60,077 bases of DNA from Candidatus Treponema merdequi (GTDB lineage Bacteria > Spirochaetota > Spirochaetia > Treponematales > Treponemataceae): contig JAGHVB010000028.1 of assembly GCA_018064525.1 (NCBI GenBank), forward strand, positions 1 through 60,077, in the 5' to 3' direction. The number at the start of each line of letters is the position of its first letter. Within the stretch, counting starts at the first letter, position 1. The notes under the pieces were generated by a model, which searched no databases, had not been told where the DNA came from, and worked only from the letters and a program-made list of their open reading frames with translations. The translations under genes were made by a program, and so were the position numbers. Below are positions 1 through 60,077 of the stretch, one piece after another.

Positions 1-2062
1 AAGCAGGAGCAATTTCTGAGTAGTATTTGAATGCCTGGTCACCTTTTCCTGCATAAGCTGCAGCACAGATAATCCATGCATTGTTGTGTGTAAAGATACC
101 ACCGTTTTCTTTGTATCCCTGTGGGTATGTTGAAATTTCACCATACTGTACATGGTATTTTGTGAATGCAGGGTAGTTGAGTACAAGACCGAATTCACAG
201 TTAAGGTTTTCATCAATAGCTTTAAGTGCTTTTTCTGTAGCATCTTTGTCGATGTCAGACATGATTGCAAAGCCCTGTGGTTCAATGAAGATTTTAGATT
301 CTTCACAGTCTTTAGAACCCATCTTTTCACCGTTTGCATCATAAGCACGAATGAACCAGTTTCCATCCCATGCAGAATCCATCATTGCTTTCTTCATCTT
401 GTCGATTTCAGCCTGAGCTTTTGCAGCTTCATCAGCCTTACCTACATGATTCAAGATAGAAACATAGTTTGGTCCGGCGAATGTGAAGAGTGCTGCTACG
501 AATACAGATTCAGCAATCTTAGAATATCCGCCTTCTGCTTTGAATTTAGGGTTTGTATATGTCTGGAAGCTTTCACCTGGTGTGTCAGAGAAACAAGAAA
601 GGTTGATACAGTCGTTCCAGTCAGCACGCATTGCAAGTGGAAGTCCGTGTGGACCAAGATTGTTTACGATGCGGTAGAAAGAAACTTTAAGGTGTTCAAG
701 CAAAGGCTCGGCTTTTGACATATCGTTGTCATAAGGAACCATTTCATCAAGGATTCCCCAGTCGCCAGATTCCTTAATGTAAGCAGAAACTGAAAGGATG
801 AGCCAGAGTGGATCGTCAGAGAAGTCACCACCAATATCAGCATTACCTTTCTTTGTAAGTGGAGAATACTGGTGATAACATCCACCGTCTGGGAACTGTG
901 TAGAAGCAATGTCGATAATTCTTTCTTTTGCACGGTCTGGAATCTGATGTACGAAACCAAGAACGTCCTGGTTAGAATCGCGGAATCCCATACCACGACC
1001 AATTCCAGATTCAAAGTAAGAAGCAGAACGTGAAAGGTTGAATGTAACCATACACTGATACTGGTTCCAGATGTTTACCATGCGGTTAACTTTGTCTTCT
1101 GGAGTATCAACTGTAAGAATGCCCAAAAGGTGATCCCAGTATGCTTTAAGTTCTTTCATTCCAGCAGCAAATTTTTCTGGAGTATTGAATTTTTCAATCA
1201 TTTCCAAAGCTTTTACTTTGTTGATTGTCTTGCCGTCAGCTTCGAATTTCTGATCCTGTGGCATTTCAACATAACCAAGAACGAATACCAAAGTTTTTGT
1301 TTCGCCAGCTTTAAGTGTGATTTCTTTGTAATGAGAAGCAATTGGAGCCCAACCATCAGCAAATGAGTTGTAAGCTTTTCCTTCTTTTACAGCCTGTGGG
1401 TCCCCAAATCCGTTGTAAAGGCCGATGAATGAATCGCGGTCTGTATCGTATCCGTCAATTTTGTCATTTACAGAATAGAAAGCGTAGTGGTTACGGCGGT
1501 CACGGTATTCAGTTTTGTGGTAAATTACAGAATCTTTAATTTCAACGCGTCCTGTAGAGAAGTTGCGCTGGAAGTTGTTTGAGTCGTCCTGTGCATCCCA
1601 AAGACACCATTCTGCAAATGACCAGAATTTGAAAGTTTTGTCTGCTTTGCCTTCATTTGTAAGAACAACCTGCTGAACTTCACCATCGTAATCCTGTGGA
1701 ACAAAGAATGTAACTTGAGCTTTCAAATCATTCTTTTTACCTGTGATTACTGTGTAGCCCATACCGTGGCGACATTCGTATGCATCAAGTTCAGTTTTTA
1801 CTGGAGACCAACCTGGGTTCCAGATAGTTCCATTATCATTGATATAAAAATAACGTCCGCCCATATCGATTGGAACGTTGTTGTAGCGATAGCGTGTAAT
1901 ACGGCGAAGACGTGCATCTTTGTAGAAGCTGTATCCACCGGCTGTATTAGAAATTAAAGAAAAGAAACCCTGTGTTCCAAGGTAGTTGATCCAAGGATAA
2001 GGAGTTCTTGGAGTGTCGATAACGTATTCACGTTTCGCATCATCAAAATGGCCAAATTTCAT
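1..2062 (-). CDS. Cellobiose phosphorylase (GH94), 3' end missing
   Basis: This enzyme cleaves cellobiose with phosphate to glucose 1-phosphate and glucose in the cytoplasm, saving ATP during cellulose use. I translated 687 residues; family members have about 810, so the C-terminus lies beyond the left edge. The start [15 protein letters not shown], the stretch [17 protein letters not shown], and later [10 protein letters not shown] and RADWNDC match clostridial cellobiose phosphorylases closely. The general-acid Asp is residue 481 in RADWNDC. The ATG at 2062 has a GGAG ribosome site, and a sigma70-type promoter lies about 100 nt upstream. GH94 also contains chitobiose and cellodextrin phosphorylases, but the similarity recalled here is to the cellobiose type. 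No frameshift was seen. Confidence 0.93.
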
Positions 2063-2087
2063 ATTTGTCTCCAGTTAAGATTTTTTT

Positions 2088-2156
2088 AAGTGGAATTTGC
2101 ACCACCGCCACCTCTCTCAATAAAGGCATCATATGGATGCAATAATTTTCCACTTT
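2088..2156 (-). promoter_or_regulatory. Structured 5' leader of the GH94 gene
   Basis: Within the leader AAGTGGAA (2156-2149) can pair with TTCCACTT (2095-2088), enclosing a GCATC/GATGC hairpin and a G-rich GGTGGCGGTGG stretch. No uridine run follows, so it is not an intrinsic terminator. It matches no riboswitch class I know; a regulatory role is inference. Confidence 0.35.
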
Positions 2157-2166
2157 TAGTTAGTTG

Positions 2167-2195
2167 ATTATATCAAATAACTGACCAGTTGTAAA
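2167..2195 (-). promoter_or_regulatory. Promoter of the GH94 gene
   Basis: On the minus strand there is a -35 TTTACA (2195-2190), a 17-nt spacer and a perfect -10 TATAAT (2172-2167). Transcription would start near 2160, giving a leader of about 98 nt. Confidence 0.7.
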
Positions 2196-2257
2196 TGAAA
2201 ATTTTAATCAATGAGATTTTTAATTAAATTAATATAAAACCAGAAAAAACTGTCTGC

Positions 2258-3595
2258 CTATTTATTCTTTTTATGCAGAATCACATTTGTAATGATTCCA
2301 AGAATTAAAGCCATTGCAATATCAGTTATTACAACTTTACCAAAATCAAGCTTTAACCCGCCAATACCACAGATAAGAATTACAGAAACTACAAACAGAT
2401 TTCGATTGTCATCAAGACTTACATTCTGAATCATTTTAAATCCGGATGCTCCGATAAATCCAAAAAGAATTATACAGATTCCACCTACAACACATGATGG
2501 AATTGCTTCAAAAAATACCATAATCGGAGTACAGAAAGATAAAATCATACAACCAATGGAAGATACCAGAATTGTAATGATAGAAGCATTCTGAGTAAGT
2601 GCAACACACGCAATAGATTCACCGTAAGTTGTATTAGGACATCCGCCAAAGAACGCTCCTACAAAAGAACCTACTCCATCACCCATCAAAGTTTTATCAA
2701 GTCCAGGATCTGTTAAAAGATCATGTCCGATAATATTTGAAAGATTCTGATGATCTGCAATATGTTCTGCAAATCCTACAAGCGAAACAGGAACGTATGC
2801 AACAAAAATTGCGATGACATATTCAATTTTAATTTCTTTTATTCCCTTTAAGGCATTAATAAAAATAAAATCCGGAACAGAAAAAAAAGTACTGATTGAA
2901 ATTCCATTCTTAAAGAGTCTTTCTTTAAACAACGAAATATTCATTATCTGAAGGAAATCAATATTACAGTAAGTTCCAATTAAAGAAAAAACAAGTGCGA
3001 CGGTAAAACCTGCAAGAAGCCCTATTAAAAATGGAATAAGATTAAAACCTTTTTTCCCATAAATTGAGCAAAGCATCGTTACAAACATTGTAACAAGTCC
3101 ACAGGCAATTGCTGTCTTTGAATATGATAAAGAAACATTTGAAAGTGAAATATTTCTTATCGCATTTACAGAAAGAGAAAGTCCAATAATTGCAACAGTC
3201 GGACCGATAACAACCGGTGGCATCAGTTTTTTAATAAAATCGACTCCGGTTTTCTTAACTGTAAATGAAAGGATTGCGTAAATGACAGTTGTAAAAAATG
3301 CTCCGATTATAAGACCGGCCATTCCTGCAGACATTGATACTCCGCCTGCAAAGGCTACAAGCATACTTTTTAAAAAGGAAAAATTACTGCTGACAATTAC
3401 CGGACTTTTAAATTTTGAAAAAACACAATAAACCAAAGTTCCGGCACCTGCTCCAAAAAGTGCTGCCGACGCCGTAAGTCCATTTCCTACTACAAGAGGA
3501 ACTGCAATAGTCGCTGTTACAATTGCAAGAATCTGTTGAATTGAAAAAATAATAATTTCCTTCACTGAAGGGCTGTCATTAATATCATAAATCAT
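2258..3595 (-). CDS. uraA: Uracil permease, NCS2 family
   Basis: This 445-residue polytopic inner-membrane protein imports uracil, probably with protons. It has about 14 hydrophobic segments. The two conserved substrate-site glutamates of UraA/PyrP are present at residues 277 (AEHIADH) and 326 (PNTTYGES), separated by the family segment DPGLDKTLMGDG. Length and motifs fit UraA/PyrP better than xanthine or urate members of the family, because the NTTYGE signature is typical of uracil carriers. The ATG lies 6 nt after a TATAAT box and has no ribosome binding site, so the mRNA may be leaderless. It is divergent from the FtsH-like gene and shares a 57-bp promoter region with it. Confidence 0.88.
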   Translation of the reverse strand: MIYDINDSPSVKEIIIFSIQQILAIVTATIAVPLVVGNGLTASAALFGAGAGTLVYCVFSKFKSPVIVSSNFSFLKSMLVAFAGGVSMSAGMAGLIIGAFFTTVIYAILSFTVKKTGVDFIKKLMPPVVIGPTVAIIGLSLSVNAIRNISLSNVSLSYSKTAIACGLVTMFVTMLCSIYGKKGFNLIPFLIGLLAGFTVALVFSLIGTYCNIDFLQIMNISLFKERLFKNGISISTFFSVPDFIFINALKGIKEIKIEYVIAIFVAYVPVSLVGFAEHIADHQNLSNIIGHDLLTDPGLDKTLMGDGVGSFVGAFFGGCPNTTYGESIACVALTQNASIITILVSSIGCMILSFCTPIMVFFEAIPSCVVGGICIILFGFIGASGFKMIQNVSLDDNRNLFVVSVILICGIGGLKLDFGKVVITDIAMALILGIITNVILHKKNK

Positions 3596-3601
3596 AAAAT
3601 A

Positions 3602-3607
3602 ATTATA
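3602..3607 (-). promoter_or_regulatory. -10 box of uraA; leaderless start
   Basis: TATAAT on the minus strand ends 6 nt before the uraA ATG, so the predicted first transcribed base is the A of the start codon. There is no Shine-Dalgarno sequence and no good -35. Confidence 0.55.
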
Positions 3608-3640
3608 TCATAACTTATATCAATAATGTGAATTTTTATG

Positions 3641-3646
3641 TATACT
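3641..3646 (+). promoter_or_regulatory. -10 box of the FtsH-like gene; leaderless start
   Basis: TATACT ends 6 nt before the ATG at 3653. No Shine-Dalgarno sequence precedes that ATG. This box also argues against the in-frame ATG at 3638, which would lie upstream of the transcription start. Confidence 0.5.
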
Positions 3647-3652
3647 TCTCTT

Positions 3653-4798
3653 ATGAAAAAGAACAGAAGAATTATTTTTTTATTTTTAATCGTTTTAATA
3701 TGCGCAGCATGGTTTTCTTATGACAGCTTTTTTTCTGACAAAAAAAACATTTCAGATATTCCGTACAGCAGTTTTTATGAGCTTGTAGAACTTAACAGAA
3801 TCGGATCAGTTAATATTGAAGAAAATTCACTTACAGTCAAATCAACAGACGGAAAAGTTTTCAAAACAAAAAATCCGCACTCACCGCTTTTGGAAGAATT
3901 TCTTTTAAGACATAATGTCGAAGTAAAAACAGAAAAAAATCCTGATCAGATTATTTCACTTATTCTGGATATTATTTTTTATGCAGTCTTCTTTGGAGCA
4001 CTCATTTTTGCATTCAGGAAATTTATCTCACCGAACACATTCCACGTACAGCACAAGACAGGAGTAAAATTTTCTGATGTCGTCGGAATGACAGAATTAA
4101 AAAAAGACATGATTCAGATAATTGACATCATGCAGCATCCGCGTGAATATGCACAGCGTGGAATCCGAATGCCAAAAGGAATTCTTCTTGAAGGAGCTCC
4201 TGGAAACGGAAAAACACTTTTTGCAAAAGCATTAGCCGGTGAAGCAAAAGTAAATTTCATTCCGGCAAAAGCAACAGATTTTGAAAGCATGTTCATGGCC
4301 ATCGGCCCTATGAAAGTAAAACTTCTCTTTAAAAAAGCCAGAAAGCAGGCACCTTGTATCGTATTCATCGATGAGTTTGACGGCATTGGAACACACAGAA
4401 ATTATTCAGGAAGTGCAATCGAAACTGAAAATACAAGAATCGTAACTGCCCTCTTAAATGAACTCGATGGTTTTGAACCGACCTCAGGCGTTCTAGTGCT
4501 TGCTGCAACAAACAGCATTCAGGCACTCGATGAAGCTCTTGTCCGTCCTGGACGCTTTGATGCAAAATTTTCAGTTCCATATCCTGACAGAGATGCCCGT
4601 ATCGAACTTTGCAGAATGTATTTCAATAAAAAGACTCCATCTCAAGAATGTATTCCCGAAATTCTTGCAGATTTATTTAACGGATTTTCATGTGCAAAGA
4701 TCGAAAGTGTCATAAATAAAGCAGCCCTCATCGCATCACAAAATGAACGTGAGGGCTTTACGCTTGATGATATAAAAGCTGCAATTAAAAATGTATAA
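3653..4798 (+). CDS. FtsH-like membrane AAA+ ATPase lacking the M41 protease domain
   Basis: Counting from the ATG at 3653 gives 381 residues; an in-frame ATG at 3638 would add five, and the residue numbers here use that longer form. The FtsH plan is visible: a membrane helix near 11-28, a small FtsH-type external domain (40-100), a second helix (105-128), then an AAA module. Walker A is GAPGNGKT (186-193), the pore loop contains MFMAIG, Walker B is VFIDEFD (242-248), and the arginine-finger region is RPGRFD (303-308). The protein stops after the AAA lid, so the HExxH zinc protease domain of ordinary FtsH (about 600-650 residues) is absent. It could be an unfoldase or a partner of a full-length FtsH elsewhere. 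Internal motifs are intact and there is no sign of decay. Confidence 0.85.
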   Translation: MKKNRRIIFLFLIVLICAAWFSYDSFFSDKKNISDIPYSSFYELVELNRIGSVNIEENSLTVKSTDGKVFKTKNPHSPLLEEFLLRHNVEVKTEKNPDQIISLILDIIFYAVFFGALIFAFRKFISPNTFHVQHKTGVKFSDVVGMTELKKDMIQIIDIMQHPREYAQRGIRMPKGILLEGAPGNGKTLFAKALAGEAKVNFIPAKATDFESMFMAIGPMKVKLLFKKARKQAPCIVFIDEFDGIGTHRNYSGSAIETENTRIVTALLNELDGFEPTSGVLVLAATNSIQALDEALVRPGRFDAKFSVPYPDRDARIELCRMYFNKKTPSQECIPEILADLFNGFSCAKIESVINKAALIASQNEREGFTLDDIKAAIKNV

Positions 4799-4809
4799 TA
4801 AAATATTAT

Positions 4810-5766
4810 CTAAACCAATAATAACAGTTTTTCAAATATTATCATAAATCCCGGAATACTTAATACACACAGTACATGTGTAAAACATACGACAAGATTT
4901 CCAAACATGATGTCTTTGTCAAAAAGACATGCAAAACTTGAAACAGAAACTGCAGCAGGACACATACTTGCGATCAAAATAATAGAACAGATCATTTTTA
5001 CAAGTTCCACATTAATACCGCTGATCTGTGACAAACAGTAAATCACACCAAAACATACTGCACCGGCAATCACAGAACACAATACGAGTCGCACAAAGCA
5101 AGTCCACAAAATTCCACAAAGTTTTTCACGTACACCAGAAAACTCATGCGCAAAAAAGATTCCGAGTAAAATCATCGAAACAGCAGTATTACAGTTTCCG
5201 ATCATCGAAACAGGATTTGCGATAATTTCAGGAATCTTTACAGGAAGACAGAAAACAATAATCCCTGCAATGACAGCAAGAACATTTGTATTTAAAATGA
5301 CTTTTTTAAAATCAATCTTACTGCCGACTGTGATAATTCCATATGTCCAAAGCATTACATTAAATGCTGATATAAAGCCCATCAGATAAAAAACTCCGCC
5401 GTTTCCAAACACAGCCTTAATCAACGGAATGCCGACAAAACCGCAGTTTGTAAAAACTGTTGAAAGCCGTTCAAGATCAAAATTGATTTTGTCCTTTTGA
5501 AATATAATCTTTGCAGCAACGGTAAAAAGGAAAATAATAAAAAATGAAAGAAAAAGTGAAAGCAAAAATCCTGCAAGCATTTCTTTTTCAAACTTAACGT
5601 TAAAAGAAATCATAGTTAAACAAGGATTAATAAACAGAAGAAGAAGCTTTGTCAGAAATTTTTCTTCTTTATCACCAACTTTGCAGCATTTTGCAAAAAC
5701 AAAACCTAAGACAGCAATTACAAGCATGATAATAAGCTGTCTGAAAATCTGATATGAAATTGACAT
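4810..5766 (-). CDS. AEC-family transporter (auxin efflux carrier/malate permease type)
   Basis: This 318-residue inner-membrane protein has about ten hydrophobic helices arranged as two five-helix halves, as in the AEC family, which includes malate and other carboxylate exporters. Recognisable stretches are LLLFINPCLTMISFN near the start and FTNCGFVGIPLIKAVFGNGG in the first half. The substrate cannot be told from sequence. I chose the ATG at 5766; possible upstream non-ATG starts lie before the -10 box. There is no ribosome binding site. It faces the FtsH-like gene tail to tail. Confidence 0.8.
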   Translation of the reverse strand: MSISYQIFRQLIIMLVIAVLGFVFAKCCKVGDKEEKFLTKLLLLFINPCLTMISFNVKFEKEMLAGFLLSLFLSFFIIFLFTVAAKIIFQKDKINFDLERLSTVFTNCGFVGIPLIKAVFGNGGVFYLMGFISAFNVMLWTYGIITVGSKIDFKKVILNTNVLAVIAGIIVFCLPVKIPEIIANPVSMIGNCNTAVSMILLGIFFAHEFSGVREKLCGILWTCFVRLVLCSVIAGAVCFGVIYCLSQISGINVELVKMICSIILIASMCPAAVSVSSFACLFDKDIMFGNLVVCFTHVLCVLSIPGFMIIFEKLLLLV

Positions 5767-5775
5767 ATAAAAAAT

Positions 5776-5781
5776 AGTATA
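5776..5781 (-). promoter_or_regulatory. -10 box of the AEC transporter gene
   Basis: TATACT on the minus strand ends 9 nt before the ATG at 5766, leaving at most a 2-3 nt leader. The matching -35 would overlap the metQ terminator stem. Confidence 0.45.
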
Positions 5782-5788
5782 TCTAAAC

Positions 5789-5823
5789 AAAAAAAAAGTC
5801 ACGCTGTATCAAGCGTGACTTTT
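5789..5823 (-). terminator. Rho-independent terminator after metQ
   Basis: A perfect 12-bp stem (5794-5805 with 5812-5823, core AGTCACGCT/AGCGTGACT) has a 6-nt loop. On the minus strand it is followed by a run of nine T in all (5797-5789), the first four of which are in the stem. It ends the metNIQ operon and insulates the downstream AEC gene. Confidence 0.9.
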
Positions 5824-5870
5824 AAAAACCCCTTACGATTAAGGGCCATAATAAAATTACCGTCAGGCAA

Positions 5871-6665
5871 TTAGAATACTACTACTACTTCGCCGTTTGG
5901 ATAGCGTTTTGCAACCCAGTCTTTAACTTTCTGAGTCTGAAGAGCTTTTACAACTGCTTTTACAGCAGCATCATTTTCATTTCCTTTTTTAACAGTAATG
6001 ATGTTGACATAAGGTGATTTAGAACCTTCTACAAAAAGTCCATCTTTTGTTGCAACGAGTCCTGCAGGAATTGCATAGTTTCCGTTGATAACTGCAGCAT
6101 CTACATCTACAAGTACGCGTGGAAGAGATGCAGCTTCGATTTCCTTGAACTTAAGGTTCTTTGGATTTTTCTTGATGTCAATCGGTGTTGCTTCGATTCC
6201 GGCTTTAGGATCAAGTGTGATGAGTCCTGCTTCCTGTAAAAGAAGTAAAGCGCGTCCTTCATTTGTAGGATCATTTGGAATTGCGATTACTGCACCTTTT
6301 TTGAGGTCAGCGAGCTTTGTAACCTTTTTAGAATACAAAGCAATTGGTTCGATATGAATTCCACCTGCGTTTACAAGATGGAAACCTTTTTCTTTGTTGA
6401 ATGAATCCATGTATGGAAGATGCTGAAAGAAGTTAGCATCAATTTCTCCACTTTCAAGAGCTTCATTTGGAGTTACATAATCTGTAAATTCAATTACTTT
6501 GAGTTCAAAACCTGCATCCTTTACATCATCTTTGATGAGGTTAAGCATTTCTGCGTGAGGTTCTGGAGTAGCTCCAACTTTAATTACATTTGAGTTTTTC
6601 TTTGGTGCAGCAAAAAGAGTTGCTGTACAAGCCAAAGCCAATACGATAGAAGCGATTTTTTTCAT
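5871..6665 (-). CDS. metQ: Methionine-binding protein of the MetNIQ transporter
   Basis: This 264-residue NLPA-family protein delivers methionine to the MetNI transporter. The sequence VGATPEPHAEML, then NFFQHLPYM, AIPNDPTNEGRALLLL and AVINGNYAIPAGL are family signatures and are also seen in treponemal Tp32. The N-terminus is a signal peptide. Cys13 follows a poor lipobox (ALAC) in a short hydrophobic stretch, so whether it is lipidated or cut at an AA-P site is open. GGAG precedes the ATG. It is last in the metN-metI-metQ operon, 152 nt after metI, and also has its own promoter, which would allow excess binding protein. Confidence 0.92.
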   Translation of the reverse strand: MKKIASIVLALACTATLFAAPKKNSNVIKVGATPEPHAEMLNLIKDDVKDAGFELKVIEFTDYVTPNEALESGEIDANFFQHLPYMDSFNKEKGFHLVNAGGIHIEPIALYSKKVTKLADLKKGAVIAIPNDPTNEGRALLLLQEAGLITLDPKAGIEATPIDIKKNPKNLKFKEIEAASLPRVLVDVDAAVINGNYAIPAGLVATKDGLFVEGSKSPYVNIITVKKGNENDAAVKAVVKALQTQKVKDWVAKRYPNGEVVVVF

Positions 6666-6728
6666 ACCTTTAATCTCCTATATATAATTTTTATCAAGAT
6701 TCATTATAAAAATAAATCTATGAATGAT

Positions 6729-6757
6729 AAGTTACTGTCTAATCGGGCTCGTGTCAA
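6729..6757 (-). promoter_or_regulatory. Internal promoter of metQ
   Basis: On the minus strand a perfect -35 TTGACA (6757-6752) and a 17-nt spacer precede a weaker -10 TAACTT (6734-6729). It lies in the long metI-metQ gap, upstream of the metQ ribosome site. Confidence 0.5.
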
Positions 6758-6817
6758 TAAACCATATCTTTAATAAGAATACGCTTGTTTCACGGTTTAA
6801 ATGGAATTTTTTAACCC

Positions 6818-7567
6818 CTATCTCTTTTTCATGATTCTTGAAGACCACGAAGTACCCGTAATCTGTACAATGCCGACCATAATCAGAATAACAATTACAG
6901 ACACAAGAAGAACATCACCACGGAACCTCATATATCCATACTGAATCGCAAGAGCACCAAGACCACCGCCACCAATCGTTCCAGCCATTGCAGAATATCC
7001 AATCAGATTGATGATAGTCAAAGTAATTCCATCTACAAGACTTGGAAGACTTTCAGGAAGCATTACCTTTATAATGATCTGAAAGTTTGTACTTCCCATT
7101 GAGCGTGCAGCCTGAATTACGCCAGGATCAATTTCTTTGAGCGCTGTTTCAATTACGCGTGCAACAAAAGGAGCTGCCGCAATCGAAAGCGGAACGACAG
7201 TTGCTGCAGTTCCAATTGCAGTACCGATAAAAAAGCGTGCAAGCGGCAGAAGCAGAACCATCAAAATCAAAAATGGAAAGCTTCGGAAAATATCAACGAT
7301 TCTGTTCAATATCTGATTAAAAACTTTCTTTGGAATAATTCCATGAACAGGATCTGTCACGCACAATAAAATTCCAAGTGGAAGTCCGATGATAACCGAG
7401 AACAATGTTGAAAAGATTACCATCATTATTGTTTCAAGCGTTGCAGTAGAAACAAGAGTCCATGTTGCAGGAGCAATCACTTCTTCAAGCGGAGAAAAAA
7501 TGAAAGCAAAGAACTCGCCGATTTTTTCTGCAATCATCAACAAAAAATCCCAGATAGCTGCACTCAT
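6818..7567 (-). CDS. metI: Methionine ABC transporter permease
   Basis: This 249-residue inner-membrane subunit forms the channel of the methionine importer. About five to six helices are visible. The cytoplasmic coupling motif is in the segment EIDPGVIQAARSMGSTNFQIIIKVMLPESLPSL, with the EAA-type pattern ending in LPESLPSL. It is about 30 residues longer than E. coli MetI owing to an N-terminal extension. Its ATG overlaps the metN stop (ATGA), which implies translational coupling, and GGGAGG lies just upstream. Confidence 0.92.
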   Translation of the reverse strand: MSAAIWDFLLMIAEKIGEFFAFIFSPLEEVIAPATWTLVSTATLETIMMVIFSTLFSVIIGLPLGILLCVTDPVHGIIPKKVFNQILNRIVDIFRSFPFLILMVLLLPLARFFIGTAIGTAATVVPLSIAAAPFVARVIETALKEIDPGVIQAARSMGSTNFQIIIKVMLPESLPSLVDGITLTIINLIGYSAMAGTIGGGGLGALAIQYGYMRFRGDVLLVSVIVILIMVGIVQITGTSWSSRIMKKR

Positions 7568-8607
7568 GCTTTTCCTCCCGTAATTTCTACATTAACGCCA
7601 ATCGTCTTTATATATTCAATTGCTTTTTCAACTTCTGCATCTTCACCGTTTATATCAACAATCAAAGTTCCGATGTCTTTTTCTTTTAAATGCTGAATGC
7701 CTCCAGCCCTGATGTTAAAAGTAACATCAAACTTTTTCGAAACAGTACTGATTACAGGCTCGCCTGTTTTTTCATCGATAAAGCGGAGAGTATATTTTCC
7801 ACCATGCTGACTCCAGCGGACAATTGAATCATCAGAAGAATCTTCCTGACCATTTTCATCAGCAATCGGATTAAGATGACTTAAGAAATCTTTTGTTGTT
7901 TCTGATTTTGGATTAGAGAAAATATCTGATACAGATCCTTCTTCTACAACTGCACCGTCATTTAAAACAGCAACTCTGTCACACGCGTCGCGTACAACTT
8001 CCATCTGATGCGTAATCATAACGACAGTAAGATTCATTTTTTTCTGAATGTCGCGGATGAGCTGCAAAATGGAACGAGTAGTCTGCGGGTCGAGCGCACT
8101 TGTTGCTTCGTCACAGAAAAGGATTTCAGGTTTATTTGCAAGAGCGCGCGCAATTGCAATTCTCTGCTTCTGTCCGCCGGACAAAGTACTGATAGGCGCA
8201 TCGGCTCTGTCAGAAAGTCCGACAAGTTCGAGAAGTTCTTTTACACGTTTATTGATTTCTTCTTTTGGAGTCTTACAGATCTCAAGCGGATACGCAATAT
8301 TCTTTGCAGCAGTTCTTGATGACAAAAGATTAAAGTTCTGAAAAATCATTCCCATATGACGGTGCTGATCAATCATTTCTTTTTTATCGAGACTGTCTAC
8401 CCGTTTATCATTGAAATAAACTTCGCCTGAATCCGGTTTCTCCAATAAACTAATGAGCCGGACAAGAGTTGACTTTCCGGCTCCGCTTTTTCCTATGATT
8501 CCATAAACTGTATTTGATGGAATATTTAAACTAACATTTTTAACAGCTTCAACCGTCTTATCATTCTGATGATAAGTACGGACGAGGTTTTGAATTTTAA
8601 TTTCCAT
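7564..8607 (-). CDS. metN: Methionine ABC transporter ATPase with NIL domain
   Basis: This 347-residue ATPase powers methionine import. Motifs in order are Walker A GKSGAGKST (39-47), signature LSGGQKQRIA, Walker B ILFCDEATSALD and the switch His in MITHQ. The last 90 or so residues (from about 255) match the NIL/ACT regulatory domain that binds methionine and causes trans-inhibition in E. coli MetN. The start ATG has no clear ribosome site; only AAGG about 15 nt upstream is visible. It begins 59 nt after a small unknown gene with which it may be co-transcribed. Confidence 0.93.
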   Translation of the reverse strand: MEIKIQNLVRTYHQNDKTVEAVKNVSLNIPSNTVYGIIGKSGAGKSTLVRLISLLEKPDSGEVYFNDKRVDSLDKKEMIDQHRHMGMIFQNFNLLSSRTAAKNIAYPLEICKTPKEEINKRVKELLELVGLSDRADAPISTLSGGQKQRIAIARALANKPEILFCDEATSALDPQTTRSILQLIRDIQKKMNLTVVMITHQMEVVRDACDRVAVLNDGAVVEEGSVSDIFSNPKSETTKDFLSHLNPIADENGQEDSSDDSIVRWSQHGGKYTLRFIDEKTGEPVISTVSKKFDVTFNIRAGGIQHLKEKDIGTLIVDINGEDAEVEKAIEYIKTIGVNVEITGGKA

Positions 8608-8666
8608 GATTTAAAAAATTAACCTTGAGTTATTTTCTTTTGTCAGTGATTAAAAAAGTAAAATCA

Positions 8667-8897
8667 CTATGCTTTTTCTGCGTCAGTAAAAATGCTTTCT
8701 TCTTCGTAGTTAGCAATAAATTCCTGAACGTCTGCTGAATCAAGAATGATTCCATATTCGTCTGCAGAACCTGGTTTAATATCTGCGCTTAAGCCCTTAA
8801 AATCTGCATAGCTAACAACTTTTCCCCCGAGAGAACCTTTATCATTTGCTCTCTTAAACCCATTTGCACCACTATAACTGATGTATATTTCGCTCAT
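8667..8897 (-). CDS. Small protein of unknown function upstream of metN
   Basis: This 76-residue protein is not recognised. It has no signal peptide or membrane helix. The first half is glycine- and lysine-containing (KGSLGGKVVSYADFKG) and the last 25 residues are acidic (EEESIFTDAE). Reality is supported by an AGAGGT ribosome site and a promoter upstream (TTTACT, 17 nt, TATAAT). It lies just before metN on the same strand. The LGG stretch is not in a leader-like context, so it is not called a bacteriocin precursor. Confidence 0.6.
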   Translation of the reverse strand: MSEIYISYSGANGFKRANDKGSLGGKVVSYADFKGLSADIKPGSADEYGIILDSADVQEFIANYEEESIFTDAEKA

Positions 8898-9050
8898 TTC
8901 AAACCTCTCTGTTTCAATAATATTCTTTAATTATATAGTAATAAATAATATAAGTAAAGAAAAATTAAAATTCTCTAATTTTATATATATGCATTTTTTA
9001 TATGGAATTTGCGAAAAACTAATTTTCTTTTGCATAATTATACAACAATA

Positions 9051-9079
9051 TTGAATAATTTTTCATTTACATATATAAT
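9051..9079 (+). promoter_or_regulatory. Promoter of the OTC gene
   Basis: TTGAAT (9051-9056), a 17-nt spacer and TATAAT (9074-9079) precede the gene by about 33 nt. The 214-bp region 8898-9111 otherwise holds only the divergent promoter of the small upstream gene and AT-rich sequence. No ARG-box-like operator was recognised. Confidence 0.65.
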
Positions 9080-9111
9080 CATTTTATATTTTTATAAATG
9101 AGGTGAAATTT

Positions 9112-10101
9112 ATGAGTATTAGTCTTAAAGGAAGAAGTTTTTTAACATTAAAGGATTTTTCACCGGAAGAAATCAATTATCTTCTCGACCTTGCAGCTGA
9201 TCTGAAAAATAAGAAAAAAAATCACATCGCTGTCGATACTCATCACGGAAAAAATATCGCTCTCATCTTTGAAAAGACAAGTACAAGAACACGCTGTTCT
9301 TTTGAAGTTGCAGCACATGATCTCGGAATCATGACAACTTACCTTGCAGAAGGTTCTCAGATTGGAAAAAAAGAAAGTATTGCAGATACAGCAAGAGTTC
9401 TCGGACGTATGTATGAAGGAATCGAGTACCGCGGTTTTGAACAGAAAATCGTAGAAGACCTCGCAAAGTATTCAGGCGTTCCTGTATGGAATGGCCTTAC
9501 TAACGAATTCCACCCGACTCAGATGCTTGCCGACATGCTCACAATCAGAGAACACCTGGGTTCCCTAAAAGGCAAAAAACTCGTTTACTTTGGAGATGCA
9601 AGATACAACATCGGAAACTCACTCTGCATCGTATCTTCAAAACTCGGATTAAACTTCGTCGCATGTACAAATAAAAAATATTTCCCAGATTCAAAACTTG
9701 TTGCAGAATGCAATGAGTGGAATAAAACATCAGGCGGCTCAATTACTTTGACAGAAAATGTAGAAGAAGCTGCAAAAGACGCAGATGTAATTTACACAGA
9801 TGTCTGGGTATCTATGGGAGAACCTGATGCAGTCTGGGAAGAACGCATTAAAGACTTAAAACCATATCAGGTAAATTCAAGTGTCATGAAAATGGCAAAA
9901 CCAACAGCCATATTCATGCACGACTTACCTTCATTCCATAACCTCGATACAAAAATCGGAAAAGAAATTGCAGACAAATTCGGCATCACCGAAATGGAAG
10001 TAACAGACGAAGTTTTCGAATCAGCTCAGTCAGTTGTCTTTGACGAAGCCGAAAACCGCATGCACACCATCAAAGCCGTAATCGCCGCCACAATCAACTA
10101 A
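9112..10101 (+). CDS. argF: Ornithine carbamoyltransferase
   Basis: This 329-residue cytoplasmic enzyme makes citrulline from ornithine and carbamoyl phosphate, or the reverse in the arginine deiminase pathway. Carbamoyl-phosphate site motifs STRTR (57-61) and HPTQ (134-137) are intact, as is the ornithine-side SMG loop (234-236). The usual HCLPA motif reads HDLPS (270-274), so the conserved Cys is Asp. The C-terminus (EVTDEVFES, then [14 protein letters not shown]) closely follows E. coli ArgF. I chose the ATG at 9112 because GAGGTG sits 6 nt upstream; a GTG at 9103 overlaps that site. No arcA, arcC or other arg genes are nearby, so anabolic versus catabolic (arcB) use is undecided. Confidence 0.88.
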
Positions 10102-10135
10102 CTCACCCCTTCACCAAACGCCTTACACAAGTGAA

Positions 10136-10151
10136 CTGCGACTCGTCGCAG
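10136..10151. other. Hairpin downstream of the OTC gene
   Basis: CTGCGA CTCG TCGCAG forms a perfect 6-bp stem with a CTCG loop. No T-run follows on either strand, so a terminator role is doubtful. Confidence 0.3.
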
Positions 10152-10207
10152 CCAGTCGCAAAATCGGCTCGAAGAATAGATATCTGACTACAAGTGAAGC
10201 CAGGAGT

Positions 10208-11386
10208 CTAGAATTGCCAACCAACAGATATCTGTGGCTGAACAAACATCAGCTGCATATCTTTTATGAATGCGTATGTAAAATCGCAGCCAATTTCACC
10301 ATAGAGGCGCTTTAAGAAGTAATAATCAAGAGAGACACCTGCATGAGCTGCAATATTAAGTGATGTAAAATTTTCAGATTTAATATCATGTGGAAATTTA
10401 AACTGCATTGCAGTAAATCCAACAATACCGGCTCCTGCATGAACATCAAAGCAGATTTTTTTTGGAACTATATACTTTTGATAAATAAAATCTACATTAC
10501 CTGTAAAGAATAATGTGGAAAGATCATACCCTTCCGGTTTATATTCCATTCCGGAAAAACATCCTGAAACTCCGATTCCAAAATAACCAAATCTCTTTTT
10601 AATCGGGAAGAATGACATCTTTACTTCAGGAGACAGGAGCATCATATCAGTATTAAAATATTTTTTAATGTCAGGTGATGCTACAAAGAAAAGTGGTGCC
10701 CATCCTGCAGAAACATTAAAGTCTACGGCCTTTTTCCACTTAACCCATACATCATCTTTAAATCCTTTTAAACCGCCGACATTTTTTGCAACCAGTGTCC
10801 ATCGTCCGACATCAATTTTCTCAGGATCAAATTTAATCTTTACTCTGTTTTTATGTTTGTCATCATATTCAAGAATTTCAGCCTTTAATTTTCCGTCCTG
10901 ATTTTTAGAACCCTTGATAAGAGAAAACTCAGTTTCACTCGAAAGTTCAGAACCTGAAACAGTATAAATTCCGTCCTGTTCTTCTTCAAGGAATATTGTT
11001 CCAGGCCCAACATCGAAAATCTTTGGCTGATACGCTTTTACGATTTCAACAGGAATCCAGTCAGTTTCAACTTCGAGAAATCCAAGATAGTTATAAACGA
11101 GAAGTTTGTAACGGTAAGTTCCATTAACAAGTGATAAGTCGATGGAATTTTCTTTTAATTCTTTATGTTCTATTTCTACATACTTACCCTTTACAAGATG
11201 TTCCATTATAAATTCATATTTAAAAACACTGTCATCTTTTTCCCAGCTGAAAGTCTGAAAAAGAGTCTGATTTCCTTTTTCATCTTCCGTTATATAATAA
11301 GTCTGTGCATAAGAAACAGCATTAACAAATGACAAAGTAAGAGCAAGTATGAAGATGTAAATCGTCTTAGCAATTCTACTTTCCAT
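10208..11386 (-). CDS. Putative outer-membrane beta-barrel protein, third gene of the cyclase operon
   Basis: This 392-residue protein has a signal peptide ending near SYAQ. An N-terminal part of about 200 residues has beta-rich, Ig-like character. The C-terminal half (from about VDFNVSAGW) alternates aromatic and hydrophobic residues and ends in GWQF, the pattern of an OmpA-like outer-membrane barrel. The ATG at 11386 has AGGAG six nt upstream and overlaps the FecR-domain gene by 11 bp, so the two are translationally coupled. By position after an adenylate cyclase and a FecR protein it may correspond to the T. pallidum TP0483 region; that is from memory and unverified. Confidence 0.6.
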   Translation of the reverse strand: MESRIAKTIYIFILALTLSFVNAVSYAQTYYITEDEKGNQTLFQTFSWEKDDSVFKYEFIMEHLVKGKYVEIEHKELKENSIDLSLVNGTYRYKLLVYNYLGFLEVETDWIPVEIVKAYQPKIFDVGPGTIFLEEEQDGIYTVSGSELSSETEFSLIKGSKNQDGKLKAEILEYDDKHKNRVKIKFDPEKIDVGRWTLVAKNVGGLKGFKDDVWVKWKKAVDFNVSAGWAPLFFVASPDIKKYFNTDMMLLSPEVKMSFFPIKKRFGYFGIGVSGCFSGMEYKPEGYDLSTLFFTGNVDFIYQKYIVPKKICFDVHAGAGIVGFTAMQFKFPHDIKSENFTSLNIAAHAGVSLDYYFLKRLYGEIGCDFTYAFIKDMQLMFVQPQISVGWQF

Positions 11387-14156
11387 AACGAACTCCTGCA
11401 TCAAAAGTCTTAGGTGTTTTTATATTAGGAAGATCAATCTTAAATGTCTGTTTAACAATATTTCCGTTCTGGAACAAATAACCTTCATACATTGATTGAG
11501 CTTCAAGAGTCCATGTAAAGTTTCCGACAGACATTTTTGAAAAGTCATCGATTGTAAATTTAGTTACATTCTTTTCAAAAACCTTTTCATAAACAACTTT
11601 TCTAGACTTATCATAAAGTTTAAAAACATATCTGTCTGCACCAGAAACTGAATGCCATTCAAAATCAATTTTTCTCTGTGTAATAAAATACTCTTTGTTA
11701 AAGTTCATTTTATTTTTTGGCATGACAATCTGAGGTTCCGGTAACTTTGGAATTGCACCTATGGTAAATACTCTGTATTCATCTGCAGACACATCGTAGC
11801 CGTCATCTGTCATACCTGTTACAGTCCAGAAATACTTTCCTTCATAAAGTCTTGGAAGCTGAACTGTTTTTTCAGGATTTTCTATTCTGTGAACGAGACT
11901 TGCAGGTTCAATTTTTCCTTTATAAATAAGAAGTTCAGATTTTGATGTTGTTCCGACATAATTCCATTTTACAACAGAAGGATGTTTTATTGCTGCAATA
12001 CCGTCAATATTAACAGAATTCTGTGGTGATATAAGAGCAATCGGTTTAATCTTTACAAGGTTAAAAGTATAGTCACCAACATAACTTGATGCACGTGAAG
12101 TTACAGGAGTTTCTTCACGGAAAGCCTGTAATGAAAGTCCATATGATGTTTCAGCAAAATTTTCAAGATCAACTTTTATACTTGCAGTAAACGGACTGTC
12201 AGCTTCGATCAAATTGCGTTCATATAAAACTTTATCTTTATTTCCATACTGATAAATTTTTATCTGATAATAATCTGCTCCATCTACAAGATTCCACTTA
12301 AACTCGTATGGAACACGAGGTCTTACAAGAGCAACACCTCTGTCATAAGGTGCTGCAGATACAGGAGCCGCCATCGGAGGTTCAATTACAATAGTTTTTG
12401 CAGGAGTTGCAAAAGTCAAACCACCAAGTTCTGCCCTGATGCGCCAGTAATAAGTATTTGGAATAAGATATCGGCCATTTACAGAATTGTTGACTGTCTT
12501 CTGTGAATAAATGACATTAGTAAACTGTGCATCGCGGGAAATTTCAAAAATCTTTTCACCAGGAATATTCGATTTGAATACATAACGTATATCCTGAGAT
12601 CGTGAATCTGAAAGTCTATAACCATCAACAGGGAACAATGTTCTCTGTTCAATATCCGCATCGATTGCAACAAAATCCCTGATTTCAGAAGAAGAAACAT
12701 TTCCTTCAACATCTTTTGCTACAACTTTCCAGTACCATTTTCCGTTCTCAATATTAATATTCTCAGTGTTAATGATAAAATAGTTATCAAAAGTATTAGC
12801 ACTGAACTGAGGATTTGTTACATTCTGATTTCTCGAAAGTAAAATCTGATAGCTTGTTGCTTCAGGACAGTCTTTCCATGAAAAGTTAACCTTACAATAT
12901 GCACGGGTTCCGTTTTTAAGAGGCATTCTTGTATTTACAATTCCATTTTCTGCAGGAAGCAGGAGTGCTGGTGCTTCAAGTTCACCACTCTGCTTAATAA
13001 GGAAAGAAGAAACTTCTGACGGACCTTTTAAACCGGTGTTGTTGATTACATAATATGGAGTAACACGCCAGTAATATCTTCCGGCTGTAAGATTTGAAAC
13101 AAAGAATGAATTATTTGCTATTCGTTTTACAAAAACAGGATTTATCATATCTTCAGATTTACTGATTTCAATCTGATATGAAGTTGCATAATCACTTTCT
13201 TTCCAGATAAATCGGATTGAAGGAGTTTTAGTTCTATATGTTGCTTCATAATCCTGAACAGGTGCAATAAGCGATGGAGCCTGAGTATTGAAAACTTCAA
13301 TTTTTCCAAGAGCAACTTCTGCAAGACTTTCATCTGTTGCACTTGTTGAAAGCCTCCAGTAATGAGTTCCTTCATCAAGCATTAATGTTGTATTGAATGC
13401 ACCTTTGATATGATATGATTCTGTAATTTCCTTAAAGTTTTTAGTATCTGAAAGTTCAATTACTGCATCACTGACAGAAGCTGACCATTTGAAATCTACA
13501 GGGAATAATTCACCAGACTGATTAAGATATCTTTCATGAATTGACGGAGAATTAACCATGAGAGTTCCCTGCTTAACAGTTCCGCTTTCATCTACAGCAA
13601 TACCGTTTCCATTGTCAATCTGAATATTTCCTTCACCATCAAAATAAGTTGCGCTACCATTCTGAACCTGAATGCTGAATGCTTTATTCTTACCGCGTCC
13701 AACATCAAGAGAAGAACCTTTATCAAGTGTTACAACAGAATTTCCTGCCTTAATTGAGAATCCACTTTCGGCACTATCCATACTGATATTACCTTCCATG
13801 AAGTCAACTTCTTTTGAACCGTCTTTCTTTAAATTAAGGCGTACAAGAGTATTCTCTTTAAGTTCCATGATGTTACCATCAGAAAAGAATACTGTCGCAG
13901 ATGACTGAGGTGCAGTTCGCACAAGGTCACCTTCATAAACAGGTGAATTCTGTTTGAGTCGATCCCATAATACTTCATCCCAGAATTGACGCTGTGCTGT
14001 CTTATATTTAAAAGTAATTGTCGCAATCGGAGTATCGTGCTTTACCAGTGCCTGAAAATAAACCTTTTCAAACCGATAAATACTGATTGCAGCTCCAGCA
14101 AGACAGACAAGTACAAAAAGTATATCAGCTAGCTGTAACTTTGTTTTCTTCTGCAT
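11376..14156 (-). CDS. FecR-domain protein with repeated fibronectin-III-like modules
   Basis: This 926-residue protein has one N-terminal membrane anchor (about 9-28), followed by a FecR-type domain (roughly 75-200; YEGDLVRTAPQSSATVFFSDGN). A long series of beta-sandwich modules follows, each with a pattern like FIWKESDYATSYQIEIS and ending YYWRV or WYWKV. I can see at least five such modules. The bulk should lie in the periplasm. The start overlaps the end of the adenylate cyclase gene by 32 bp and the end overlaps the next gene, so three proteins are made from one message. FecR domains usually pass signals or bind cell wall material; the ligand here is unknown. Confidence 0.75.
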   Translation of the reverse strand: MQKKTKLQLADILFVLVCLAGAAISIYRFEKVYFQALVKHDTPIATITFKYKTAQRQFWDEVLWDRLKQNSPVYEGDLVRTAPQSSATVFFSDGNIMELKENTLVRLNLKKDGSKEVDFMEGNISMDSAESGFSIKAGNSVVTLDKGSSLDVGRGKNKAFSIQVQNGSATYFDGEGNIQIDNGNGIAVDESGTVKQGTLMVNSPSIHERYLNQSGELFPVDFKWSASVSDAVIELSDTKNFKEITESYHIKGAFNTTLMLDEGTHYWRLSTSATDESLAEVALGKIEVFNTQAPSLIAPVQDYEATYRTKTPSIRFIWKESDYATSYQIEISKSEDMINPVFVKRIANNSFFVSNLTAGRYYWRVTPYYVINNTGLKGPSEVSSFLIKQSGELEAPALLLPAENGIVNTRMPLKNGTRAYCKVNFSWKDCPEATSYQILLSRNQNVTNPQFSANTFDNYFIINTENINIENGKWYWKVVAKDVEGNVSSSEIRDFVAIDADIEQRTLFPVDGYRLSDSRSQDIRYVFKSNIPGEKIFEISRDAQFTNVIYSQKTVNNSVNGRYLIPNTYYWRIRAELGGLTFATPAKTIVIEPPMAAPVSAAPYDRGVALVRPRVPYEFKWNLVDGADYYQIKIYQYGNKDKVLYERNLIEADSPFTASIKVDLENFAETSYGLSLQAFREETPVTSRASSYVGDYTFNLVKIKPIALISPQNSVNIDGIAAIKHPSVVKWNYVGTTSKSELLIYKGKIEPASLVHRIENPEKTVQLPRLYEGKYFWTVTGMTDDGYDVSADEYRVFTIGAIPKLPEPQIVMPKNKMNFNKEYFITQRKIDFEWHSVSGADRYVFKLYDKSRKVVYEKVFEKNVTKFTIDDFSKMSVGNFTWTLEAQSMYEGYLFQNGNIVKQTFKIDLPNIKTPKTFDAGVRYGK

Positions 14157-16236
14157 CGAGGTTTACTCCGCCAAAGTCAGGTGTTGGAATTCCAAGAAGT
14201 GTTCTCACTTCTGCCAGTGTTTTTGGGCCCTGAGGTCCAATTGCTTTAACACAATCAGGATCAACTTTAAAATCAGGTTCTGTTGTCTTAAAGAATTCTT
14301 CAATATTAAAATTAGGCATATTAACAACACCATAGAAATGCTGTTTACCCTTTCCTTTTACTTCAAATGTTACAGGAATTACTTCTACGATAATTTCATC
14401 TTTCTGGTTTTCCGGTTTAATAGTGAAATTATTTTCAGGACACTTGATATAATCCTGCTTGATTAAATTATATGTGTCTTCTGTAATAAGCATATCTGTA
14501 CCACAAGGTTTATTTGAACTTTCAGTACGGCTTGCAAGGTTTACTGCATCACCGATTGATGTAAATTCCATTTTATCAAAAGAACCCATAAAGCCGACAG
14601 TTGCACGACCAGAGTTAAGTCCGGAACCGATTCTGATATGCGGCTTATACTTTGCCATCGGTTCGCCTTCATGAGCTTTTGTAAATGCTTCAGCTTCTTT
14701 GTTGTAAACCATAAGCGCATAACGCATTGCAAGAACGCCACGAACAGCATTGATTGCATCGCTCTTAACATGCTGTGCATGTTTTGCAGCAAGTTCTTTT
14801 TTCTGAGGATTTGAATCAGGCATTTTTTCAAATTCAAGTGAATCATCACGAAGTACACCCCAGCACGCCATGATAGCATCACCTTCAAACTTATCTACGT
14901 TTCCGCCTGAAATTGTAATACAGTTTACCATTCGGCTCATATAGTCATTAAGGAAGCTGATGATTTCTCCGGCAGATTTTTCACCAAATCTTTTATTAAA
15001 TCCGTCTGATATCGCAGTAAAGCCGCGGATGTCTGAGAAGAAAATCGTAATATCCTTTAAATGAGGTTCAAAGTCAATTTCTTTTCTGACGATAGCTTTT
15101 GCAACCCCTTTGTTTGTAAGTCGTGAAACAGTATTAAGCATTTCACGTTCGTCTTTTGTACTCTGAATCAGAACACCGATTTCATCATTACGAGGTTTTC
15201 GTGTTTTATTTTTCTTTTTATCAAGCTGTTCAAACAGATCTGTATTAAAGTTACCCTGTTTGATTTCATTTGCAACAGCAGTAAGTCTCTTAAGAGGATT
15301 ACTTAAAGTCTTTGAATAAATCCAGATGAACAGAACTGAAAGACAAAGAACTGCAATTGTAATTCTGATATTCTGAATGATCTGCTGGTTAACAGCTTCA
15401 AGTGCTTTATCTTTTTTAATCATTGCAAGAACGGCAACATCTGCAACTGAAAGTTTTGAATAGGCACCAAAATATTCTGTTCCATCTTCTGTCTTAAAAA
15501 GTTCCTGACGGTTGTCCGCTGTATCATTGCGCATTGATTTTACAAGAGGAATCTTTGACATATTAGATGCAGCTTTTACAAGATTGAAATCTGAATGGAT
15601 AAGAAGATCACCTTCATGATTGACCATAAAAATTTCACTTCCTGAACCAGTTGTACCAAATGCATCAGCAAGAGTATCTGCAGCATAGAAAATAACTGCA
15701 GCCTGATCAAATCCAGAATCTTTCCAAGGATAAATACAGGCAATCATTGGAACACCAAAGTTCGGAGTAGCATTCAGAATAATCGAAGCTCCCTGCTCAG
15801 CTTCAGAAACTTCTTTCTGATGTGCAGTTAAAAAATCTCCTGCAATTGAAGTTTCAATTTCATTTGAAATAAAATATCTGTTGTTAATCAGTTCTTTGCT
15901 GCCAGGAATAATAACAGCTGCAATATTCTGATTTCTTTCAAAAAAGTAAGTTGTTGTCTGTCTGCTTAAAACCCCAGAACCACCTGAAGCATTAAGCATA
16001 TCAAGCATAAGGAAAACATTTGAACGAACTGTCGTCAATTCATTCACAGCTGTCGTTCCGGTACTCAATGCAATTGCGAGGTTATTTTTTTCGGCTTTAA
16101 GTCTAACGTCTTCACCGACGATAGTACTTACCAAGAATGTAATTGTTCCTAAAGAAACTACAACAAGAATAGAAATAATTAAAACAAGTTTAAATCCGAT
16201 GGAAAACTTGATTTTAGTTTTTTCATTGTCATTCAT
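14125..16236 (-). CDS. Membrane-bound class III adenylate cyclase with periplasmic sensor
   Basis: This 703-residue protein has a helix at about 15-38, a periplasmic sensor domain (about 40-285, Cache-like by layout), a second helix (290-308), a HAMP-like linker and a class III cyclase domain from about 385. Metal-binding Asp402 (FFSDIRGFT) and Asp453 (DKFEGDA) are present. Lys449 and the Thr/Ser in EFTSIGD fit adenylate rather than guanylate specificity, and VNLASR supplies the transition-state Asn and Arg. It should make cAMP in response to an external cue. The ATG has only a weak GTGGA site. The 188-bp region upstream (16237-16424) holds AT-rich promoter-like sequence and no gene. Confidence 0.87.
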   Translation of the reverse strand: MNDNEKTKIKFSIGFKLVLIISILVVVSLGTITFLVSTIVGEDVRLKAEKNNLAIALSTGTTAVNELTTVRSNVFLMLDMLNASGGSGVLSRQTTTYFFERNQNIAAVIIPGSKELINNRYFISNEIETSIAGDFLTAHQKEVSEAEQGASIILNATPNFGVPMIACIYPWKDSGFDQAAVIFYAADTLADAFGTTGSGSEIFMVNHEGDLLIHSDFNLVKAASNMSKIPLVKSMRNDTADNRQELFKTEDGTEYFGAYSKLSVADVAVLAMIKKDKALEAVNQQIIQNIRITIAVLCLSVLFIWIYSKTLSNPLKRLTAVANEIKQGNFNTDLFEQLDKKKNKTRKPRNDEIGVLIQSTKDEREMLNTVSRLTNKGVAKAIVRKEIDFEPHLKDITIFFSDIRGFTAISDGFNKRFGEKSAGEIISFLNDYMSRMVNCITISGGNVDKFEGDAIMACWGVLRDDSLEFEKMPDSNPQKKELAAKHAQHVKSDAINAVRGVLAMRYALMVYNKEAEAFTKAHEGEPMAKYKPHIRIGSGLNSGRATVGFMGSFDKMEFTSIGDAVNLASRTESSNKPCGTDMLITEDTYNLIKQDYIKCPENNFTIKPENQKDEIIVEVIPVTFEVKGKGKQHFYGVVNMPNFNIEEFFKTTEPDFKVDPDCVKAIGPQGPKTLAEVRTLLGIPTPDFGGVNLDAEENKVTAS

Positions 16237-16424
16237 AAAATTATTCCACTTTTATATGTAAAGAAATCACTTTTTTACAGCTTTAATACCCCCAACAAGG
16301 CACTGTACTAAAACCTATTAATTATATATATTTTTTGCTTTTTTGAAAAGATACTATATAAAATAGAATCCAGAACTACCCGTTTGTATAAAGTCCGAGT
16401 TAACTATTTTGATATAAATTGAAC

Positions 16425-16826
16425 TTATTTACTAAGGTTTTGTTTTATTATAACCCAGGTCGCACCAGTTCCGCCATTCCTGTTATCCGGATGGCCGCTT
16501 TTTCCAAGACGCGGAGATTTTTCAATATAAAGTCTGACAAGATCCTTGAGGATACAGTCTGAATCTGAATTATGATTTCCTTTTCCATGAATCAGCATGA
16601 TTTTTTTAAATCCGCGTCTCGTACAGTCTTCAACAAAAATATCTATTCCTGACCACGCTTCATCACGAGTTAAACCATGTAAATCAAGAACCGCATCAAC
16701 AGGAAGATTTTTTATGTAATCAGGAGATGTAATTTTTTTATTTTGAGAAATTTTTTTTAATGTCTCATCTTTATCAACAGTTGAATGTGTATCAAGATAT
16801 TTTTCAAAACTCTCTGCAAATGTCAT
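16425..16826 (-). CDS. Smr-domain protein
   Basis: This 133-residue protein consists mostly of a Smr domain with the motifs LDLHGLT, HGKG and GGTGATWV in order. Smr domains are nucleases or nucleic-acid binders, found alone or at the end of MutS2. Here it is free-standing. It begins 3 nt after the batD stop, so it is the last gene of the Bat operon, although a link to aerotolerance is not established. Confidence 0.85.
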   Translation of the reverse strand: MTFAESFEKYLDTHSTVDKDETLKKISQNKKITSPDYIKNLPVDAVLDLHGLTRDEAWSGIDIFVEDCTRRGFKKIMLIHGKGNHNSDSDCILKDLVRLYIEKSPRLGKSGHPDNRNGGTGATWVIIKQNLSK

Positions 16827-16829
16827 TTT

Positions 16830-18233
16830 CTATTCCACAAGAATTAAATTTTCTTTTTTTATCCAGCCTGCATTTTCATTGTATTCAATAAAAAACCATT
16901 TATCAGTCTGCTCTTTAATTTTTACACAAGTTCCCGCAGTGACAGCTGTACTTGATAAAGCTGAATCTTCCGGAACAGGACTTATCGTTCCACCTGTAAC
17001 AACGCCATGTTTTTCAGAAACCATAAGACCAAGAACCAGACTTATTAATGCAAAAATAAATGCAAAACAAAAAACTATAAGTGCAGATGCTTTTCTTTTA
17101 CATAAAATTAAAAAAACAGAGACAGCTGCAGATAAGATGAAAAATCCGAAAAACAAAGTCCACAGCAAAACACTTTTTTCAGATCTGCTTGCTGCAATTC
17201 CAATACTCTGTTCAAGCTTTATTCTTTCCTTTCTGTAATTCAACAAATTGTAAAGCGAATGTTTTTCTTTTGAACGAAGTTCAGCAATTTTTTCAAAATC
17301 TTTCTGTGTTGCCTTTATTTCATTTGTTTCAAAAAAACTGTCAGTCGGATTTGAAAGTGCATAAGCAAATAATGTGGAATTTTCATCAGCCGGTTTTTCT
17401 TCTGAGGCTTTTGCTTTTGTTATTGAAACAACACAATCAGGAAGTCCAAGTTCAACGTTACGGCCACTGTATGCTGTTGCCAGAAGTCGTATATTTGGAA
17501 GAGAAAATTTTCCTTCTTTAAGGGGAGTCCATTTAAAATTTATAAGCGGAATTTTTTCATGAGAAAAATCAGGTAAACGATTTTTTCCCTTTACCATTTC
17601 AAATCTTTCTATTTCCTGAAAAAGAGAATCTTTTGGAAGTTCATAACCAAACTGTTTTATTTGAACTGCATATTGAATATACAGATTTATTTCAATCGGT
17701 TTTGTAACTTCGGAAGTAATTGAATATTTTGTCTGTTTGGAATTTTCATTTGTAGAATAAAAAGTTTCTCTATTATTGATTTCAACAATAATTCTTGGTG
17801 CAATTGTTTTTGGATTTTCATAAACCTGAACTTTCTGAAAAGGAAGATAATAATTATAACCTTTTACTTTTGTTATGAGCGGAAGAATTTCTGCAACACC
17901 CGGATCTTTAAAAGTAAACCAGAATTCAATTCTTGTTCCGGTCGTTTCGTCATCTGCAAAATATTCCAGTCTTCTTGAAGAAATAAAAGTAACACCTTCT
18001 TTCATTGTCTGCAGCTGTGTCTGAACGTCTGCCGGTTCCACTTCCGGAATTTCAAGAATAAATTTTACTTCCTGATTTGTAAAAAAAACATCTTCTTCCG
18101 GTTTAATTACAATTTTTCTTATATCCTGCGAAGTAATTGCAAATGCACTTTGAGAAAATAAAAATAAAATTACTGCAATTTTTAATAATCTATTACAGAA
18201 TTGTTTCTGTCCTGATTTTCGTAATTTTTCCAT
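16830..18233 (-). CDS. batD: BatD-like protein with C-terminal SH3-like domain
   Basis: This 467-residue protein has an N-terminal signal (hydrophobic AVILFLFSQSAFA), a large beta-rich BatD-type external region and two hydrophobic segments near 355-410. The C-terminal 60 residues or so look like a bacterial SH3 domain (TAVTAGTCVKIKEQTDKWFFIE, then GWIKKENLILV). It occupies the BatD position in the operon. Its start lies 52 bp inside the end of the batB/C gene, and no good ribosome site is visible, so coupling is likely. The SH3 tail is probably on the periplasmic side; that topology is inferred. Confidence 0.75.
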   Translation of the reverse strand: MEKLRKSGQKQFCNRLLKIAVILFLFSQSAFAITSQDIRKIVIKPEEDVFFTNQEVKFILEIPEVEPADVQTQLQTMKEGVTFISSRRLEYFADDETTGTRIEFWFTFKDPGVAEILPLITKVKGYNYYLPFQKVQVYENPKTIAPRIIVEINNRETFYSTNENSKQTKYSITSEVTKPIEINLYIQYAVQIKQFGYELPKDSLFQEIERFEMVKGKNRLPDFSHEKIPLINFKWTPLKEGKFSLPNIRLLATAYSGRNVELGLPDCVVSITKAKASEEKPADENSTLFAYALSNPTDSFFETNEIKATQKDFEKIAELRSKEKHSLYNLLNYRKERIKLEQSIGIAASRSEKSVLLWTLFFGFFILSAAVSVFLILCKRKASALIVFCFAFIFALISLVLGLMVSEKHGVVTGGTISPVPEDSALSSTAVTAGTCVKIKEQTDKWFFIEYNENAGWIKKENLILVE

Positions 18234-19879
18234 TGTTTCTGATCATTCTCCCGCATTCGGTTAAAGATAGTTTTTTCTATATCTGATTCGTTGTCTTTAT
18301 TTTCAGAAGCTGGAATCATTTCCTGCATTCCTTCTTTTGCTTTCTGAGTTTCCTGTACTTCTGAAAGTTCAAGATTGATTTTCGCATTGATGTCATCCGG
18401 AACTACAACAAGAGCAAGTTTAAAACAATTTATAGCCTTTTCGTAATCACCTTCCCGCTGCGCAATAATTCCGGCATTATAATATGATGCAAATTTAATT
18501 TTTAACGGAGCATCCGGACTGATCTGTTCAAGTCGTTCCATACTTGCATTTTTTTCATTCTGCATAAGATACGTAACACTTAAACCATAAAGTGCATATT
18601 GCTTTGTAAGTTCATCATTATTTTTTTCTGCATCAGCAATTGTCTCTGTAAAACCACTTATAGCTTTGTTATAATCTTTCTGATACCAGTTCCATGTACT
18701 CTCAAGAATATTTTTTGCGTCTTTGAAATTTGCTGAACATGATGTAAAGAATAATGGAACTAAAACAAATACTGCAGACGCAGATACAATATTGAAATTC
18801 TTCGCAGAAAATTCTGAAACAACAAGACTCAATGTAAAAAGAATTACAGCAAGAATTATAAAAAAGCTGTGTCTGTCTACACTCTGTACTTCATACGAAA
18901 CTGTAACCATGTCTTCCTGATTTGCAAATGTATTCAGAATATCATGAGCAGTAAGCTGCTTTACATTCTGCGGAATATTCCGCAGCTCATAAATAACTTT
19001 CACTGCAGAACTTACTTCTGAAGCATCTATGAATTTTGCATGTGCTGTCTTGATAAAAGAAAAATCTTTTCCTGACTGATTTTTTTTATTCACTTCAAGA
19101 CATATATTTTTAATTTTATCTTCACGAAGAGCAGTCTTAACGACAGTTTCACCATCACCGGCTGTGATTTCCGTCTCGCGTTCAGAACCGAAACCGATTA
19201 TTACTACAGATATACCGGAACGGATCGCTTTGTTTAGAGCCGGCTGTAAAAGAGAATCTGTTTCATCACCGTCTGTAAAAAGAAAAATAACGGGGGCTTT
19301 AGATGAAGAAGATGGAAAAGATTTTAAAGCCATTTCAATTCCTTTTCCAAGACTTGTTCCCTGAGAACTCATCATTTCCGGAGAAAGAATATCGAGAATT
19401 GAATATACACTTGCAAAATCTTCTGTCTGTGGAACTGCAATAACACCATCACCTTTTGCAAGAATACATGAAATTGAAATTCCATCCATGTACTCCATAA
19501 GCATTTTTGCATATTCACTGCTTGCCTTTAGTCTCGTAAGATTATTCGGAGCATCTTCTGCCATCATGCTGTAAGAAATATCAAATACAAAAGCACAGGA
19601 TTTTCCATTTTTTTGAACCGGTGTAGAAACACTTCCCCACGAAATTCCAGAAAGTGCAAGAGTTAATGAAACCCATGCAAGCAGACGGAAAATTCCTTTT
19701 AACCATAACCTTATGAAAATTTCATCTGGTTTATAAATTGAGACATCATAATTTTCTTTGTTAATAAAAGACGATGATATTTTTTTAATTTTTTTACATC
19801 TGTCAAAAAGATAAAAAATTGCAAAAGGAATTACTATAAGAAACCATAAAAAATACGGACGTAAAAATGTTATATTCAT
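18182..19879 (-). CDS. BatB-BatC fusion: VWA domain plus TPR region
   Basis: This 565-residue protein starts with two membrane segments (near 8-25 and 60-78). A von Willebrand A domain follows with the metal site DISYS (Asp100, Ser102, Ser104), a Thr in SSQGTS and TDGDE. A third helix lies at 338-356. A hydrophobic stretch ending FFTSC (Cys381) then precedes tetratricopeptide-like helices (about 385-510) and a polar C-terminal tail. BatB (VWA) and BatC (TPR lipoprotein) are normally separate. The FTSC stretch looks like the remnant lipoprotein signal of BatC. The gene starts 1 nt after batA. Confidence 0.82.
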   Translation of the reverse strand: MNITFLRPYFLWFLIVIPFAIFYLFDRCKKIKKISSSFINKENYDVSIYKPDEIFIRLWLKGIFRLLAWVSLTLALSGISWGSVSTPVQKNGKSCAFVFDISYSMMAEDAPNNLTRLKASSEYAKMLMEYMDGISISCILAKGDGVIAVPQTEDFASVYSILDILSPEMMSSQGTSLGKGIEMALKSFPSSSSKAPVIFLFTDGDETDSLLQPALNKAIRSGISVVIIGFGSERETEITAGDGETVVKTALREDKIKNICLEVNKKNQSGKDFSFIKTAHAKFIDASEVSSAVKVIYELRNIPQNVKQLTAHDILNTFANQEDMVTVSYEVQSVDRHSFFIILAVILFTLSLVVSEFSAKNFNIVSASAVFVLVPLFFTSCSANFKDAKNILESTWNWYQKDYNKAISGFTETIADAEKNNDELTKQYALYGLSVTYLMQNEKNASMERLEQISPDAPLKIKFASYYNAGIIAQREGDYEKAINCFKLALVVVPDDINAKINLELSEVQETQKAKEGMQEMIPASENKDNESDIEKTIFNRMRENDQKQWKNYENQDRNNSVIDY

Positions 19880-19880
19880 T

Positions 19881-20885
19881 TCAGATAAACTCCTTTAAAT
19901 AAAGTCGTTTAATAAGCCATGCAAAAATAATACAAATCATCGCAGCAAGCAGAATTTTATCATAATAATAATCATCAATCGTTCTGATGTAATAACTCTG
20001 AACAACATCCTGTTTTTTGATAATTGCAGAAAGCGCCATGCTCATTGCAGAAAGAGACTCTACGCTGTAATATCTGCCACCGGCATTAGCTGCAATTTTT
20101 TCAAGCACCGATGAATCAAAATTAGAATCAAGATATCCTGAATAAACTTTTCCTGTTATCGGATTTATATATTCAAGAGGAACAGTTCCTTTTGTTCCAA
20201 TTCCGACTGTATAAAGAATTATTCCATTTTTTTTGGCAAGCGCACTTGCAGTTTCAGGATGAATTTCACCTGCATTATTTTCACCGTCAGTCAAAAGAAT
20301 GATACATTTTCTTTTTGAATTTGTAGACTTAATGTGATAGACCGCAGAACTGAGTCCTGTACCGATTGCAGTTCCTTCACCCATAAGACCAATTGTTAAT
20401 GAAGAAAGGCGTTTAACAAATGTATCTTTGTCATTTGTAAGCGGAACAATTACAGCAGCTTCTGATCCCATGGCAACAAGTCCATAAGATGCGCCTGGAT
20501 TTATCTGAACAAGTTTTTCTATTGTTGATATGGCAGCAGAAATTCTAGTCATTCCGTTTATATCACGGGCAGCCATTGATGGACTTGTATCTACTACAAA
20601 AAGAACATCTGTTCCTCGTGATGTATAAACGCGTTCCTGATGATGAACTACAGGTTCTGCAAAAGCAATTACTGTAATAATAAAACTTATTAAACAAAAA
20701 GCTTCACAGATAAAAGAAATCACTTTACGAAAATTATCATTCCATGTAAAAACCCAGCCGTTCCAGTCAGAGAAAGTAAGAGGAAGAGCTATTTTATTAA
20801 ATACTTTAATTTTTCTAAGCGCATAAAGAAGAGGAATTAAAATTAAATATAAAAAAGCAGATGGATTCATAAAATCAACTGTCAT
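19881..20885 (-). CDS. batA: BatA-like VWA-domain membrane protein
   Basis: This 334-residue protein has two N-terminal membrane helices, a VWA domain with the metal site DTSPS (in LFVVDTSPSM) and LLTDGENNAGE, and a C-terminal helix. Bat proteins are linked to oxygen tolerance in Bacteroides, and the operon is conserved in spirochaetes; the biochemical role is unresolved. The ATG at 20885 has AGGAGG 7 nt upstream and lies 2 nt after the stop of the preceding gene. Confidence 0.85.
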   Translation of the reverse strand: MTVDFMNPSAFLYLILIPLLYALRKIKVFNKIALPLTFSDWNGWVFTWNDNFRKVISFICEAFCLISFIITVIAFAEPVVHHQERVYTSRGTDVLFVVDTSPSMAARDINGMTRISAAISTIEKLVQINPGASYGLVAMGSEAAVIVPLTNDKDTFVKRLSSLTIGLMGEGTAIGTGLSSAVYHIKSTNSKRKCIILLTDGENNAGEIHPETASALAKKNGIILYTVGIGTKGTVPLEYINPITGKVYSGYLDSNFDSSVLEKIAANAGGRYYSVESLSAMSMALSAIIKKQDVVQSYYIRTIDDYYYDKILLAAMICIIFAWLIKRLYLKEFI

Positions 20886-20887
20886 AA

Positions 20888-21943
20888 TCAATCCTCCTGT
20901 CCTTCGCTTGTTTCAAAACAATCAATTGCTTTTATAATCATTTCGGTTAAAGATTTTCTTTCTGTTTTTGCAAGAGCAGCCTGATGTTCTGAAGGTGGAT
21001 AAAGCTGAGAGTCAATGGAATCGTGTGCATATCTTATGTAATCCGTTCTTGTAAACATTGAAGCAAGATCTTCGACAGAGTATGCAATATCTGACGGAAT
21101 ATCACCAATACAGATTTTTTCAAATGCTTCACGAATTCTGCTGGATGAAATTGCAGTAAATCTGTAATCAAATCTAAACTCAAGATAGTTTCTTGTAATA
21201 TTCTGTAAAGCCGTACAGAACTCAATGTCTGAACATTTTGAATTTTTATAAAGTTTTTTAATTTTCTTCAATGCATCTTCTGCATTCTTTTTATAGGCAC
21301 GGCGTTTAAGATAAAGTTTCCATTTGCGTTTTATTGCATTAAACTTTAAAAGAACCCTGAAGAAAACAATCAGAATTATAATTGCACCAAGTGCTATCAA
21401 AAATATAACATAAGTAGTTCCAGGAATAATTACAGGAGGAACAGGCGGCATCATCTGATGATTATTTGTTTTTTCGACGATTGACTTTATCTGAATCGGA
21501 TAAAGAGCAACGTAAAATTCAGGATCAGCTGCAGATAACTCATCTTCAGCATTAACTGAATCTGATATCTTATTATCTTCTGAATGAGAAACAATTCCAA
21601 GTGCTTCATTCAGGTTGAAAGAAGGAAAAGAAATATTTCCTGTTTTCCATGGAATAATTACAAAACGAACTGTATATTCCATATCATTCTGATATAATTC
21701 TGCTGTTAGTACACTGAAATTTTCTTCAAGACCGGTAAATGGATTCTTTAAATCTTTTTTTTCAGCAGATTTATCGCCTGCAAAAAAATCAATCGCAGAT
21801 CTGAAAGTATACCTGATTTCTGCATGATCACCGACATAAACATCTATCGGAAGCAAAACCTGTCCTGCATTTTCATAGTCTTGAGGAAAAGTAAAAAATG
21901 AAAAAGTTAAAAGCATTAAAATGCTCAAAAGATTTTTTTTCAT
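20888..21943 (-). CDS. DUF4381-position membrane protein of the Bat operon
   Basis: This 351-residue protein has a signal peptide, a periplasmic beta-rich region of about 170 residues, one membrane helix (TYVIFLIALGAIIILIVFF) and a basic cytoplasmic tail with YKKNAEDALKKIKKLY. The position between DUF58 and BatA, and the tail, match DUF4381 proteins; the external part is longer than usual. The ATG at 21943 overlaps the DUF58 stop (ATGA) and has GAGGGA upstream. A longer reading frame from 22036 exists but would run over the DUF58 gene. Confidence 0.65.
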   Translation of the reverse strand: MKKNLLSILMLLTFSFFTFPQDYENAGQVLLPIDVYVGDHAEIRYTFRSAIDFFAGDKSAEKKDLKNPFTGLEENFSVLTAELYQNDMEYTVRFVIIPWKTGNISFPSFNLNEALGIVSHSEDNKISDSVNAEDELSAADPEFYVALYPIQIKSIVEKTNNHQMMPPVPPVIIPGTTYVIFLIALGAIIILIVFFRVLLKFNAIKRKWKLYLKRRAYKKNAEDALKKIKKLYKNSKCSDIEFCTALQNITRNYLEFRFDYRFTAISSSRIREAFEKICIGDIPSDIAYSVEDLASMFTRTDYIRYAHDSIDSQLYPPSEHQAALAKTERKSLTEMIIKAIDCFETSEGQED

Positions 21944-22833
21944 TGCAAATCCCTCGACATGAAAAAATTTGAAAGAGATGTCAAACAGTCTTCTGTTGTT
22001 GAAATTTTTAAAGGATAGGCTCCATGTCTGAGACATGTATCAGAAAAACGCTGAGTTCTCATTCGTCCGTCTTCACGCCATGCAGCTCTGAACATTCTTG
22101 AATTTGTAGGCATCACTTTTCTGATTCCGTTTTCAGGATCTACAAATGGAATTGCTCCCATTTCCGGAAGATTATAATCTGACGGATCACCGATTTTTAC
22201 ACAGACAACATCATGTCTCTGTGCAAGATGAGTAAGACCGTTTTCCCAGCCGCGCATTCTGAAATCTGATATAACAAAAACAAGTGAACGCTTTTTTAAA
22301 ATTTTTCCGGCACCAGTCAAAGCATTTGCGAGAACAGAACCACATTTTGTATGTTCCGGTTTTTTATCAAACTGACTTAAAAGAATCATTGTCTGAGTAG
22401 CTCCGCTTTTTGGTGAACATACAAATTCAATTTCACCGCCAAACAAAACAGCTCCAACAGGATTTGCATTATTTTCTGCAGCAAGTGTCAATAACGCAGC
22501 AGTTTCCATTGCAGTATTCAATCGTGCTTTTCCTTTTGAACCTGTCTGCATTGAAAGAGATCTGTCAATTACAAGAAAAATCTGAAGTTCCCGTTCTTCT
22601 TCAAAAATTTTGACATAAGGTTTTGCACTGCGCGCAGTAACGTTCCAGTCAATCGTACGAACATCGTCGCCACGCAGATATTCACGGACACCGGAAAATT
22701 CAATTCCCTGACCGTGATAAAGCGATTTAAATGAACCGTTTTGAAGAGTATTTGCCAAAGTTTTTGTCGTAATTCTGAGCAAAGCCGCTTTCTGAATAAG
22801 CGTATCTTTGTTTCCGATAATTGATTCTGCCAT
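21940..22833 (-). CDS. DUF58 protein of the MoxR/Bat operon
   Basis: This 297-residue cytoplasmic protein has the DUF58 hallmark GQGIEFSGVREYLRGDDVRTIDWNVTAR split over residues 40-70, followed by a degenerate VWA-like fold (LVIDRSLSM). DUF58 proteins accompany MoxR ATPases and are thought to be their substrates or adaptors. It begins 32 nt after moxR and overlaps the next gene by 4 nt. Confidence 0.88.
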   Translation of the reverse strand: MAESIIGNKDTLIQKAALLRITTKTLANTLQNGSFKSLYHGQGIEFSGVREYLRGDDVRTIDWNVTARSAKPYVKIFEEERELQIFLVIDRSLSMQTGSKGKARLNTAMETAALLTLAAENNANPVGAVLFGGEIEFVCSPKSGATQTMILLSQFDKKPEHTKCGSVLANALTGAGKILKKRSLVFVISDFRMRGWENGLTHLAQRHDVVCVKIGDPSDYNLPEMGAIPFVDPENGIRKVMPTNSRMFRAAWREDGRMRTQRFSDTCLRHGAYPLKISTTEDCLTSLSNFFMSRDLQ

Positions 22834-22865
22834 ATTTCACTTAAAATAAATAAGAATTAAACCTG

Positions 22866-23891
22866 TTACGGTAACGGCATAAAATCGAGAATCTTAGAAA
22901 TGATATCATCTGCTGTAACACCGGTAGCACTTGCTTCATAAGAAAGAATAAGACGGTGACGAAGAACAGCAGGAGCAACAGCCTTGATGTCTTCGGGTAA
23001 AACAAAACTTCTTCCTGCAAAAAGTGCATTCACTTTTGCACATTGAAGAAGTGCAATTCCTGCTCTTGGTGACGCACCATAAGTGATGTATTTTGTAATG
23101 TCGTCACCTGCTTTTGTAAAGCTTACAGGGCTCTTGAGTTCTGCCTGAGATTTTTCAATCGGGCGTGTTACATTTACAATTGAAACGATGTATTCAATGA
23201 TTTTATCATCGCATACAATTTTATCCAGAAGTGCACGGCACTTGTTCAGACTTCTTTCATTGAAAACCTGATTAACTTCTACCTGATCTGCGTTTCCACA
23301 TGTCTTTACGATTTCGATTTCTTCTTTTGGAGTTGGATATGGAACTACAACTTTCATCAGAAAACGGTCAAGCTCTGCTTCCGGGAGATTATATGTTCCT
23401 TCCTGTTCGATAGGGTTTTGTGTTGCGAGAACAAAAAACGGTTCAGGAAGTTTATGTGAAGTTTCTCCGATTGTAACCTGGCGCTCTGCCATTGCTTCAA
23501 GAAGTGCTGACTGAACTTTTGCAGGTGCACGGTTAATTTCGTCTGCAAAAACTACGTTTGTAAATACAGGTCCTTTTCTTACAGAAAATCTTCCGCTCGA
23601 CTGTTCATAAATCAAAGTGCCAGTCAAATCGGCCGGAAGAAGGTCAGGTGTAAACTGAATGCGCTTAAAATCAAGTCCGGAGATTTCTGCAAAAGTCCTT
23701 ACAGCGAGTGTCTTTGCAAGTCCCGGTACACCTTCAAGTAAAACATGTCCGCCTGCAACAAGGGCTGTTAAAATTCCATCTATAACCTGAGACTGGCCTA
23801 CAAGGCGTTTTGAAGCTTCTTCGCGGCATCTGTCTGCGAGAGCACGGCATTCATTTAAATCTGCTTCTGTAATATTTCCGTATTTTTCCAT
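22866..23891 (-). CDS. moxR: MoxR-family AAA+ ATPase
   Basis: This 341-residue cytoplasmic ATPase has Walker A GVPGLAKT (54-61), Walker B VVFADEIN (113-120), the sensor region LATQNPIEQEGTY and a C-terminal lid. MoxR proteins act as chaperones for metal-binding VWA proteins, and here the VWA partners follow in the same operon. A GATGGGGA ribosome site precedes the ATG. It is the first gene of a seven- to eight-gene operon running to 16425. The divergent aminotransferase gene shares the 129-bp promoter region 23892-24020. Confidence 0.93.
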   Translation of the reverse strand: MEKYGNITEADLNECRALADRCREEASKRLVGQSQVIDGILTALVAGGHVLLEGVPGLAKTLAVRTFAEISGLDFKRIQFTPDLLPADLTGTLIYEQSSGRFSVRKGPVFTNVVFADEINRAPAKVQSALLEAMAERQVTIGETSHKLPEPFFVLATQNPIEQEGTYNLPEAELDRFLMKVVVPYPTPKEEIEIVKTCGNADQVEVNQVFNERSLNKCRALLDKIVCDDKIIEYIVSIVNVTRPIEKSQAELKSPVSFTKAGDDITKYITYGASPRAGIALLQCAKVNALFAGRSFVLPEDIKAVAPAVLRHRLILSYEASATGVTADDIISKILDFMPLP

Positions 23892-23981
23892 AAAAAAATC
23901 CCCATCTGAAAAAACTTATTTAATTTATATGAAAAATGTACCAAACTTTTGCAATTTATTCTATATATTGCAGTTTTCTGA

Positions 23982-24010
23982 TTGCATGAATCAGACATTT
24001 TTTGTATAAT
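23982..24010 (+). promoter_or_regulatory. Promoter of the aminotransferase gene; near-leaderless
   Basis: TTGCAT (23982-23987), a 17-nt spacer and TATAAT (24005-24010) lie 10 nt before the ATG at 24021. The message would have about 0-4 nt before the start codon and no ribosome binding site. Confidence 0.6.
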
Positions 24011-24020
24011 CCACTTTATC

Positions 24021-25307
24021 ATGTTAAACCCTTTAGCACAAGAATTAAATAACGTTTTACGAGGCACAATTGCCCAGAACCTTTTTTCAGATTTAGGAAC
24101 AAGAATCTTTTTTCCAAACGGAATCATCGCTCAGAGCGGCGAAGCTAAGAAACTTGGAACTGTAGCTAACGGTACAATCGGTATGGCAGTTATCGGAGGC
24201 CATCCGGTTACACTCGACTGCATACACAAATATGCAGACAAACTCACAGATGCAGAACTCGTAGCTTACGCTCCGACTGCCGGAAATGCAGAACTCCGCC
24301 AGATGTGGAAAGAAAAACTCATTCAAAAAAATCCGTCTCTTAAAAATAAATCATTCTCGCTTCCTGTTTTAGTTCCAGGACTTACAGCCGGAATTTCATA
24401 CCTTTCTGACCTCTTTCTCGACTCAGAAAAAACTCTTCTCGCTGCAGATCCTTCATGGGACAACTACTCGCTCATCGCAGAAACTCGCCGCGGAGCAGGT
24501 TTTAAGCAGTTCAATCTTTTCAAAGACGGAAAGTTTGACATGGAAAGTTTTGAAAGCTGCGTAAAAGAAGAAGCAAAATCAGGATCTGTACGCGTTCTTT
24601 TGAACTTTCCGCAGAATCCTTCAGGATACAGTCCGACAAAAGCAGAAGCTGCAAAAATCTGTGACATCTTGAAAGAAGTTGCAGAAAATGGAGCAAAAGT
24701 GCTTGCAATCAGTGATGATGCTTACTTTGGCCTCAATTACGAAGAAGATATCTATCCGGAATCTCTTTTTGCAAGAACTGCTGACTTACATAAAAATATT
24801 CTCGCAGTTAAAATCGATGGTCCTACAAAAGAAGATTTCGTCTGGGGATTCAGAAGCGGTTTCCTGACTTTTGCAAACCCTGAAATGACAGAAGAACAGT
24901 ACACTGCCCTCATTACAAAACTCATGGGTGTAATCAGATCATCTGTTTCATGTGCTTCTACTCCAGGACAGAGCATGCTTTTAAAAGCAATGAAAGATCC
25001 TGCAATCGAAGAACAGAAACTCGCATTCAGAAAAGTACTCAAAGAAAGATACGACATCGTTAAAAACTTTGTTAACACACATAAATGTTCAAACCTCAAT
25101 CCGCTTCCGTTCAACTCAGGATATTTCATGAGCTTCGAAGTTCCATCTAAAAAAGCTTATGACCTTCGTGTAAAACTTTTGCATCACAATGGAATCGGAA
25201 CTGTTGCAATCGACAACAAAACTTTGCGCGTTGCATTCAGCAGCATTGAGACTGACAAACTTTTAACAGTTTACGAAACTATCTACAAAGTAGCTGAGGA
25301 ATTATGA
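24021..25307 (+). CDS. PLP-dependent class I/II aminotransferase
   Basis: This 428-residue fold-type-I enzyme transfers amino groups between an amino acid and a 2-oxo acid. Visible features are NFPQNPSGY (PLP-ring Asn region), ISDDAYFGL (Asp and Tyr for the cofactor), the Schiff-base Lys in DGPTKEDF and the substrate Arg region in WGFRSG. The closest relatives from memory are aromatic or broad-range aminotransferases of clostridia and treponemes; the substrate is unknown. I start at MLNPLAQELN because upstream in-frame codons overlap the promoter. Its stop overlaps the next start (ATGA). Confidence 0.85.
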   Translation: MLNPLAQELNNVLRGTIAQNLFSDLGTRIFFPNGIIAQSGEAKKLGTVANGTIGMAVIGGHPVTLDCIHKYADKLTDAELVAYAPTAGNAELRQMWKEKLIQKNPSLKNKSFSLPVLVPGLTAGISYLSDLFLDSEKTLLAADPSWDNYSLIAETRRGAGFKQFNLFKDGKFDMESFESCVKEEAKSGSVRVLLNFPQNPSGYSPTKAEAAKICDILKEVAENGAKVLAISDDAYFGLNYEEDIYPESLFARTADLHKNILAVKIDGPTKEDFVWGFRSGFLTFANPEMTEEQYTALITKLMGVIRSSVSCASTPGQSMLLKAMKDPAIEEQKLAFRKVLKERYDIVKNFVNTHKCSNLNPLPFNSGYFMSFEVPSKKAYDLRVKLLHHNGIGTVAIDNKTLRVAFSSIETDKLLTVYETIYKVAEEL

Positions 25308-26563
25308 AAAAACATATCTGTCTAAAGTGCCTCCTTGCTTTTTTAAGCATCTTATTTATTGAAGGCTGTTCAAAAAACAACTCGGAGGTGCTCATCTTAT
25401 GGACAGATAATGTTGAGTTTGCCTCTTACGCAGAACTTTTCAATTCAACTCAAGATGATGTAAAAGTCGCAGCTGTTTACAGATCTGACATAATCAGTTC
25501 TCTTCCTGTAGAAAAAGGTCACACAAATCCTGACCTCTGCGCAGGAAGTTATCTTTCAAGTGGAATTTCAAAGCACTATTTCTCGTCATTAAACAGTATT
25601 TTTTCAGACAGACTTAAACAGGAGAGTTTTTACACTTCCCTTCTGGACTTCGGAAAAAAAGGAAACACTCAGTTTTTACTTCCTGTAAACTTTAATCTTG
25701 GTGCACTCGTCTATGACACTGCAAATTCTGAATATGTTTCAGGAAACGACTCAATCACCTTTGACCAGATAAAAGAATGTTCTTCAAAGTTTAACCTTAA
25801 AAATAAAGACAACATCTACTTAAAAATGGGCTTTGCTCCACAGTGGAATGCAGATTTTCTTTATGAAATAATTGCCTCTGAAGGTATAACATTTTCTTAC
25901 CAGAATGAAGTAATCAAATTTAACATTCCACAGTTTGAATCAGCACTTGAAGGCATTAAAAGCTGGACAAAAGAAATCAATACATCATGTAATGATGAAA
26001 AAGATTTTTCATTCAAATATCTTTATACTCCATATAATAAACAGGTTCTTCAGCAAAAATCTCTTTTTGCCTATGCTTCAAGCGATTCTCTTTTATCTTT
26101 ATCTGAAGAACAGATAGATAAAATGGATTTCAAGTGGCTCTCTTCTTCTACAAAAATTACAGTACTCGAAAACGCTTCGATGATTGGAATCTATAAAAAA
26201 TCAAAAAATAAAAAAGCTTGTAAAAAATTCATCCAGTGGTTTATGACAAAAGAAGCACAGGAAATGATGCTTAAAAGAAAAATCGACATGAACCTTGATA
26301 CAAATACATTTGGAATTGCAAATGGTTTTTCATCACTCATAGAAGTTAACGAACATGTTCTTCCGATTTATTACAAATGCCTTCTTGCAAAAATTCCATC
26401 AAGTTCACAGATTAAAGCACCTTTTATGTATTCTTCAGACTGGAAAACAATAAAAAAAGATGTTCTTCTTCCATTTGTTTTAAAAAATCTTGAAGAAAAA
26501 AATGCAGTTATCGATTTTCCAAAATATTACGCAGAATGGGTAAGTCAGAACAAAGAGGAATAA
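25304..26563 (+). CDS. Solute-binding lipoprotein (ABC family 1 type), no permease nearby
   Basis: This 419-residue lipoprotein has lipobox FIEGC with Cys22, then the fold of extracellular solute-binding family 1: a beta start VLILWTDNVEFASYAELFN and a C-terminal KKACKKFIQWFMTKEAQEMML segment typical of sugar-binding proteins. No permease or ATPase gene lies within the window close to it. It is coupled to the aminotransferase (4-nt overlap) and is followed after 1 nt by hslO. The ligand is unknown. Confidence 0.75.
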   Translation: MKKHICLKCLLAFLSILFIEGCSKNNSEVLILWTDNVEFASYAELFNSTQDDVKVAAVYRSDIISSLPVEKGHTNPDLCAGSYLSSGISKHYFSSLNSIFSDRLKQESFYTSLLDFGKKGNTQFLLPVNFNLGALVYDTANSEYVSGNDSITFDQIKECSSKFNLKNKDNIYLKMGFAPQWNADFLYEIIASEGITFSYQNEVIKFNIPQFESALEGIKSWTKEINTSCNDEKDFSFKYLYTPYNKQVLQQKSLFAYASSDSLLSLSEEQIDKMDFKWLSSSTKITVLENASMIGIYKKSKNKKACKKFIQWFMTKEAQEMMLKRKIDMNLDTNTFGIANGFSSLIEVNEHVLPIYYKCLLAKIPSSSQIKAPFMYSSDWKTIKKDVLLPFVLKNLEEKNAVIDFPKYYAEWVSQNKEE

Positions 26564-26564
26564 A

Positions 26565-27569
26565 ATGATAAAAAAAGAAATTACTGACAAAGAACTGCTT
26601 GCATCACTCAACTCAATTGAAAAAGACGGAATGAGCGTTTTTATCATGGCTGACGGACGCTTTCGCGGTGCTTTTTTTAATGGAACTAAATTAATAAACG
26701 AGATGCGTGCACAGCATAATCTCGGTATTCTTGAAACAATGGTCCTCGGTCAGGGAATCTTGTGCGCTGCACTTATGATTCAGACTATGAAAGGAAAAGA
26801 ACATTTGACTTTCAGATATGAAACAAACGGAAAAGCACGCGGTTTTTCTGTAGAAGTTGACAGCACAGGTTATGTACGCGGGTTTCTTTTAAATGACAAT
26901 ATTCCGATTGATAAACCACTTGAGTCATGGGATCTTGCCCCTTTCTTTGGTGACGGCGGAACTTTAACAGTTTCAAGATTCCCGGAAGGCGCAAAAGAAC
27001 CGATGGTTTCATCTGTAGAAATAATTCATAAAAATATTGCAAAAGATTTGACATATTATTTTTCACAGTCAGAACAGATAAACACAGCTTTTAACACAAG
27101 CATTCAGTTTGACAGCAAAGGCCGTGTAATTGGAGCCGGCGGACTTTTCTTACAGGCAATACCAGTAACTGGCGGACACAAAGTTGAAGAAAAACCTTCT
27201 GACAAACCAAGCAATGATAACTCTTCAGATAAAATTGAAGACTTTGCAAACATGGCAGAAGATGAACTTTTGCAGCGTGCAGAAAATGCATTTAGAGCAA
27301 TGCCTTCAATCGGAAAATGGTTTTCTGATAAAGGCGACAGAGATGATGTAGTTTATGGTCTTTTCAGGGAATTCAATCCGAAGGTTGTTCTGGAACGCGA
27401 CATCGTTTTCGACTGTCCATGCAGAAAGGAAAACTTTATCAGACAGATAAAATATCTTCCAAAAAACGAATTTGCTGACATAATCGAAAACGGGCCTGAT
27501 CCGATAGAAGTAATCTGCCATAATTGTGGCAGCGTCTATAAAATTACAAAAGAAGAATTACAGAACTGA
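26565..27569 (+). CDS. hslO: Hsp33 redox-regulated chaperone
   Basis: This 334-residue holdase protects proteins during oxidative stress. The N-terminal domain has LGQGILCAALMIQTMKG and later GAGGLFLQAIP. The C-terminal redox switch carries the four zinc cysteines as CPC and, about 45 residues on, CHNC. It is slightly longer than E. coli Hsp33 (about 290) because of an acidic linker near residues 210-230. GAGGA precedes the ATG and it follows the lipoprotein gene by 1 nt. Its stop codon abuts the stop of the convergent next gene with no gap. Confidence 0.93.
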   Translation: MIKKEITDKELLASLNSIEKDGMSVFIMADGRFRGAFFNGTKLINEMRAQHNLGILETMVLGQGILCAALMIQTMKGKEHLTFRYETNGKARGFSVEVDSTGYVRGFLLNDNIPIDKPLESWDLAPFFGDGGTLTVSRFPEGAKEPMVSSVEIIHKNIAKDLTYYFSQSEQINTAFNTSIQFDSKGRVIGAGGLFLQAIPVTGGHKVEEKPSDKPSNDNSSDKIEDFANMAEDELLQRAENAFRAMPSIGKWFSDKGDRDDVVYGLFREFNPKVVLERDIVFDCPCRKENFIRQIKYLPKNEFADIIENGPDPIEVICHNCGSVYKITKEELQN

Positions 27570-29120
27570 TTATAATCCTGCACTCTCTTCAGAATCAGAA
27601 TTATCAGATTCTTCTCTTGCTTTTAAGTATTCTTCTATCATACTGTTATATTCTTCATTTTGAGTTAAATTAGAAATAATTTTATCAACTCTTAATGCAG
27701 AATATGTTTCAGAATCTGCAGTTCCATAATTCAATATTAAACCGCTTGTATATTCACTTTCACGATATGCGTAATACAAAAATGTTCCAAGTTTTGTAAT
27801 TCCTATATCAAGAGTACTTAAACATTCATCATAATCTGAAATCAAATCTTCTGGTTCATAATCTGTATTATAAGCACTGTTATAATATTCAGTAAAATGC
27901 GGAAGATCCCAGATGTAAATAAATTCATCATTCATTTTAGGATAATTAATAACACATGCAATATTTTTTGCTTCTAAAAATACTGCTGTATCATTTTGTA
28001 TAAGGGTATCAATATCTGACTGCTCTGCATTTTTAAAATATGAAAGCATTGAACAAAAATTACTGTATTCATCAAACGCCGCTTCAAGATCTACTGGATT
28101 ATTTTCAAAATATTTTTTGACATAAGAATTATTTTCAAAAGAATTTTTATTGTATTCTGAATAATCTTTTTCAGAACTGAAAATAAGAGTTTTTTGTCCT
28201 TCACCCGACATAACATATGAAATAAGTTTTGAAAGCGGGGCTCTCAATGCACTTACATACAATTCTTCTGAATTATCACCAGCAGTTACTCCATTTGTAA
28301 GCTCATCAACATCAATAATAAAATCAATATCTTCTCCATTTTCATTTTCACAAAGTCTGTACGGAACATCTTTATCAAGATAATCTTTCAGATATTTGTC
28401 AAAAACTTTTGAATGGTGAAGTTTTTCAGTATAAGCATATTTTTTAACACCAAAGCTTGAAGCAATAAGATATTTCTGTTCATTAATATAATTCATACAT
28501 AAAATTGTAATTAATACAGAAATACAAATTGAAAATATACGATAGGCAGGAGAATTAAATTTTGTCTCATCATTTTTCAGATCCTCTTTTTCTTCAAGTG
28601 ATTTTCCTGAATCCATAATCCATAAAACTATCGTCTTAAAAAATAAAGTTATGGAACCGATACATACAACAATTAAAGTATATGGAAGACACAAATAAAA
28701 ATCTTCTTTTATAATTATTACAACAGCAATTACAAAACAAAGTGCTGCAAATAAAAAATGAATTGCGTTATCCAGCGAATTTCCGGTTTTAAAGGCACAA
28801 TTAAGTTTTTCCTTAAAACTTAAACCGAAAGGAAGTTTCATTATTCTTTCACCAGGTGAAACAAGAAAACCGATTGCAAATCCCAAAAAAACAAATCCGA
28901 TTCCAAAGAGTTTCGGATAATACTTACCATCTCCGTAAATCAAAGAAAAGTTAAAACCTAATAAACACGCCGCTACTATAGAGCATAAAACTGCAGCAAG
29001 GAAACCAGGATATTTGAAATCTTCCAGAACAGGACCTTCTGTTTGATACACTGTATCAGTCTGTTCTTCTGAATTCTGATTTTCTACATCGTTCACATTT
29101 TTAATTTCTTCTTCATACAT
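27570..29120 (-). CDS. Multi-pass membrane protein of unknown function
   Basis: This 516-residue protein is not recognised. It has an acidic N-terminal tail of about 35 residues, two helices (about 42-90), two or three more (115-170), one near 195-212, and then a soluble, acidic C-terminal domain of about 300 residues rich in Asp, Glu, Tyr and Asn. An AAGGA ribosome site precedes the ATG. It sits between convergent hslO and the upstream GGDEF gene, 54 nt downstream of the latter. Confidence 0.6.
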   Translation of the reverse strand: MYEEEIKNVNDVENQNSEEQTDTVYQTEGPVLEDFKYPGFLAAVLCSIVAACLLGFNFSLIYGDGKYYPKLFGIGFVFLGFAIGFLVSPGERIMKLPFGLSFKEKLNCAFKTGNSLDNAIHFLFAALCFVIAVVIIIKEDFYLCLPYTLIVVCIGSITLFFKTIVLWIMDSGKSLEEKEDLKNDETKFNSPAYRIFSICISVLITILCMNYINEQKYLIASSFGVKKYAYTEKLHHSKVFDKYLKDYLDKDVPYRLCENENGEDIDFIIDVDELTNGVTAGDNSEELYVSALRAPLSKLISYVMSGEGQKTLIFSSEKDYSEYNKNSFENNSYVKKYFENNPVDLEAAFDEYSNFCSMLSYFKNAEQSDIDTLIQNDTAVFLEAKNIACVINYPKMNDEFIYIWDLPHFTEYYNSAYNTDYEPEDLISDYDECLSTLDIGITKLGTFLYYAYRESEYTSGLILNYGTADSETYSALRVDKIISNLTQNEEYNSMIEEYLKAREESDNSDSEESAGL

Positions 29121-29174
29121 AATTTAAATCCTTTTATTTATTAAATTTTATGTCAGCCGCCATATTCTGTAATT

Positions 29175-31073
29175 TTACACTTCTCTTCCATTTTCTTTAT
29201 GGAACTGCTGTTTCTTTTCGTACATTATTTCATCAACTTTCTCGACAGCCTGTTCAAGAGTAAGATCAGAATTTGCCGGAATATTTATAGTTCCTACAGA
29301 TGCAGAAAGTTTATAAGGAAGATGCATGGTCGAAGCTTTTTGCAATACAACTTCTTCAATTTTTGTGCAGTAATCTTCACCATTATAATTTTTACTGTTA
29401 CCAACAACTAAAAATTCATCACCACCATAGCGTACGCACATCCAGTTTTTAGGAACGACCTGTAAAACCGAAGCCGCAATCGTTTTAACAGCAAGATCAC
29501 CATGAAGATGCCCGAACTTATCATTGATTGTTTTCATTGAATTTATATCAACAAAGAACAGAACTGTTGTAAGTCCGTTTTTTTTGTTTGCAGCATAAAA
29601 TGGTTTTGCAAGTTTATCCATTCCTACACGATTTAACATTCCAGAAAGAGCATCTTTTGTTGAAAGCTTTAAAAACTCATGACTCATCTGCTTGTACATG
29701 TTTCGTTTTCTGAAACGTTCAATGCTGGTTCCAAAGTTGCGTGTCCATGTATAGCCGTAACTGTTATCAAGAAGTGAAAAATTGTTTTTTGCAACATAAT
29801 AGCCGAATACATATGAATGATAGTAAATCGGTAAAATGAAGAACATATTTGATCCTTCAGTAATCATATTTTTTGGAACGAGGTCTTTTGTATTTATAAT
29901 TACGCGAGGATATTTTTCGTTATTTGAAATTGCAGAAATAGCTTGAACTTGATTTCCGTAAGTAAGACTCAAAGGAAGATTTTCTTCTGAGTTAATCAAA
30001 ACAGAAGTCCAGTCTGATTTTAAGAAAATGCAGAAGTCTCTTCCTTCAAAGTTATGCGACTTTGCAAAAAAGAGTTCGAGGTTTGTCAAAAGAGTAAATA
30101 CATCTGGCGCTTCAGTAAATACTTCTTCGAGTGATTCCATTTGCGAAGTGAAAGCAAGGGATTTATTTTTTCCTGTAACAAGCTCAAGGTAGTCATGGCC
30201 GCGGTTCTGAGAATCGTGGTGGTCACATCCGCACGAACATCTGTAAACCGGAACATTTTTCGCTTTGAGTACGCGTGTCTCACCATTGAAAAACAGAACT
30301 CTCTTTGCCGCTTCGGCACCAATGCTTTCGATTTTTGACTGAACTGTAGTTAGTCCAGGCGTAAGGTTTTTTGCAAAATATTCATCATCGTATCCGATAA
30401 CTTTCATCTGATCCGGAATCTTAATCGAATATTTCTTGCAGATTTCGTAAACTCCAAGAGCAACGATGTCATTTGCACAAACCAAAACTTCTGGGAGTTC
30501 CTTGCCCTTTCCAAGATAGTCATCAAAAAATGCATATACATTTTCGTATGAACATGATTGAACTGTAAAAATATGATCCGGATTAATCGGAAGCTTATTG
30601 TCTGTCAGATAAGTCCTGAATGCTTTATATCTTTCTGCAAGGTCAATCGAAGTTTCTTTTCCGCCGATGTAACCGAAATCCTTGCAGCCATGAACTGTCG
30701 CAAGATGGTCCATCATTTCAATGCTGCTCGTATAGTTATCAACTTTTAATGTTGTAATTCCATTAAGCATTTTATTAATTGAAATGACGGGTTTCTGGGC
30801 TTTTAGAATACGAAGACGTTCGCGTTCGAGGATGCGTGGATTATTGATGAGATCGCTTAATATGATAATTCCATCAAAATCTTCGTAATTTATAAGATTA
30901 AAAATTGAATAGCCTGTAAAATTTGGAAATCCGGAATATTCTGTATAATTATAGCCGTTGAAAATATAGACATCAGTATCGCTATCTTTCAGGGCGCGCT
31001 TCATTCCATTAAAAAACTTTGTTAAATATAAATGTGCCCACCCGCAGCAAAGAACAGCTATTTTCTGCTTCAT
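29175..31073 (-). CDS. Diguanylate cyclase with LacI-type periplasmic-binding-like sensor
   Basis: This 632-residue protein begins with a type I periplasmic-binding fold as in LacI repressors (FDGIIILSDL, VPEVLVCANDIVALGVYEICKKY-like segments, VIGYDDEYFAKNLTPGLTTV) but has no helix-turn-helix and no signal peptide. A middle region (about 300-465) is unassigned. The last 170 residues are a GGDEF domain with intact RYGGDEF and the metal Asp in FFVDINSMKTINDKFGHLHGD. An RxxD inhibitory site is not seen. It should make cyclic di-GMP under control of a small cytoplasmic ligand. CGGAG precedes the ATG. Confidence 0.85.
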   Translation of the reverse strand: MKQKIAVLCCGWAHLYLTKFFNGMKRALKDSDTDVYIFNGYNYTEYSGFPNFTGYSIFNLINYEDFDGIIILSDLINNPRILERERLRILKAQKPVISINKMLNGITTLKVDNYTSSIEMMDHLATVHGCKDFGYIGGKETSIDLAERYKAFRTYLTDNKLPINPDHIFTVQSCSYENVYAFFDDYLGKGKELPEVLVCANDIVALGVYEICKKYSIKIPDQMKVIGYDDEYFAKNLTPGLTTVQSKIESIGAEAAKRVLFFNGETRVLKAKNVPVYRCSCGCDHHDSQNRGHDYLELVTGKNKSLAFTSQMESLEEVFTEAPDVFTLLTNLELFFAKSHNFEGRDFCIFLKSDWTSVLINSEENLPLSLTYGNQVQAISAISNNEKYPRVIINTKDLVPKNMITEGSNMFFILPIYYHSYVFGYYVAKNNFSLLDNSYGYTWTRNFGTSIERFRKRNMYKQMSHEFLKLSTKDALSGMLNRVGMDKLAKPFYAANKKNGLTTVLFFVDINSMKTINDKFGHLHGDLAVKTIAASVLQVVPKNWMCVRYGGDEFLVVGNSKNYNGEDYCTKIEEVVLQKASTMHLPYKLSASVGTINIPANSDLTLEQAVEKVDEIMYEKKQQFHKENGREV

Positions 31074-31152
31074 AAAAACAATTACTCCGTTTATAAATTA
31101 TAACACAAGTTTTCTAAAAAACATAATTTTAACAAAAAGAACAGAATTCAGT

Positions 31153-31890
31153 TTAATAGCGTTTATAAATCAAATCATCAAATTCAAGTTCACCGGCTGC
31201 TTCAAACCAAACTCTTGTCTGCTGTTTAGATGTCTGCCAGAAATCGCTGCACCAGATATGAATAATTCCAAGCTCTTTTGTTTTAATGACATATTCAAAA
31301 CCGATTTTGTCATCATTAAATTTTTCTTTTCCGGTTTTAGAAAACTGATAGTATTCTATTGAAATAACTGTAAACTTAATTTCTTCTTCTACTTTCTCGC
31401 CATCAGAATTAACATAACTAAACTCAATCGAGTCTTTAGTCAAAGAAAGCATTGATTCAGGGCTATAGTCAATCATCCAGGTCTTATATGCAGCAAACGG
31501 AGTTTTTATTTCCGGTAATTTTTTATAATATATGGAATTTGCAGAATCATATTTCTTATATAAGAAATCGATATCTTTAGTACTTATAGAAGATTTAATT
31601 TTTGAATGCAGTTTTTCAAGATATTTACTTCCTTCATACTGTTTTAATTTTTTACTTTCTTCTTCTCTTTGTTTTTCAATTTTCTGCTGTTCAAAAGCTG
31701 CATTCTGCTGTTCGAGAAGCTTTTTTCGCGTTTCGTCATCAAGCACACCGCTGCTTCTTGCAGGTCTGTTTTTTAATGCTTCAAGCATTGCACGAGCTTC
31801 TGCATCTTCATCAGATTCTGAAAAAGCAGGCACTGTGAAAAAGAAAAAACTTAATGATAAAATTGCTAAAGATAAAATGTTTCGTTTCAT
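31153..31890 (-). CDS. Secreted protein of unknown function with coiled coil
   Basis: This 245-residue protein has a signal peptide likely cut after AFS near residue 24. A charged, Gln-, Lys- and Glu-rich helical region (about 50-100) suggests a coiled coil, followed by a beta-rich domain of about 130 residues ending DDLIYKRY. No family is recognised. A GGGAG-type site lies upstream. It follows the next membrane protein gene by 49 nt and may share its transcript. Confidence 0.6.
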   Translation of the reverse strand: MKRNILSLAILSLSFFFFTVPAFSESDEDAEARAMLEALKNRPARSSGVLDDETRKKLLEQQNAAFEQQKIEKQREEESKKLKQYEGSKYLEKLHSKIKSSISTKDIDFLYKKYDSANSIYYKKLPEIKTPFAAYKTWMIDYSPESMLSLTKDSIEFSYVNSDGEKVEEEIKFTVISIEYYQFSKTGKEKFNDDKIGFEYVIKTKELGIIHIWCSDFWQTSKQQTRVWFEAAGELEFDDLIYKRY

Positions 31891-31939
31891 ATTCCCTCTC
31901 CTGAAAGAAAATTAATATATTTGATTTTATTATATTATA

Positions 31940-32794
31940 TCACACTTCCTCAATTGAAGTAAGTTCAAAAGGATCTTCTGCGTTATTCTGATTATAATCG
32001 AATGAACAGATTAACTTAAAAGATTCTGTTTCGTATTCTCTGTCAGGAAGTGGAATAAAATTAATCGTAACTTTCTGAACAATTCTTTTGATAAAATTCA
32101 TATGATAAGTCAATGGTTCTTCATAAGAATCCCTGCAGTTGAAATCGACCCTTGAAAGAAACCATTCTGAGCTTGTTTCATTAACAAGGTTATTTTCATT
32201 GATAAATTCAATGGCAGCTTCTTCTGCTTTCTTCTGAAGATTTTCTTCATTTGCAAAATAAAGTTCTTTTCCGTAATTATCATCAAAATACATTTCAGGC
32301 TCTAAAAATCTTCTGAGACTTACAGGAAGATTGTCGTGATTTGCTTTTTTACTTACTCTTCTGATAAGTCCTACAAGAATCTGGTCTTCAGAATTTGTAT
32401 TTTCGTCATCAACTCCCCACAAGAATAAACAAAGAGATAATGCTGAAAGAACATAATGAAAACAGAATTCAAAGCCTGCTTTTTTAAAAGCACCTGCAAC
32501 AGTATTTTTATCTATTATGACAACAAAGATCGCAATACACATTGCAAAAAAAGTAATTAAACCCGCAATTACATAAGGCTTATAAACTTTGTATTTAACT
32601 CCGCTAAGTCCTAAAAAGACATCAACAATCTTAAGAACACCAAATACAAAAGCACCCGGAATTAAGCTTGCAAGAAGACAAACTCCAAGTTCATCATATT
32701 TGAAATTATTTACAAGACTGAAATGCAATAATCCAACTGCAAAAACAATTGGAGAACTTACAAGCAATGTTTTGATTAATTTCTTTCTTGTCAT
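31940..32794 (-). CDS. Membrane protein of unknown function
   Basis: This 284-residue protein has four hydrophobic segments in the first 125 residues (around 8-28, 38-60, 72-95 and 107-125) and then a soluble acidic domain of about 155 residues. A TTCTCC-complement ribosome site precedes the ATG. It lies 30 nt downstream of the aconitase-family gene on the same strand. No family is recognised. Confidence 0.6.
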   Translation of the reverse strand: MTRKKLIKTLLVSSPIVFAVGLLHFSLVNNFKYDELGVCLLASLIPGAFVFGVLKIVDVFLGLSGVKYKVYKPYVIAGLITFFAMCIAIFVVIIDKNTVAGAFKKAGFEFCFHYVLSALSLCLFLWGVDDENTNSEDQILVGLIRRVSKKANHDNLPVSLRRFLEPEMYFDDNYGKELYFANEENLQKKAEEAAIEFINENNLVNETSSEWFLSRVDFNCRDSYEEPLTYHMNFIKRIVQKVTINFIPLPDREYETESFKLICSFDYNQNNAEDPFELTSIEEV

Positions 32795-32824
32795 ATAAAT
32801 TCTCCTTTAAGAAAAACGATTAAC

Positions 32825-35056
32825 TTATCCTCTGTAGAAATTAATCAAACAGCCGGCAAGAATAATTTTTCTTTCGTCGTCTGTTAAGTCGCCTACTGAA
32901 AGTTCAAAATCTTTCACAGTTCCATCTTTCTTAACTGCATACGCTGTGATTGATGGAAGTTTTTCTGCGATCATCTTTTTTACGCCTGGAATAAATACGT
33001 AATCATCATTTGCAAACGGAAGATTTTTGTCTCCGTCTTTGTAAATGAATGGAAGCATTCCCCAGTTGATGAGATTTGAACGGTAGCGTTTTGTTGCGTA
33101 TTCGTTTGCGATGTTTGCACTTGCGCCAAGTACACGCTGACAGCTTGCTGCCTGTTCGCGGGCTGATCCATCTCCAGGTTTTACTGCAAAAATTGTAGAA
33201 CCAGTCTGTGCTTTTTCTGCTTTCTTTCCGAGTTCTGCATCTTTTTTAGAAAGAGCATCAACTGCAGCTTTGATTTCTGCCTTTACATCATCTGTCAAAT
33301 CACGAACTGCTTTTGCGCGTCCTACGTATGCCGGGTCTTTTCGGCTCAAAGTAAACTCTGCAAGACCAAGTGGATTTGATCTGAATGAAGAAGTTTCACC
33401 AGACGGAATCAATTCGTCAGTTGTAGTTACAGGATCGTGAATTTCTGAAACTACTTTTACGAGAAGGTCATCACCGAGTGCTTTCTGTTCAGGCCAGTCT
33501 TTGATGTTTGGTCCAAACTGAATTTCAACTTCCGGATGTGCAACACCTTTTGAATCGTAAACGCGTTTTTCGTAAATTCCACTGTCAAAGAAATATTTTT
33601 TGTTTGAGAATTCTGTGTCATATTCTGTAGCTGCTGTCAAGAAACCTTTGTTTGCGGCAGTTGCAGCAATTGAGCGCGCGTCCATGAGAGCAACTGAAGA
33701 AAGCTGTCCGTTCTGGATTTTTGATCCTTCGCGGTTCGGGAAGTTTCTTGTTGAGTGACGGATTGAGAATGCGCCGTTTGCCGGTGTGTCACCTGCTCCA
33801 AAACAAGGACCGCAGAATGCTGTCTTAACGATTGCACCTGCGCTTACGAGTGCACTGAATGCACCGTTTTTCATAAGTTCCTGATAAACTGGCATAGAAG
33901 CAGGATATACGTTCAAAAGGAATTTTCCGTTTCCAGTATCTTTTCCTTTTAAGATGTCAGCAGCAGCACAGATGTTTTCAAATCCACCGCCTGCACAACC
34001 TGCAATTACACCCTGATCAACATAAAGTTTATTATCGATAACTTTATTCTTGAGAGTAAAGTTTACTTTATCACCGAAAGAAACTTTTGCTCTTTTTTCT
34101 GTTGCATCAAGAATGTCCATAAGATTTTTATTAACTTCATCGATTGTATAAGCGCAGGACGGATGGAACGGCATGGCAATCATCGGACGGATTTCGTCAA
34201 GATTGATTTCGATTGCGCCGTCATAGTATGCGCCTTCGCCCGGATTGAGTTCTTTATAAGCATCTGGACGACCGTGAACTGCGTACCATTCTTCAACTTT
34301 AGAATCTGTTTTCCAGATTGAAGAAAGACAAGTTGTTTCAGTTGTCATGACATCAATTCCGATACGGAAATCAGCGCTTAAGTTTGCAATTCCAGGTCCT
34401 ACAAATTCCATTACTTTATTTTTAACATAACCGTTATCAAATACAGCCTTGATGATTGCAAGCGCAACGTCCTGAGGACCAACACCAGGAACAGGAGTTC
34501 CAGTCAAATAAATTGCAACAACTCCAGGATAAGCAACATCATAAGTCTTGTTCAAAAGCTGCTTTGCAAGTTCGCCGCCGCCTTCACCGATTGCCATTGT
34601 TCCAAGAGCACCATAGCGAGTGTGAGAGTCAGATCCCAAAATCATTGCACCACACTCAGCAAGCATCTCGCGTGCAAACTGATGGATTACAGCCTGATGT
34701 GGTGGAACATAAATTCCGCCGTATTTCTGAGCGCATGTCAAACCGAACATATGATCGTCTTCGTTGATTGTTCCACCTACTGCACAAAGCGAGTTGTGGC
34801 AGTTTGTCAAAACATATGGAAGAGGGAATTTTTCAAGTCCCGAAGCGCGGGCTGTCTGAATGATTCCGACGTATGTAATATCATGTGATGTGATTTTGTC
34901 AAATTTGATTTTTAATTTTGTGTCATCTCCAGATGTGTTATGCTTCTGAAGAATCGAATAAGCCATTGTATTCTTGCGTCCGGCTTCTTCACCGCCAGCA
35001 TAATTTTCTTCTAATTTTCCATTAACAAGGTAAGCACCTTTCTGCCAAAGTTTCAT
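32825..35056 (-). CDS. Aconitase-superfamily hydratase
   Basis: This 743-residue cytoplasmic protein has aconitase-type segments: [21 protein letters not shown], a first cluster cysteine in AGCAGG (normally SCTN) and the pair in CGPCFGAG. The C-terminal swivel domain carries [19 protein letters not shown]. All three [4Fe-4S] cysteine positions seem filled. Length and order resemble the hydratase/YbhJ branch more than classic AcnA or AcnB, so the true substrate may not be citrate. An AGAGGT site precedes the ATG. No other TCA-cycle genes are in the window. Confidence 0.8.
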
Positions 35057-35164
35057 ATAAGACCTCTTAAAATTACGATTTTATGATTTTAACAAATATT
35101 TAAGATTTTTACAATTAAGCAGTTATTGTGAATAGACTATTTAGAGATAAAAAAAAATTAATTA

Positions 35165-35193
35165 TTGCCATTTGAAATAAACTAAAATATAAT
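35165..35193 (+). promoter_or_regulatory. Promoter of the FGE-fold lipoprotein gene
   Basis: TTGCCA (35165-35170), a 17-nt spacer and TATAAT (35188-35193) precede the gene, leaving a leader of about 30 nt with a GGCGGTG ribosome site. Confidence 0.7.
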
Positions 35194-35229
35194 TTATGAG
35201 TTATCTTAATTTTATGGCGGTGTGTTTAG

Positions 35230-37053
35230 ATGAGAATAAAATATTTCATTAAAAGCGTTTTTATTGTTTCAACCATACTATTTTTTGCTGGATGTAATTC
35301 ACCAAACTCTGATAATTCTTCAAATCCTCCAGATCCATTTACAGAATACACAATTTCTTATTATACGGAACATGGTACTACACCACGCCAGAAAAAAGTA
35401 TATGCAGGTTATACCCTTAAAGAGGAAGATTTACAACCTCTTACTTTTAATGATTATGAATTTGATTTCTGGGAAATTTCAGGCTTTAAAGTTACCCCAG
35501 GCTTTTTAGTAACAGATAACATTATACTTAAAGCCCAATGGACTAAAAACAATAAGGTTTCAAAACCTTATTTCTCATCATCTGACTCAATCGACTATGG
35601 TGATAAAATCACTATTCTTACTAAAACCAGCAATGCAGAAATTTTCTACACCACAGATGGTAAAGCTCCGGATAAAACAAGTACAAAATACTCAGCACCA
35701 ATAGAAATAAAGGAAAACACTACAATAAAAGCAATTGCATATAAAGACGGTCTGGAAACAAGTGAAGTAAGTGAAAAAAACTTTACTCTAAAAGTGTATA
35801 CAATTAATTTTATCGTTTCATCTTATGGAAAATGCAATACAGCACAGCTCACAGGAAAACATAAATCAGAAGCAGTAACTTTACCAGATGTAATTCCTGT
35901 CACAAACTACAGATTTGACGGCTGGCAGATAGGCACAAAAACTTACAGTGCAGGAAGCACTTATATAATTTCAGGAAATACAGAAGCAACTGCACTTCTT
36001 AAGTCAACTGCCCATACTCATACTTTACAGTATGGTGGCGGACTCATTGGTACTGCATTTGAAAATGCAGATCAGGGAGATCCTGCAATTAATTTAAACT
36101 GGATGGATACCGATGGCAAAATCAGGATAAACGGATCACCTATTCCATTCACTCAGGAAGTTATTGCAGTACCTTATGGAACATACGCATGTACTAATAC
36201 AATTATTTCAATTTTTGATTCAAAATATAAATTAAGTCCTTTTACAATGGGAAAATATCCTGTAACAAAAAGATTTTATAAGGCTGTTATGGGAAGCTTA
36301 CCAGAAGAAGGAACTGTATTTAATGCCGGTATGGATCATCCTGTAACAGACATAAACTGGTTTGATGCAATTATTTTCTGTAACAAATTAAGCAGTTTAT
36401 GTGGCTTAACTCCGGCATATTCATATACCATTGATGGAAAAGAAGAAACAGATCCTGATAAATGGATTTCAAAACTTGGTGCTGTTCCGACCCAGGATTC
36501 TCTGAATGCTTCAAGTGAAACAGAAAGAGAAAAGGCAAAACTTATTTTCGAAAAATGGAACAAAGTAAATATTAATCTTTCTGCAACCGGATATCGTCTG
36601 CCGACAGAATGTGAATGGGAATTCTGCGCAAGAGGCGGAGACCCGAATATACAGGATGCCAATAAAAAAATGATCTGGAATTATATATACAGTGGAAGTG
36701 ACACTATATCAGAAGTAGCTCATTACAATACCTCAAATATGACTGCACAGGTCGGTTCTAAAAAAGCAAACAGACTTGGAATCTATGATATGAGCGGAAA
36801 TGTATGGGAATGGTGCAACGATTATCGTTCAGATAAAGTTACTCACTACGGTAAAACAATAGGACAAGATGGTTACTATCTTGATGTACATATAACAACA
36901 GTCAATGATGCACGAAGACTTCGCGGAGGTACTCATGAATCATCAGAATGTGAATGCAGATTGGATGCTGAAGAAGGATATTCAAGACAGGCATCTAATG
37001 CCGCATACCGTGTAGGTCATGGAATAAGACTTGTCAGACACCTAGATAAATAA
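35230..37053 (+). CDS. Surface lipoprotein with InlB-like, chitobiase-like and FGE/SUMF1 domains
   Basis: This 607-residue lipoprotein has lipobox FFAGC (Cys22). Then come a Listeria-Bacteroides type repeat (about 40-110, ending LKAQWTK), a chitobiase C-terminal-type beta domain (about 113-190; IFYTTDGKAPDKTS, then TTIKAIAYKDG) and another InlB-like stretch. A formylglycine-generating-enzyme/SUMF1 fold runs from about 320 to the end (FTMGKYPVTKRFY, YRLPTECEWEFCARGG, LGIYDMSGNVWEWC, HGIRLVR). Such lipoproteins usually use the FGE fold as a binding scaffold rather than as an enzyme. Its stop is 5 nt from the convergent peptidase. Confidence 0.82.
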   Translation: MRIKYFIKSVFIVSTILFFAGCNSPNSDNSSNPPDPFTEYTISYYTEHGTTPRQKKVYAGYTLKEEDLQPLTFNDYEFDFWEISGFKVTPGFLVTDNIILKAQWTKNNKVSKPYFSSSDSIDYGDKITILTKTSNAEIFYTTDGKAPDKTSTKYSAPIEIKENTTIKAIAYKDGLETSEVSEKNFTLKVYTINFIVSSYGKCNTAQLTGKHKSEAVTLPDVIPVTNYRFDGWQIGTKTYSAGSTYIISGNTEATALLKSTAHTHTLQYGGGLIGTAFENADQGDPAINLNWMDTDGKIRINGSPIPFTQEVIAVPYGTYACTNTIISIFDSKYKLSPFTMGKYPVTKRFYKAVMGSLPEEGTVFNAGMDHPVTDINWFDAIIFCNKLSSLCGLTPAYSYTIDGKEETDPDKWISKLGAVPTQDSLNASSETEREKAKLIFEKWNKVNINLSATGYRLPTECEWEFCARGGDPNIQDANKKMIWNYIYSGSDTISEVAHYNTSNMTAQVGSKKANRLGIYDMSGNVWEWCNDYRSDKVTHYGKTIGQDGYYLDVHITTVNDARRLRGGTHESSECECRLDAEEGYSRQASNAAYRVGHGIRLVRHLDK

Positions 37054-37058
37054 TTTTT

Positions 37059-37946
37059 TCAAAGAATCTGGACTTTAATAATTTCGTCTGTAATTTTTTT
37101 CATGATTTCAAACGATACCGGAGTTAGTGTTGTGATATTATCGTATTGCGTGTGAAAGTATTTCCATGTAAGCGGAATTGATTCACGAAGCATATACTCC
37201 GGTTTTATTTTTTCGGGAACATCTTCAAGTTTTCTGTTCATTACTGATTCGCGAAGGCCCGGAAGACGGGCAAGGGATGTCATGTAATTTAAGACTTCAT
37301 CTTTTGGAAGCATTGTGATGCAGACAGATGGAATTCCGTTTGCGATAAATCCTGCGTTATCAGAAAAACTTGCCGGTAATATTACATTCTGTAAAGTGGA
37401 ATATTTAGAAACAAGGTTCTTTGTAAAAGAAAGGAAATTCAGATATTTTTTTGCAAATATTCTGTCTGTGTTTTCTGCAAGTTCCACTTCTGCAATCACC
37501 GGAACATCACCACGGCCTACAGAATCAAAAACAAAAACTTCGCCGTCCATCGAATTCAATTCCTTAAATCTCGATGCAAGAGAATAAGCTCCCTGCCCTT
37601 TTATTCCAAAGCGGCCTTCTTCTTCACCGTCGGTAAAAATGATTCTTGTATTGTGTTCACCTTCAAATTGAGAAAGACGGCGCGCAGCATCAAGCAGAAC
37701 AAAAACACCTGATGAATTGTCATTTGCGCCGAGAGTATTCGGGACGCGGTCATAATGAGCAACAAGAGTCTTGATTTTAAATTTCGGATTGTAATGCTGT
37801 TTTGGAAAGTCAACATAAATATGAGATTTTCCGTCAATGATAATTACACTTGATTTGATTCCTGACTTTAACAGTTCCTTCTGGATAAAATCTTTTCTAT
37901 CGAGGTCAGGTTTTACAAATTCGTACAATCCGTCTGGAAGTGTCAT
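37059..37946 (-). CDS. M28-family zinc aminopeptidase-like protein
   Basis: This 295-residue protein has the M28 metal ligands in order: His in VAHYDRVP, bridging Asp in GANDNSSG, Glu-Glu in DGEEEGRFG, Asp in FDSVGRGD and a final His near YFHTQYDN. No signal peptide is seen, so it is probably cytoplasmic. Peptidase activity is likely, but some M28 members act on other amides. A weak AAGGC site precedes the ATG. Confidence 0.85.
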   Translation of the reverse strand: MTLPDGLYEFVKPDLDRKDFIQKELLKSGIKSSVIIIDGKSHIYVDFPKQHYNPKFKIKTLVAHYDRVPNTLGANDNSSGVFVLLDAARRLSQFEGEHNTRIIFTDGEEEGRFGIKGQGAYSLASRFKELNSMDGEVFVFDSVGRGDVPVIAEVELAENTDRIFAKKYLNFLSFTKNLVSKYSTLQNVILPASFSDNAGFIANGIPSVCITMLPKDEVLNYMTSLARLPGLRESVMNRKLEDVPEKIKPEYMLRESIPLTWKYFHTQYDNITTLTPVSFEIMKKITDEIIKVQIL

Positions 37947-37973
37947 TAATATTTGCCTTTTATTTTATAAGTT

Positions 37974-39197
37974 TTAATTCTTTTTCGATTTTAACTTTTT
38001 TGTTGCAATGACATTTAAAAATCTGTAAATAAATGAAGCTGCGATTACACAGACTGCAACAAGTGCAAGATACTGTAAGAGATTTATGTTATTCGCTTTA
38101 AATACAGGATTTCTTCCTTTCTGAATCAACGGATTAAAAGTAAAGAGGAAAATTTCCTGAACAAGATATATTTCAAGAGACATTTTTCCAAAGAACGCAT
38201 AAAACTTATTATTGACGCGGACTTTAAGCATGATAAGTGCAAGATAAAAACAGGTGTAAACGCAGTACAGATTGAGAAGAATATAACCTGCTGCTTTTTT
38301 TCCTGTTCCTAAATCTCCTCCCATATCAGACCAGAATCCGACATCCCAGATAAAGTGAAGTGTCGCAAAAGTTGCAAGAATAAAGACAGCTGTAAATACG
38401 ATGAAATTTACAAGATAATTTTTTTTAAGATACGCAAGAATTTTTTCTTCGTTTTTACAGTACCAGATTCCAAACACAAAAGCCCATGTTGACTCAACCC
38501 ACCATTCACCGGAAAAAAGAAGAGCGCAAGGTCTCATCCACCAGCTTACATTTGAAAAAGCCCCCGGAGCTTTGTACCAGTTACTTTCTCCAAGATACCA
38601 CGGAAAATGATTTCCGATTATGTAAACAAGTCCCTGCCCTATTGCAACAAGAAGCATTAATGCAATTCCATTTTCACGAAGCTTTTCATTTTTAAAAATA
38701 AAATAAAACGCAAGGTACATTATCACAATTACATAAACAAACCACGCCTGACTGTTTATCATCGTAAGACCAGAAAGTTTACAGATCCATTCAGAAACTG
38801 AAAACCCTGGTTTTGTAATTAAATAATAAACTGCATAAAAAGCAATCATTATGTAATAGGAAATTACAAGTGGAAGAACTCTTTTTTTCAAAAATCCGTC
38901 AAGATAATTTTCTTTTGTAATAAAACTTTTATAAAGTCCATAACCTGAACAGAAGAAAAATATTCCGACAAACACAAATCCGATATGTTCAAAAAATGAC
39001 ATTGATCCTGTTGCATGAAAAGCAGCTTTCTGCGAAACATGATGAAAAATTACACAGAAAGCAAGAATTCCTTTTAAGCAGGAAGTCGTTTCAAAAGAAA
39101 AATAATCTTCATTAAAATTATTTTTTCGGGCAATTTTTATTCCGGGAATAAACGAAAGAATCAAAAGTCCGTAAACAATCAGATTAATGTAATTCAT
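37974..39197 (-). CDS. Membrane acyltransferase, family 3
   Basis: This 407-residue protein has about ten membrane helices and the acyltransferase-3 pattern: LKGILAFCVIFHHVSQ near the N-terminus, with the conserved His in FHH, and YLVQEIFLF near the end. Such enzymes O-acetylate surface sugars, lipids or peptidoglycan. I chose the ATG at 39197 because GGAGAA lies just upstream. It sits between livF and the peptidase on the same strand. Confidence 0.8.
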   Translation of the reverse strand: MNYINLIVYGLLILSFIPGIKIARKNNFNEDYFSFETTSCLKGILAFCVIFHHVSQKAAFHATGSMSFFEHIGFVFVGIFFFCSGYGLYKSFITKENYLDGFLKKRVLPLVISYYIMIAFYAVYYLITKPGFSVSEWICKLSGLTMINSQAWFVYVIVIMYLAFYFIFKNEKLRENGIALMLLVAIGQGLVYIIGNHFPWYLGESNWYKAPGAFSNVSWWMRPCALLFSGEWWVESTWAFVFGIWYCKNEEKILAYLKKNYLVNFIVFTAVFILATFATLHFIWDVGFWSDMGGDLGTGKKAAGYILLNLYCVYTCFYLALIMLKVRVNNKFYAFFGKMSLEIYLVQEIFLFTFNPLIQKGRNPVFKANNINLLQYLALVAVCVIAASFIYRFLNVIATKKLKSKKN

Positions 39198-39250
39198 AAT
39201 TTTCTCCATTTTTTGTTGATGGAATTTTTATAAAACAGCAGACAGAAAAA

Positions 39251-39961
39251 TTATTTTTTCTTTCCAAGATAAGCTTCTTTTACTGTTTCATTTTCCAGAA
39301 GTTCTTTACCGCTTCCTTTCAGAACGATCTCACCTGTTTCAATAACATAAGCAACATCGGCAATCTTGAGCGCCATATTCGCATTCTGTTCGATAAGTAA
39401 AACAGTAACGCCCTTTTTATTGATAGTCTTGATGATTTCAAAAATCTGCTGAACTACAAGAGGCGCAAGTCCGAGCGAAGGTTCATCAAGCATTAAAATT
39501 TTTGGTCTCGACATCAATGCGCGTCCTACGGCGAGCATCTGCTGTTCACCGCCGGACAAAGTTCCTGCAAACTGCCAGCTTCTTTCTTTTAAGCGTGGGA
39601 AAAGTTCATAAACCCATTCCATATCTTTTTCGATTTCTTTTTTATCGTTTCTGAGATATGCGCCGATTTTAAGATTTTCTTCAACAGATAAATCTGTAAA
39701 AACACGACGTCCTTCAGGGCTCAAAGCAATTCCCTGTGAACAGATTTTATTTACTGCAAGAGAAGTAAGTTCAGTTCCATTAAAATTGATGCTTCCGCTT
39801 TCTGCTTTTACAAGACCAGAAATTGTTCTGAGAAGAGTTGATTTTCCGGCACCGTTTGCACCGATCAAAGTTACGATTTTTCCGTCTTCTACATCAACAT
39901 TGATTCCGCGGAGAGCTTTAATTCCACCATAAGAAACATGTAAATCTTTAATAGTAAGCAT
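39251..39961 (-). CDS. livF: Branched-chain amino acid ABC transporter ATPase LivF
   Basis: This 236-residue ATPase has Walker A GANGAGKST, the family-typical ALSPEGRRVFTDLSVEENL, signature LSGGEQQMLA and Walker B ILMLDEPSLGLAP. LivF pairs with LivG to drive import. Its ATG overlaps the livG stop by 1 nt. Confidence 0.93.
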   Translation of the reverse strand: MLTIKDLHVSYGGIKALRGINVDVEDGKIVTLIGANGAGKSTLLRTISGLVKAESGSINFNGTELTSLAVNKICSQGIALSPEGRRVFTDLSVEENLKIGAYLRNDKKEIEKDMEWVYELFPRLKERSWQFAGTLSGGEQQMLAVGRALMSRPKILMLDEPSLGLAPLVVQQIFEIIKTINKKGVTVLLIEQNANMALKIADVAYVIETGEIVLKGSGKELLENETVKEAYLGKKK

Positions 39962-40803
39962 TATTTTTCCTCCGGTTCGCCAAGGTATGCGGCAATAACT
40001 TCTTTGTTATTCTGAACTTCTGAAGGAGTTCCTTTTGCAATCAATGCGCCAAAGTTCAAAACATAAATTCTGTCAGAAATATCCATTACGAGATCCATAT
40101 GATGTTCAATCATCAGAATTGTGAGGTTAAAATCATCGCGGATTTTTTTAATGAATGCTGTAAGTTCTGCAGTTTCCTGTGGATTCATTCCGGCAGCAGG
40201 TTCATCAAGAAGAAGAAGTTTTGGTTCTGTTGCGAGAGCGCGTGCAATTTCAAGACGACGCTGAAGTCCGTATGGAAGCGAAGTACAAAGTTCATCTTTA
40301 ACTTCGTAAAGACCAAGAATTTTTAAAAGTTCTTCAACTTCTGTTTTCTGTCTTTTTTCTTCTGCAGTGTTTAAGCGGAATGTTGCAGTAAAAACATTTG
40401 ATGTACGGCGAAGATGTTTTGCGATAAGTACATTTGTAAATACACTCTGGCTTTTCCAGAGACGGATATTCTGGAATGTACGCGCAATTCCAAGTTTTGT
40501 AATTTTGTCTGGTGTCGGTTCAAGATGTCTTGTAAATTTTCCTTCATCTTTTCCTGAATAAAGCTTTTTCATTTTTCCACGTGGAAAATTCTCAACAATT
40601 TCTTTTCCGTTAAAATAAACGGCACCATTTGTCGGAGCATAAACACCGGTAACAACATTAAATGCTGTTGTCTTACCGGCTCCGTTTGGTCCGATTAAAG
40701 AAACAATTTCACCTTTATTGACTTCAAGACTTAAATCATTTACAGCAACAACGCCTCCAAACTGCATTGTTACATTTTCCAATTTTAAAACGTTATCACT
40801 CAT
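39961..40803 (-). CDS. livG: Branched-chain amino acid ABC transporter ATPase LivG
   Basis: This 280-residue ATPase has Walker A GPNGAGKTT, ARTFQNIRLW, signature region LPYGLQRRLEIARAL (the LSGGQ equivalent is degenerate, as is common in LivG) and Walker B LLLLDEPAAGMNP. A basic insert of about 25 residues follows the first strand pair. It overlaps livM by 4 nt. Confidence 0.93.
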   Translation of the reverse strand: MSDNVLKLENVTMQFGGVVAVNDLSLEVNKGEIVSLIGPNGAGKTTAFNVVTGVYAPTNGAVYFNGKEIVENFPRGKMKKLYSGKDEGKFTRHLEPTPDKITKLGIARTFQNIRLWKSQSVFTNVLIAKHLRRTSNVFTATFRLNTAEEKRQKTEVEELLKILGLYEVKDELCTSLPYGLQRRLEIARALATEPKLLLLDEPAAGMNPQETAELTAFIKKIRDDFNLTILMIEHHMDLVMDISDRIYVLNFGALIAKGTPSEVQNNKEVIAAYLGEPEEK

Positions 40804-41906
40804 TTGCTTTCTCCTTTTTTTGTTTCAACAGGAGCTGCATTCTTATTGAAAAGTTTTTTTATTCTGTTAATGATTCTTCCAATTGAAAATTCATTTTCAC
40901 CCATAATTCCTTTCTGATAAAAAAGAACGATACACATGATTACGACTGCAAAAACTACCTTTCTGAAACCCGGGCGCAGAATCTGGAGTGAACCAAGATT
41001 CTTGTTTGCGTCATCAAGAAATCTAAGCCACCATTCAGAACATGCGATAAAAAGGAATGAAGAAATACAGCTTCCTGTTACAGAACCGATTCCTCCGATT
41101 ACTACGATGAGAAGAATTTCATAAGTCATTGCAGATTTAAACTGACTTGCCTGAATTGTTGTCTGGAATATTGCAAGAAGTGCTCCGGAGATTCCTGCAA
41201 AGAAAGAAGAAATTACAAATGCAAGCTGTTTGTGTTTTGCAAGATTGATTCCCATTGCTTCGGCTGCAACTTCATCATCACGGATTGCTTTAAAAGCTCT
41301 TCCATAAGTTGAATTAATCAAAAGCAGAATCACGGCTATACAAATTCCACTCACAATAAAATAAAACAAAGTCGATTTGAAAACAGGATAACTTCTCAAA
41401 AGATTTGATCCGTTTGTAACGACACCGATTTTATCCCACTGAAAAATTGCACGGATGATTTCTGCAAATCCTAAAGTTGCAATTGCAAGATAATCACTTT
41501 TCAAATGAAGAACAGGAAGCCCGATTAAATATGCAAAAATTGCTGCAACAATTCCTGCAAGAATAATCGCTGCAAAAACAGGAATCGTAAACTGAATGAT
41601 TCCACCGTCAAAGTACTGATAAACCTGAGGTCGTGCTTTAAGTGGAATCGTAAAGATTGCGTATGTGTAAGCACCGAGGAGCATGAAGCCTGCCTGTCCG
41701 AGTGAGAACAAACCTGTAAAGCCGTTCAAGAGGTTCATCGAAACTGCAACGAGCGCATAGATTGCACCTTTTTTAAGAACAGTAAAAAGCATGCTTGTTC
41801 GTGGAATTACATTTTCAAGAATTGAAATCGTAATCAAAAGAACTGCAAGAAGACCAAAGCCGATTGAGTAATCAAATATTTTTTTGCTGTTAAATTTACT
41901 ATTCAT
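40800..41906 (-). CDS. livM: Branched-chain amino acid ABC transporter permease LivM
   Basis: This 368-residue inner-membrane protein has about nine to ten helices with LivM landmarks: AVSMNLLNGFTGLFSLGQAGF, LKSDYLAIATLGFAEI and AFVISSFFAGISGALLAIFQ. A basic C-terminal tail of about 35 residues is cytoplasmic. It starts 3 nt after livH. Confidence 0.93.
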   Translation of the reverse strand: MNSKFNSKKIFDYSIGFGLLAVLLITISILENVIPRTSMLFTVLKKGAIYALVAVSMNLLNGFTGLFSLGQAGFMLLGAYTYAIFTIPLKARPQVYQYFDGGIIQFTIPVFAAIILAGIVAAIFAYLIGLPVLHLKSDYLAIATLGFAEIIRAIFQWDKIGVVTNGSNLLRSYPVFKSTLFYFIVSGICIAVILLLINSTYGRAFKAIRDDEVAAEAMGINLAKHKQLAFVISSFFAGISGALLAIFQTTIQASQFKSAMTYEILLIVVIGGIGSVTGSCISSFLFIACSEWWLRFLDDANKNLGSLQILRPGFRKVVFAVVIMCIVLFYQKGIMGENEFSIGRIINRIKKLFNKNAAPVETKKGESK

Positions 41907-41909
41907 GAC

Positions 41910-42794
41910 TTACACCTTATCTGTCTGTTTTTCACCGAACAAACCAGTCGGCATAAACATCAATACAATAATCAACAAAACAAAAGTAAACGCATCACTG
42001 AATGTAGTCCAGCCCAAACCTTTGATAATGTTCTCACAAATTCCAATGATGAAAGCACCGATTACAGCACCCGGAATCGAACCGATTCCACCAAATACAG
42101 CTGCAACAAATGCTTTAAGTCCAGGCATTGCTCCTACTGTCGGAGTAACACCAGGATAATTTGAGAAGAACAAAAGTGATCCGATTGCAGCAAGAAAAGA
42201 ACCGATGATGAAAGTCGAACTGATTACAGTATCAACTTTAATTCCCATAAGTTCAGAAGTTTCAAAGTCTTTCGAAACGGCGCGCATTGCCATTCCGATT
42301 TTTGTGTGACGGATGAGATAAACAAGCGACACAACAAGAATTATAGTTAAAATCGGCGTGATTACAGTAACTCTTTTTGTAATCGCTCCAAAGATAGTAA
42401 TTGAATCACTGATCCAAGGAATCGACGGAAAGAATTTTGTAAGTCCACCTGTAATATACAAAGCAAGGTTCTGCAAAAGGTAACTCATACCGATTGCACT
42501 GATCATAATTGACATACGAGGCGCTGTTCGAAGCGGCTTGTACGCAATTCGTTCAACAGAAAATCCAAGTAATACCGTTAATATGATGGTAAATGGAATT
42601 GAAATCCACAAAGGCATTACCGTATAAGAATAAATCATAATAAGTCCCGCAGCCATAAAAACATCGCCGTGAGCAAAGTTAATCAATCGTAAAATTCCAT
42701 AAACCATTGTGTAGCCGATGGCGATGAGCGCATACTGACCGCCGGTAGAGATTCCGGCTAAAATGTATGGAAGATTTGTTTTAATAAATTCCAT
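41910..42794 (-). CDS. livH: Branched-chain amino acid ABC transporter permease LivH
   Basis: This 294-residue permease has about eight helices and LivH landmarks: IAIGYTMVYGILRLINFAHGD, MRAVSKDFETSELMGI and PGLKAFVAAVFGGIGSIPGA. An AGGAT site precedes the ATG. It lies 433 nt downstream of livJ, separated by two large hairpin elements, and leads the coupled group livH-livM-livG-livF. Confidence 0.93.
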   Translation of the reverse strand: MEFIKTNLPYILAGISTGGQYALIAIGYTMVYGILRLINFAHGDVFMAAGLIMIYSYTVMPLWISIPFTIILTVLLGFSVERIAYKPLRTAPRMSIMISAIGMSYLLQNLALYITGGLTKFFPSIPWISDSITIFGAITKRVTVITPILTIILVVSLVYLIRHTKIGMAMRAVSKDFETSELMGIKVDTVISSTFIIGSFLAAIGSLLFFSNYPGVTPTVGAMPGLKAFVAAVFGGIGSIPGAVIGAFIIGICENIIKGLGWTTFSDAFTFVLLIIVLMFMPTGLFGEKQTDKV

Positions 42795-42824
42795 TTGTTG
42801 ATCCTAAAATTTTTTTCTCTTTAG

Positions 42825-42958
42825 ACATACAAACCTCGTGCTATCGTCGGAATCGTGCCACAAAAAAAGGCTGTGCTCGCGGGTGTGCCAGAGCAGCAGG
42901 ACTGCGGCGCAGAATTTTTTTTGTGCCCCGCTTCCGACTACGCACGAGTTTTGTATGT
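42825..42958. repeat. Palindromic element A in the livJ-livH gap
   Basis: The 134-bp element is an imperfect palindrome. The outer arms (42825-42841 and 42942-42958, ACATACAAACCTCGTGC type) match at 16 of 17 positions. The inner arms (42846-42868 and 42916-42938, GTCGGAA to CACAAAAAAA) match at about 20 of 23. The asymmetric core contains GGCTGTGCTCGCGGGTGT and the palindrome CTGCGGCGCAG. It is GC-rich against an AT-rich background. Element B carries the same core in the opposite orientation. Confidence 0.85.
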
Positions 42959-43034
42959 ATAGTGATAAATTTATGACTCATAAATGAAAGTATTAAAACA
43001 AAACTTCCATAAATCTTGGTCATAGGTTTATCTA

Positions 43035-43080
43035 TTTGAACATCTAAATAATATTTTCAAACATTATTCAGATGTTCAAA
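43035..43080. repeat. Hairpin between the two palindromic elements
   Basis: TTTGAACATCT (43035-43045) pairs perfectly with AGATGTTCAAA (43070-43080), and AATAAT/ATTATT extends the stem inward. The right arm overlaps the left outer arm of element B by six bases. The rest of 42795-43227 outside the elements is AT-rich and holds no gene. Confidence 0.7.
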
Positions 43081-43203
43081 ACATACAGCGGAGTCGGAAA
43101 CGCGGGTCAAAAAAAATTCTGCGCCGCAGTTATACCCTCTACTACACCCGCGAGCACAGCCTTTTTTTGAGCCGTGTTTTCGACGGGAGCTGTATGTTTT
43201 GAA
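43075..43203. repeat. Palindromic element B in the livJ-livH gap
   Basis: The 129-bp element has perfect 15-bp outer arms (TTCAAAACATACAGC at 43075-43089 and its complement at 43189-43203). The inner arms (43094-43116 and 43162-43184) match at about 20 of 23, and the core is an inverted copy of the element A core. The outer arms differ from those of A. Confidence 0.85.
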
Positions 43204-43227
43204 AGTATTATTAATATTTGTTAAATA

Positions 43228-44403
43228 CTATTTTGAAACAGTCTGGATTGCTACGAATTCCCACTTTCCAGTTTCATTATTAACTTTTTTTACGTAAGCA
43301 ACATCACGTTTTGCATCGCCGTTTTCGTCGAATGCGATTGCGCCTGAAACACCTTCGTATGTTACAGAAGGAAGAACAGCGATGAGGTCTGAACCTTTTG
43401 TGCTTCCTGCTTTTTTGAGTGCTTCGAGTGCTGTGTAATATGCATCAAATCCCATTGCAGAAACAGCAGAGATTTCATCATCTCCACCATTATTTGTTTT
43501 TGCTGTTGCATTTGTATTGATGTATTTTTTGAATCCGTCTACGAAAGCTACTACATTTTCGTTTGTAGAACCTTCCATAAAGAATGTTGTTACATTGATG
43601 TTAACGATTGTTCCTTTTGCTGCTGCGAGAACAACGTTGGAATCCCATGTGTCTCCAGCGAGGATCGGCATCTGCATTCCCTGTGTGTTAGCCTGTTCAA
43701 TGATGAGAGCTGCTGCTTCAATTGAAACTGGTGAGAAGAATACATCAGCACCTTTATTTTTTGCATTTGCAACATAAGCTGCAAAGTCAGATGTTCCGTC
43801 TGGGAATGTTTCGTAAACAACTTCTCCACCGCGTGCTTTGAAAGCCTCGATAAAGTAGTTGCACAATCCTACTGAATAGTCATCACCGAGTTTTGCAAGA
43901 CAATACGCTTTTTTAGCAGCAAATTTATCGCATGCAAAGTTAGCAAGAACTGTTCCCTGGAATGGATCGAGGAAGCAGATTCTGAAATAATGGCTGTTTC
44001 CGAGTGTTACCTGAGGGTTTGTACAAGTAATTCCGATTGCAGGAACTTCTGCGTTTGCAAAAGTATCGCTTGCTGCGATTGAAACGCCTGATCCGTAAGA
44101 TCCCAAAACAACTGATACATTTTTGCTTACAAGTTCACTTGCAGCAGTAACTGCTTTATCATTTGAAGATTCGTTATCAACGATTTCAAGCTGAACTTTA
44201 TATTCTTTGTCTCCGATTTTTACAGTAGGTGTAATTGAATTTGCATACTGAACACCGAGAGTTTCCTGTTTACCACCAGCTCCATTATCTCCAGAAGCAG
44301 GTTCATAAACACCAATTTTAACTACATCTTTATCTGCACCACAACTTACAAAAAGAGCTGCAGCAGAAACAAGAGCAACCAGTCCTAAAACTAATTTTTT
44401 CAT
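43228..44403 (-). CDS. livJ: Branched-chain amino acid-binding lipoprotein
   Basis: This 391-residue protein has lipobox LFVSC (Cys21) and the type I periplasmic-binding fold of Leu/Ile/Val-binding proteins: VVKIGVYEPASGDNGAGGKQ, VLGSYGSGVSIAASD, EVPAIGITCTNPQVT and SAMGFDAYYTALEALKKAG. It delivers branched-chain or related amino acids to LivHMGF. AAGGAGA precedes the ATG. It is the first gene of the liv operon. Confidence 0.92.
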   Translation of the reverse strand: MKKLVLGLVALVSAAALFVSCGADKDVVKIGVYEPASGDNGAGGKQETLGVQYANSITPTVKIGDKEYKVQLEIVDNESSNDKAVTAASELVSKNVSVVLGSYGSGVSIAASDTFANAEVPAIGITCTNPQVTLGNSHYFRICFLDPFQGTVLANFACDKFAAKKAYCLAKLGDDYSVGLCNYFIEAFKARGGEVVYETFPDGTSDFAAYVANAKNKGADVFFSPVSIEAAALIIEQANTQGMQMPILAGDTWDSNVVLAAAKGTIVNINVTTFFMEGSTNENVVAFVDGFKKYINTNATAKTNNGGDDEISAVSAMGFDAYYTALEALKKAGSTKGSDLIAVLPSVTYEGVSGAIAFDENGDAKRDVAYVKKVNNETGKWEFVAIQTVSK

Positions 44404-44571
44404 TTTATTAGTCTCCTTTTAAAATAAGTACATCATTAATTTTAACATTTTAGCCCTTTTTATCCAATAGCACTTACTTTTAAGAGAAACAATCCCGGTC
44501 TGGAAAATTCCATAATAAAAGAAAAATTTAGAATATCGATAAAAGGCTGACCTTTTTTTTGCTATTTTTCG

Positions 44572-44577
44572 TATAAA
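44572..44577 (+). promoter_or_regulatory. Possible -10 box of the double-glycine peptide gene
   Basis: TATAAA lies 43 nt before the ATG at 44621. A CTGACC at 44547-44552 could be the -35 with a long 19-nt spacer. The match is modest. Confidence 0.35.
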
Positions 44578-44620
44578 TAAGTGTAAAATGAATAAGAGAA
44601 TCTTGTTCGAGGAGGAATTT

Positions 44621-44785
44621 ATGAATACTAAATATACAAAAATTGAAAATGGAATACTTTCTGATAATGAACTTGAACAGATTAACGGCGGAATGAAAAT
44701 TGCTAAAATAAAACACAATACGAATTATTTTCACACAATTCTTAATATAATTTTCAGACATAAAAAGAAGAAAGTTACTAATTAA
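44621..44785 (+). CDS. Double-glycine leader peptide, bacteriocin-like precursor
   Basis: This 54-residue peptide has a leader ending LSDNELEQINGG (residues 13-24), the classic double-glycine leader cut by C39-peptidase ABC exporters. The predicted 30-residue core MKIAKIKHNTNYFHTIL(...)HKKKKVTN has eight Lys or Arg, three His and no acidic residue, with a hydrophobic middle. A strong AGGAGG sits 5 nt before the ATG. An upstream in-frame ATG at 44588 has no ribosome site. No exporter, immunity or modification gene is adjacent: the neighbours are divergent livJ and a convergent GGDEF gene. Function as an antimicrobial or signal peptide is inferred. Confidence 0.75.
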   Translation: MNTKYTKIENGILSDNELEQINGGMKIAKIKHNTNYFHTILNIIFRHKKKKVTN

Positions 44786-44814
44786 TTTTTACTTATACAT
44801 TCCGGACTAAAAAA

Positions 44815-45909
44815 TTATTTTCTTCTATTATTTTCTTCGTGCTGATAAAAACGCTGCTTGCATTCATACATTTTTTCATCAGCACGCTTTAAGGCATCTT
44901 TTATGTCTTCATCAGCTTCGCGGACTGCTATTCCGTATGAAGCTGAAACTTTGATGCCAGTTTTTTCGGATTTTGGCTTAAAGTTTTCTGTTGCCTTCTG
45001 TGCAATTTTTTCGATAAAAGATTCGTCTGTGGATTTTAATATGACAACAAATTCATCGCCACCAACACGGAACACTTTACCAGAATTTCCGGCCGCAGAT
45101 TTTATTCCACCTGCAACCGAAGTAATAAGAACGTCGCCAGCATCATGTCCCATTGTATCATTTGTGTGCTTTAATCCGTTTACATCAAACAGAAGAATTC
45201 CATAAGAGCCTTTGTTTCTGAGGCGGTCCGCATACGAAGTAAAATATGTGAATGAACAGACTTCGGTAAGGCGGTCGTACTTACTGTCGATTTCGATTAC
45301 GAATGCGTAATACAGGATGATCATAAGAGCTGAACCGATGTACGCATCATCAAATGACTGCGGAAGAAAATACTGCATGAAGACAGCAACAACTTCAAGC
45401 ATAAATAAAACTACAAGTCTTATTAAATCTTCCAGTTCACATGATTTATATTTTTTAAAGTTAACGACTGTTGTTGCAATAAACGCAAAGAGAACCCATG
45501 CCGCACCAAAGATTCTTAAATTTCCCCTTCCCTGTTTTCCATCAGGACTCATTGTAAAAATCCAGCCTGTAACCGGAGAAGCAAAAAGCATTACAAGAAG
45601 AATGACACCAGAAATAATCAATGCAAGCATCAAAGGTTTTTTAAAAGAAATAAGTGAATTGACAAAAAAGATAAAGTAAAAAACAGTTGCCGAATAAATG
45701 AAATATTCAGCGAGAACTCCAAGCCAGTATGAACAGAAAGTTACGTTGTAGTCACGGATGAGATATCCTGCAAGCGCAAAACAGACACAGATTGCAACAA
45801 GATTGTATCGAAAGTTCCGCCGGCGTTCCATGTACGCGCTGTGTCTTACGATTGTTACAAGAAGTATAAGCGCGATGATGTGAAGAACATAATATCCGTG
45901 TGTCTGCAA
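44815..45909 (-). CDS. Membrane-anchored diguanylate cyclase
   Basis: This 364-residue protein has about seven to eight membrane helices in the first 205 residues and a GGDEF domain (about 215-355) with intact RVGGDEF and metal-site LLFDVNGLKHTNDTMGHDAGD. It should make cyclic di-GMP. The start is a TTG at 45909 with GGAGAG five nt upstream; no in-frame ATG lies near. The 134-bp region 45910-46043 is AT-rich and holds a TATAAT-like box but no gene. Confidence 0.83.
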   Translation of the reverse strand: MQTHGYYVLHIIALILLVTIVRHSAYMERRRNFRYNLVAICVCFALAGYLIRDYNVTFCSYWLGVLAEYFIYSATVFYFIFFVNSLISFKKPLMLALIISGVILLVMLFASPVTGWIFTMSPDGKQGRGNLRIFGAAWVLFAFIATTVVNFKKYKSCELEDLIRLVVLFMLEVVAVFMQYFLPQSFDDAYIGSALMIILYYAFVIEIDSKYDRLTEVCSFTYFTSYADRLRNKGSYGILLFDVNGLKHTNDTMGHDAGDVLITSVAGGIKSAAGNSGKVFRVGGDEFVVILKSTDESFIEKIAQKATENFKPKSEKTGIKVSASYGIAVREADEDIKDALKRADEKMYECKQRFYQHEENNRRK

Positions 45910-46043
45910 AATTTCTCTCCGAAAAAAATTATTTTTATTGAACTCTTATTATATGATACATTATCAATTGCAATAACACAAGGAAAAGAAATTCACTTAC
46001 ATCTTTATTGTCTTTACAAATTATTAATTCAAATTATAAATAT

Positions 46044-46433
46044 TTACTTCATCGTAACATAATATGTCGCACTGCATTGTACGCCATCTTTTTTTGCAGT
46101 AACAAAAACCATTGTTACTCCATTTGCCGGTACAAAAGAATACTCTGCATTCTCAGACTTCACTGTAAAATCTGCATCGAGATACCATTTATAATCTGAA
46201 TACCCCTGAGCTGCTGTAAGTACAACTTTTCCATTGCTTTCTGATTTAGTTACTGCAAAATCATTTTCTTCTTCTGCAGTAATTATTATGACGCCAGTTT
46301 CTGGAACTGCAGAAGTCGCTGGAGGTAAGAAACTTTCAGGAACTGGTAAATCAGAACTACCAGGATTGCTGCAGCCATAAAAAATTACCAGACTAATGGA
46401 CATTAACAAAACTAATATTATATTTTTCTTCAT
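46044..46433 (-). CDS. Small lipoprotein of unknown function
   Basis: This 129-residue protein has lipobox IFYGC (Cys21), a Pro- and Ser-rich linker and a beta-rich domain of about 85 residues (DYKWYLDADFTV, then GVTMVFVTAKKDG), which looks like a small Ig-like module. A TGGAGAA site sets the ATG at 46433. It lies 22 nt after the BspA-like gene and probably shares its transcript. Confidence 0.65.
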   Translation of the reverse strand: MKKNIILVLLMSISLVIFYGCSNPGSSDLPVPESFLPPATSAVPETGVIIITAEEENDFAVTKSESNGKVVLTAAQGYSDYKWYLDADFTVKSENAEYSFVPANGVTMVFVTAKKDGVQCSATYYVTMK

Positions 46434-46455
46434 TTTTCTTCTCCACATAAATCAA

Positions 46456-49029
46456 TTAATACCAGGTAATATTCGTAAAGCCTTTAAGACAGCTATTACC
46501 ATTTAATTTTTCTGGCGCAGTTATTTGAACATCTGAAGGACAATCTTTAAAAATGTCCCCTCCCATTTTTTTTGTCTCTATACCATTTCCAATGCGTATA
46601 GTTTTTAAGTTTGAACAGTTCATAAAGACTTCTGATCCAATAATGCTCACAGAGTCTGGAATTACAAGATTTTCTAGTGAAGAGCAACCTGAAAATGCAT
46701 TATTATCAATAGCATCAAGAGCTTTTGATAATGTAATCTTTGTTAAAGGAAGATTAGAGAATACTTCCCTTCCAATACTTGTTACACTGTCTGCCATTTT
46801 CAATACTTTCATATTCTTCCAGTTTTTGCCATGAAAAGCTCTATAGCCAATTCCTGTTATTCCATCACATATTTCTACAGTTTCTGCTTTTACTATCTCC
46901 TGGTAAGAAATGTAATCAGGATCTTGAGTACCAGCAAAAATGTCAGGTTGATTGTCTGACAATGTTCCAGAACCAGTAAACAAAGCTACTTTTGATCCAT
47001 CATAATATGTACATTTAATAGAATCGCCCCATTTTCGTTCCAATTTCTTCTGAGTACTTTTGCCACAAATACAATGATCATCATCATATTTTCCATATAT
47101 ATGATGACTTATAACTGTCACTTTACTTTCATCAATACCCGCATTCTTGATTGCTGAACATGGAGCATTTACTTCCCTTAATGAAGTAAATTCAGTAAAC
47201 ATACCGGGATAAACACCTGTAATAGTATCATCAATTTTTACACTTTTAATCTCACTGGCAAAAGCTGAAAAGTTATTTACTGTAACATCACCACTGCCTG
47301 TAATAGTAAGAATTCCTGTTCTATTTACAAAATAAAATTTTGCATCAGTTCCACAAGGGCCTTCTTCACAGTCCGTCTTTTCGACTCCACAATCACACAA
47401 AATATTTTCACCTGTAAACGTATGCTCATCATACTCAAATATAATATCAGAGCTACAACCTTCAAAACACTTTTTAAAATTTTCATTAACCTTGAATCTG
47501 CACGGTGCAGTAACTTTACTTAACTTAGTACAATTATTAAAAGTCCAATATGCCATAGAGTCATACTCATCTTTACCAATTGATACAACACTAACAGGAA
47601 TCTTTATTTCTGTTAATGAGGTACAGTTTCTAAACGCAGCAGTTCCAATTGTTGTTACACCATTTGGAATTACAATATTATTTAATTTACTGCAACCATC
47701 AAATGTAAATTCTTCAATTACTGTTATACCTTTTGGAAGGTTAATGCTTTCTAATAAACTGCATCCTTTAAATGCATATTCTCCAATTACTTTTACTTCT
47801 TCTGGAATTGTTATTTTTGTTAATGAGGTACAGCTCATAAAACAGTAGCCTGGTAATGATTTTAATTTCGTACATTCTGATAAATCAATTCCAACTGTTA
47901 CATTTTCATCTTTAAGTGCATTTGTAATTTTTTCCAAATCTGGGTCTGCATCAAGAATTTTAATCTGTCTTGTTTCATTAACTCCAGAAGCTTTAATTCT
48001 ATTAATCAAATCTCCAAATCCGTCTGAATAGGCAATCAAATCGTATTTTGGATAAAGAGTAATGTCGCCGGTTTTTGTTTTGATGTTTTCTTCTGTTGCT
48101 TTATCTATAAAGCTTTCATCATAATACCAGCCGGCAACTCCATCATTTCCCTTAAATGCTTTGTCCCATGAAGGTAAAGAAGCAATTCCAAATTTACTGT
48201 AAGCACTTGCGCCTTCATAACCTTCTACCCATGAGCCGTCGCCAAGTGCATAAGTTATTTTATAATACTGTGCAACTGCTTCTACTTCTCTTATTGCTGT
48301 GCTGCTTAAATCTTTTGAAACATTTACAGTTTCCATGTAATAGCCAAGAAGATTTTCGCCGTTATAGAAAGAATATTTTACAGTGTAATTTCCGGCAGGA
48401 ACATTTGATTTTGTATATGTAAAAGTTCCACTGTTTGAATTATCTATTTTTTCTTCGTTGAATGCTGGTGTTCCGTCGTTTTTCAAAAGACAAACTTTTG
48501 CATATTTTATATCTGAATGATTTTTAATTTTAAGATTGATCTGAATATTTCCATTTCCGGGAACAAAGTTTTCGTCCTGATTGATGAACGACATAGAAAA
48601 ACTAAGGGCATTTTTACCGTTTTTGATTTCGATGTTTGAAAGTGAACAGCTGTAATTTCTTTCATTCAATTTTGCAGTCATTACAAAACTGTAAGTTCCT
48701 GTTTTTGTGAGTTGAACTGTAAAGTTTTCAGCAGTTATTTCTGCATAAGTCTTTTCTGTAAATAAAGTTTCTTCAACGCCGTCTGTAACAGTTCCTTTTA
48801 ATGTAATTGCTGTAAGTTTTGAACAGTCAAAAACAGGATTTACAGTTTTTTCATTTCCGCCATAAAAATTGAAAGTTAAATATGGAGTCTCATTTTTTGT
48901 AATTTCAGAATTTGGATTTTCGAAAGTTCCATTTAAATTGAATGAGGTCAGATTCTGACATCCTGTAAATACTGTTAATAATAGAATAAAAACGTATGAT
49001 GCTATAACTGTAAGTGTTTTTTTTGACAT
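46456..49029 (-). CDS. BspA-like leucine-rich-repeat lipoprotein
   Basis: This 857-residue surface lipoprotein has lipobox VFTGC (Cys24), a beta-rich N-terminal region of about 330 residues and two blocks of LRR_5/TpLRR repeats with the pattern LTKITIPEEVKVIGEYAFKGCSLL. Two short Cys-pair inserts (CDCGVEKTDCEEGPCG, then CICG) separate the blocks. BspA-type proteins of oral and gut bacteria bind host proteins or other bacteria. I start at the second ATG, which has GGGGGAA upstream. Confidence 0.82.
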   Translation of the reverse strand: MSKKTLTVIASYVFILLLTVFTGCQNLTSFNLNGTFENPNSEITKNETPYLTFNFYGGNEKTVNPVFDCSKLTAITLKGTVTDGVEETLFTEKTYAEITAENFTVQLTKTGTYSFVMTAKLNERNYSCSLSNIEIKNGKNALSFSMSFINQDENFVPGNGNIQINLKIKNHSDIKYAKVCLLKNDGTPAFNEEKIDNSNSGTFTYTKSNVPAGNYTVKYSFYNGENLLGYYMETVNVSKDLSSTAIREVEAVAQYYKITYALGDGSWVEGYEGASAYSKFGIASLPSWDKAFKGNDGVAGWYYDESFIDKATEENIKTKTGDITLYPKYDLIAYSDGFGDLINRIKASGVNETRQIKILDADPDLEKITNALKDENVTVGIDLSECTKLKSLPGYCFMSCTSLTKITIPEEVKVIGEYAFKGCSLLESINLPKGITVIEEFTFDGCSKLNNIVIPNGVTTIGTAAFRNCTSLTEIKIPVSVVSIGKDEYDSMAYWTFNNCTKLSKVTAPCRFKVNENFKKCFEGCSSDIIFEYDEHTFTGENILCDCGVEKTDCEEGPCGTDAKFYFVNRTGILTITGSGDVTVNNFSAFASEIKSVKIDDTITGVYPGMFTEFTSLREVNAPCSAIKNAGIDESKVTVISHHIYGKYDDDHCICGKSTQKKLERKWGDSIKCTYYDGSKVALFTGSGTLSDNQPDIFAGTQDPDYISYQEIVKAETVEICDGITGIGYRAFHGKNWKNMKVLKMADSVTSIGREVFSNLPLTKITLSKALDAIDNNAFSGCSSLENLVIPDSVSIIGSEVFMNCSNLKTIRIGNGIETKKMGGDIFKDCPSDVQITAPEKLNGNSCLKGFTNITWY

Positions 49030-49081
49030 TTTTTCCCCCATAAAGACAAATAATTAACTCTTTTTCTTCAAAAACTGCGAT

Positions 49082-49110
49082 ATATTATTAATTTGGCGGA
49101 ATACTGTCAC
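49082..49110 (-). promoter_or_regulatory. Promoter of the bspA-like gene
   Basis: On the minus strand GTGACA (49110-49105), a 17-nt spacer and TAATAT (49087-49082) lie about 50 nt before the start. The -35 overlaps the inverted repeat at 49109-49126 by two bases. Confidence 0.5.
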
Positions 49111-49126
49111 TACATAAATATGTAGT
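49109..49126. promoter_or_regulatory. Inverted repeat between divergent luxR- and bspA-type promoters
   Basis: ACTACATA AA TATGTAGT is a perfect 8-bp inverted repeat. It touches the bspA-side -35 and covers the expected -35 position of the luxR-type gene, so it is a good candidate operator for the adjacent regulator. Confidence 0.55.
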
Positions 49127-49143
49127 TTTTTGCTATTTTGTGA

Positions 49144-49149
49144 TATAAT
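49144..49149 (+). promoter_or_regulatory. -10 box of the luxR-type gene; leaderless start
   Basis: TATAAT ends 7 nt before the ATG at 49157. No ribosome binding site is present. Confidence 0.55.
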
Positions 49150-49156
49150 TCATGTT

Positions 49157-50545
49157 ATGACCGCGAAAGAACTCAGTGACCGGATAATTCAATTTTGTTC
49201 ATCATATTTTCTTGTTGATATGAGAAAAGACAGGAATTTTTATTATAATTTAACTGCAGAAGATCTGGTAAAATACCCGTTAAGTTTCTGCGGATACATT
49301 CTTAATCTTGTAATGGATGGAAATCTTGAAAAAGCGGACAGTGTTATTGAAAATTTACCTGACGAAAGTGTATATAAAGCCGGTCTTTCGATAGTAAATC
49401 CAAGAATAGACTGCAAAGGATTCATAAAAAAAGTCACTTTTCTAAAAGAAAAAAACACGACTATCGGATGTACGACACTTACTGCCGGCCGTCCATATCT
49501 TTTAAACGGCTTTAATGATTTTTCGCGCCTTGGACCTTTGCTTGTAAAGTACCAGGAAACTTTTAAAGATTATATTCAATTTTTATACGGCTCAGAATGT
49601 ACAAACCAGATTTATAATCTTTCACTTGCAGAATATTATTATCAGACAAACAGGATTGTTGATTCAGCAATAATTGTTTCCCAGACAATAAACTCGTTCG
49701 ACAAATTCAACGAATCACGGTTTTTATTTGTTGCAATGTATCTCGAAGCTAAAATTGCGCACGCAAATGGAACAATATTAAAATCATCAAGCTACATAAA
49801 AGATATAAAGAAAAGTGTTTCACATATTGGCAAGGCTGAATTTTCTTTCAACATTGATGCGGCTGAAACTTTATTTTCACTTTACAGCGGAAATTACGAA
49901 ATTGTTCTTAAATGGCTAAAATCCGATGCTCCGGATGAAATCGGCGATTTTAACATGCTTGATCTGTACCGCTACATGATAAAAATCCGATGTTATATCG
50001 TTCAGGAGGAACAAAGTACAGCCATTGCTTTAATCGAAAAGCTTCGTCCACAGCTCGAAGACGGTCACCGCCATATGGATTTGTGCGAGCTTGATCTGCT
50101 TTTGAGCGAAGCACTCTGGTCATGCGGCAAAAAAGACCTCGCACTTGTTTCTTTTGCCCGTGCAATGAAAATTGCAAAACGCCGGAATTATCTTCGCCTT
50201 GTGGCTGATGAGGGAATTGCAATCTTTGAAATTCTTTCCGAATATTCCAAAACCGCCGCCAAATCAAATTTCTTAACATCCGCAATTGAATTAACAAGAA
50301 AAATGGCAATTTACTATCCGTTGTACCTAAAACCACGCTACAAAAACAACAAAAGTTTTTCCCAGCAGGAAGTAGAATTTTTATCGCTTCTGCAGCAAGG
50401 TAAAACCTACGAAGACATTGCAAATTATTTTTTCATTTCTATAAACACAGTCAGATATCACATCAAAAACATCTACAGCAAATTAGATTCCCAGAATGCA
50501 AACCAGGCTGTCTGGAATGCAAAACTTCTCGGACTGATAAAATAA
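49157..50545 (+). CDS. LuxR-family transcriptional regulator with long helical sensor region
   Basis: This 462-residue protein has a C-terminal LuxR-type helix-turn-helix (about the last 62 residues; FSQQEVEFLSLLQQGKTYEDIANYFFISINTVRYHIKNIY in two parts). The preceding 390 residues look alpha-helical and TPR-like, as in MalT-type regulators, but no NB-ARC ATPase domain is seen. It is divergent from the BspA-like gene and may control it. A TTG-initiated longer form from 49130 would include the -10 box and is unlikely. The 104-bp region after it (50546-50649) has no clear terminator. Confidence 0.85.
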   Translation: MTAKELSDRIIQFCSSYFLVDMRKDRNFYYNLTAEDLVKYPLSFCGYILNLVMDGNLEKADSVIENLPDESVYKAGLSIVNPRIDCKGFIKKVTFLKEKNTTIGCTTLTAGRPYLLNGFNDFSRLGPLLVKYQETFKDYIQFLYGSECTNQIYNLSLAEYYYQTNRIVDSAIIVSQTINSFDKFNESRFLFVAMYLEAKIAHANGTILKSSSYIKDIKKSVSHIGKAEFSFNIDAAETLFSLYSGNYEIVLKWLKSDAPDEIGDFNMLDLYRYMIKIRCYIVQEEQSTAIALIEKLRPQLEDGHRHMDLCELDLLLSEALWSCGKKDLALVSFARAMKIAKRRNYLRLVADEGIAIFEILSEYSKTAAKSNFLTSAIELTRKMAIYYPLYLKPRYKNNKSFSQQEVEFLSLLQQGKTYEDIANYFFISINTVRYHIKNIYSKLDSQNANQAVWNAKLLGLIK

Positions 50546-50649
50546 ACGTGATGAAAATTCAACTATTAAAAAATCTAATCTGCAGCTGCGTCTTTACACA
50601 AAGATAAAATGTCAAAACCTGAATTAGTAATATTGAGTTTCAACCTTCT

Positions 50650-51747
50650 TTATTTTAAATAAAAGATTTTCTTTACTAAAGGAATTTTTCCAACTGCCCA
50701 TACGGTAATATATGATAAAGCGAGATCTGCAAAACATGTAATCAGAATATAAGCTATTACTCCGGCCGAAACTTTGTCATATGGAAACCATACTTTAGTA
50801 AAAAGTTCAAGGTAAACGATATGAATCATATACATGCCAAAAGAATTTTTTGAAAAATCAGTCAGCAGCTTTGATTTTGACTCTTTTTCCTTGAACAATG
50901 TTTTTATTAAAATAAAAAATGAAATTCCAAAAAAACATGCCGTTAATGACAGTTCCTCATAAAGCTTTTCACGTATCGCCGGAATGAATTCTACCCATTG
51001 CTGTAATGCAAAAATGCTGAATGTTAATAAAATTACTGTCACTGAATAAATTAATATTCTGGATGCTTTTTTCAGATCGAATTCTGAAAGGTACCAGCCG
51101 AGAAGAAAATATCCTGTATAACCGGTCAATGGTTCCATATGAAATTTTTTCATAAATCCGGATACGTTTATTATTGCGTCTGAGGTCACAAAAGTATCTG
51201 CCGATTTTGCTGCAAATTGAATTATTATAGAACCGACAATCATCCAGAAAATATAGTTTCGGTTTTCTCTCTTAACAAAAAGACGCAGAACTGGAATCAT
51301 TAAATATCCGCCCACAATCATGAACATATACCACAAATGCGGATAATCAGTTCCTTTGAATGAAAGAATAAAATCTGCAAACATCTGCCATGATGATGTA
51401 CCACCGGTAAGCGAAGGCAGAATAAAAGCATAAAAAGCAGCGTAAAATAAAAGCCAGCCGATAAAAAGCAGAACCATCCACAAAAGCGATCCTTTATAAA
51501 AACGTTTTGTGTCAAACGGTTTATCTTCATTCAATAACAGCGCACCGCTGAGCATGATAAACAAAGGAACGCCTGCTCTTGATATTCCGTTAAATATATC
51601 GCTGATAATATATATTGTTCCCCGGGGATCCGGATATTTTATCACTAAGTATGCGGAAACATGCACCATTACTATCGATAACAGTGCAATAATCCTGATA
51701 ATATCAAAATACAGTTTTCTGTTTATTTGTGTAATTTTCTGCTCCAT
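50650..51747 (-). CDS. Membrane acyltransferase, family 3
   Basis: This 365-residue protein has about ten helices and acyltransferase-3 landmarks: LYFDIIRIIALLSIVMVHVSAYL (with the conserved His), GVPLFIMLSGALLL and FGMYMIHIVYLELF. It probably O-acetylates a cell-surface glycan. A GGAGAG site sets the ATG at 51747. It is 57 nt after the HAD phosphatase gene and could be the last gene of the tetR operon. Confidence 0.82.
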   Translation of the reverse strand: MEQKITQINRKLYFDIIRIIALLSIVMVHVSAYLVIKYPDPRGTIYIISDIFNGISRAGVPLFIMLSGALLLNEDKPFDTKRFYKGSLLWMVLLFIGWLLFYAAFYAFILPSLTGGTSSWQMFADFILSFKGTDYPHLWYMFMIVGGYLMIPVLRLFVKRENRNYIFWMIVGSIIIQFAAKSADTFVTSDAIINVSGFMKKFHMEPLTGYTGYFLLGWYLSEFDLKKASRILIYSVTVILLTFSIFALQQWVEFIPAIREKLYEELSLTACFFGISFFILIKTLFKEKESKSKLLTDFSKNSFGMYMIHIVYLELFTKVWFPYDKVSAGVIAYILITCFADLALSYITVWAVGKIPLVKKIFYLK

Positions 51748-51804
51748 GTTTCTCTCCAATTTTCTTTAAAGCTTGTTTTTCTGAGTTAAGGCACTTATAT
51801 TATA

Positions 51805-52398
51805 TCACACAAATGCAGTAATTTCTTCCCACCCGTTACAGCGGATAAAATTTTTTCCGGGGAACTCAGCATTTTTATTCCATGGGCGGTCAAAAACTGC
51901 AACACGGCATTTTGGAAAATGAAGAAGATGTTCAAATGCTGACGGCGAATCTTCCACCGCAAAATCAAAATCCATTTTGAACATATCTTCAAGTGTCATG
52001 CTGTATGTCCATTTTTGAACATAATTTTCTCGGCCATATTTATCAACACAATAAAGTGGAGCACGTTTTAGTCCATGTTCATCAAGCCATTTTCTGGAAG
52101 GTTCAAACGAATTAAAAGGACGTCCGGTAATTACATAAACATCGTGCCCTTCATCAATCCATTTGTTTATTGCTTTTGATGCGCCGGGAGTTTCTTCATA
52201 AGCGAGTAAAGTTTCTGGTGTGTGCCCTGCTTTCATCAATTGTTCATACTGAGCATCATTCAAATTAAATGCTTTCTGCAGATTAAAAAATTGAACTTCG
52301 CTGTACGGCAATTCAATTCCAAAAAGTTCTTTCGCAAGTTTTACAAAATGTCTTGCCGTTTCACAGATTACGTCATCAAAATCAATATAAATTTTCAT
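51805..52398 (-). CDS. HAD-superfamily phosphatase, deoxyribonucleotidase-like
   Basis: This 197-residue protein has HAD motif I DFDDVIC (nucleophile Asp), motif II VITGRP and motif III/IV FAVEDSPSA. Size and a helical cap after motif I resemble 5'(3')-deoxyribonucleotidases (NT5C family). The substrate is not certain. The ATG at 52398 overlaps the upstream hydrolase stop by 4 nt (ATGA), so the two are coupled. Confidence 0.75.
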   Translation of the reverse strand: MKIYIDFDDVICETARHFVKLAKELFGIELPYSEVQFFNLQKAFNLNDAQYEQLMKAGHTPETLLAYEETPGASKAINKWIDEGHDVYVITGRPFNSFEPSRKWLDEHGLKRAPLYCVDKYGRENYVQKWTYSMTLEDMFKMDFDFAVEDSPSAFEHLLHFPKCRVAVFDRPWNKNAEFPGKNFIRCNGWEEITAFV

Positions 52399-53225
52399 TT
52401 TTCTATCCACGAAAGAAATTTATCGAGTGTTTTATTTTCTTCACGTTTTTCTAAAAACATTCCGGCAGTGTACCATGAGTGAGTATTTTTTTTGTCTTCA
52501 ACTGAATACAGTTCAGAAGGGATTCCAAGTTCAACAGCACGCTTATAAAAAAGTTCTGCACAGGAATAATCGATAAGTCCATCGTGCTCGCTTTGAATCA
52601 GAAGCATTGGAATAGAACTTTTTGCGATGCGTGAACAAGGTTCACCCTGAGTTCTGTCAAAATCCTTTTTAAATAGCTGATTAAGAAGCATTTTTACAAA
52701 AACACCTGTCTTTGTAAAAAAACTGTACGGGCCGCCAACTCCAATAAATCCGATTACACCACTTAAGTCAACGTTCATTCTGTTTTGAATCTGTCTGTCA
52801 TATACAAGAAGAGATGTAAGATGTGCACCTGCGGACGGACCTGAAATTATAATTTTTGAAGTATCAATATTTTTTTCTTTTAAGAATTTGATTGCCGCAT
52901 TGTATCCTGTACAGACATCTTCAATCTGAACTGGAAATTTATTTTTTGGAGACAGACGATATCCGATGGAAATAAATCTGTAGCCATAACTGCACATTGC
53001 CTGCCCGACAAAATCAAAAACAGCAGGCGTTCCAGAATTCCATCCGCCGCCGTGAACCCAGACAATTATTTTTTCGCTTGTAATTTCCTTTGGTTCAAAA
53101 TACAAAAAATACTGGTCTTTGTGCTCGCCAAAAGAAACTTTTTCCGCCTTTACAGTTTTTTTAACTGCAAACATTCTTCTGAACAAACCAAAATAACTTA
53201 AACTTTCGCGCATTGAATCATTCAT
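52395..53225 (-). CDS. Alpha/beta-hydrolase, esterase/lipase type
   Basis: This 276-residue enzyme has the oxyanion HGGGW motif, nucleophile elbow GPSAG, a probable acid in SEHDGLID and a catalytic His in NTHSW, typical of the hormone-sensitive lipase/BD-FAE-like group. No signal peptide is seen, so it is cytoplasmic. It overlaps the tetR stop by 8 nt and the HAD gene by 4 nt, so all three are one operon. The substrate is unknown. Confidence 0.83.
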   Translation of the reverse strand: MNDSMRESLSYFGLFRRMFAVKKTVKAEKVSFGEHKDQYFLYFEPKEITSEKIIVWVHGGGWNSGTPAVFDFVGQAMCSYGYRFISIGYRLSPKNKFPVQIEDVCTGYNAAIKFLKEKNIDTSKIIISGPSAGAHLTSLLVYDRQIQNRMNVDLSGVIGFIGVGGPYSFFTKTGVFVKMLLNQLFKKDFDRTQGEPCSRIAKSSIPMLLIQSEHDGLIDYSCAELFYKRAVELGIPSELYSVEDKKNTHSWYTAGMFLEKREENKTLDKFLSWIEK

Positions 53226-53844
53226 ATAAAATCCCCCTTTTTAATACATCAATATTAGAGACAAGCCCATGCAGATATTTTTTCTGCAATTTATTTATAG
53301 AACTTTTTGTTAAATCCACTTTACTCAAAAACTCCTGATTGTAACCTTCAATCACCCATTTTATTATTTTTGCAACAGCTGATTTTTTTACACGGAATAA
53401 ATCGGCTGACACATTTGATAAAACCTCTTCATAAACATTTTCACTTTTTTTCTGAAAACGTTCGTCCCGCTTTTTTACAAAATCTTTATCAGTTTCTTTT
53501 GCAACCGCAATTACAAATTTTCCTTTAAGCGGATTTTTTATGTACCATCCTGTTTCCCACACTGAATAATCAATAATTTTCTGGAACAAATCAGAAGAAA
53601 AATCTTTGATATTTTCAGAAAGGTCTTTTAGCATTTCGTTTGTGACAATTTCAAAAAGGTCAAGGCACATTTCATCTTTTGTTTCAAAATACTTAAAAAG
53701 ACTTCCTTTACTTATGCCGCAGTTTTTTACAATTGCATTTGTTGAAGCATTTAAAACACCATTTTCTGCAAACTCTTTTACTGCAGAATCAATAATCAGA
53801 TTTCTTTTTTCTGGTTTAAGATTCATAAATTGATTTGTCGGCAT
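53218..53844 (-). CDS. TetR-family regulator
   Basis: This 208-residue protein has a TetR helix-turn-helix at residues 15-50 (EKRNLIIDSAVKEFAENG, then SKGSLFKYFETKDEM) and a helical ligand domain. The ATG at 53844 has AAAGGAAA upstream. Longer in-frame starts would run into the operator. It leads the operon with the esterase and phosphatase and probably represses it. Confidence 0.85.
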   Translation of the reverse strand: MPTNQFMNLKPEKRNLIIDSAVKEFAENGVLNASTNAIVKNCGISKGSLFKYFETKDEMCLDLFEIVTNEMLKDLSENIKDFSSDLFQKIIDYSVWETGWYIKNPLKGKFVIAVAKETDKDFVKKRDERFQKKSENVYEEVLSNVSADLFRVKKSAVAKIIKWVIEGYNQEFLSKVDLTKSSINKLQKKYLHGLVSNIDVLKRGILYE

Positions 53845-53857
53845 CAGTATTTCCTTT

Positions 53858-53879
53858 GTTATAATTGACCATACGGTCA
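53858..53879 (-). promoter_or_regulatory. TetR operator and -10 box
   Basis: The palindrome TGACC-ATAC-GGTCA (53866-53879) has perfect 5-bp arms and lies 2 bp upstream of a TATAAC -10 box (53863-53858, minus strand). A repressor bound there would block RNA polymerase. No good -35 is visible. Confidence 0.55.
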
Positions 53880-53985
53880 CTCTTTTTTGATTTTAGGAAA
53901 CATTTTTATTTAAGTCAAGAAGTGATGATCGCAAACTTCGGTTTTTTAATATGGTTTATGCCGATCCTGAGTAGAAAAATGAAAT

Positions 53986-55539
53986 TTAAAAATGATACGA
54001 AGTTTTATTTAGGGGAATTTGAAATTCCATACTTGTAAATCTGATGCCGTCTTCAACTTTTTCTGGCGCAGTCGGTGTAAATCCAAGATGTTTGTAAACT
54101 TCTACAGCGTATGGCGAAGAGTTTACTGTTATTGTGCCAGTTGAATTATCAGCTTTTACAAGTTCAAAAAGCTTACGTCCAATTCCTTTTTTATGGAAAA
54201 TTTTGTCAACAAAAAACAACGTGATGTGATTTCCATTGTTGCGGGTTGCAATAATTCCTGCAAGATGAGAATTTGAATCAAACGCACCATAGCAGACAAT
54301 TTCATTCAAAAACTTCTGATCGGTCATAAGGTTATGGAAAGTCTGAACTCCTTCTGCGGAATATTCAGGCGCTTCAAATTCATCAAAAACACGGAGGATA
54401 AGTTCTACCGCTTCTGGCAATTCTGATTTTTTTAGTTTGCGGAAGGTAAAGTTCATTTTTTTTCTTAAAACTCGTGTTTCTTCACCCCAGACTGTCTGGC
54501 AATTTGTAAAAAACTCGTAACCGCATTTTTCGTAGAGGCCAACGTGGTCGGTGGAAATGTAAGTGTATTCGGCATTAAATTCGGTGATGGCAAATTTTTC
54601 TGCGTGATAAATCAATTTTTCTGCATAGCTGTTTCCGCGGTATTCAGGATATGTAAAAACGCAGCTTATCCACGGAGTCCAGTTTTCGCGGCCATTTTGA
54701 AAAATGTCCACTTCATCATTACGGGCAAGCGCAACAAATGAAACTAAACGCGGACACATTTTTGTCTGATTATTTACCGACAGTTGGGTAGAATTTGCTT
54801 CATCTAAAAGAAGGAAAAATCTTCCCGGTCCCAAAAGCGCATGAAATCCGCCTTCAGTTGCAGAAGTTTTTGGCTGCCCGTCAGTTTTTAGGCACTTAAT
54901 TATAAACGGAATTGCACCCCATAAATCCTGCCGAACTTCCATCTGCGTAAGGATTTGATTTTGCTGTTCCGGCGCAAGTTCAAAATAATCTGCAATTTTA
55001 AGAGAAGGTTCTGCAAGTTTTTTAAGCTCGTACATATGTTCAGCGGCAACTTCGCCGGTTTTTGGGTACGTTCTGGTTCCGTTTGCATCAATCAGCTGCA
55101 TGCCGATTTTTTTCATTACGTTTGCAGAAGCAAGGTTTCGCGCATCACACTCTGCCAGGAGAGTTTGCACGCCACATTTTGAAAAAGCATAATCTCGGAG
55201 GGCAAGAGCGGCTTCGGTTGCAAATCCAAATCCGCGGTAGTCTTTTTTCAAAACCCAGCCCATGTACGCCGTAGTTTTATCTTCTTCAAAAATAAGGTCG
55301 ATGCTGCCAATAATTTTATTTTCGTAGATGATGACAAAGTTGAGGTTGTCGGTAAGGCCGTTTTCCCGTTCGTAAATTACACGGTTAAAGTATTCGGCAG
55401 TTTCTTCAAAAGTTTTGTTCGGAAGCCAGTACATCATTGTGATGGAAGTGTCGCCCGCATATTCATGAGCCTGAATTTCATCGCCGGGAAGAAAAGTTCG
55501 TAATGTAAGCCGTTTTGTTTTAAGTTCGATTGTTTTCAT
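53986..55539 (-). CDS. Triple GNAT acetyltransferase fusion
   Basis: This 517-residue protein carries three GNAT modules in a row. The first (1-175) is of RimJ/RimL type with acetyl-CoA loop YRGFGFA at 101-107. The second (about 180-362) has YRGNSYA at 300-306. The third (about 364-505) has KKGIGRK at 450-456. The substrates are unknown. The ATG has no ribosome site; a TATAAT box ends 15 nt upstream, so the leader would be about 8 nt. Downstream 53845-53985 has no gene. GNAT fusions with three modules are uncommon. Confidence 0.78.
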   Translation of the reverse strand: MKTIELKTKRLTLRTFLPGDEIQAHEYAGDTSITMMYWLPNKTFEETAEYFNRVIYERENGLTDNLNFVIIYENKIIGSIDLIFEEDKTTAYMGWVLKKDYRGFGFATEAALALRDYAFSKCGVQTLLAECDARNLASANVMKKIGMQLIDANGTRTYPKTGEVAAEHMYELKKLAEPSLKIADYFELAPEQQNQILTQMEVRQDLWGAIPFIIKCLKTDGQPKTSATEGGFHALLGPGRFFLLLDEANSTQLSVNNQTKMCPRLVSFVALARNDEVDIFQNGRENWTPWISCVFTYPEYRGNSYAEKLIYHAEKFAITEFNAEYTYISTDHVGLYEKCGYEFFTNCQTVWGEETRVLRKKMNFTFRKLKKSELPEAVELILRVFDEFEAPEYSAEGVQTFHNLMTDQKFLNEIVCYGAFDSNSHLAGIIATRNNGNHITLFFVDKIFHKKGIGRKLFELVKADNSTGTITVNSSPYAVEVYKHLGFTPTAPEKVEDGIRFTSMEFQIPLNKTSYHF

Positions 55540-55650
55540 AGTTTGCTGATTATTATTATATCATAGAAAGAGAAAAAGGAATTAAAGTTATGGTGTAATT
55601 AAAGTTATGGTTTAGAGGAAAATTGTTGGACGATTTTATACGGAATTAAG

Positions 55651-56325
55651 AGTAATTACGGTATGATTTTTGCGCTATGGTAAAATAACCCGTAAAAAAA
55701 CGATGATTGAAAAGATTTTTCAGGCGGAAAAAGTGGAATTACGGGTTAATTTACAGGGATTGCATACTAAACCCGTAATTTTTTCAAAAACCTGGGATTT
55801 TTTTATGAGAAAAAATGAAATTTACGGGTTTATCTGGCTGGAGCGTGTCGTTAACCCGTAAATTTTCTGAAAACTGGGGTATTTTTTATGGGAAAATCTG
55901 AAAATTACGGGTTTATTCGGCTGGAGCGTGTCGTTAACCCGTAAATTGCCTGAAAATTGGAGAATATCTTGGGGGAAAATTTGAAATTTACGGGTTAACT
56001 TGATATAAATGCTTAGTTAAACCGTAATCCACCTGAAGTCTTGGGGTTTTTTCTCAGAAAAATCTGTGGAATTACGGGTTAACTTGGGGGAAGCTGACAA
56101 AATAAACCGTAATTCTCCTGAAATCATGGGTTTTTTCTCAGAAAAATCTGTGGAATTACGGGTTAACACAGTTCATACGCATTACTAACCCGTAAATTTT
56201 TTGAAAATTGTTGTAGTGGAAATTAAAATTTACGGTATTATTCTGGTCAGGCGAGAATTTGACCCGTAATTCTCCTGAAATTATAGGCTCTTTTACAGAA
56301 AAATCTGTGGAATTACGGGATAAAC
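55651..56325. repeat. 83-bp palindromic tandem array with variable segments
   Basis: The motif ACGGGTTAA (or a near match) starts at 55658 (degenerate), 55741, 55824, 55907, 55990, 56074, 56158, 56232 and 56315, so the spacing is 83, 83, 83, 83, 84, 84, 74 and 83 bp. Each copy is followed by a variable segment of 18-20 bp and then the inverted motif TTAACCCGT. A conserved stretch of about 45 bp follows, containing CTGAAA, a T-run/A-run pair that can form a small hairpin, and TCTGTGGAATT. The array fills most of the gene-free 55540-56477. Short reading frames inside it are repeat artefacts. The 56341-56477 part adds a GCTTCTCC/GGAGAAG hairpin. Confidence 0.9.
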
Positions 56326-56477
56326 AAACTGCAGAAAGTGCTCTTACAAAACTCTTTTTCACTTTTTTTGCTTCTCCCCATGCATTCCATAAAGGAGAAG
56401 AGCCTTGATAAGGGTTAGTATTTTTTAACCTGTGGTGTCAATACTTGCACAGCCAGATATTTTATCTTCATCCATTA

Positions 56478-56930
56478 CTACTTTATATACTCCGGATCAA
56501 TTCTAATCAATTCTGAAAGAGCTTTGTTTCTGTAATTTAAATCTTCACGAAGAATAAAACCCTGCGATTCCCAGAAAGCATTTCCGCCCTCGTTCTTTTT
56601 AAAAGCCACAAGAAGAACTTTATTAATTCCCTCTTTCTTAAGTGCATCAAGCGCAAGATCGACAAGCTTCTTTCCTATTCCCATTCGTCTCGAGTCCGAT
56701 GATACACATGCATGCTGAATAATTCCCCTTCGTCCGTCATGCCCTGCGAGAATGCATCCTGCAACTTTTCCATCAAGAACTGCGACAAAAGAAGTAGTTG
56801 GATTTCGGTCAAGATATTTTTGAATTCCTTCGCGTGAATCATCTTTATCGTTTAATCCGTTTCCGCATTTAATCCATAAATCGTATGCTTCTTCATAATC
56901 ATCAATTGTCATAAGTCTGTAGTCTAACAT
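56478..56930 (-). CDS. GNAT-family N-acetyltransferase
   Basis: This 150-residue single-domain acetyltransferase has the acetyl-CoA loop DSRRMGIGKKL and a C-terminal NAFWESQGF segment. The substrate is unknown. AGGAG precedes the ATG and a TATAAT box lies further upstream. It lies just past the 83-bp array. Confidence 0.87.
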   Translation of the reverse strand: MLDYRLMTIDDYEEAYDLWIKCGNGLNDKDDSREGIQKYLDRNPTTSFVAVLDGKVAGCILAGHDGRRGIIQHACVSSDSRRMGIGKKLVDLALDALKKEGINKVLLVAFKKNEGGNAFWESQGFILREDLNYRNKALSELIRIDPEYIK

Positions 56931-57049
56931 TTTTTATTCTCCTATGCGTAATTATATTTGAATATAGTCAGACTGTGCAATCATTTTCACATGACGCGAA
57001 GTAACAAGATTTGTATTTTTATTTGTTAGTGGTCAACTAATATCATTGT

Positions 57050-57083
57050 AAAAAAAAGCCTGAAACTTTTGTTTCAGGCTTTT
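57050..57083. terminator. Bidirectional Rho-independent terminator
   Basis: A perfect 9-bp stem, GCCTGAAAC/GTTTCAGGC (57058-57066 and 57071-57079), has a TTTT loop, an A-run of eight (57050-57057) on the left and TTTT on the right. It ends minus-strand transcription after the 57098 gene. Confidence 0.92.
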
Positions 57084-57097
57084 ATTTTAATTAAAAC

Positions 57098-57334
57098 CTA
57101 TAAGATATCTTTATAAGCTGTAACTTTAACTACACGACTATTATTATTTTCAATTTTTTTCAATAAATTATCATAATTTAAATTTTTTACGTTATAACCG
57201 TTTTCTATTCCAAGAAACGTTACTATACACAAAATCCATCTTTCACCATTTTCTTTATAATAATATCCGTTAAACGATTCTTTTGTTAATTCAACAATTC
57301 CTAAATCTTTAGTTTCTATATGTTTTGAACCCAA
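57098..57334 (-). CDS. Small unknown protein, possibly a 5'-truncated remnant
   Basis: The 78-codon frame from a TTG at 57334 has no ribosome site. The same frame stays open about 40 nt further upstream without an ATG, reading through FPSGPEEL before a stop. The peptide (YYYKENGERWILCIVTFLG) is not recognised. Lack of a start and the flanking terminators suggest the end of a lost longer gene, though a TTG-started protein is possible. Confidence 0.35.
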   Translation of the reverse strand: MGSKHIETKDLGIVELTKESFNGYYYKENGERWILCIVTFLGIENGYNVKNLNYDNLLKKIENNNSRVVKVTAYKDIL

Positions 57335-57397
57335 TTCTTCAGGACCACTCGGAAAAGCAGTTGCCTTAATCCACAGTATTTAAAACATTAGTTATAG

Positions 57398-57433
57398 AAA
57401 GAGGTAACTGCTTACTAAATCAGTTACCTCTTT
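57398..57433. terminator. Hairpin terminator after the Ig-like lipoprotein gene
   Basis: AAAGAGGTAACTG (57398-57410) pairs perfectly with CAGTTACCTCTTT (57421-57433) around a 10-nt loop. The T-run is short and within the stem, so termination strength is uncertain. It lies 19 nt after the lipoprotein stop. Confidence 0.65.
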
Positions 57434-57451
57434 GTAATATTAAGAAAATTG

Positions 57452-58240
57452 TTATTTGTTTGTGTTGTATGACTCTTTATAAAGATACCAAACAAGTTCT
57501 ACATAAATTGTCTTATTTTCATTTTTTATAATTGAACCAAATTCAATTGGACTTGTTAATTCTTCATCGGCAAAATACTTAACTTCATATCTTGAATTAG
57601 GATTATCTTCACTACCAATCATCCAAACATTATAACTTTCTAAAACATGCTCTTCATTTTCTTTAAGAGTTTTGGTTTCAAAAGATGGTTTATGTTCTTC
57701 AATATAATCAAGTAGAATCTTAAGTACATCTGACTTTTCTATCTTTATCATATCTTCACAAGTTGGAACCTTCCACCAATATTCTGCTTCTTCAACTACT
57801 TCAAACTTAACTTCATAAGTTACTGGTGGTTCAGTTTTAGGTGGATTTTCAACCGGTGGTTCTTCCGGTGGATTTTCAGGTGGATTTTCCAGTTTCTTTT
57901 CTTTAATTTCAACATTAAATTCAGCTGTTTTTGTAACTTCATTCTCTGTATAAGAAATTGTAACTGTCTGATTTGTTATTGCTTTACTTGAATCAAAACC
58001 ACTTGTTTTCCAGTTATTTACAGTTTTTCTACTTTCATCACTATAAACTGCAGTAACTTCAAGACCTGTTGTATCAAGTTCTTCACCTACAATATAAACT
58101 GTTTTTGTAGGTTGTGCTGTAATTTCGATTGAACTCAACAATGGTAATTTATCTTCAGGTAATTCCGAATTTGGCTGCTGACAAGAAACCAGAACCAAAC
58201 CAACACACAAAGTTAAAAATAATTTGAAAAATTTCTTCAT
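57452..58240 (-). CDS. Lipoprotein with bacterial Ig-like domain
   Basis: This 262-residue lipoprotein has lipobox LVLVSC (Cys20), an Ig-like domain (about 38-112; TKTVYIVGEELDTTGLEVTAVYSDE), a Pro- and Glu-rich linker of NPPEN/EEPP repeats (about 118-145) and a C-terminal domain of about 115 residues. AGGAG sets the ATG at 58240. The Pro-rich linker suggests a surface stalk. It lies 64 nt after the upstream unknown gene. Confidence 0.75.
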   Translation of the reverse strand: MKKFFKLFLTLCVGLVLVSCQQPNSELPEDKLPLLSSIEITAQPTKTVYIVGEELDTTGLEVTAVYSDESRKTVNNWKTSGFDSSKAITNQTVTISYTENEVTKTAEFNVEIKEKKLENPPENPPEEPPVENPPKTEPPVTYEVKFEVVEEAEYWWKVPTCEDMIKIEKSDVLKILLDYIEEHKPSFETKTLKENEEHVLESYNVWMIGSEDNPNSRYEVKYFADEELTSPIEFGSIIKNENKTIYVELVWYLYKESYNTNK

Positions 58241-58304
58241 ATCTAATCTCCTATGTTTAACTCTCAAGGCTAAACTGTTTTTATTTGAATTTATGTTTTA
58301 TAAC

Positions 58305-58835
58305 TTACTCCATGCCTTTTAACCACAAATTGCAGTCATTTAAAAAGTATTCTTCAATGGTATATGTATTTTTACCAAATGTTTTTTCATAGTAAACATC
58401 GACTTCTTTCTGCCACTCACTATAATCACATTTTTCCTTACCAATGGCTTTCCTGTTGTGACTGTCATATATAATTTTATAGAAGCATGGATTCAACAAA
58501 AAACAAATCTTGCTTTCATAGGAATTTGCATTAAGTGAAAGTGCATTTACAACAAAAGTTCCATTGAGAATTTTTCCTTTATTATCCCAGAGATGTTTAG
58601 CAAACTTATCAAAATTCGATACTGTTGTTTTAATATCTGATTCCTTTTCTTCTTCACTTGGAGTCGGTGTATTTGAAATAGTTCTTCTAACACCCCACTG
58701 GGTTCCAATGAATTCCACTACTTTCTTAAAAAGTTCTTCACTGTCAGCAGAAATTGCTCTTAAAAGATAATCTCTAAAAAGCCTCTTCTGAAGTAAATTG
58801 TTTTCTCTGTAAAGTTCAAACGCATAATGTTCCAC
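58305..58835 (-). CDS. Hypothetical cytoplasmic protein
   Basis: This 176-residue protein is not recognised. It is largely helical and polar with a low-complexity TPTPSEEEKES linker near residue 60, and has no signal peptide. The start is a GTG at 58835 with AAGGAG seven nt upstream. It lies upstream of the Ig-like lipoprotein gene. Confidence 0.6.
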   Translation of the reverse strand: MEHYAFELYRENNLLQKRLFRDYLLRAISADSEELFKKVVEFIGTQWGVRRTISNTPTPSEEEKESDIKTTVSNFDKFAKHLWDNKGKILNGTFVVNALSLNANSYESKICFLLNPCFYKIIYDSHNRKAIGKEKCDYSEWQKEVDVYYEKTFGKNTYTIEEYFLNDCNLWLKGME

Positions 58836-58994
58836 AACAACACTCCTTCTGTAAATTGTTAATCTTGTTTTTTTACAGGTAAAAACTACCAGTATTTTTT
58901 ATTTTTTCTTCCAGATGTATACTTAATATATTTACCTTAGTAATCATTCTACCTCACATTCCCAAAATTCCTTTGGTCCAAAATCCCAAAGTTT

Positions 58995-59011
58995 TTGGGA
59001 AAATTTCCCAA
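58995..59011. promoter_or_regulatory. TTGGGAAA palindrome upstream of the histidine kinase
   Basis: TTGGGAAA-A-TTTCCCAA has perfect 8-bp arms about 22 bp before the -10 box. Further TCCCAAA copies occur near 58960 and 58984. It could be a response-regulator site. The rest of 58836-59047 is AT-rich with no gene. Confidence 0.4.
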
Positions 59012-59032
59012 GAAAAAAAACTATTTTTGATT

Positions 59033-59038
59033 TATACT
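59033..59038 (+). promoter_or_regulatory. -10 box of the histidine kinase gene
   Basis: TATACT ends 9 nt before the ATG at 59048. No ribosome binding site is present, so the mRNA may be leaderless or nearly so. Confidence 0.45.
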
Positions 59039-59047
59039 ATTTGAGTT

Positions 59048-60077
59048 ATGGAAAACAACAGAAAACTTAAATTAAAATCATTTTTCAAAATTGAACTTAT
59101 TTTAATTTACATTGCAGCAATAAATTTTGGATTCACTATATATTATAAAACGCAGACAAACCGGATAATTGCAAATCTTGATTCTCAGATGCTTAAAATA
59201 CAGATGAATGATAATCTGGATGAAAATGTAAATTTTTCCGAACTTTTTAATCAACTCGATTATGATTACAAACTTTTACCTATTTTGATGAAGACTTGAA
59301 AAACGAACTGAAACAAATTAAATATTTTTTACAAAATGGAAGTAATACAATTGAACCGGTAATTACTTTCCAGAATCATATGCACACAATTGAAAACCGT
59401 CTTAATCTTGGATTTGATTCGCTTTTATACTGCTCAATGATTTTAATTGTAATTTCCGGATTTATTATTGCTGAAAAATCTTTTAAAAATAAAATTGCAC
59501 TTAACAGTTTTAAAATCAAAAATGAAGAACAGATAAAAATCAGCCGTAACCTTCATGATGGAGTTGCACAGGATCTTGCCGCACTTAAACTTTATCTTGA
59601 AAAAGATGATTTATCAAAATCAAAATTTTATGCACAGCAGGCATTCAATGAAGTCCGTTACATGATTGGCACTACTCACCTTGATCTTTCAGAAAGTTTT
59701 GAAGAAATAATTAAAAAACTTGGTGCTACACTTGAAGCAAATTACAACATTTCAACCAAAGTTTATCTTGGTTCCAATAAAATTAAAAATCTTTCAGAAG
59801 ATGTTAAACTTGAACTTATTCGCATTTTACAGGAAGCCTTGAGTAACATATCCCGTCATGCAAATGCAAACAATGTTGAAATTAGATTTATTGATGGAAT
59901 TGATGATTTGCGTTTTATTATTAAAGATGACGGTAAAGGTTTTTCAGAAGAAGAAGTAGAATTAAAAAACAAACAGTCAGTAAAACAGCATTATGGAGTT
60001 TCCAACATAAAAGAGAGAGTTGCCCTTCTTGGCGGAACAGTAGATTTTATTCATGAAGGAGGAACAACAATTGCAAT
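59048..60077 (+). CDS. Sensor histidine kinase (HisKA_3 type), frameshifted and cut by the window edge
   Basis: The first frame (59048-59299) gives a membrane helix and the start of an external domain, then hits a stop. The protein continues in another frame from about 59284 with FDEDLKNELKQIK, a second helix, the phospho-acceptor box NLHDGVAQDLAALKLYL, N-box EALSNISRHANANN, G1 box DDGKGFSEEE and YGVSNIKERVALLGG. One T missing from the T-run at 59283-59286 explains the shift. The HDGVAQDL box marks the NarX/DesK/LiaS group, which pairs with LuxR-type regulators. The C-terminal end lies beyond the window. The shift may be a sequencing error or a real inactivating indel. Confidence 0.8.

What the first reader, a model, noticed from the sequence alone, without database searches (positions are those of the whole stretch)
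44621..44785. Orphan double-glycine bacteriocin-like precursor in a spirochaete
The leader ends LSDNELEQINGG and is followed by a 30-residue core with eight basic and no acidic residues, behind a near-ideal AGGAGG site. Double-glycine leaders are exported and cut by C39-peptidase ABC transporters. None is adjacent, so processing would be in trans. It was easy to miss because of its size.
Basis: partly seen in the sequence, partly recalled or inferred. Interest (0 to 1): 0.75.

Follow-up and report, generated by a model that had tools for sequence, protein, structure and literature searches.

The report
Scattered exported-peptide regulon in Treponema
The tiny gene is real and encodes a small positively charged peptide with a cleavable export tag; it is one of about 14 such genes scattered around a gut Treponema genome that appear to be switched on by one dedicated sigma factor and exported by one shared transporter, although whether the peptide kills other bacteria is untested.

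Summary
Window 44621-44785 (+) encodes 54 aa with a textbook double-glycine leader (LSDNELEQINGG), a 30-aa core with net charge +8, and an AGGAGG site. The "orphan" reading needs changing. The genome has exactly one Peptidase_C39 gene, on another contig, inside a complete NHLP-type export operon: ECF sigma, HlyD, C39-ABC, ABC2, periplasmic binding protein, TolC. It also has about 13 other leader peptides, in 7 further loci. A promoter-like element, roughly CCTTTTTT-N9-12-CGTATAAAT, lies upstream of every one of these loci. In the 60-kb window, models trained without this gene score its site best of about 120,000 positions. In relatives the same element precedes double-glycine/Nif11-like precursors and the NHLP-linked ECF sigma operon itself; all 11 genus genomes with it carry an NHLP C39 exporter (27 of 200 do). 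The best explanation is therefore a member of a dispersed, sigma-controlled set of secreted peptides, cleaved and exported in trans. Bacteriocin activity is plausible from the charge but unproven: the core has no homologue, no immunity gene and no significant amphipathicity. Double-glycine precursors in Treponema are already known; the dispersed sigma/NHLP regulon appears new.

The parts
44547..44558 (+). -35-like block CTGACCTTTTTT of the shared promoter element
   Evidence: same block upstream of all other leader-peptide loci in the genome
44570..44578 (+). -10-like block CGTATAAAT of the shared promoter element
   Evidence: leave-one-out and relatives-only PWMs rank this site first of ~120,000 window positions; the sigma-70 scan does not report it
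44610..44615 (+). ribosome-binding site AGGAGG, 5 nt before the ATG
44621..44785 (+). gene for the 54-aa double-glycine precursor peptide
44621..44692 (+). 24-codon leader ending L(-12)SDNE(-8)L(-7)EQI(-4)NGG, matching the ComA/LahT recognition pattern
   Evidence: PMC6363468
44693..44782 (+). 30-codon core, net charge +8 (7 K, 1 R, no D/E), 3 His, no Cys

Best explanation
The gene encodes one precursor of a dispersed, co-regulated set of about 14 secreted peptides. Inferred: an ECF sigma factor encoded with the genome's only NHLP-type export operon (contig C43) recognises the element CCTTTTTT-N9-12-CGTATAAAT and transcribes the scattered precursor genes. Inferred from family knowledge: the C39 domain of that operon's ABC transporter binds the leader through L(-12), L(-7) and I(-4), cuts after Gly-Gly, and the HlyD/TolC conduit releases the 30-aa cationic core outside the cell. 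The most likely job of this core is antimicrobial (bacteriocin-like), because it is short and strongly cationic; that last step is only about 50% likely. Shown here: the gene, its leader, the single exporter operon, the sibling precursors and the shared element. Not shown: transcription, cleavage, secretion, activity.
For: Single C39 exporter in a 99.8%-complete genome, in an operon ECF sigma / HlyD TIGR03794 (305 bits) / C39-ABC TIGR03796 (1004 bits, cut-off 853) / ABC2 TIGR03797 (788 bits, cut-off 709) / Peripla_BP_6 / TolC. The C39 domain is closest to LahT (6mpz, 170 bits), a protease that tolerates diverse leaders, with Cys, His and Asp conserved (PMC6363468). The window leader has all recognition residues. 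Pattern CTTTTTT-N9-13-GTATAAAT occurs 8 times in 2.7 Mb (reversed control 1): four sites precede GG-peptide genes already in hand (C2 = this gene, C18, C51, C86); two led to GG peptides not found before (C14, C70); one precedes an ABC transporter 4.7 kb upstream of the exporter operon's sigma gene (C43); one (C44, AGTATAAAT, ileS) is probably chance. A leader profile then found no GG locus lacking the element or its C56 variant (C10 sites). PWMs trained without this gene rank its site first in the window, 15.2 vs 6.7 and 14.6 vs -4.5 for the runner-up. In relatives the element precedes the small ORF + ECF sigma + NHLP genes and GG/Nif11-like precursors. All 11 element-bearing genus genomes are among the 27 of 200 with an NHLP C39 exporter (hypergeometric 3e-11, reversed control 0). 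Among NHLP genomes the strict element is present in 10/13 with the cognate sigma versus 1/14 without (Fisher 3e-4), and the other three have visible variants upstream of the sigma's small ORF.
Against: In this genome the sigma operon itself lacks the element, so autoregulation is seen only in relatives; the genome has 8 sigma-70-family proteins over cut-off, so another sigma could be responsible. The spacing in front of this gene is one base longer than at most sites. Genome counts are not phylogenetically independent. Four of 23 strict sites in the family precede nothing recognisable. For antimicrobial action: no homologue, no immunity gene nearby, amphipathicity not significant (P = 0.10), sibling cores net -2 to +4, and the T. 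denticola analogue showed secretion but no killing (PMC11879956).
Confidence: 0.78

Rival explanations
1. The mature peptide is a cell-cell signal rather than an antimicrobial, sensed through the operon's conserved periplasmic binding protein or fed back on the ECF sigma, as with GG-leader pheromones exported by ComA-type transporters.
For: A Peripla_BP_6/ANF-receptor-like protein is conserved in the NHLP operons of relatives; C39 exporters also carry quorum peptides (PMC6363468); no immunity gene; T. denticola GG proteins showed no killing (PMC11879956).
Against: The many unrelated cores in one genome fit a weapon repertoire or effector set better than one signal; no dedicated receptor was sought or found; net charge +8 is unusual for a pheromone.
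Confidence: 0.25
2. The core is a decayed or young orphan reading frame behind a still-functional leader and promoter; it is exported but has no selected activity.
For: No homologue in 196 genus genomes; decayed Nif11-like precursors behind intact elements occur in relatives (L115, L128, L130).
Against: Start, RBS, full recognition motif and promoter are all intact; the core has no acidic residue, which random drift does not readily give.
Confidence: 0.2
3. The shared element is an ordinary strong sigma-70 promoter (TTGNCC-N18-TATAAAT), so the genes are not a regulon.
For: The -10 block contains TATAAAT and spacing is near 18 nt; other sigma factors exist in the genome.
Against: Only 8 exact sites in 2.7 Mb, nearly all at leader-peptide loci; the sigma-70 scan does not report the site; occurrence tracks NHLP systems and the cognate sigma across the genus.
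Confidence: 0.1
4. Chance ORF with no coding function.
For: Small ORF with no homologous core.
Against: Leader above the curated cut-off, ideal RBS, 0 such ORFs in 40 shuffles, shared element ranked first in the window by independent models, sibling genes.
Confidence: 0.03

Closest known systems
T. denticola bacteriocin-type signal domain proteins TDE_0416/0422/0424 with tepA1-tepB1 (PMC11879956, PMC4947327)
   Same: Double-glycine-type secreted proteins and a bacteriocin ABC exporter in a Treponema; secretion shown by immunoblot.
   Different: Clustered next to their exporter, with lipoproteins; no ECF sigma or shared promoter seen in the parts read; no killing found. Here precursors are scattered and the exporter is the NHLP type with a linked ECF sigma.
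NHLP/Nif11 export systems (Haft et al. 2010, PMC2887384; TIGR03794/03796/03797)
   Same: The exporter operon meets the family models for all three NHLP components.
   Different: This precursor has a short 24-aa leader, not the 66-85-aa Nif11/NHLP leader; no modification enzyme adjacent. The anaerobe survey (PMC4289311) placed NHLP/Nif11 clusters only in Actinobacteria, delta-Proteobacteria and Firmicutes. The Haft paper does not mention sigma factors or promoters.
Lah cluster / LahT of Lachnospiraceae C6A11 (PMC6363468)
   Same: One substrate-tolerant C39 exporter for many diverse precursors; closest solved C39 domain (6mpz).
   Different: Nine precursors in one cluster with Nif11 leaders, versus precursors dispersed over the genome.
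Prochlorosins of marine picocyanobacteria (own knowledge; PMC10783134 abstract)
   Same: Many precursors served in trans by a single shared enzyme.
   Different: The shared step there is the ProcM lanthipeptide synthetase; here it is export, with no synthetase seen beside the precursors.

Membership tests
Double-glycine (C39-processed) leader peptides | L(-12), E(-8), L(-7), hydrophobic(-4), Gly-Gly at -2/-1 | tested here: met
   (TIGR01847 over cut-off); pattern from PMC6363468
Double-glycine (C39-processed) leader peptides | a C39 peptidase exporter in the same genome | tested here: met
   one PF03412 match, 142 bits; triad conserved
Double-glycine (C39-processed) leader peptides | cleavage after Gly-Gly and secretion | not testable with these tools
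   needs enzyme assay or mass spectrometry
Class II bacteriocins | match to a curated bacteriocin family over the whole peptide | tested here: not met
   only the leader model TIGR01847 passes; whole-peptide families are below cut-off
Class II bacteriocins | adjacent immunity and export genes | tested here: not met
   neighbours are a LivJ-like binding protein and a diguanylate cyclase, both on the minus strand
Class II bacteriocins | antimicrobial activity | not testable with these tools
   no assay possible
NHLP export operon (the C43 locus) | HlyD TIGR03794, C39-ABC TIGR03796 and ABC2 TIGR03797 over curated cut-offs | tested here: met
   305/156, 1004/853 and 788/709 bits
Nif11/nitrile-hydratase leader precursors | long Nif11- or NHase-like leader domain | tested here: not met
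   no Nif11 match; leader is 24 aa
ECF-sigma/NHLP regulon described here | shared promoter element upstream of the gene | tested here: met
ECF-sigma/NHLP regulon described here | transcription depends on the NHLP-linked ECF sigma | not testable with these tools
   only comparative support

The most novel reading that the evidence does not exclude
An export-coupled circuit: in most relatives with the cognate sigma, the sigma gene is preceded by the element plus a small ORF (LFDFQ...ELEMVNAAG) that itself ends in a C39-like cleavage motif. This small protein could be an anti-sigma that is itself an export substrate (as FlgM is for flagella), so that exporter capacity sets transcription of a dispersed peptide arsenal. 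In the window's genome two such proteins sit on contig C10 behind the element.
Probability: 0.15. Interest if true: 0.85.

Novelty: new variant of a known kind. Interest (0 to 1): 0.62.

Why it matters
Secreted-peptide genes are normally found by looking beside their exporter or modifying enzyme. Here a promoter element finds them anywhere in the genome, including two loci that the leader model TIGR01847 had missed and precursors in another genus (G269). It gives gut Treponema, for which little is known about competition or signalling, a defined and testable set of secreted peptides, a candidate sigma factor and one exporter. It would also give NHLP systems a regulatory circuit, which the papers searched do not describe.

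Tried and rejected
(2) Homologues of the 54-aa protein: best genus hit E 0.0097, short, inside a 418-aa frame; judged spurious. (3) Amphipathic-helix test of the core: not significant. (4) The second-best promoter hit in the window (15205) lies inside an adenylate-cyclase-like gene; chance. (5) The C44 site (AGTATAAAT upstream of ileS) judged chance. (6) Nif11/NHLP membership of the window peptide: rejected. (7) The broad pattern in relatives (CTTTTTT-N9-12-CGTATAAAT) gave counts near background outside this genome; only the AGCC-extended form is specific. (8) First family scans failed on a coordinate error and were repeated. (9) Terminator scan downstream of the gene: none found. (10) Literature searches for an ECF sigma / NHLP link found none; the library lacks most subscription journals.

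Full report
THE OBSERVATION. The reading frame at 44621-44785 (+) is as described: a 24-residue leader, MNTKYTKIENGILSDNELEQINGG, and a 30-residue core, MKIAKIKHNTNYFHTILNIIFRHKKKKVTN, with 7 Lys, 1 Arg, 3 His and no acidic residue. AGGAGG lies 5 nt before the ATG. The leader passes the curated cut-off of NCBIfam TIGR01847 (16.9 vs 15.7 bits). An ORF with such a leader plus a ribosome-binding site occurs once in the window and in none of 40 first-order Markov shuffles. The flanking genes are a LivJ-like binding protein and a diguanylate cyclase, both on the minus strand, so the gene stands alone.

THE EXPORTER. The window's genome (2.70 Mb, 87 contigs, 99.8% complete) has one Peptidase_C39 match, on contig C43. 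It belongs to an operon-like run in L008: ECF sigma (8775-9278), HlyD (TIGR03794), C39-ABC (TIGR03796), ABC2 (TIGR03797), a Peripla_BP_6 protein and a TolC-family protein. The C39 domain is closest to LahT, the tolerant protease solved as 6mpz (170 bits), and keeps Cys, His and Asp. LahT and ComA read L(-12), E(-8), L(-7) and a hydrophobic residue at -4 before Gly-Gly (PMC6363468); the window leader has all of them (L, E, L, I, GG). Processing in trans is therefore well supported but not shown.

THE SIBLINGS. A search with TIGR01847 found other leaders on C18, C51, C56 and C86. Reading upstream of them showed a shared sequence. The DNA pattern CTTTTTT-N9-13-GTATAAAT occurs 8 times in the genome, against 1 for the reversed control. 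One site is the window gene's; others precede the C18, C51 and C86 peptides; two pointed to double-glycine peptides not found before, on C14 (LNEDELSLICGG) and C70 (LNDSEIKKVSGG); one precedes an ABC transporter 4.7 kb upstream of the exporter operon's sigma gene (C43); one precedes ileS and is probably chance. A mismatch search added two sites on C10 in front of a different leader type, LFDFQ...DMVNAAG, with a double-glycine peptide (LKDEDLEQISGG) nearby. C56 has a variant with AGTATAAAT. A profile of the leaders (A2) then found only loci that already had the element. The total is about 14 precursors in 8 loci, including the window gene. Their cores are mostly unrelated in sequence, and the window core is by far the most cationic (net +8 in 30 residues versus -2 to +4).

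INDEPENDENT TEST ON THE WINDOW. A position-weight matrix built from the other sites of the genome, and another built only from relatives' sites, both rank the site starting at 44544 first among about 120,000 positions of the window: 15.2 vs 6.7, and 14.6 vs -4.5 for the runner-up. The generic sigma-70 scan does not report this site.

RELATIVES. In ruminant and gut Treponema genomes (names) the form TTTAGCCTTTTT-N9-12-TCGTATAAAT lies in front of a small ORF (LFDFQ...ELEMVNAAG) followed by an ECF sigma about 47-50% identical to ours, with the NHLP genes next to it or in the same genome. Elsewhere in those genomes it precedes double-glycine or Nif11-like precursors, some intact and some decayed. 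Of 23 strict sites in the family I class 13 as precursors or remnants, 6 as the sigma/NHLP locus and 4 as unclear (L119, L122, L124, L129). One site is in another genus (G269), and it also precedes a double-glycine peptide (L153). In 200 genus genomes 11 carry the strict element and all 11 are among the 27 with an NHLP C39 exporter (hypergeometric 3e-11; genomes are not independent, so this overstates). Among the NHLP genomes the strict element is in 10 of 13 with the cognate sigma and 1 of 14 without it near the NHLP locus (Fisher 3e-4); in the remaining three of the 13 a variant is visible upstream of the small ORF. The sigma search in the 14 was limited to the stretch around the exporter.

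MECHANISM. Shown: gene, leader, single exporter, siblings, shared element, and co-occurrence with the sigma. Inferred: the NHLP-linked ECF sigma reads the element; C39 cuts after Gly24; the HlyD/TolC conduit exports the core. The function of the core is the weakest step. I put about 50% on antimicrobial action, because of charge and size, with signalling and a non-selected core as rivals. The T. denticola double-glycine proteins were detected in supernatant but no killing was seen (PMC11879956).

WHAT IS KNOWN AND WHAT IS NEW. Double-glycine proteins and bacteriocin exporters in Treponema are known (PMC11879956, PMC4947327). NHLP systems and tolerant C39 exporters are known (PMC2887384, PMC6363468). 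The anaerobe survey found NHLP/Nif11 clusters only in Actinobacteria, delta-Proteobacteria and Firmicutes (PMC4289311). I found no paper describing an ECF sigma or promoter element that ties dispersed precursors to an NHLP exporter, but subscription journals are mostly missing from the library. The window gene is a new member of a known kind; the dispersed regulon is a new variant.

LIMITS. No transcript or peptide data. The sigma operon in this genome lacks the element, and the genome has other sigma-70-family proteins. The core has no homologue, so conservation cannot be used to judge it.

Noticed in passing
L008 4088-6097 (G000 C43:146086): The element precedes a 614-620-aa ABC transporter (ABC_membrane + ABC_tran) 4.7 kb upstream of the NHLP operon's sigma gene; possibly self-protection or a second export component.
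   Followed up: partly
L008 15038-16240; L055 13815-14984; L150 9300-10520; L151 4441-5646: A Peripla_BP_6/ANF-receptor-like protein is conserved next to the NHLP ABC genes in many Treponema; its role in a peptide export operon is unexplained.
   Followed up: partly
L143 6727-7026 and the site at 7808; L055 11721-11954; L056 2547-2762; L064 9758-9970: A family of small proteins (LFDFQ...ELEMVNAAG) with no Pfam or NCBIfam match, ending in a C39-like motif, lies between the element and the ECF sigma in relatives and unlinked on C10 in this genome.
   Followed up: partly
L115, L128, L130: Intact elements followed by truncated Nif11-like leaders: apparent precursor decay with promoter retention.
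   Followed up: no
L060 2208-5004: In G016 the element precedes a 185-aa Nif11-like GG precursor, a 110-aa GG precursor and a radical-SAM-like gene, so some precursors of relatives are probably modified.
   Followed up: no
window 43228-44403: A LivJ-like branched-chain amino-acid binding protein gene is divergent from the peptide gene; the NHLP operon also carries a binding protein of this superfamily. Probably coincidence.
   Followed up: no
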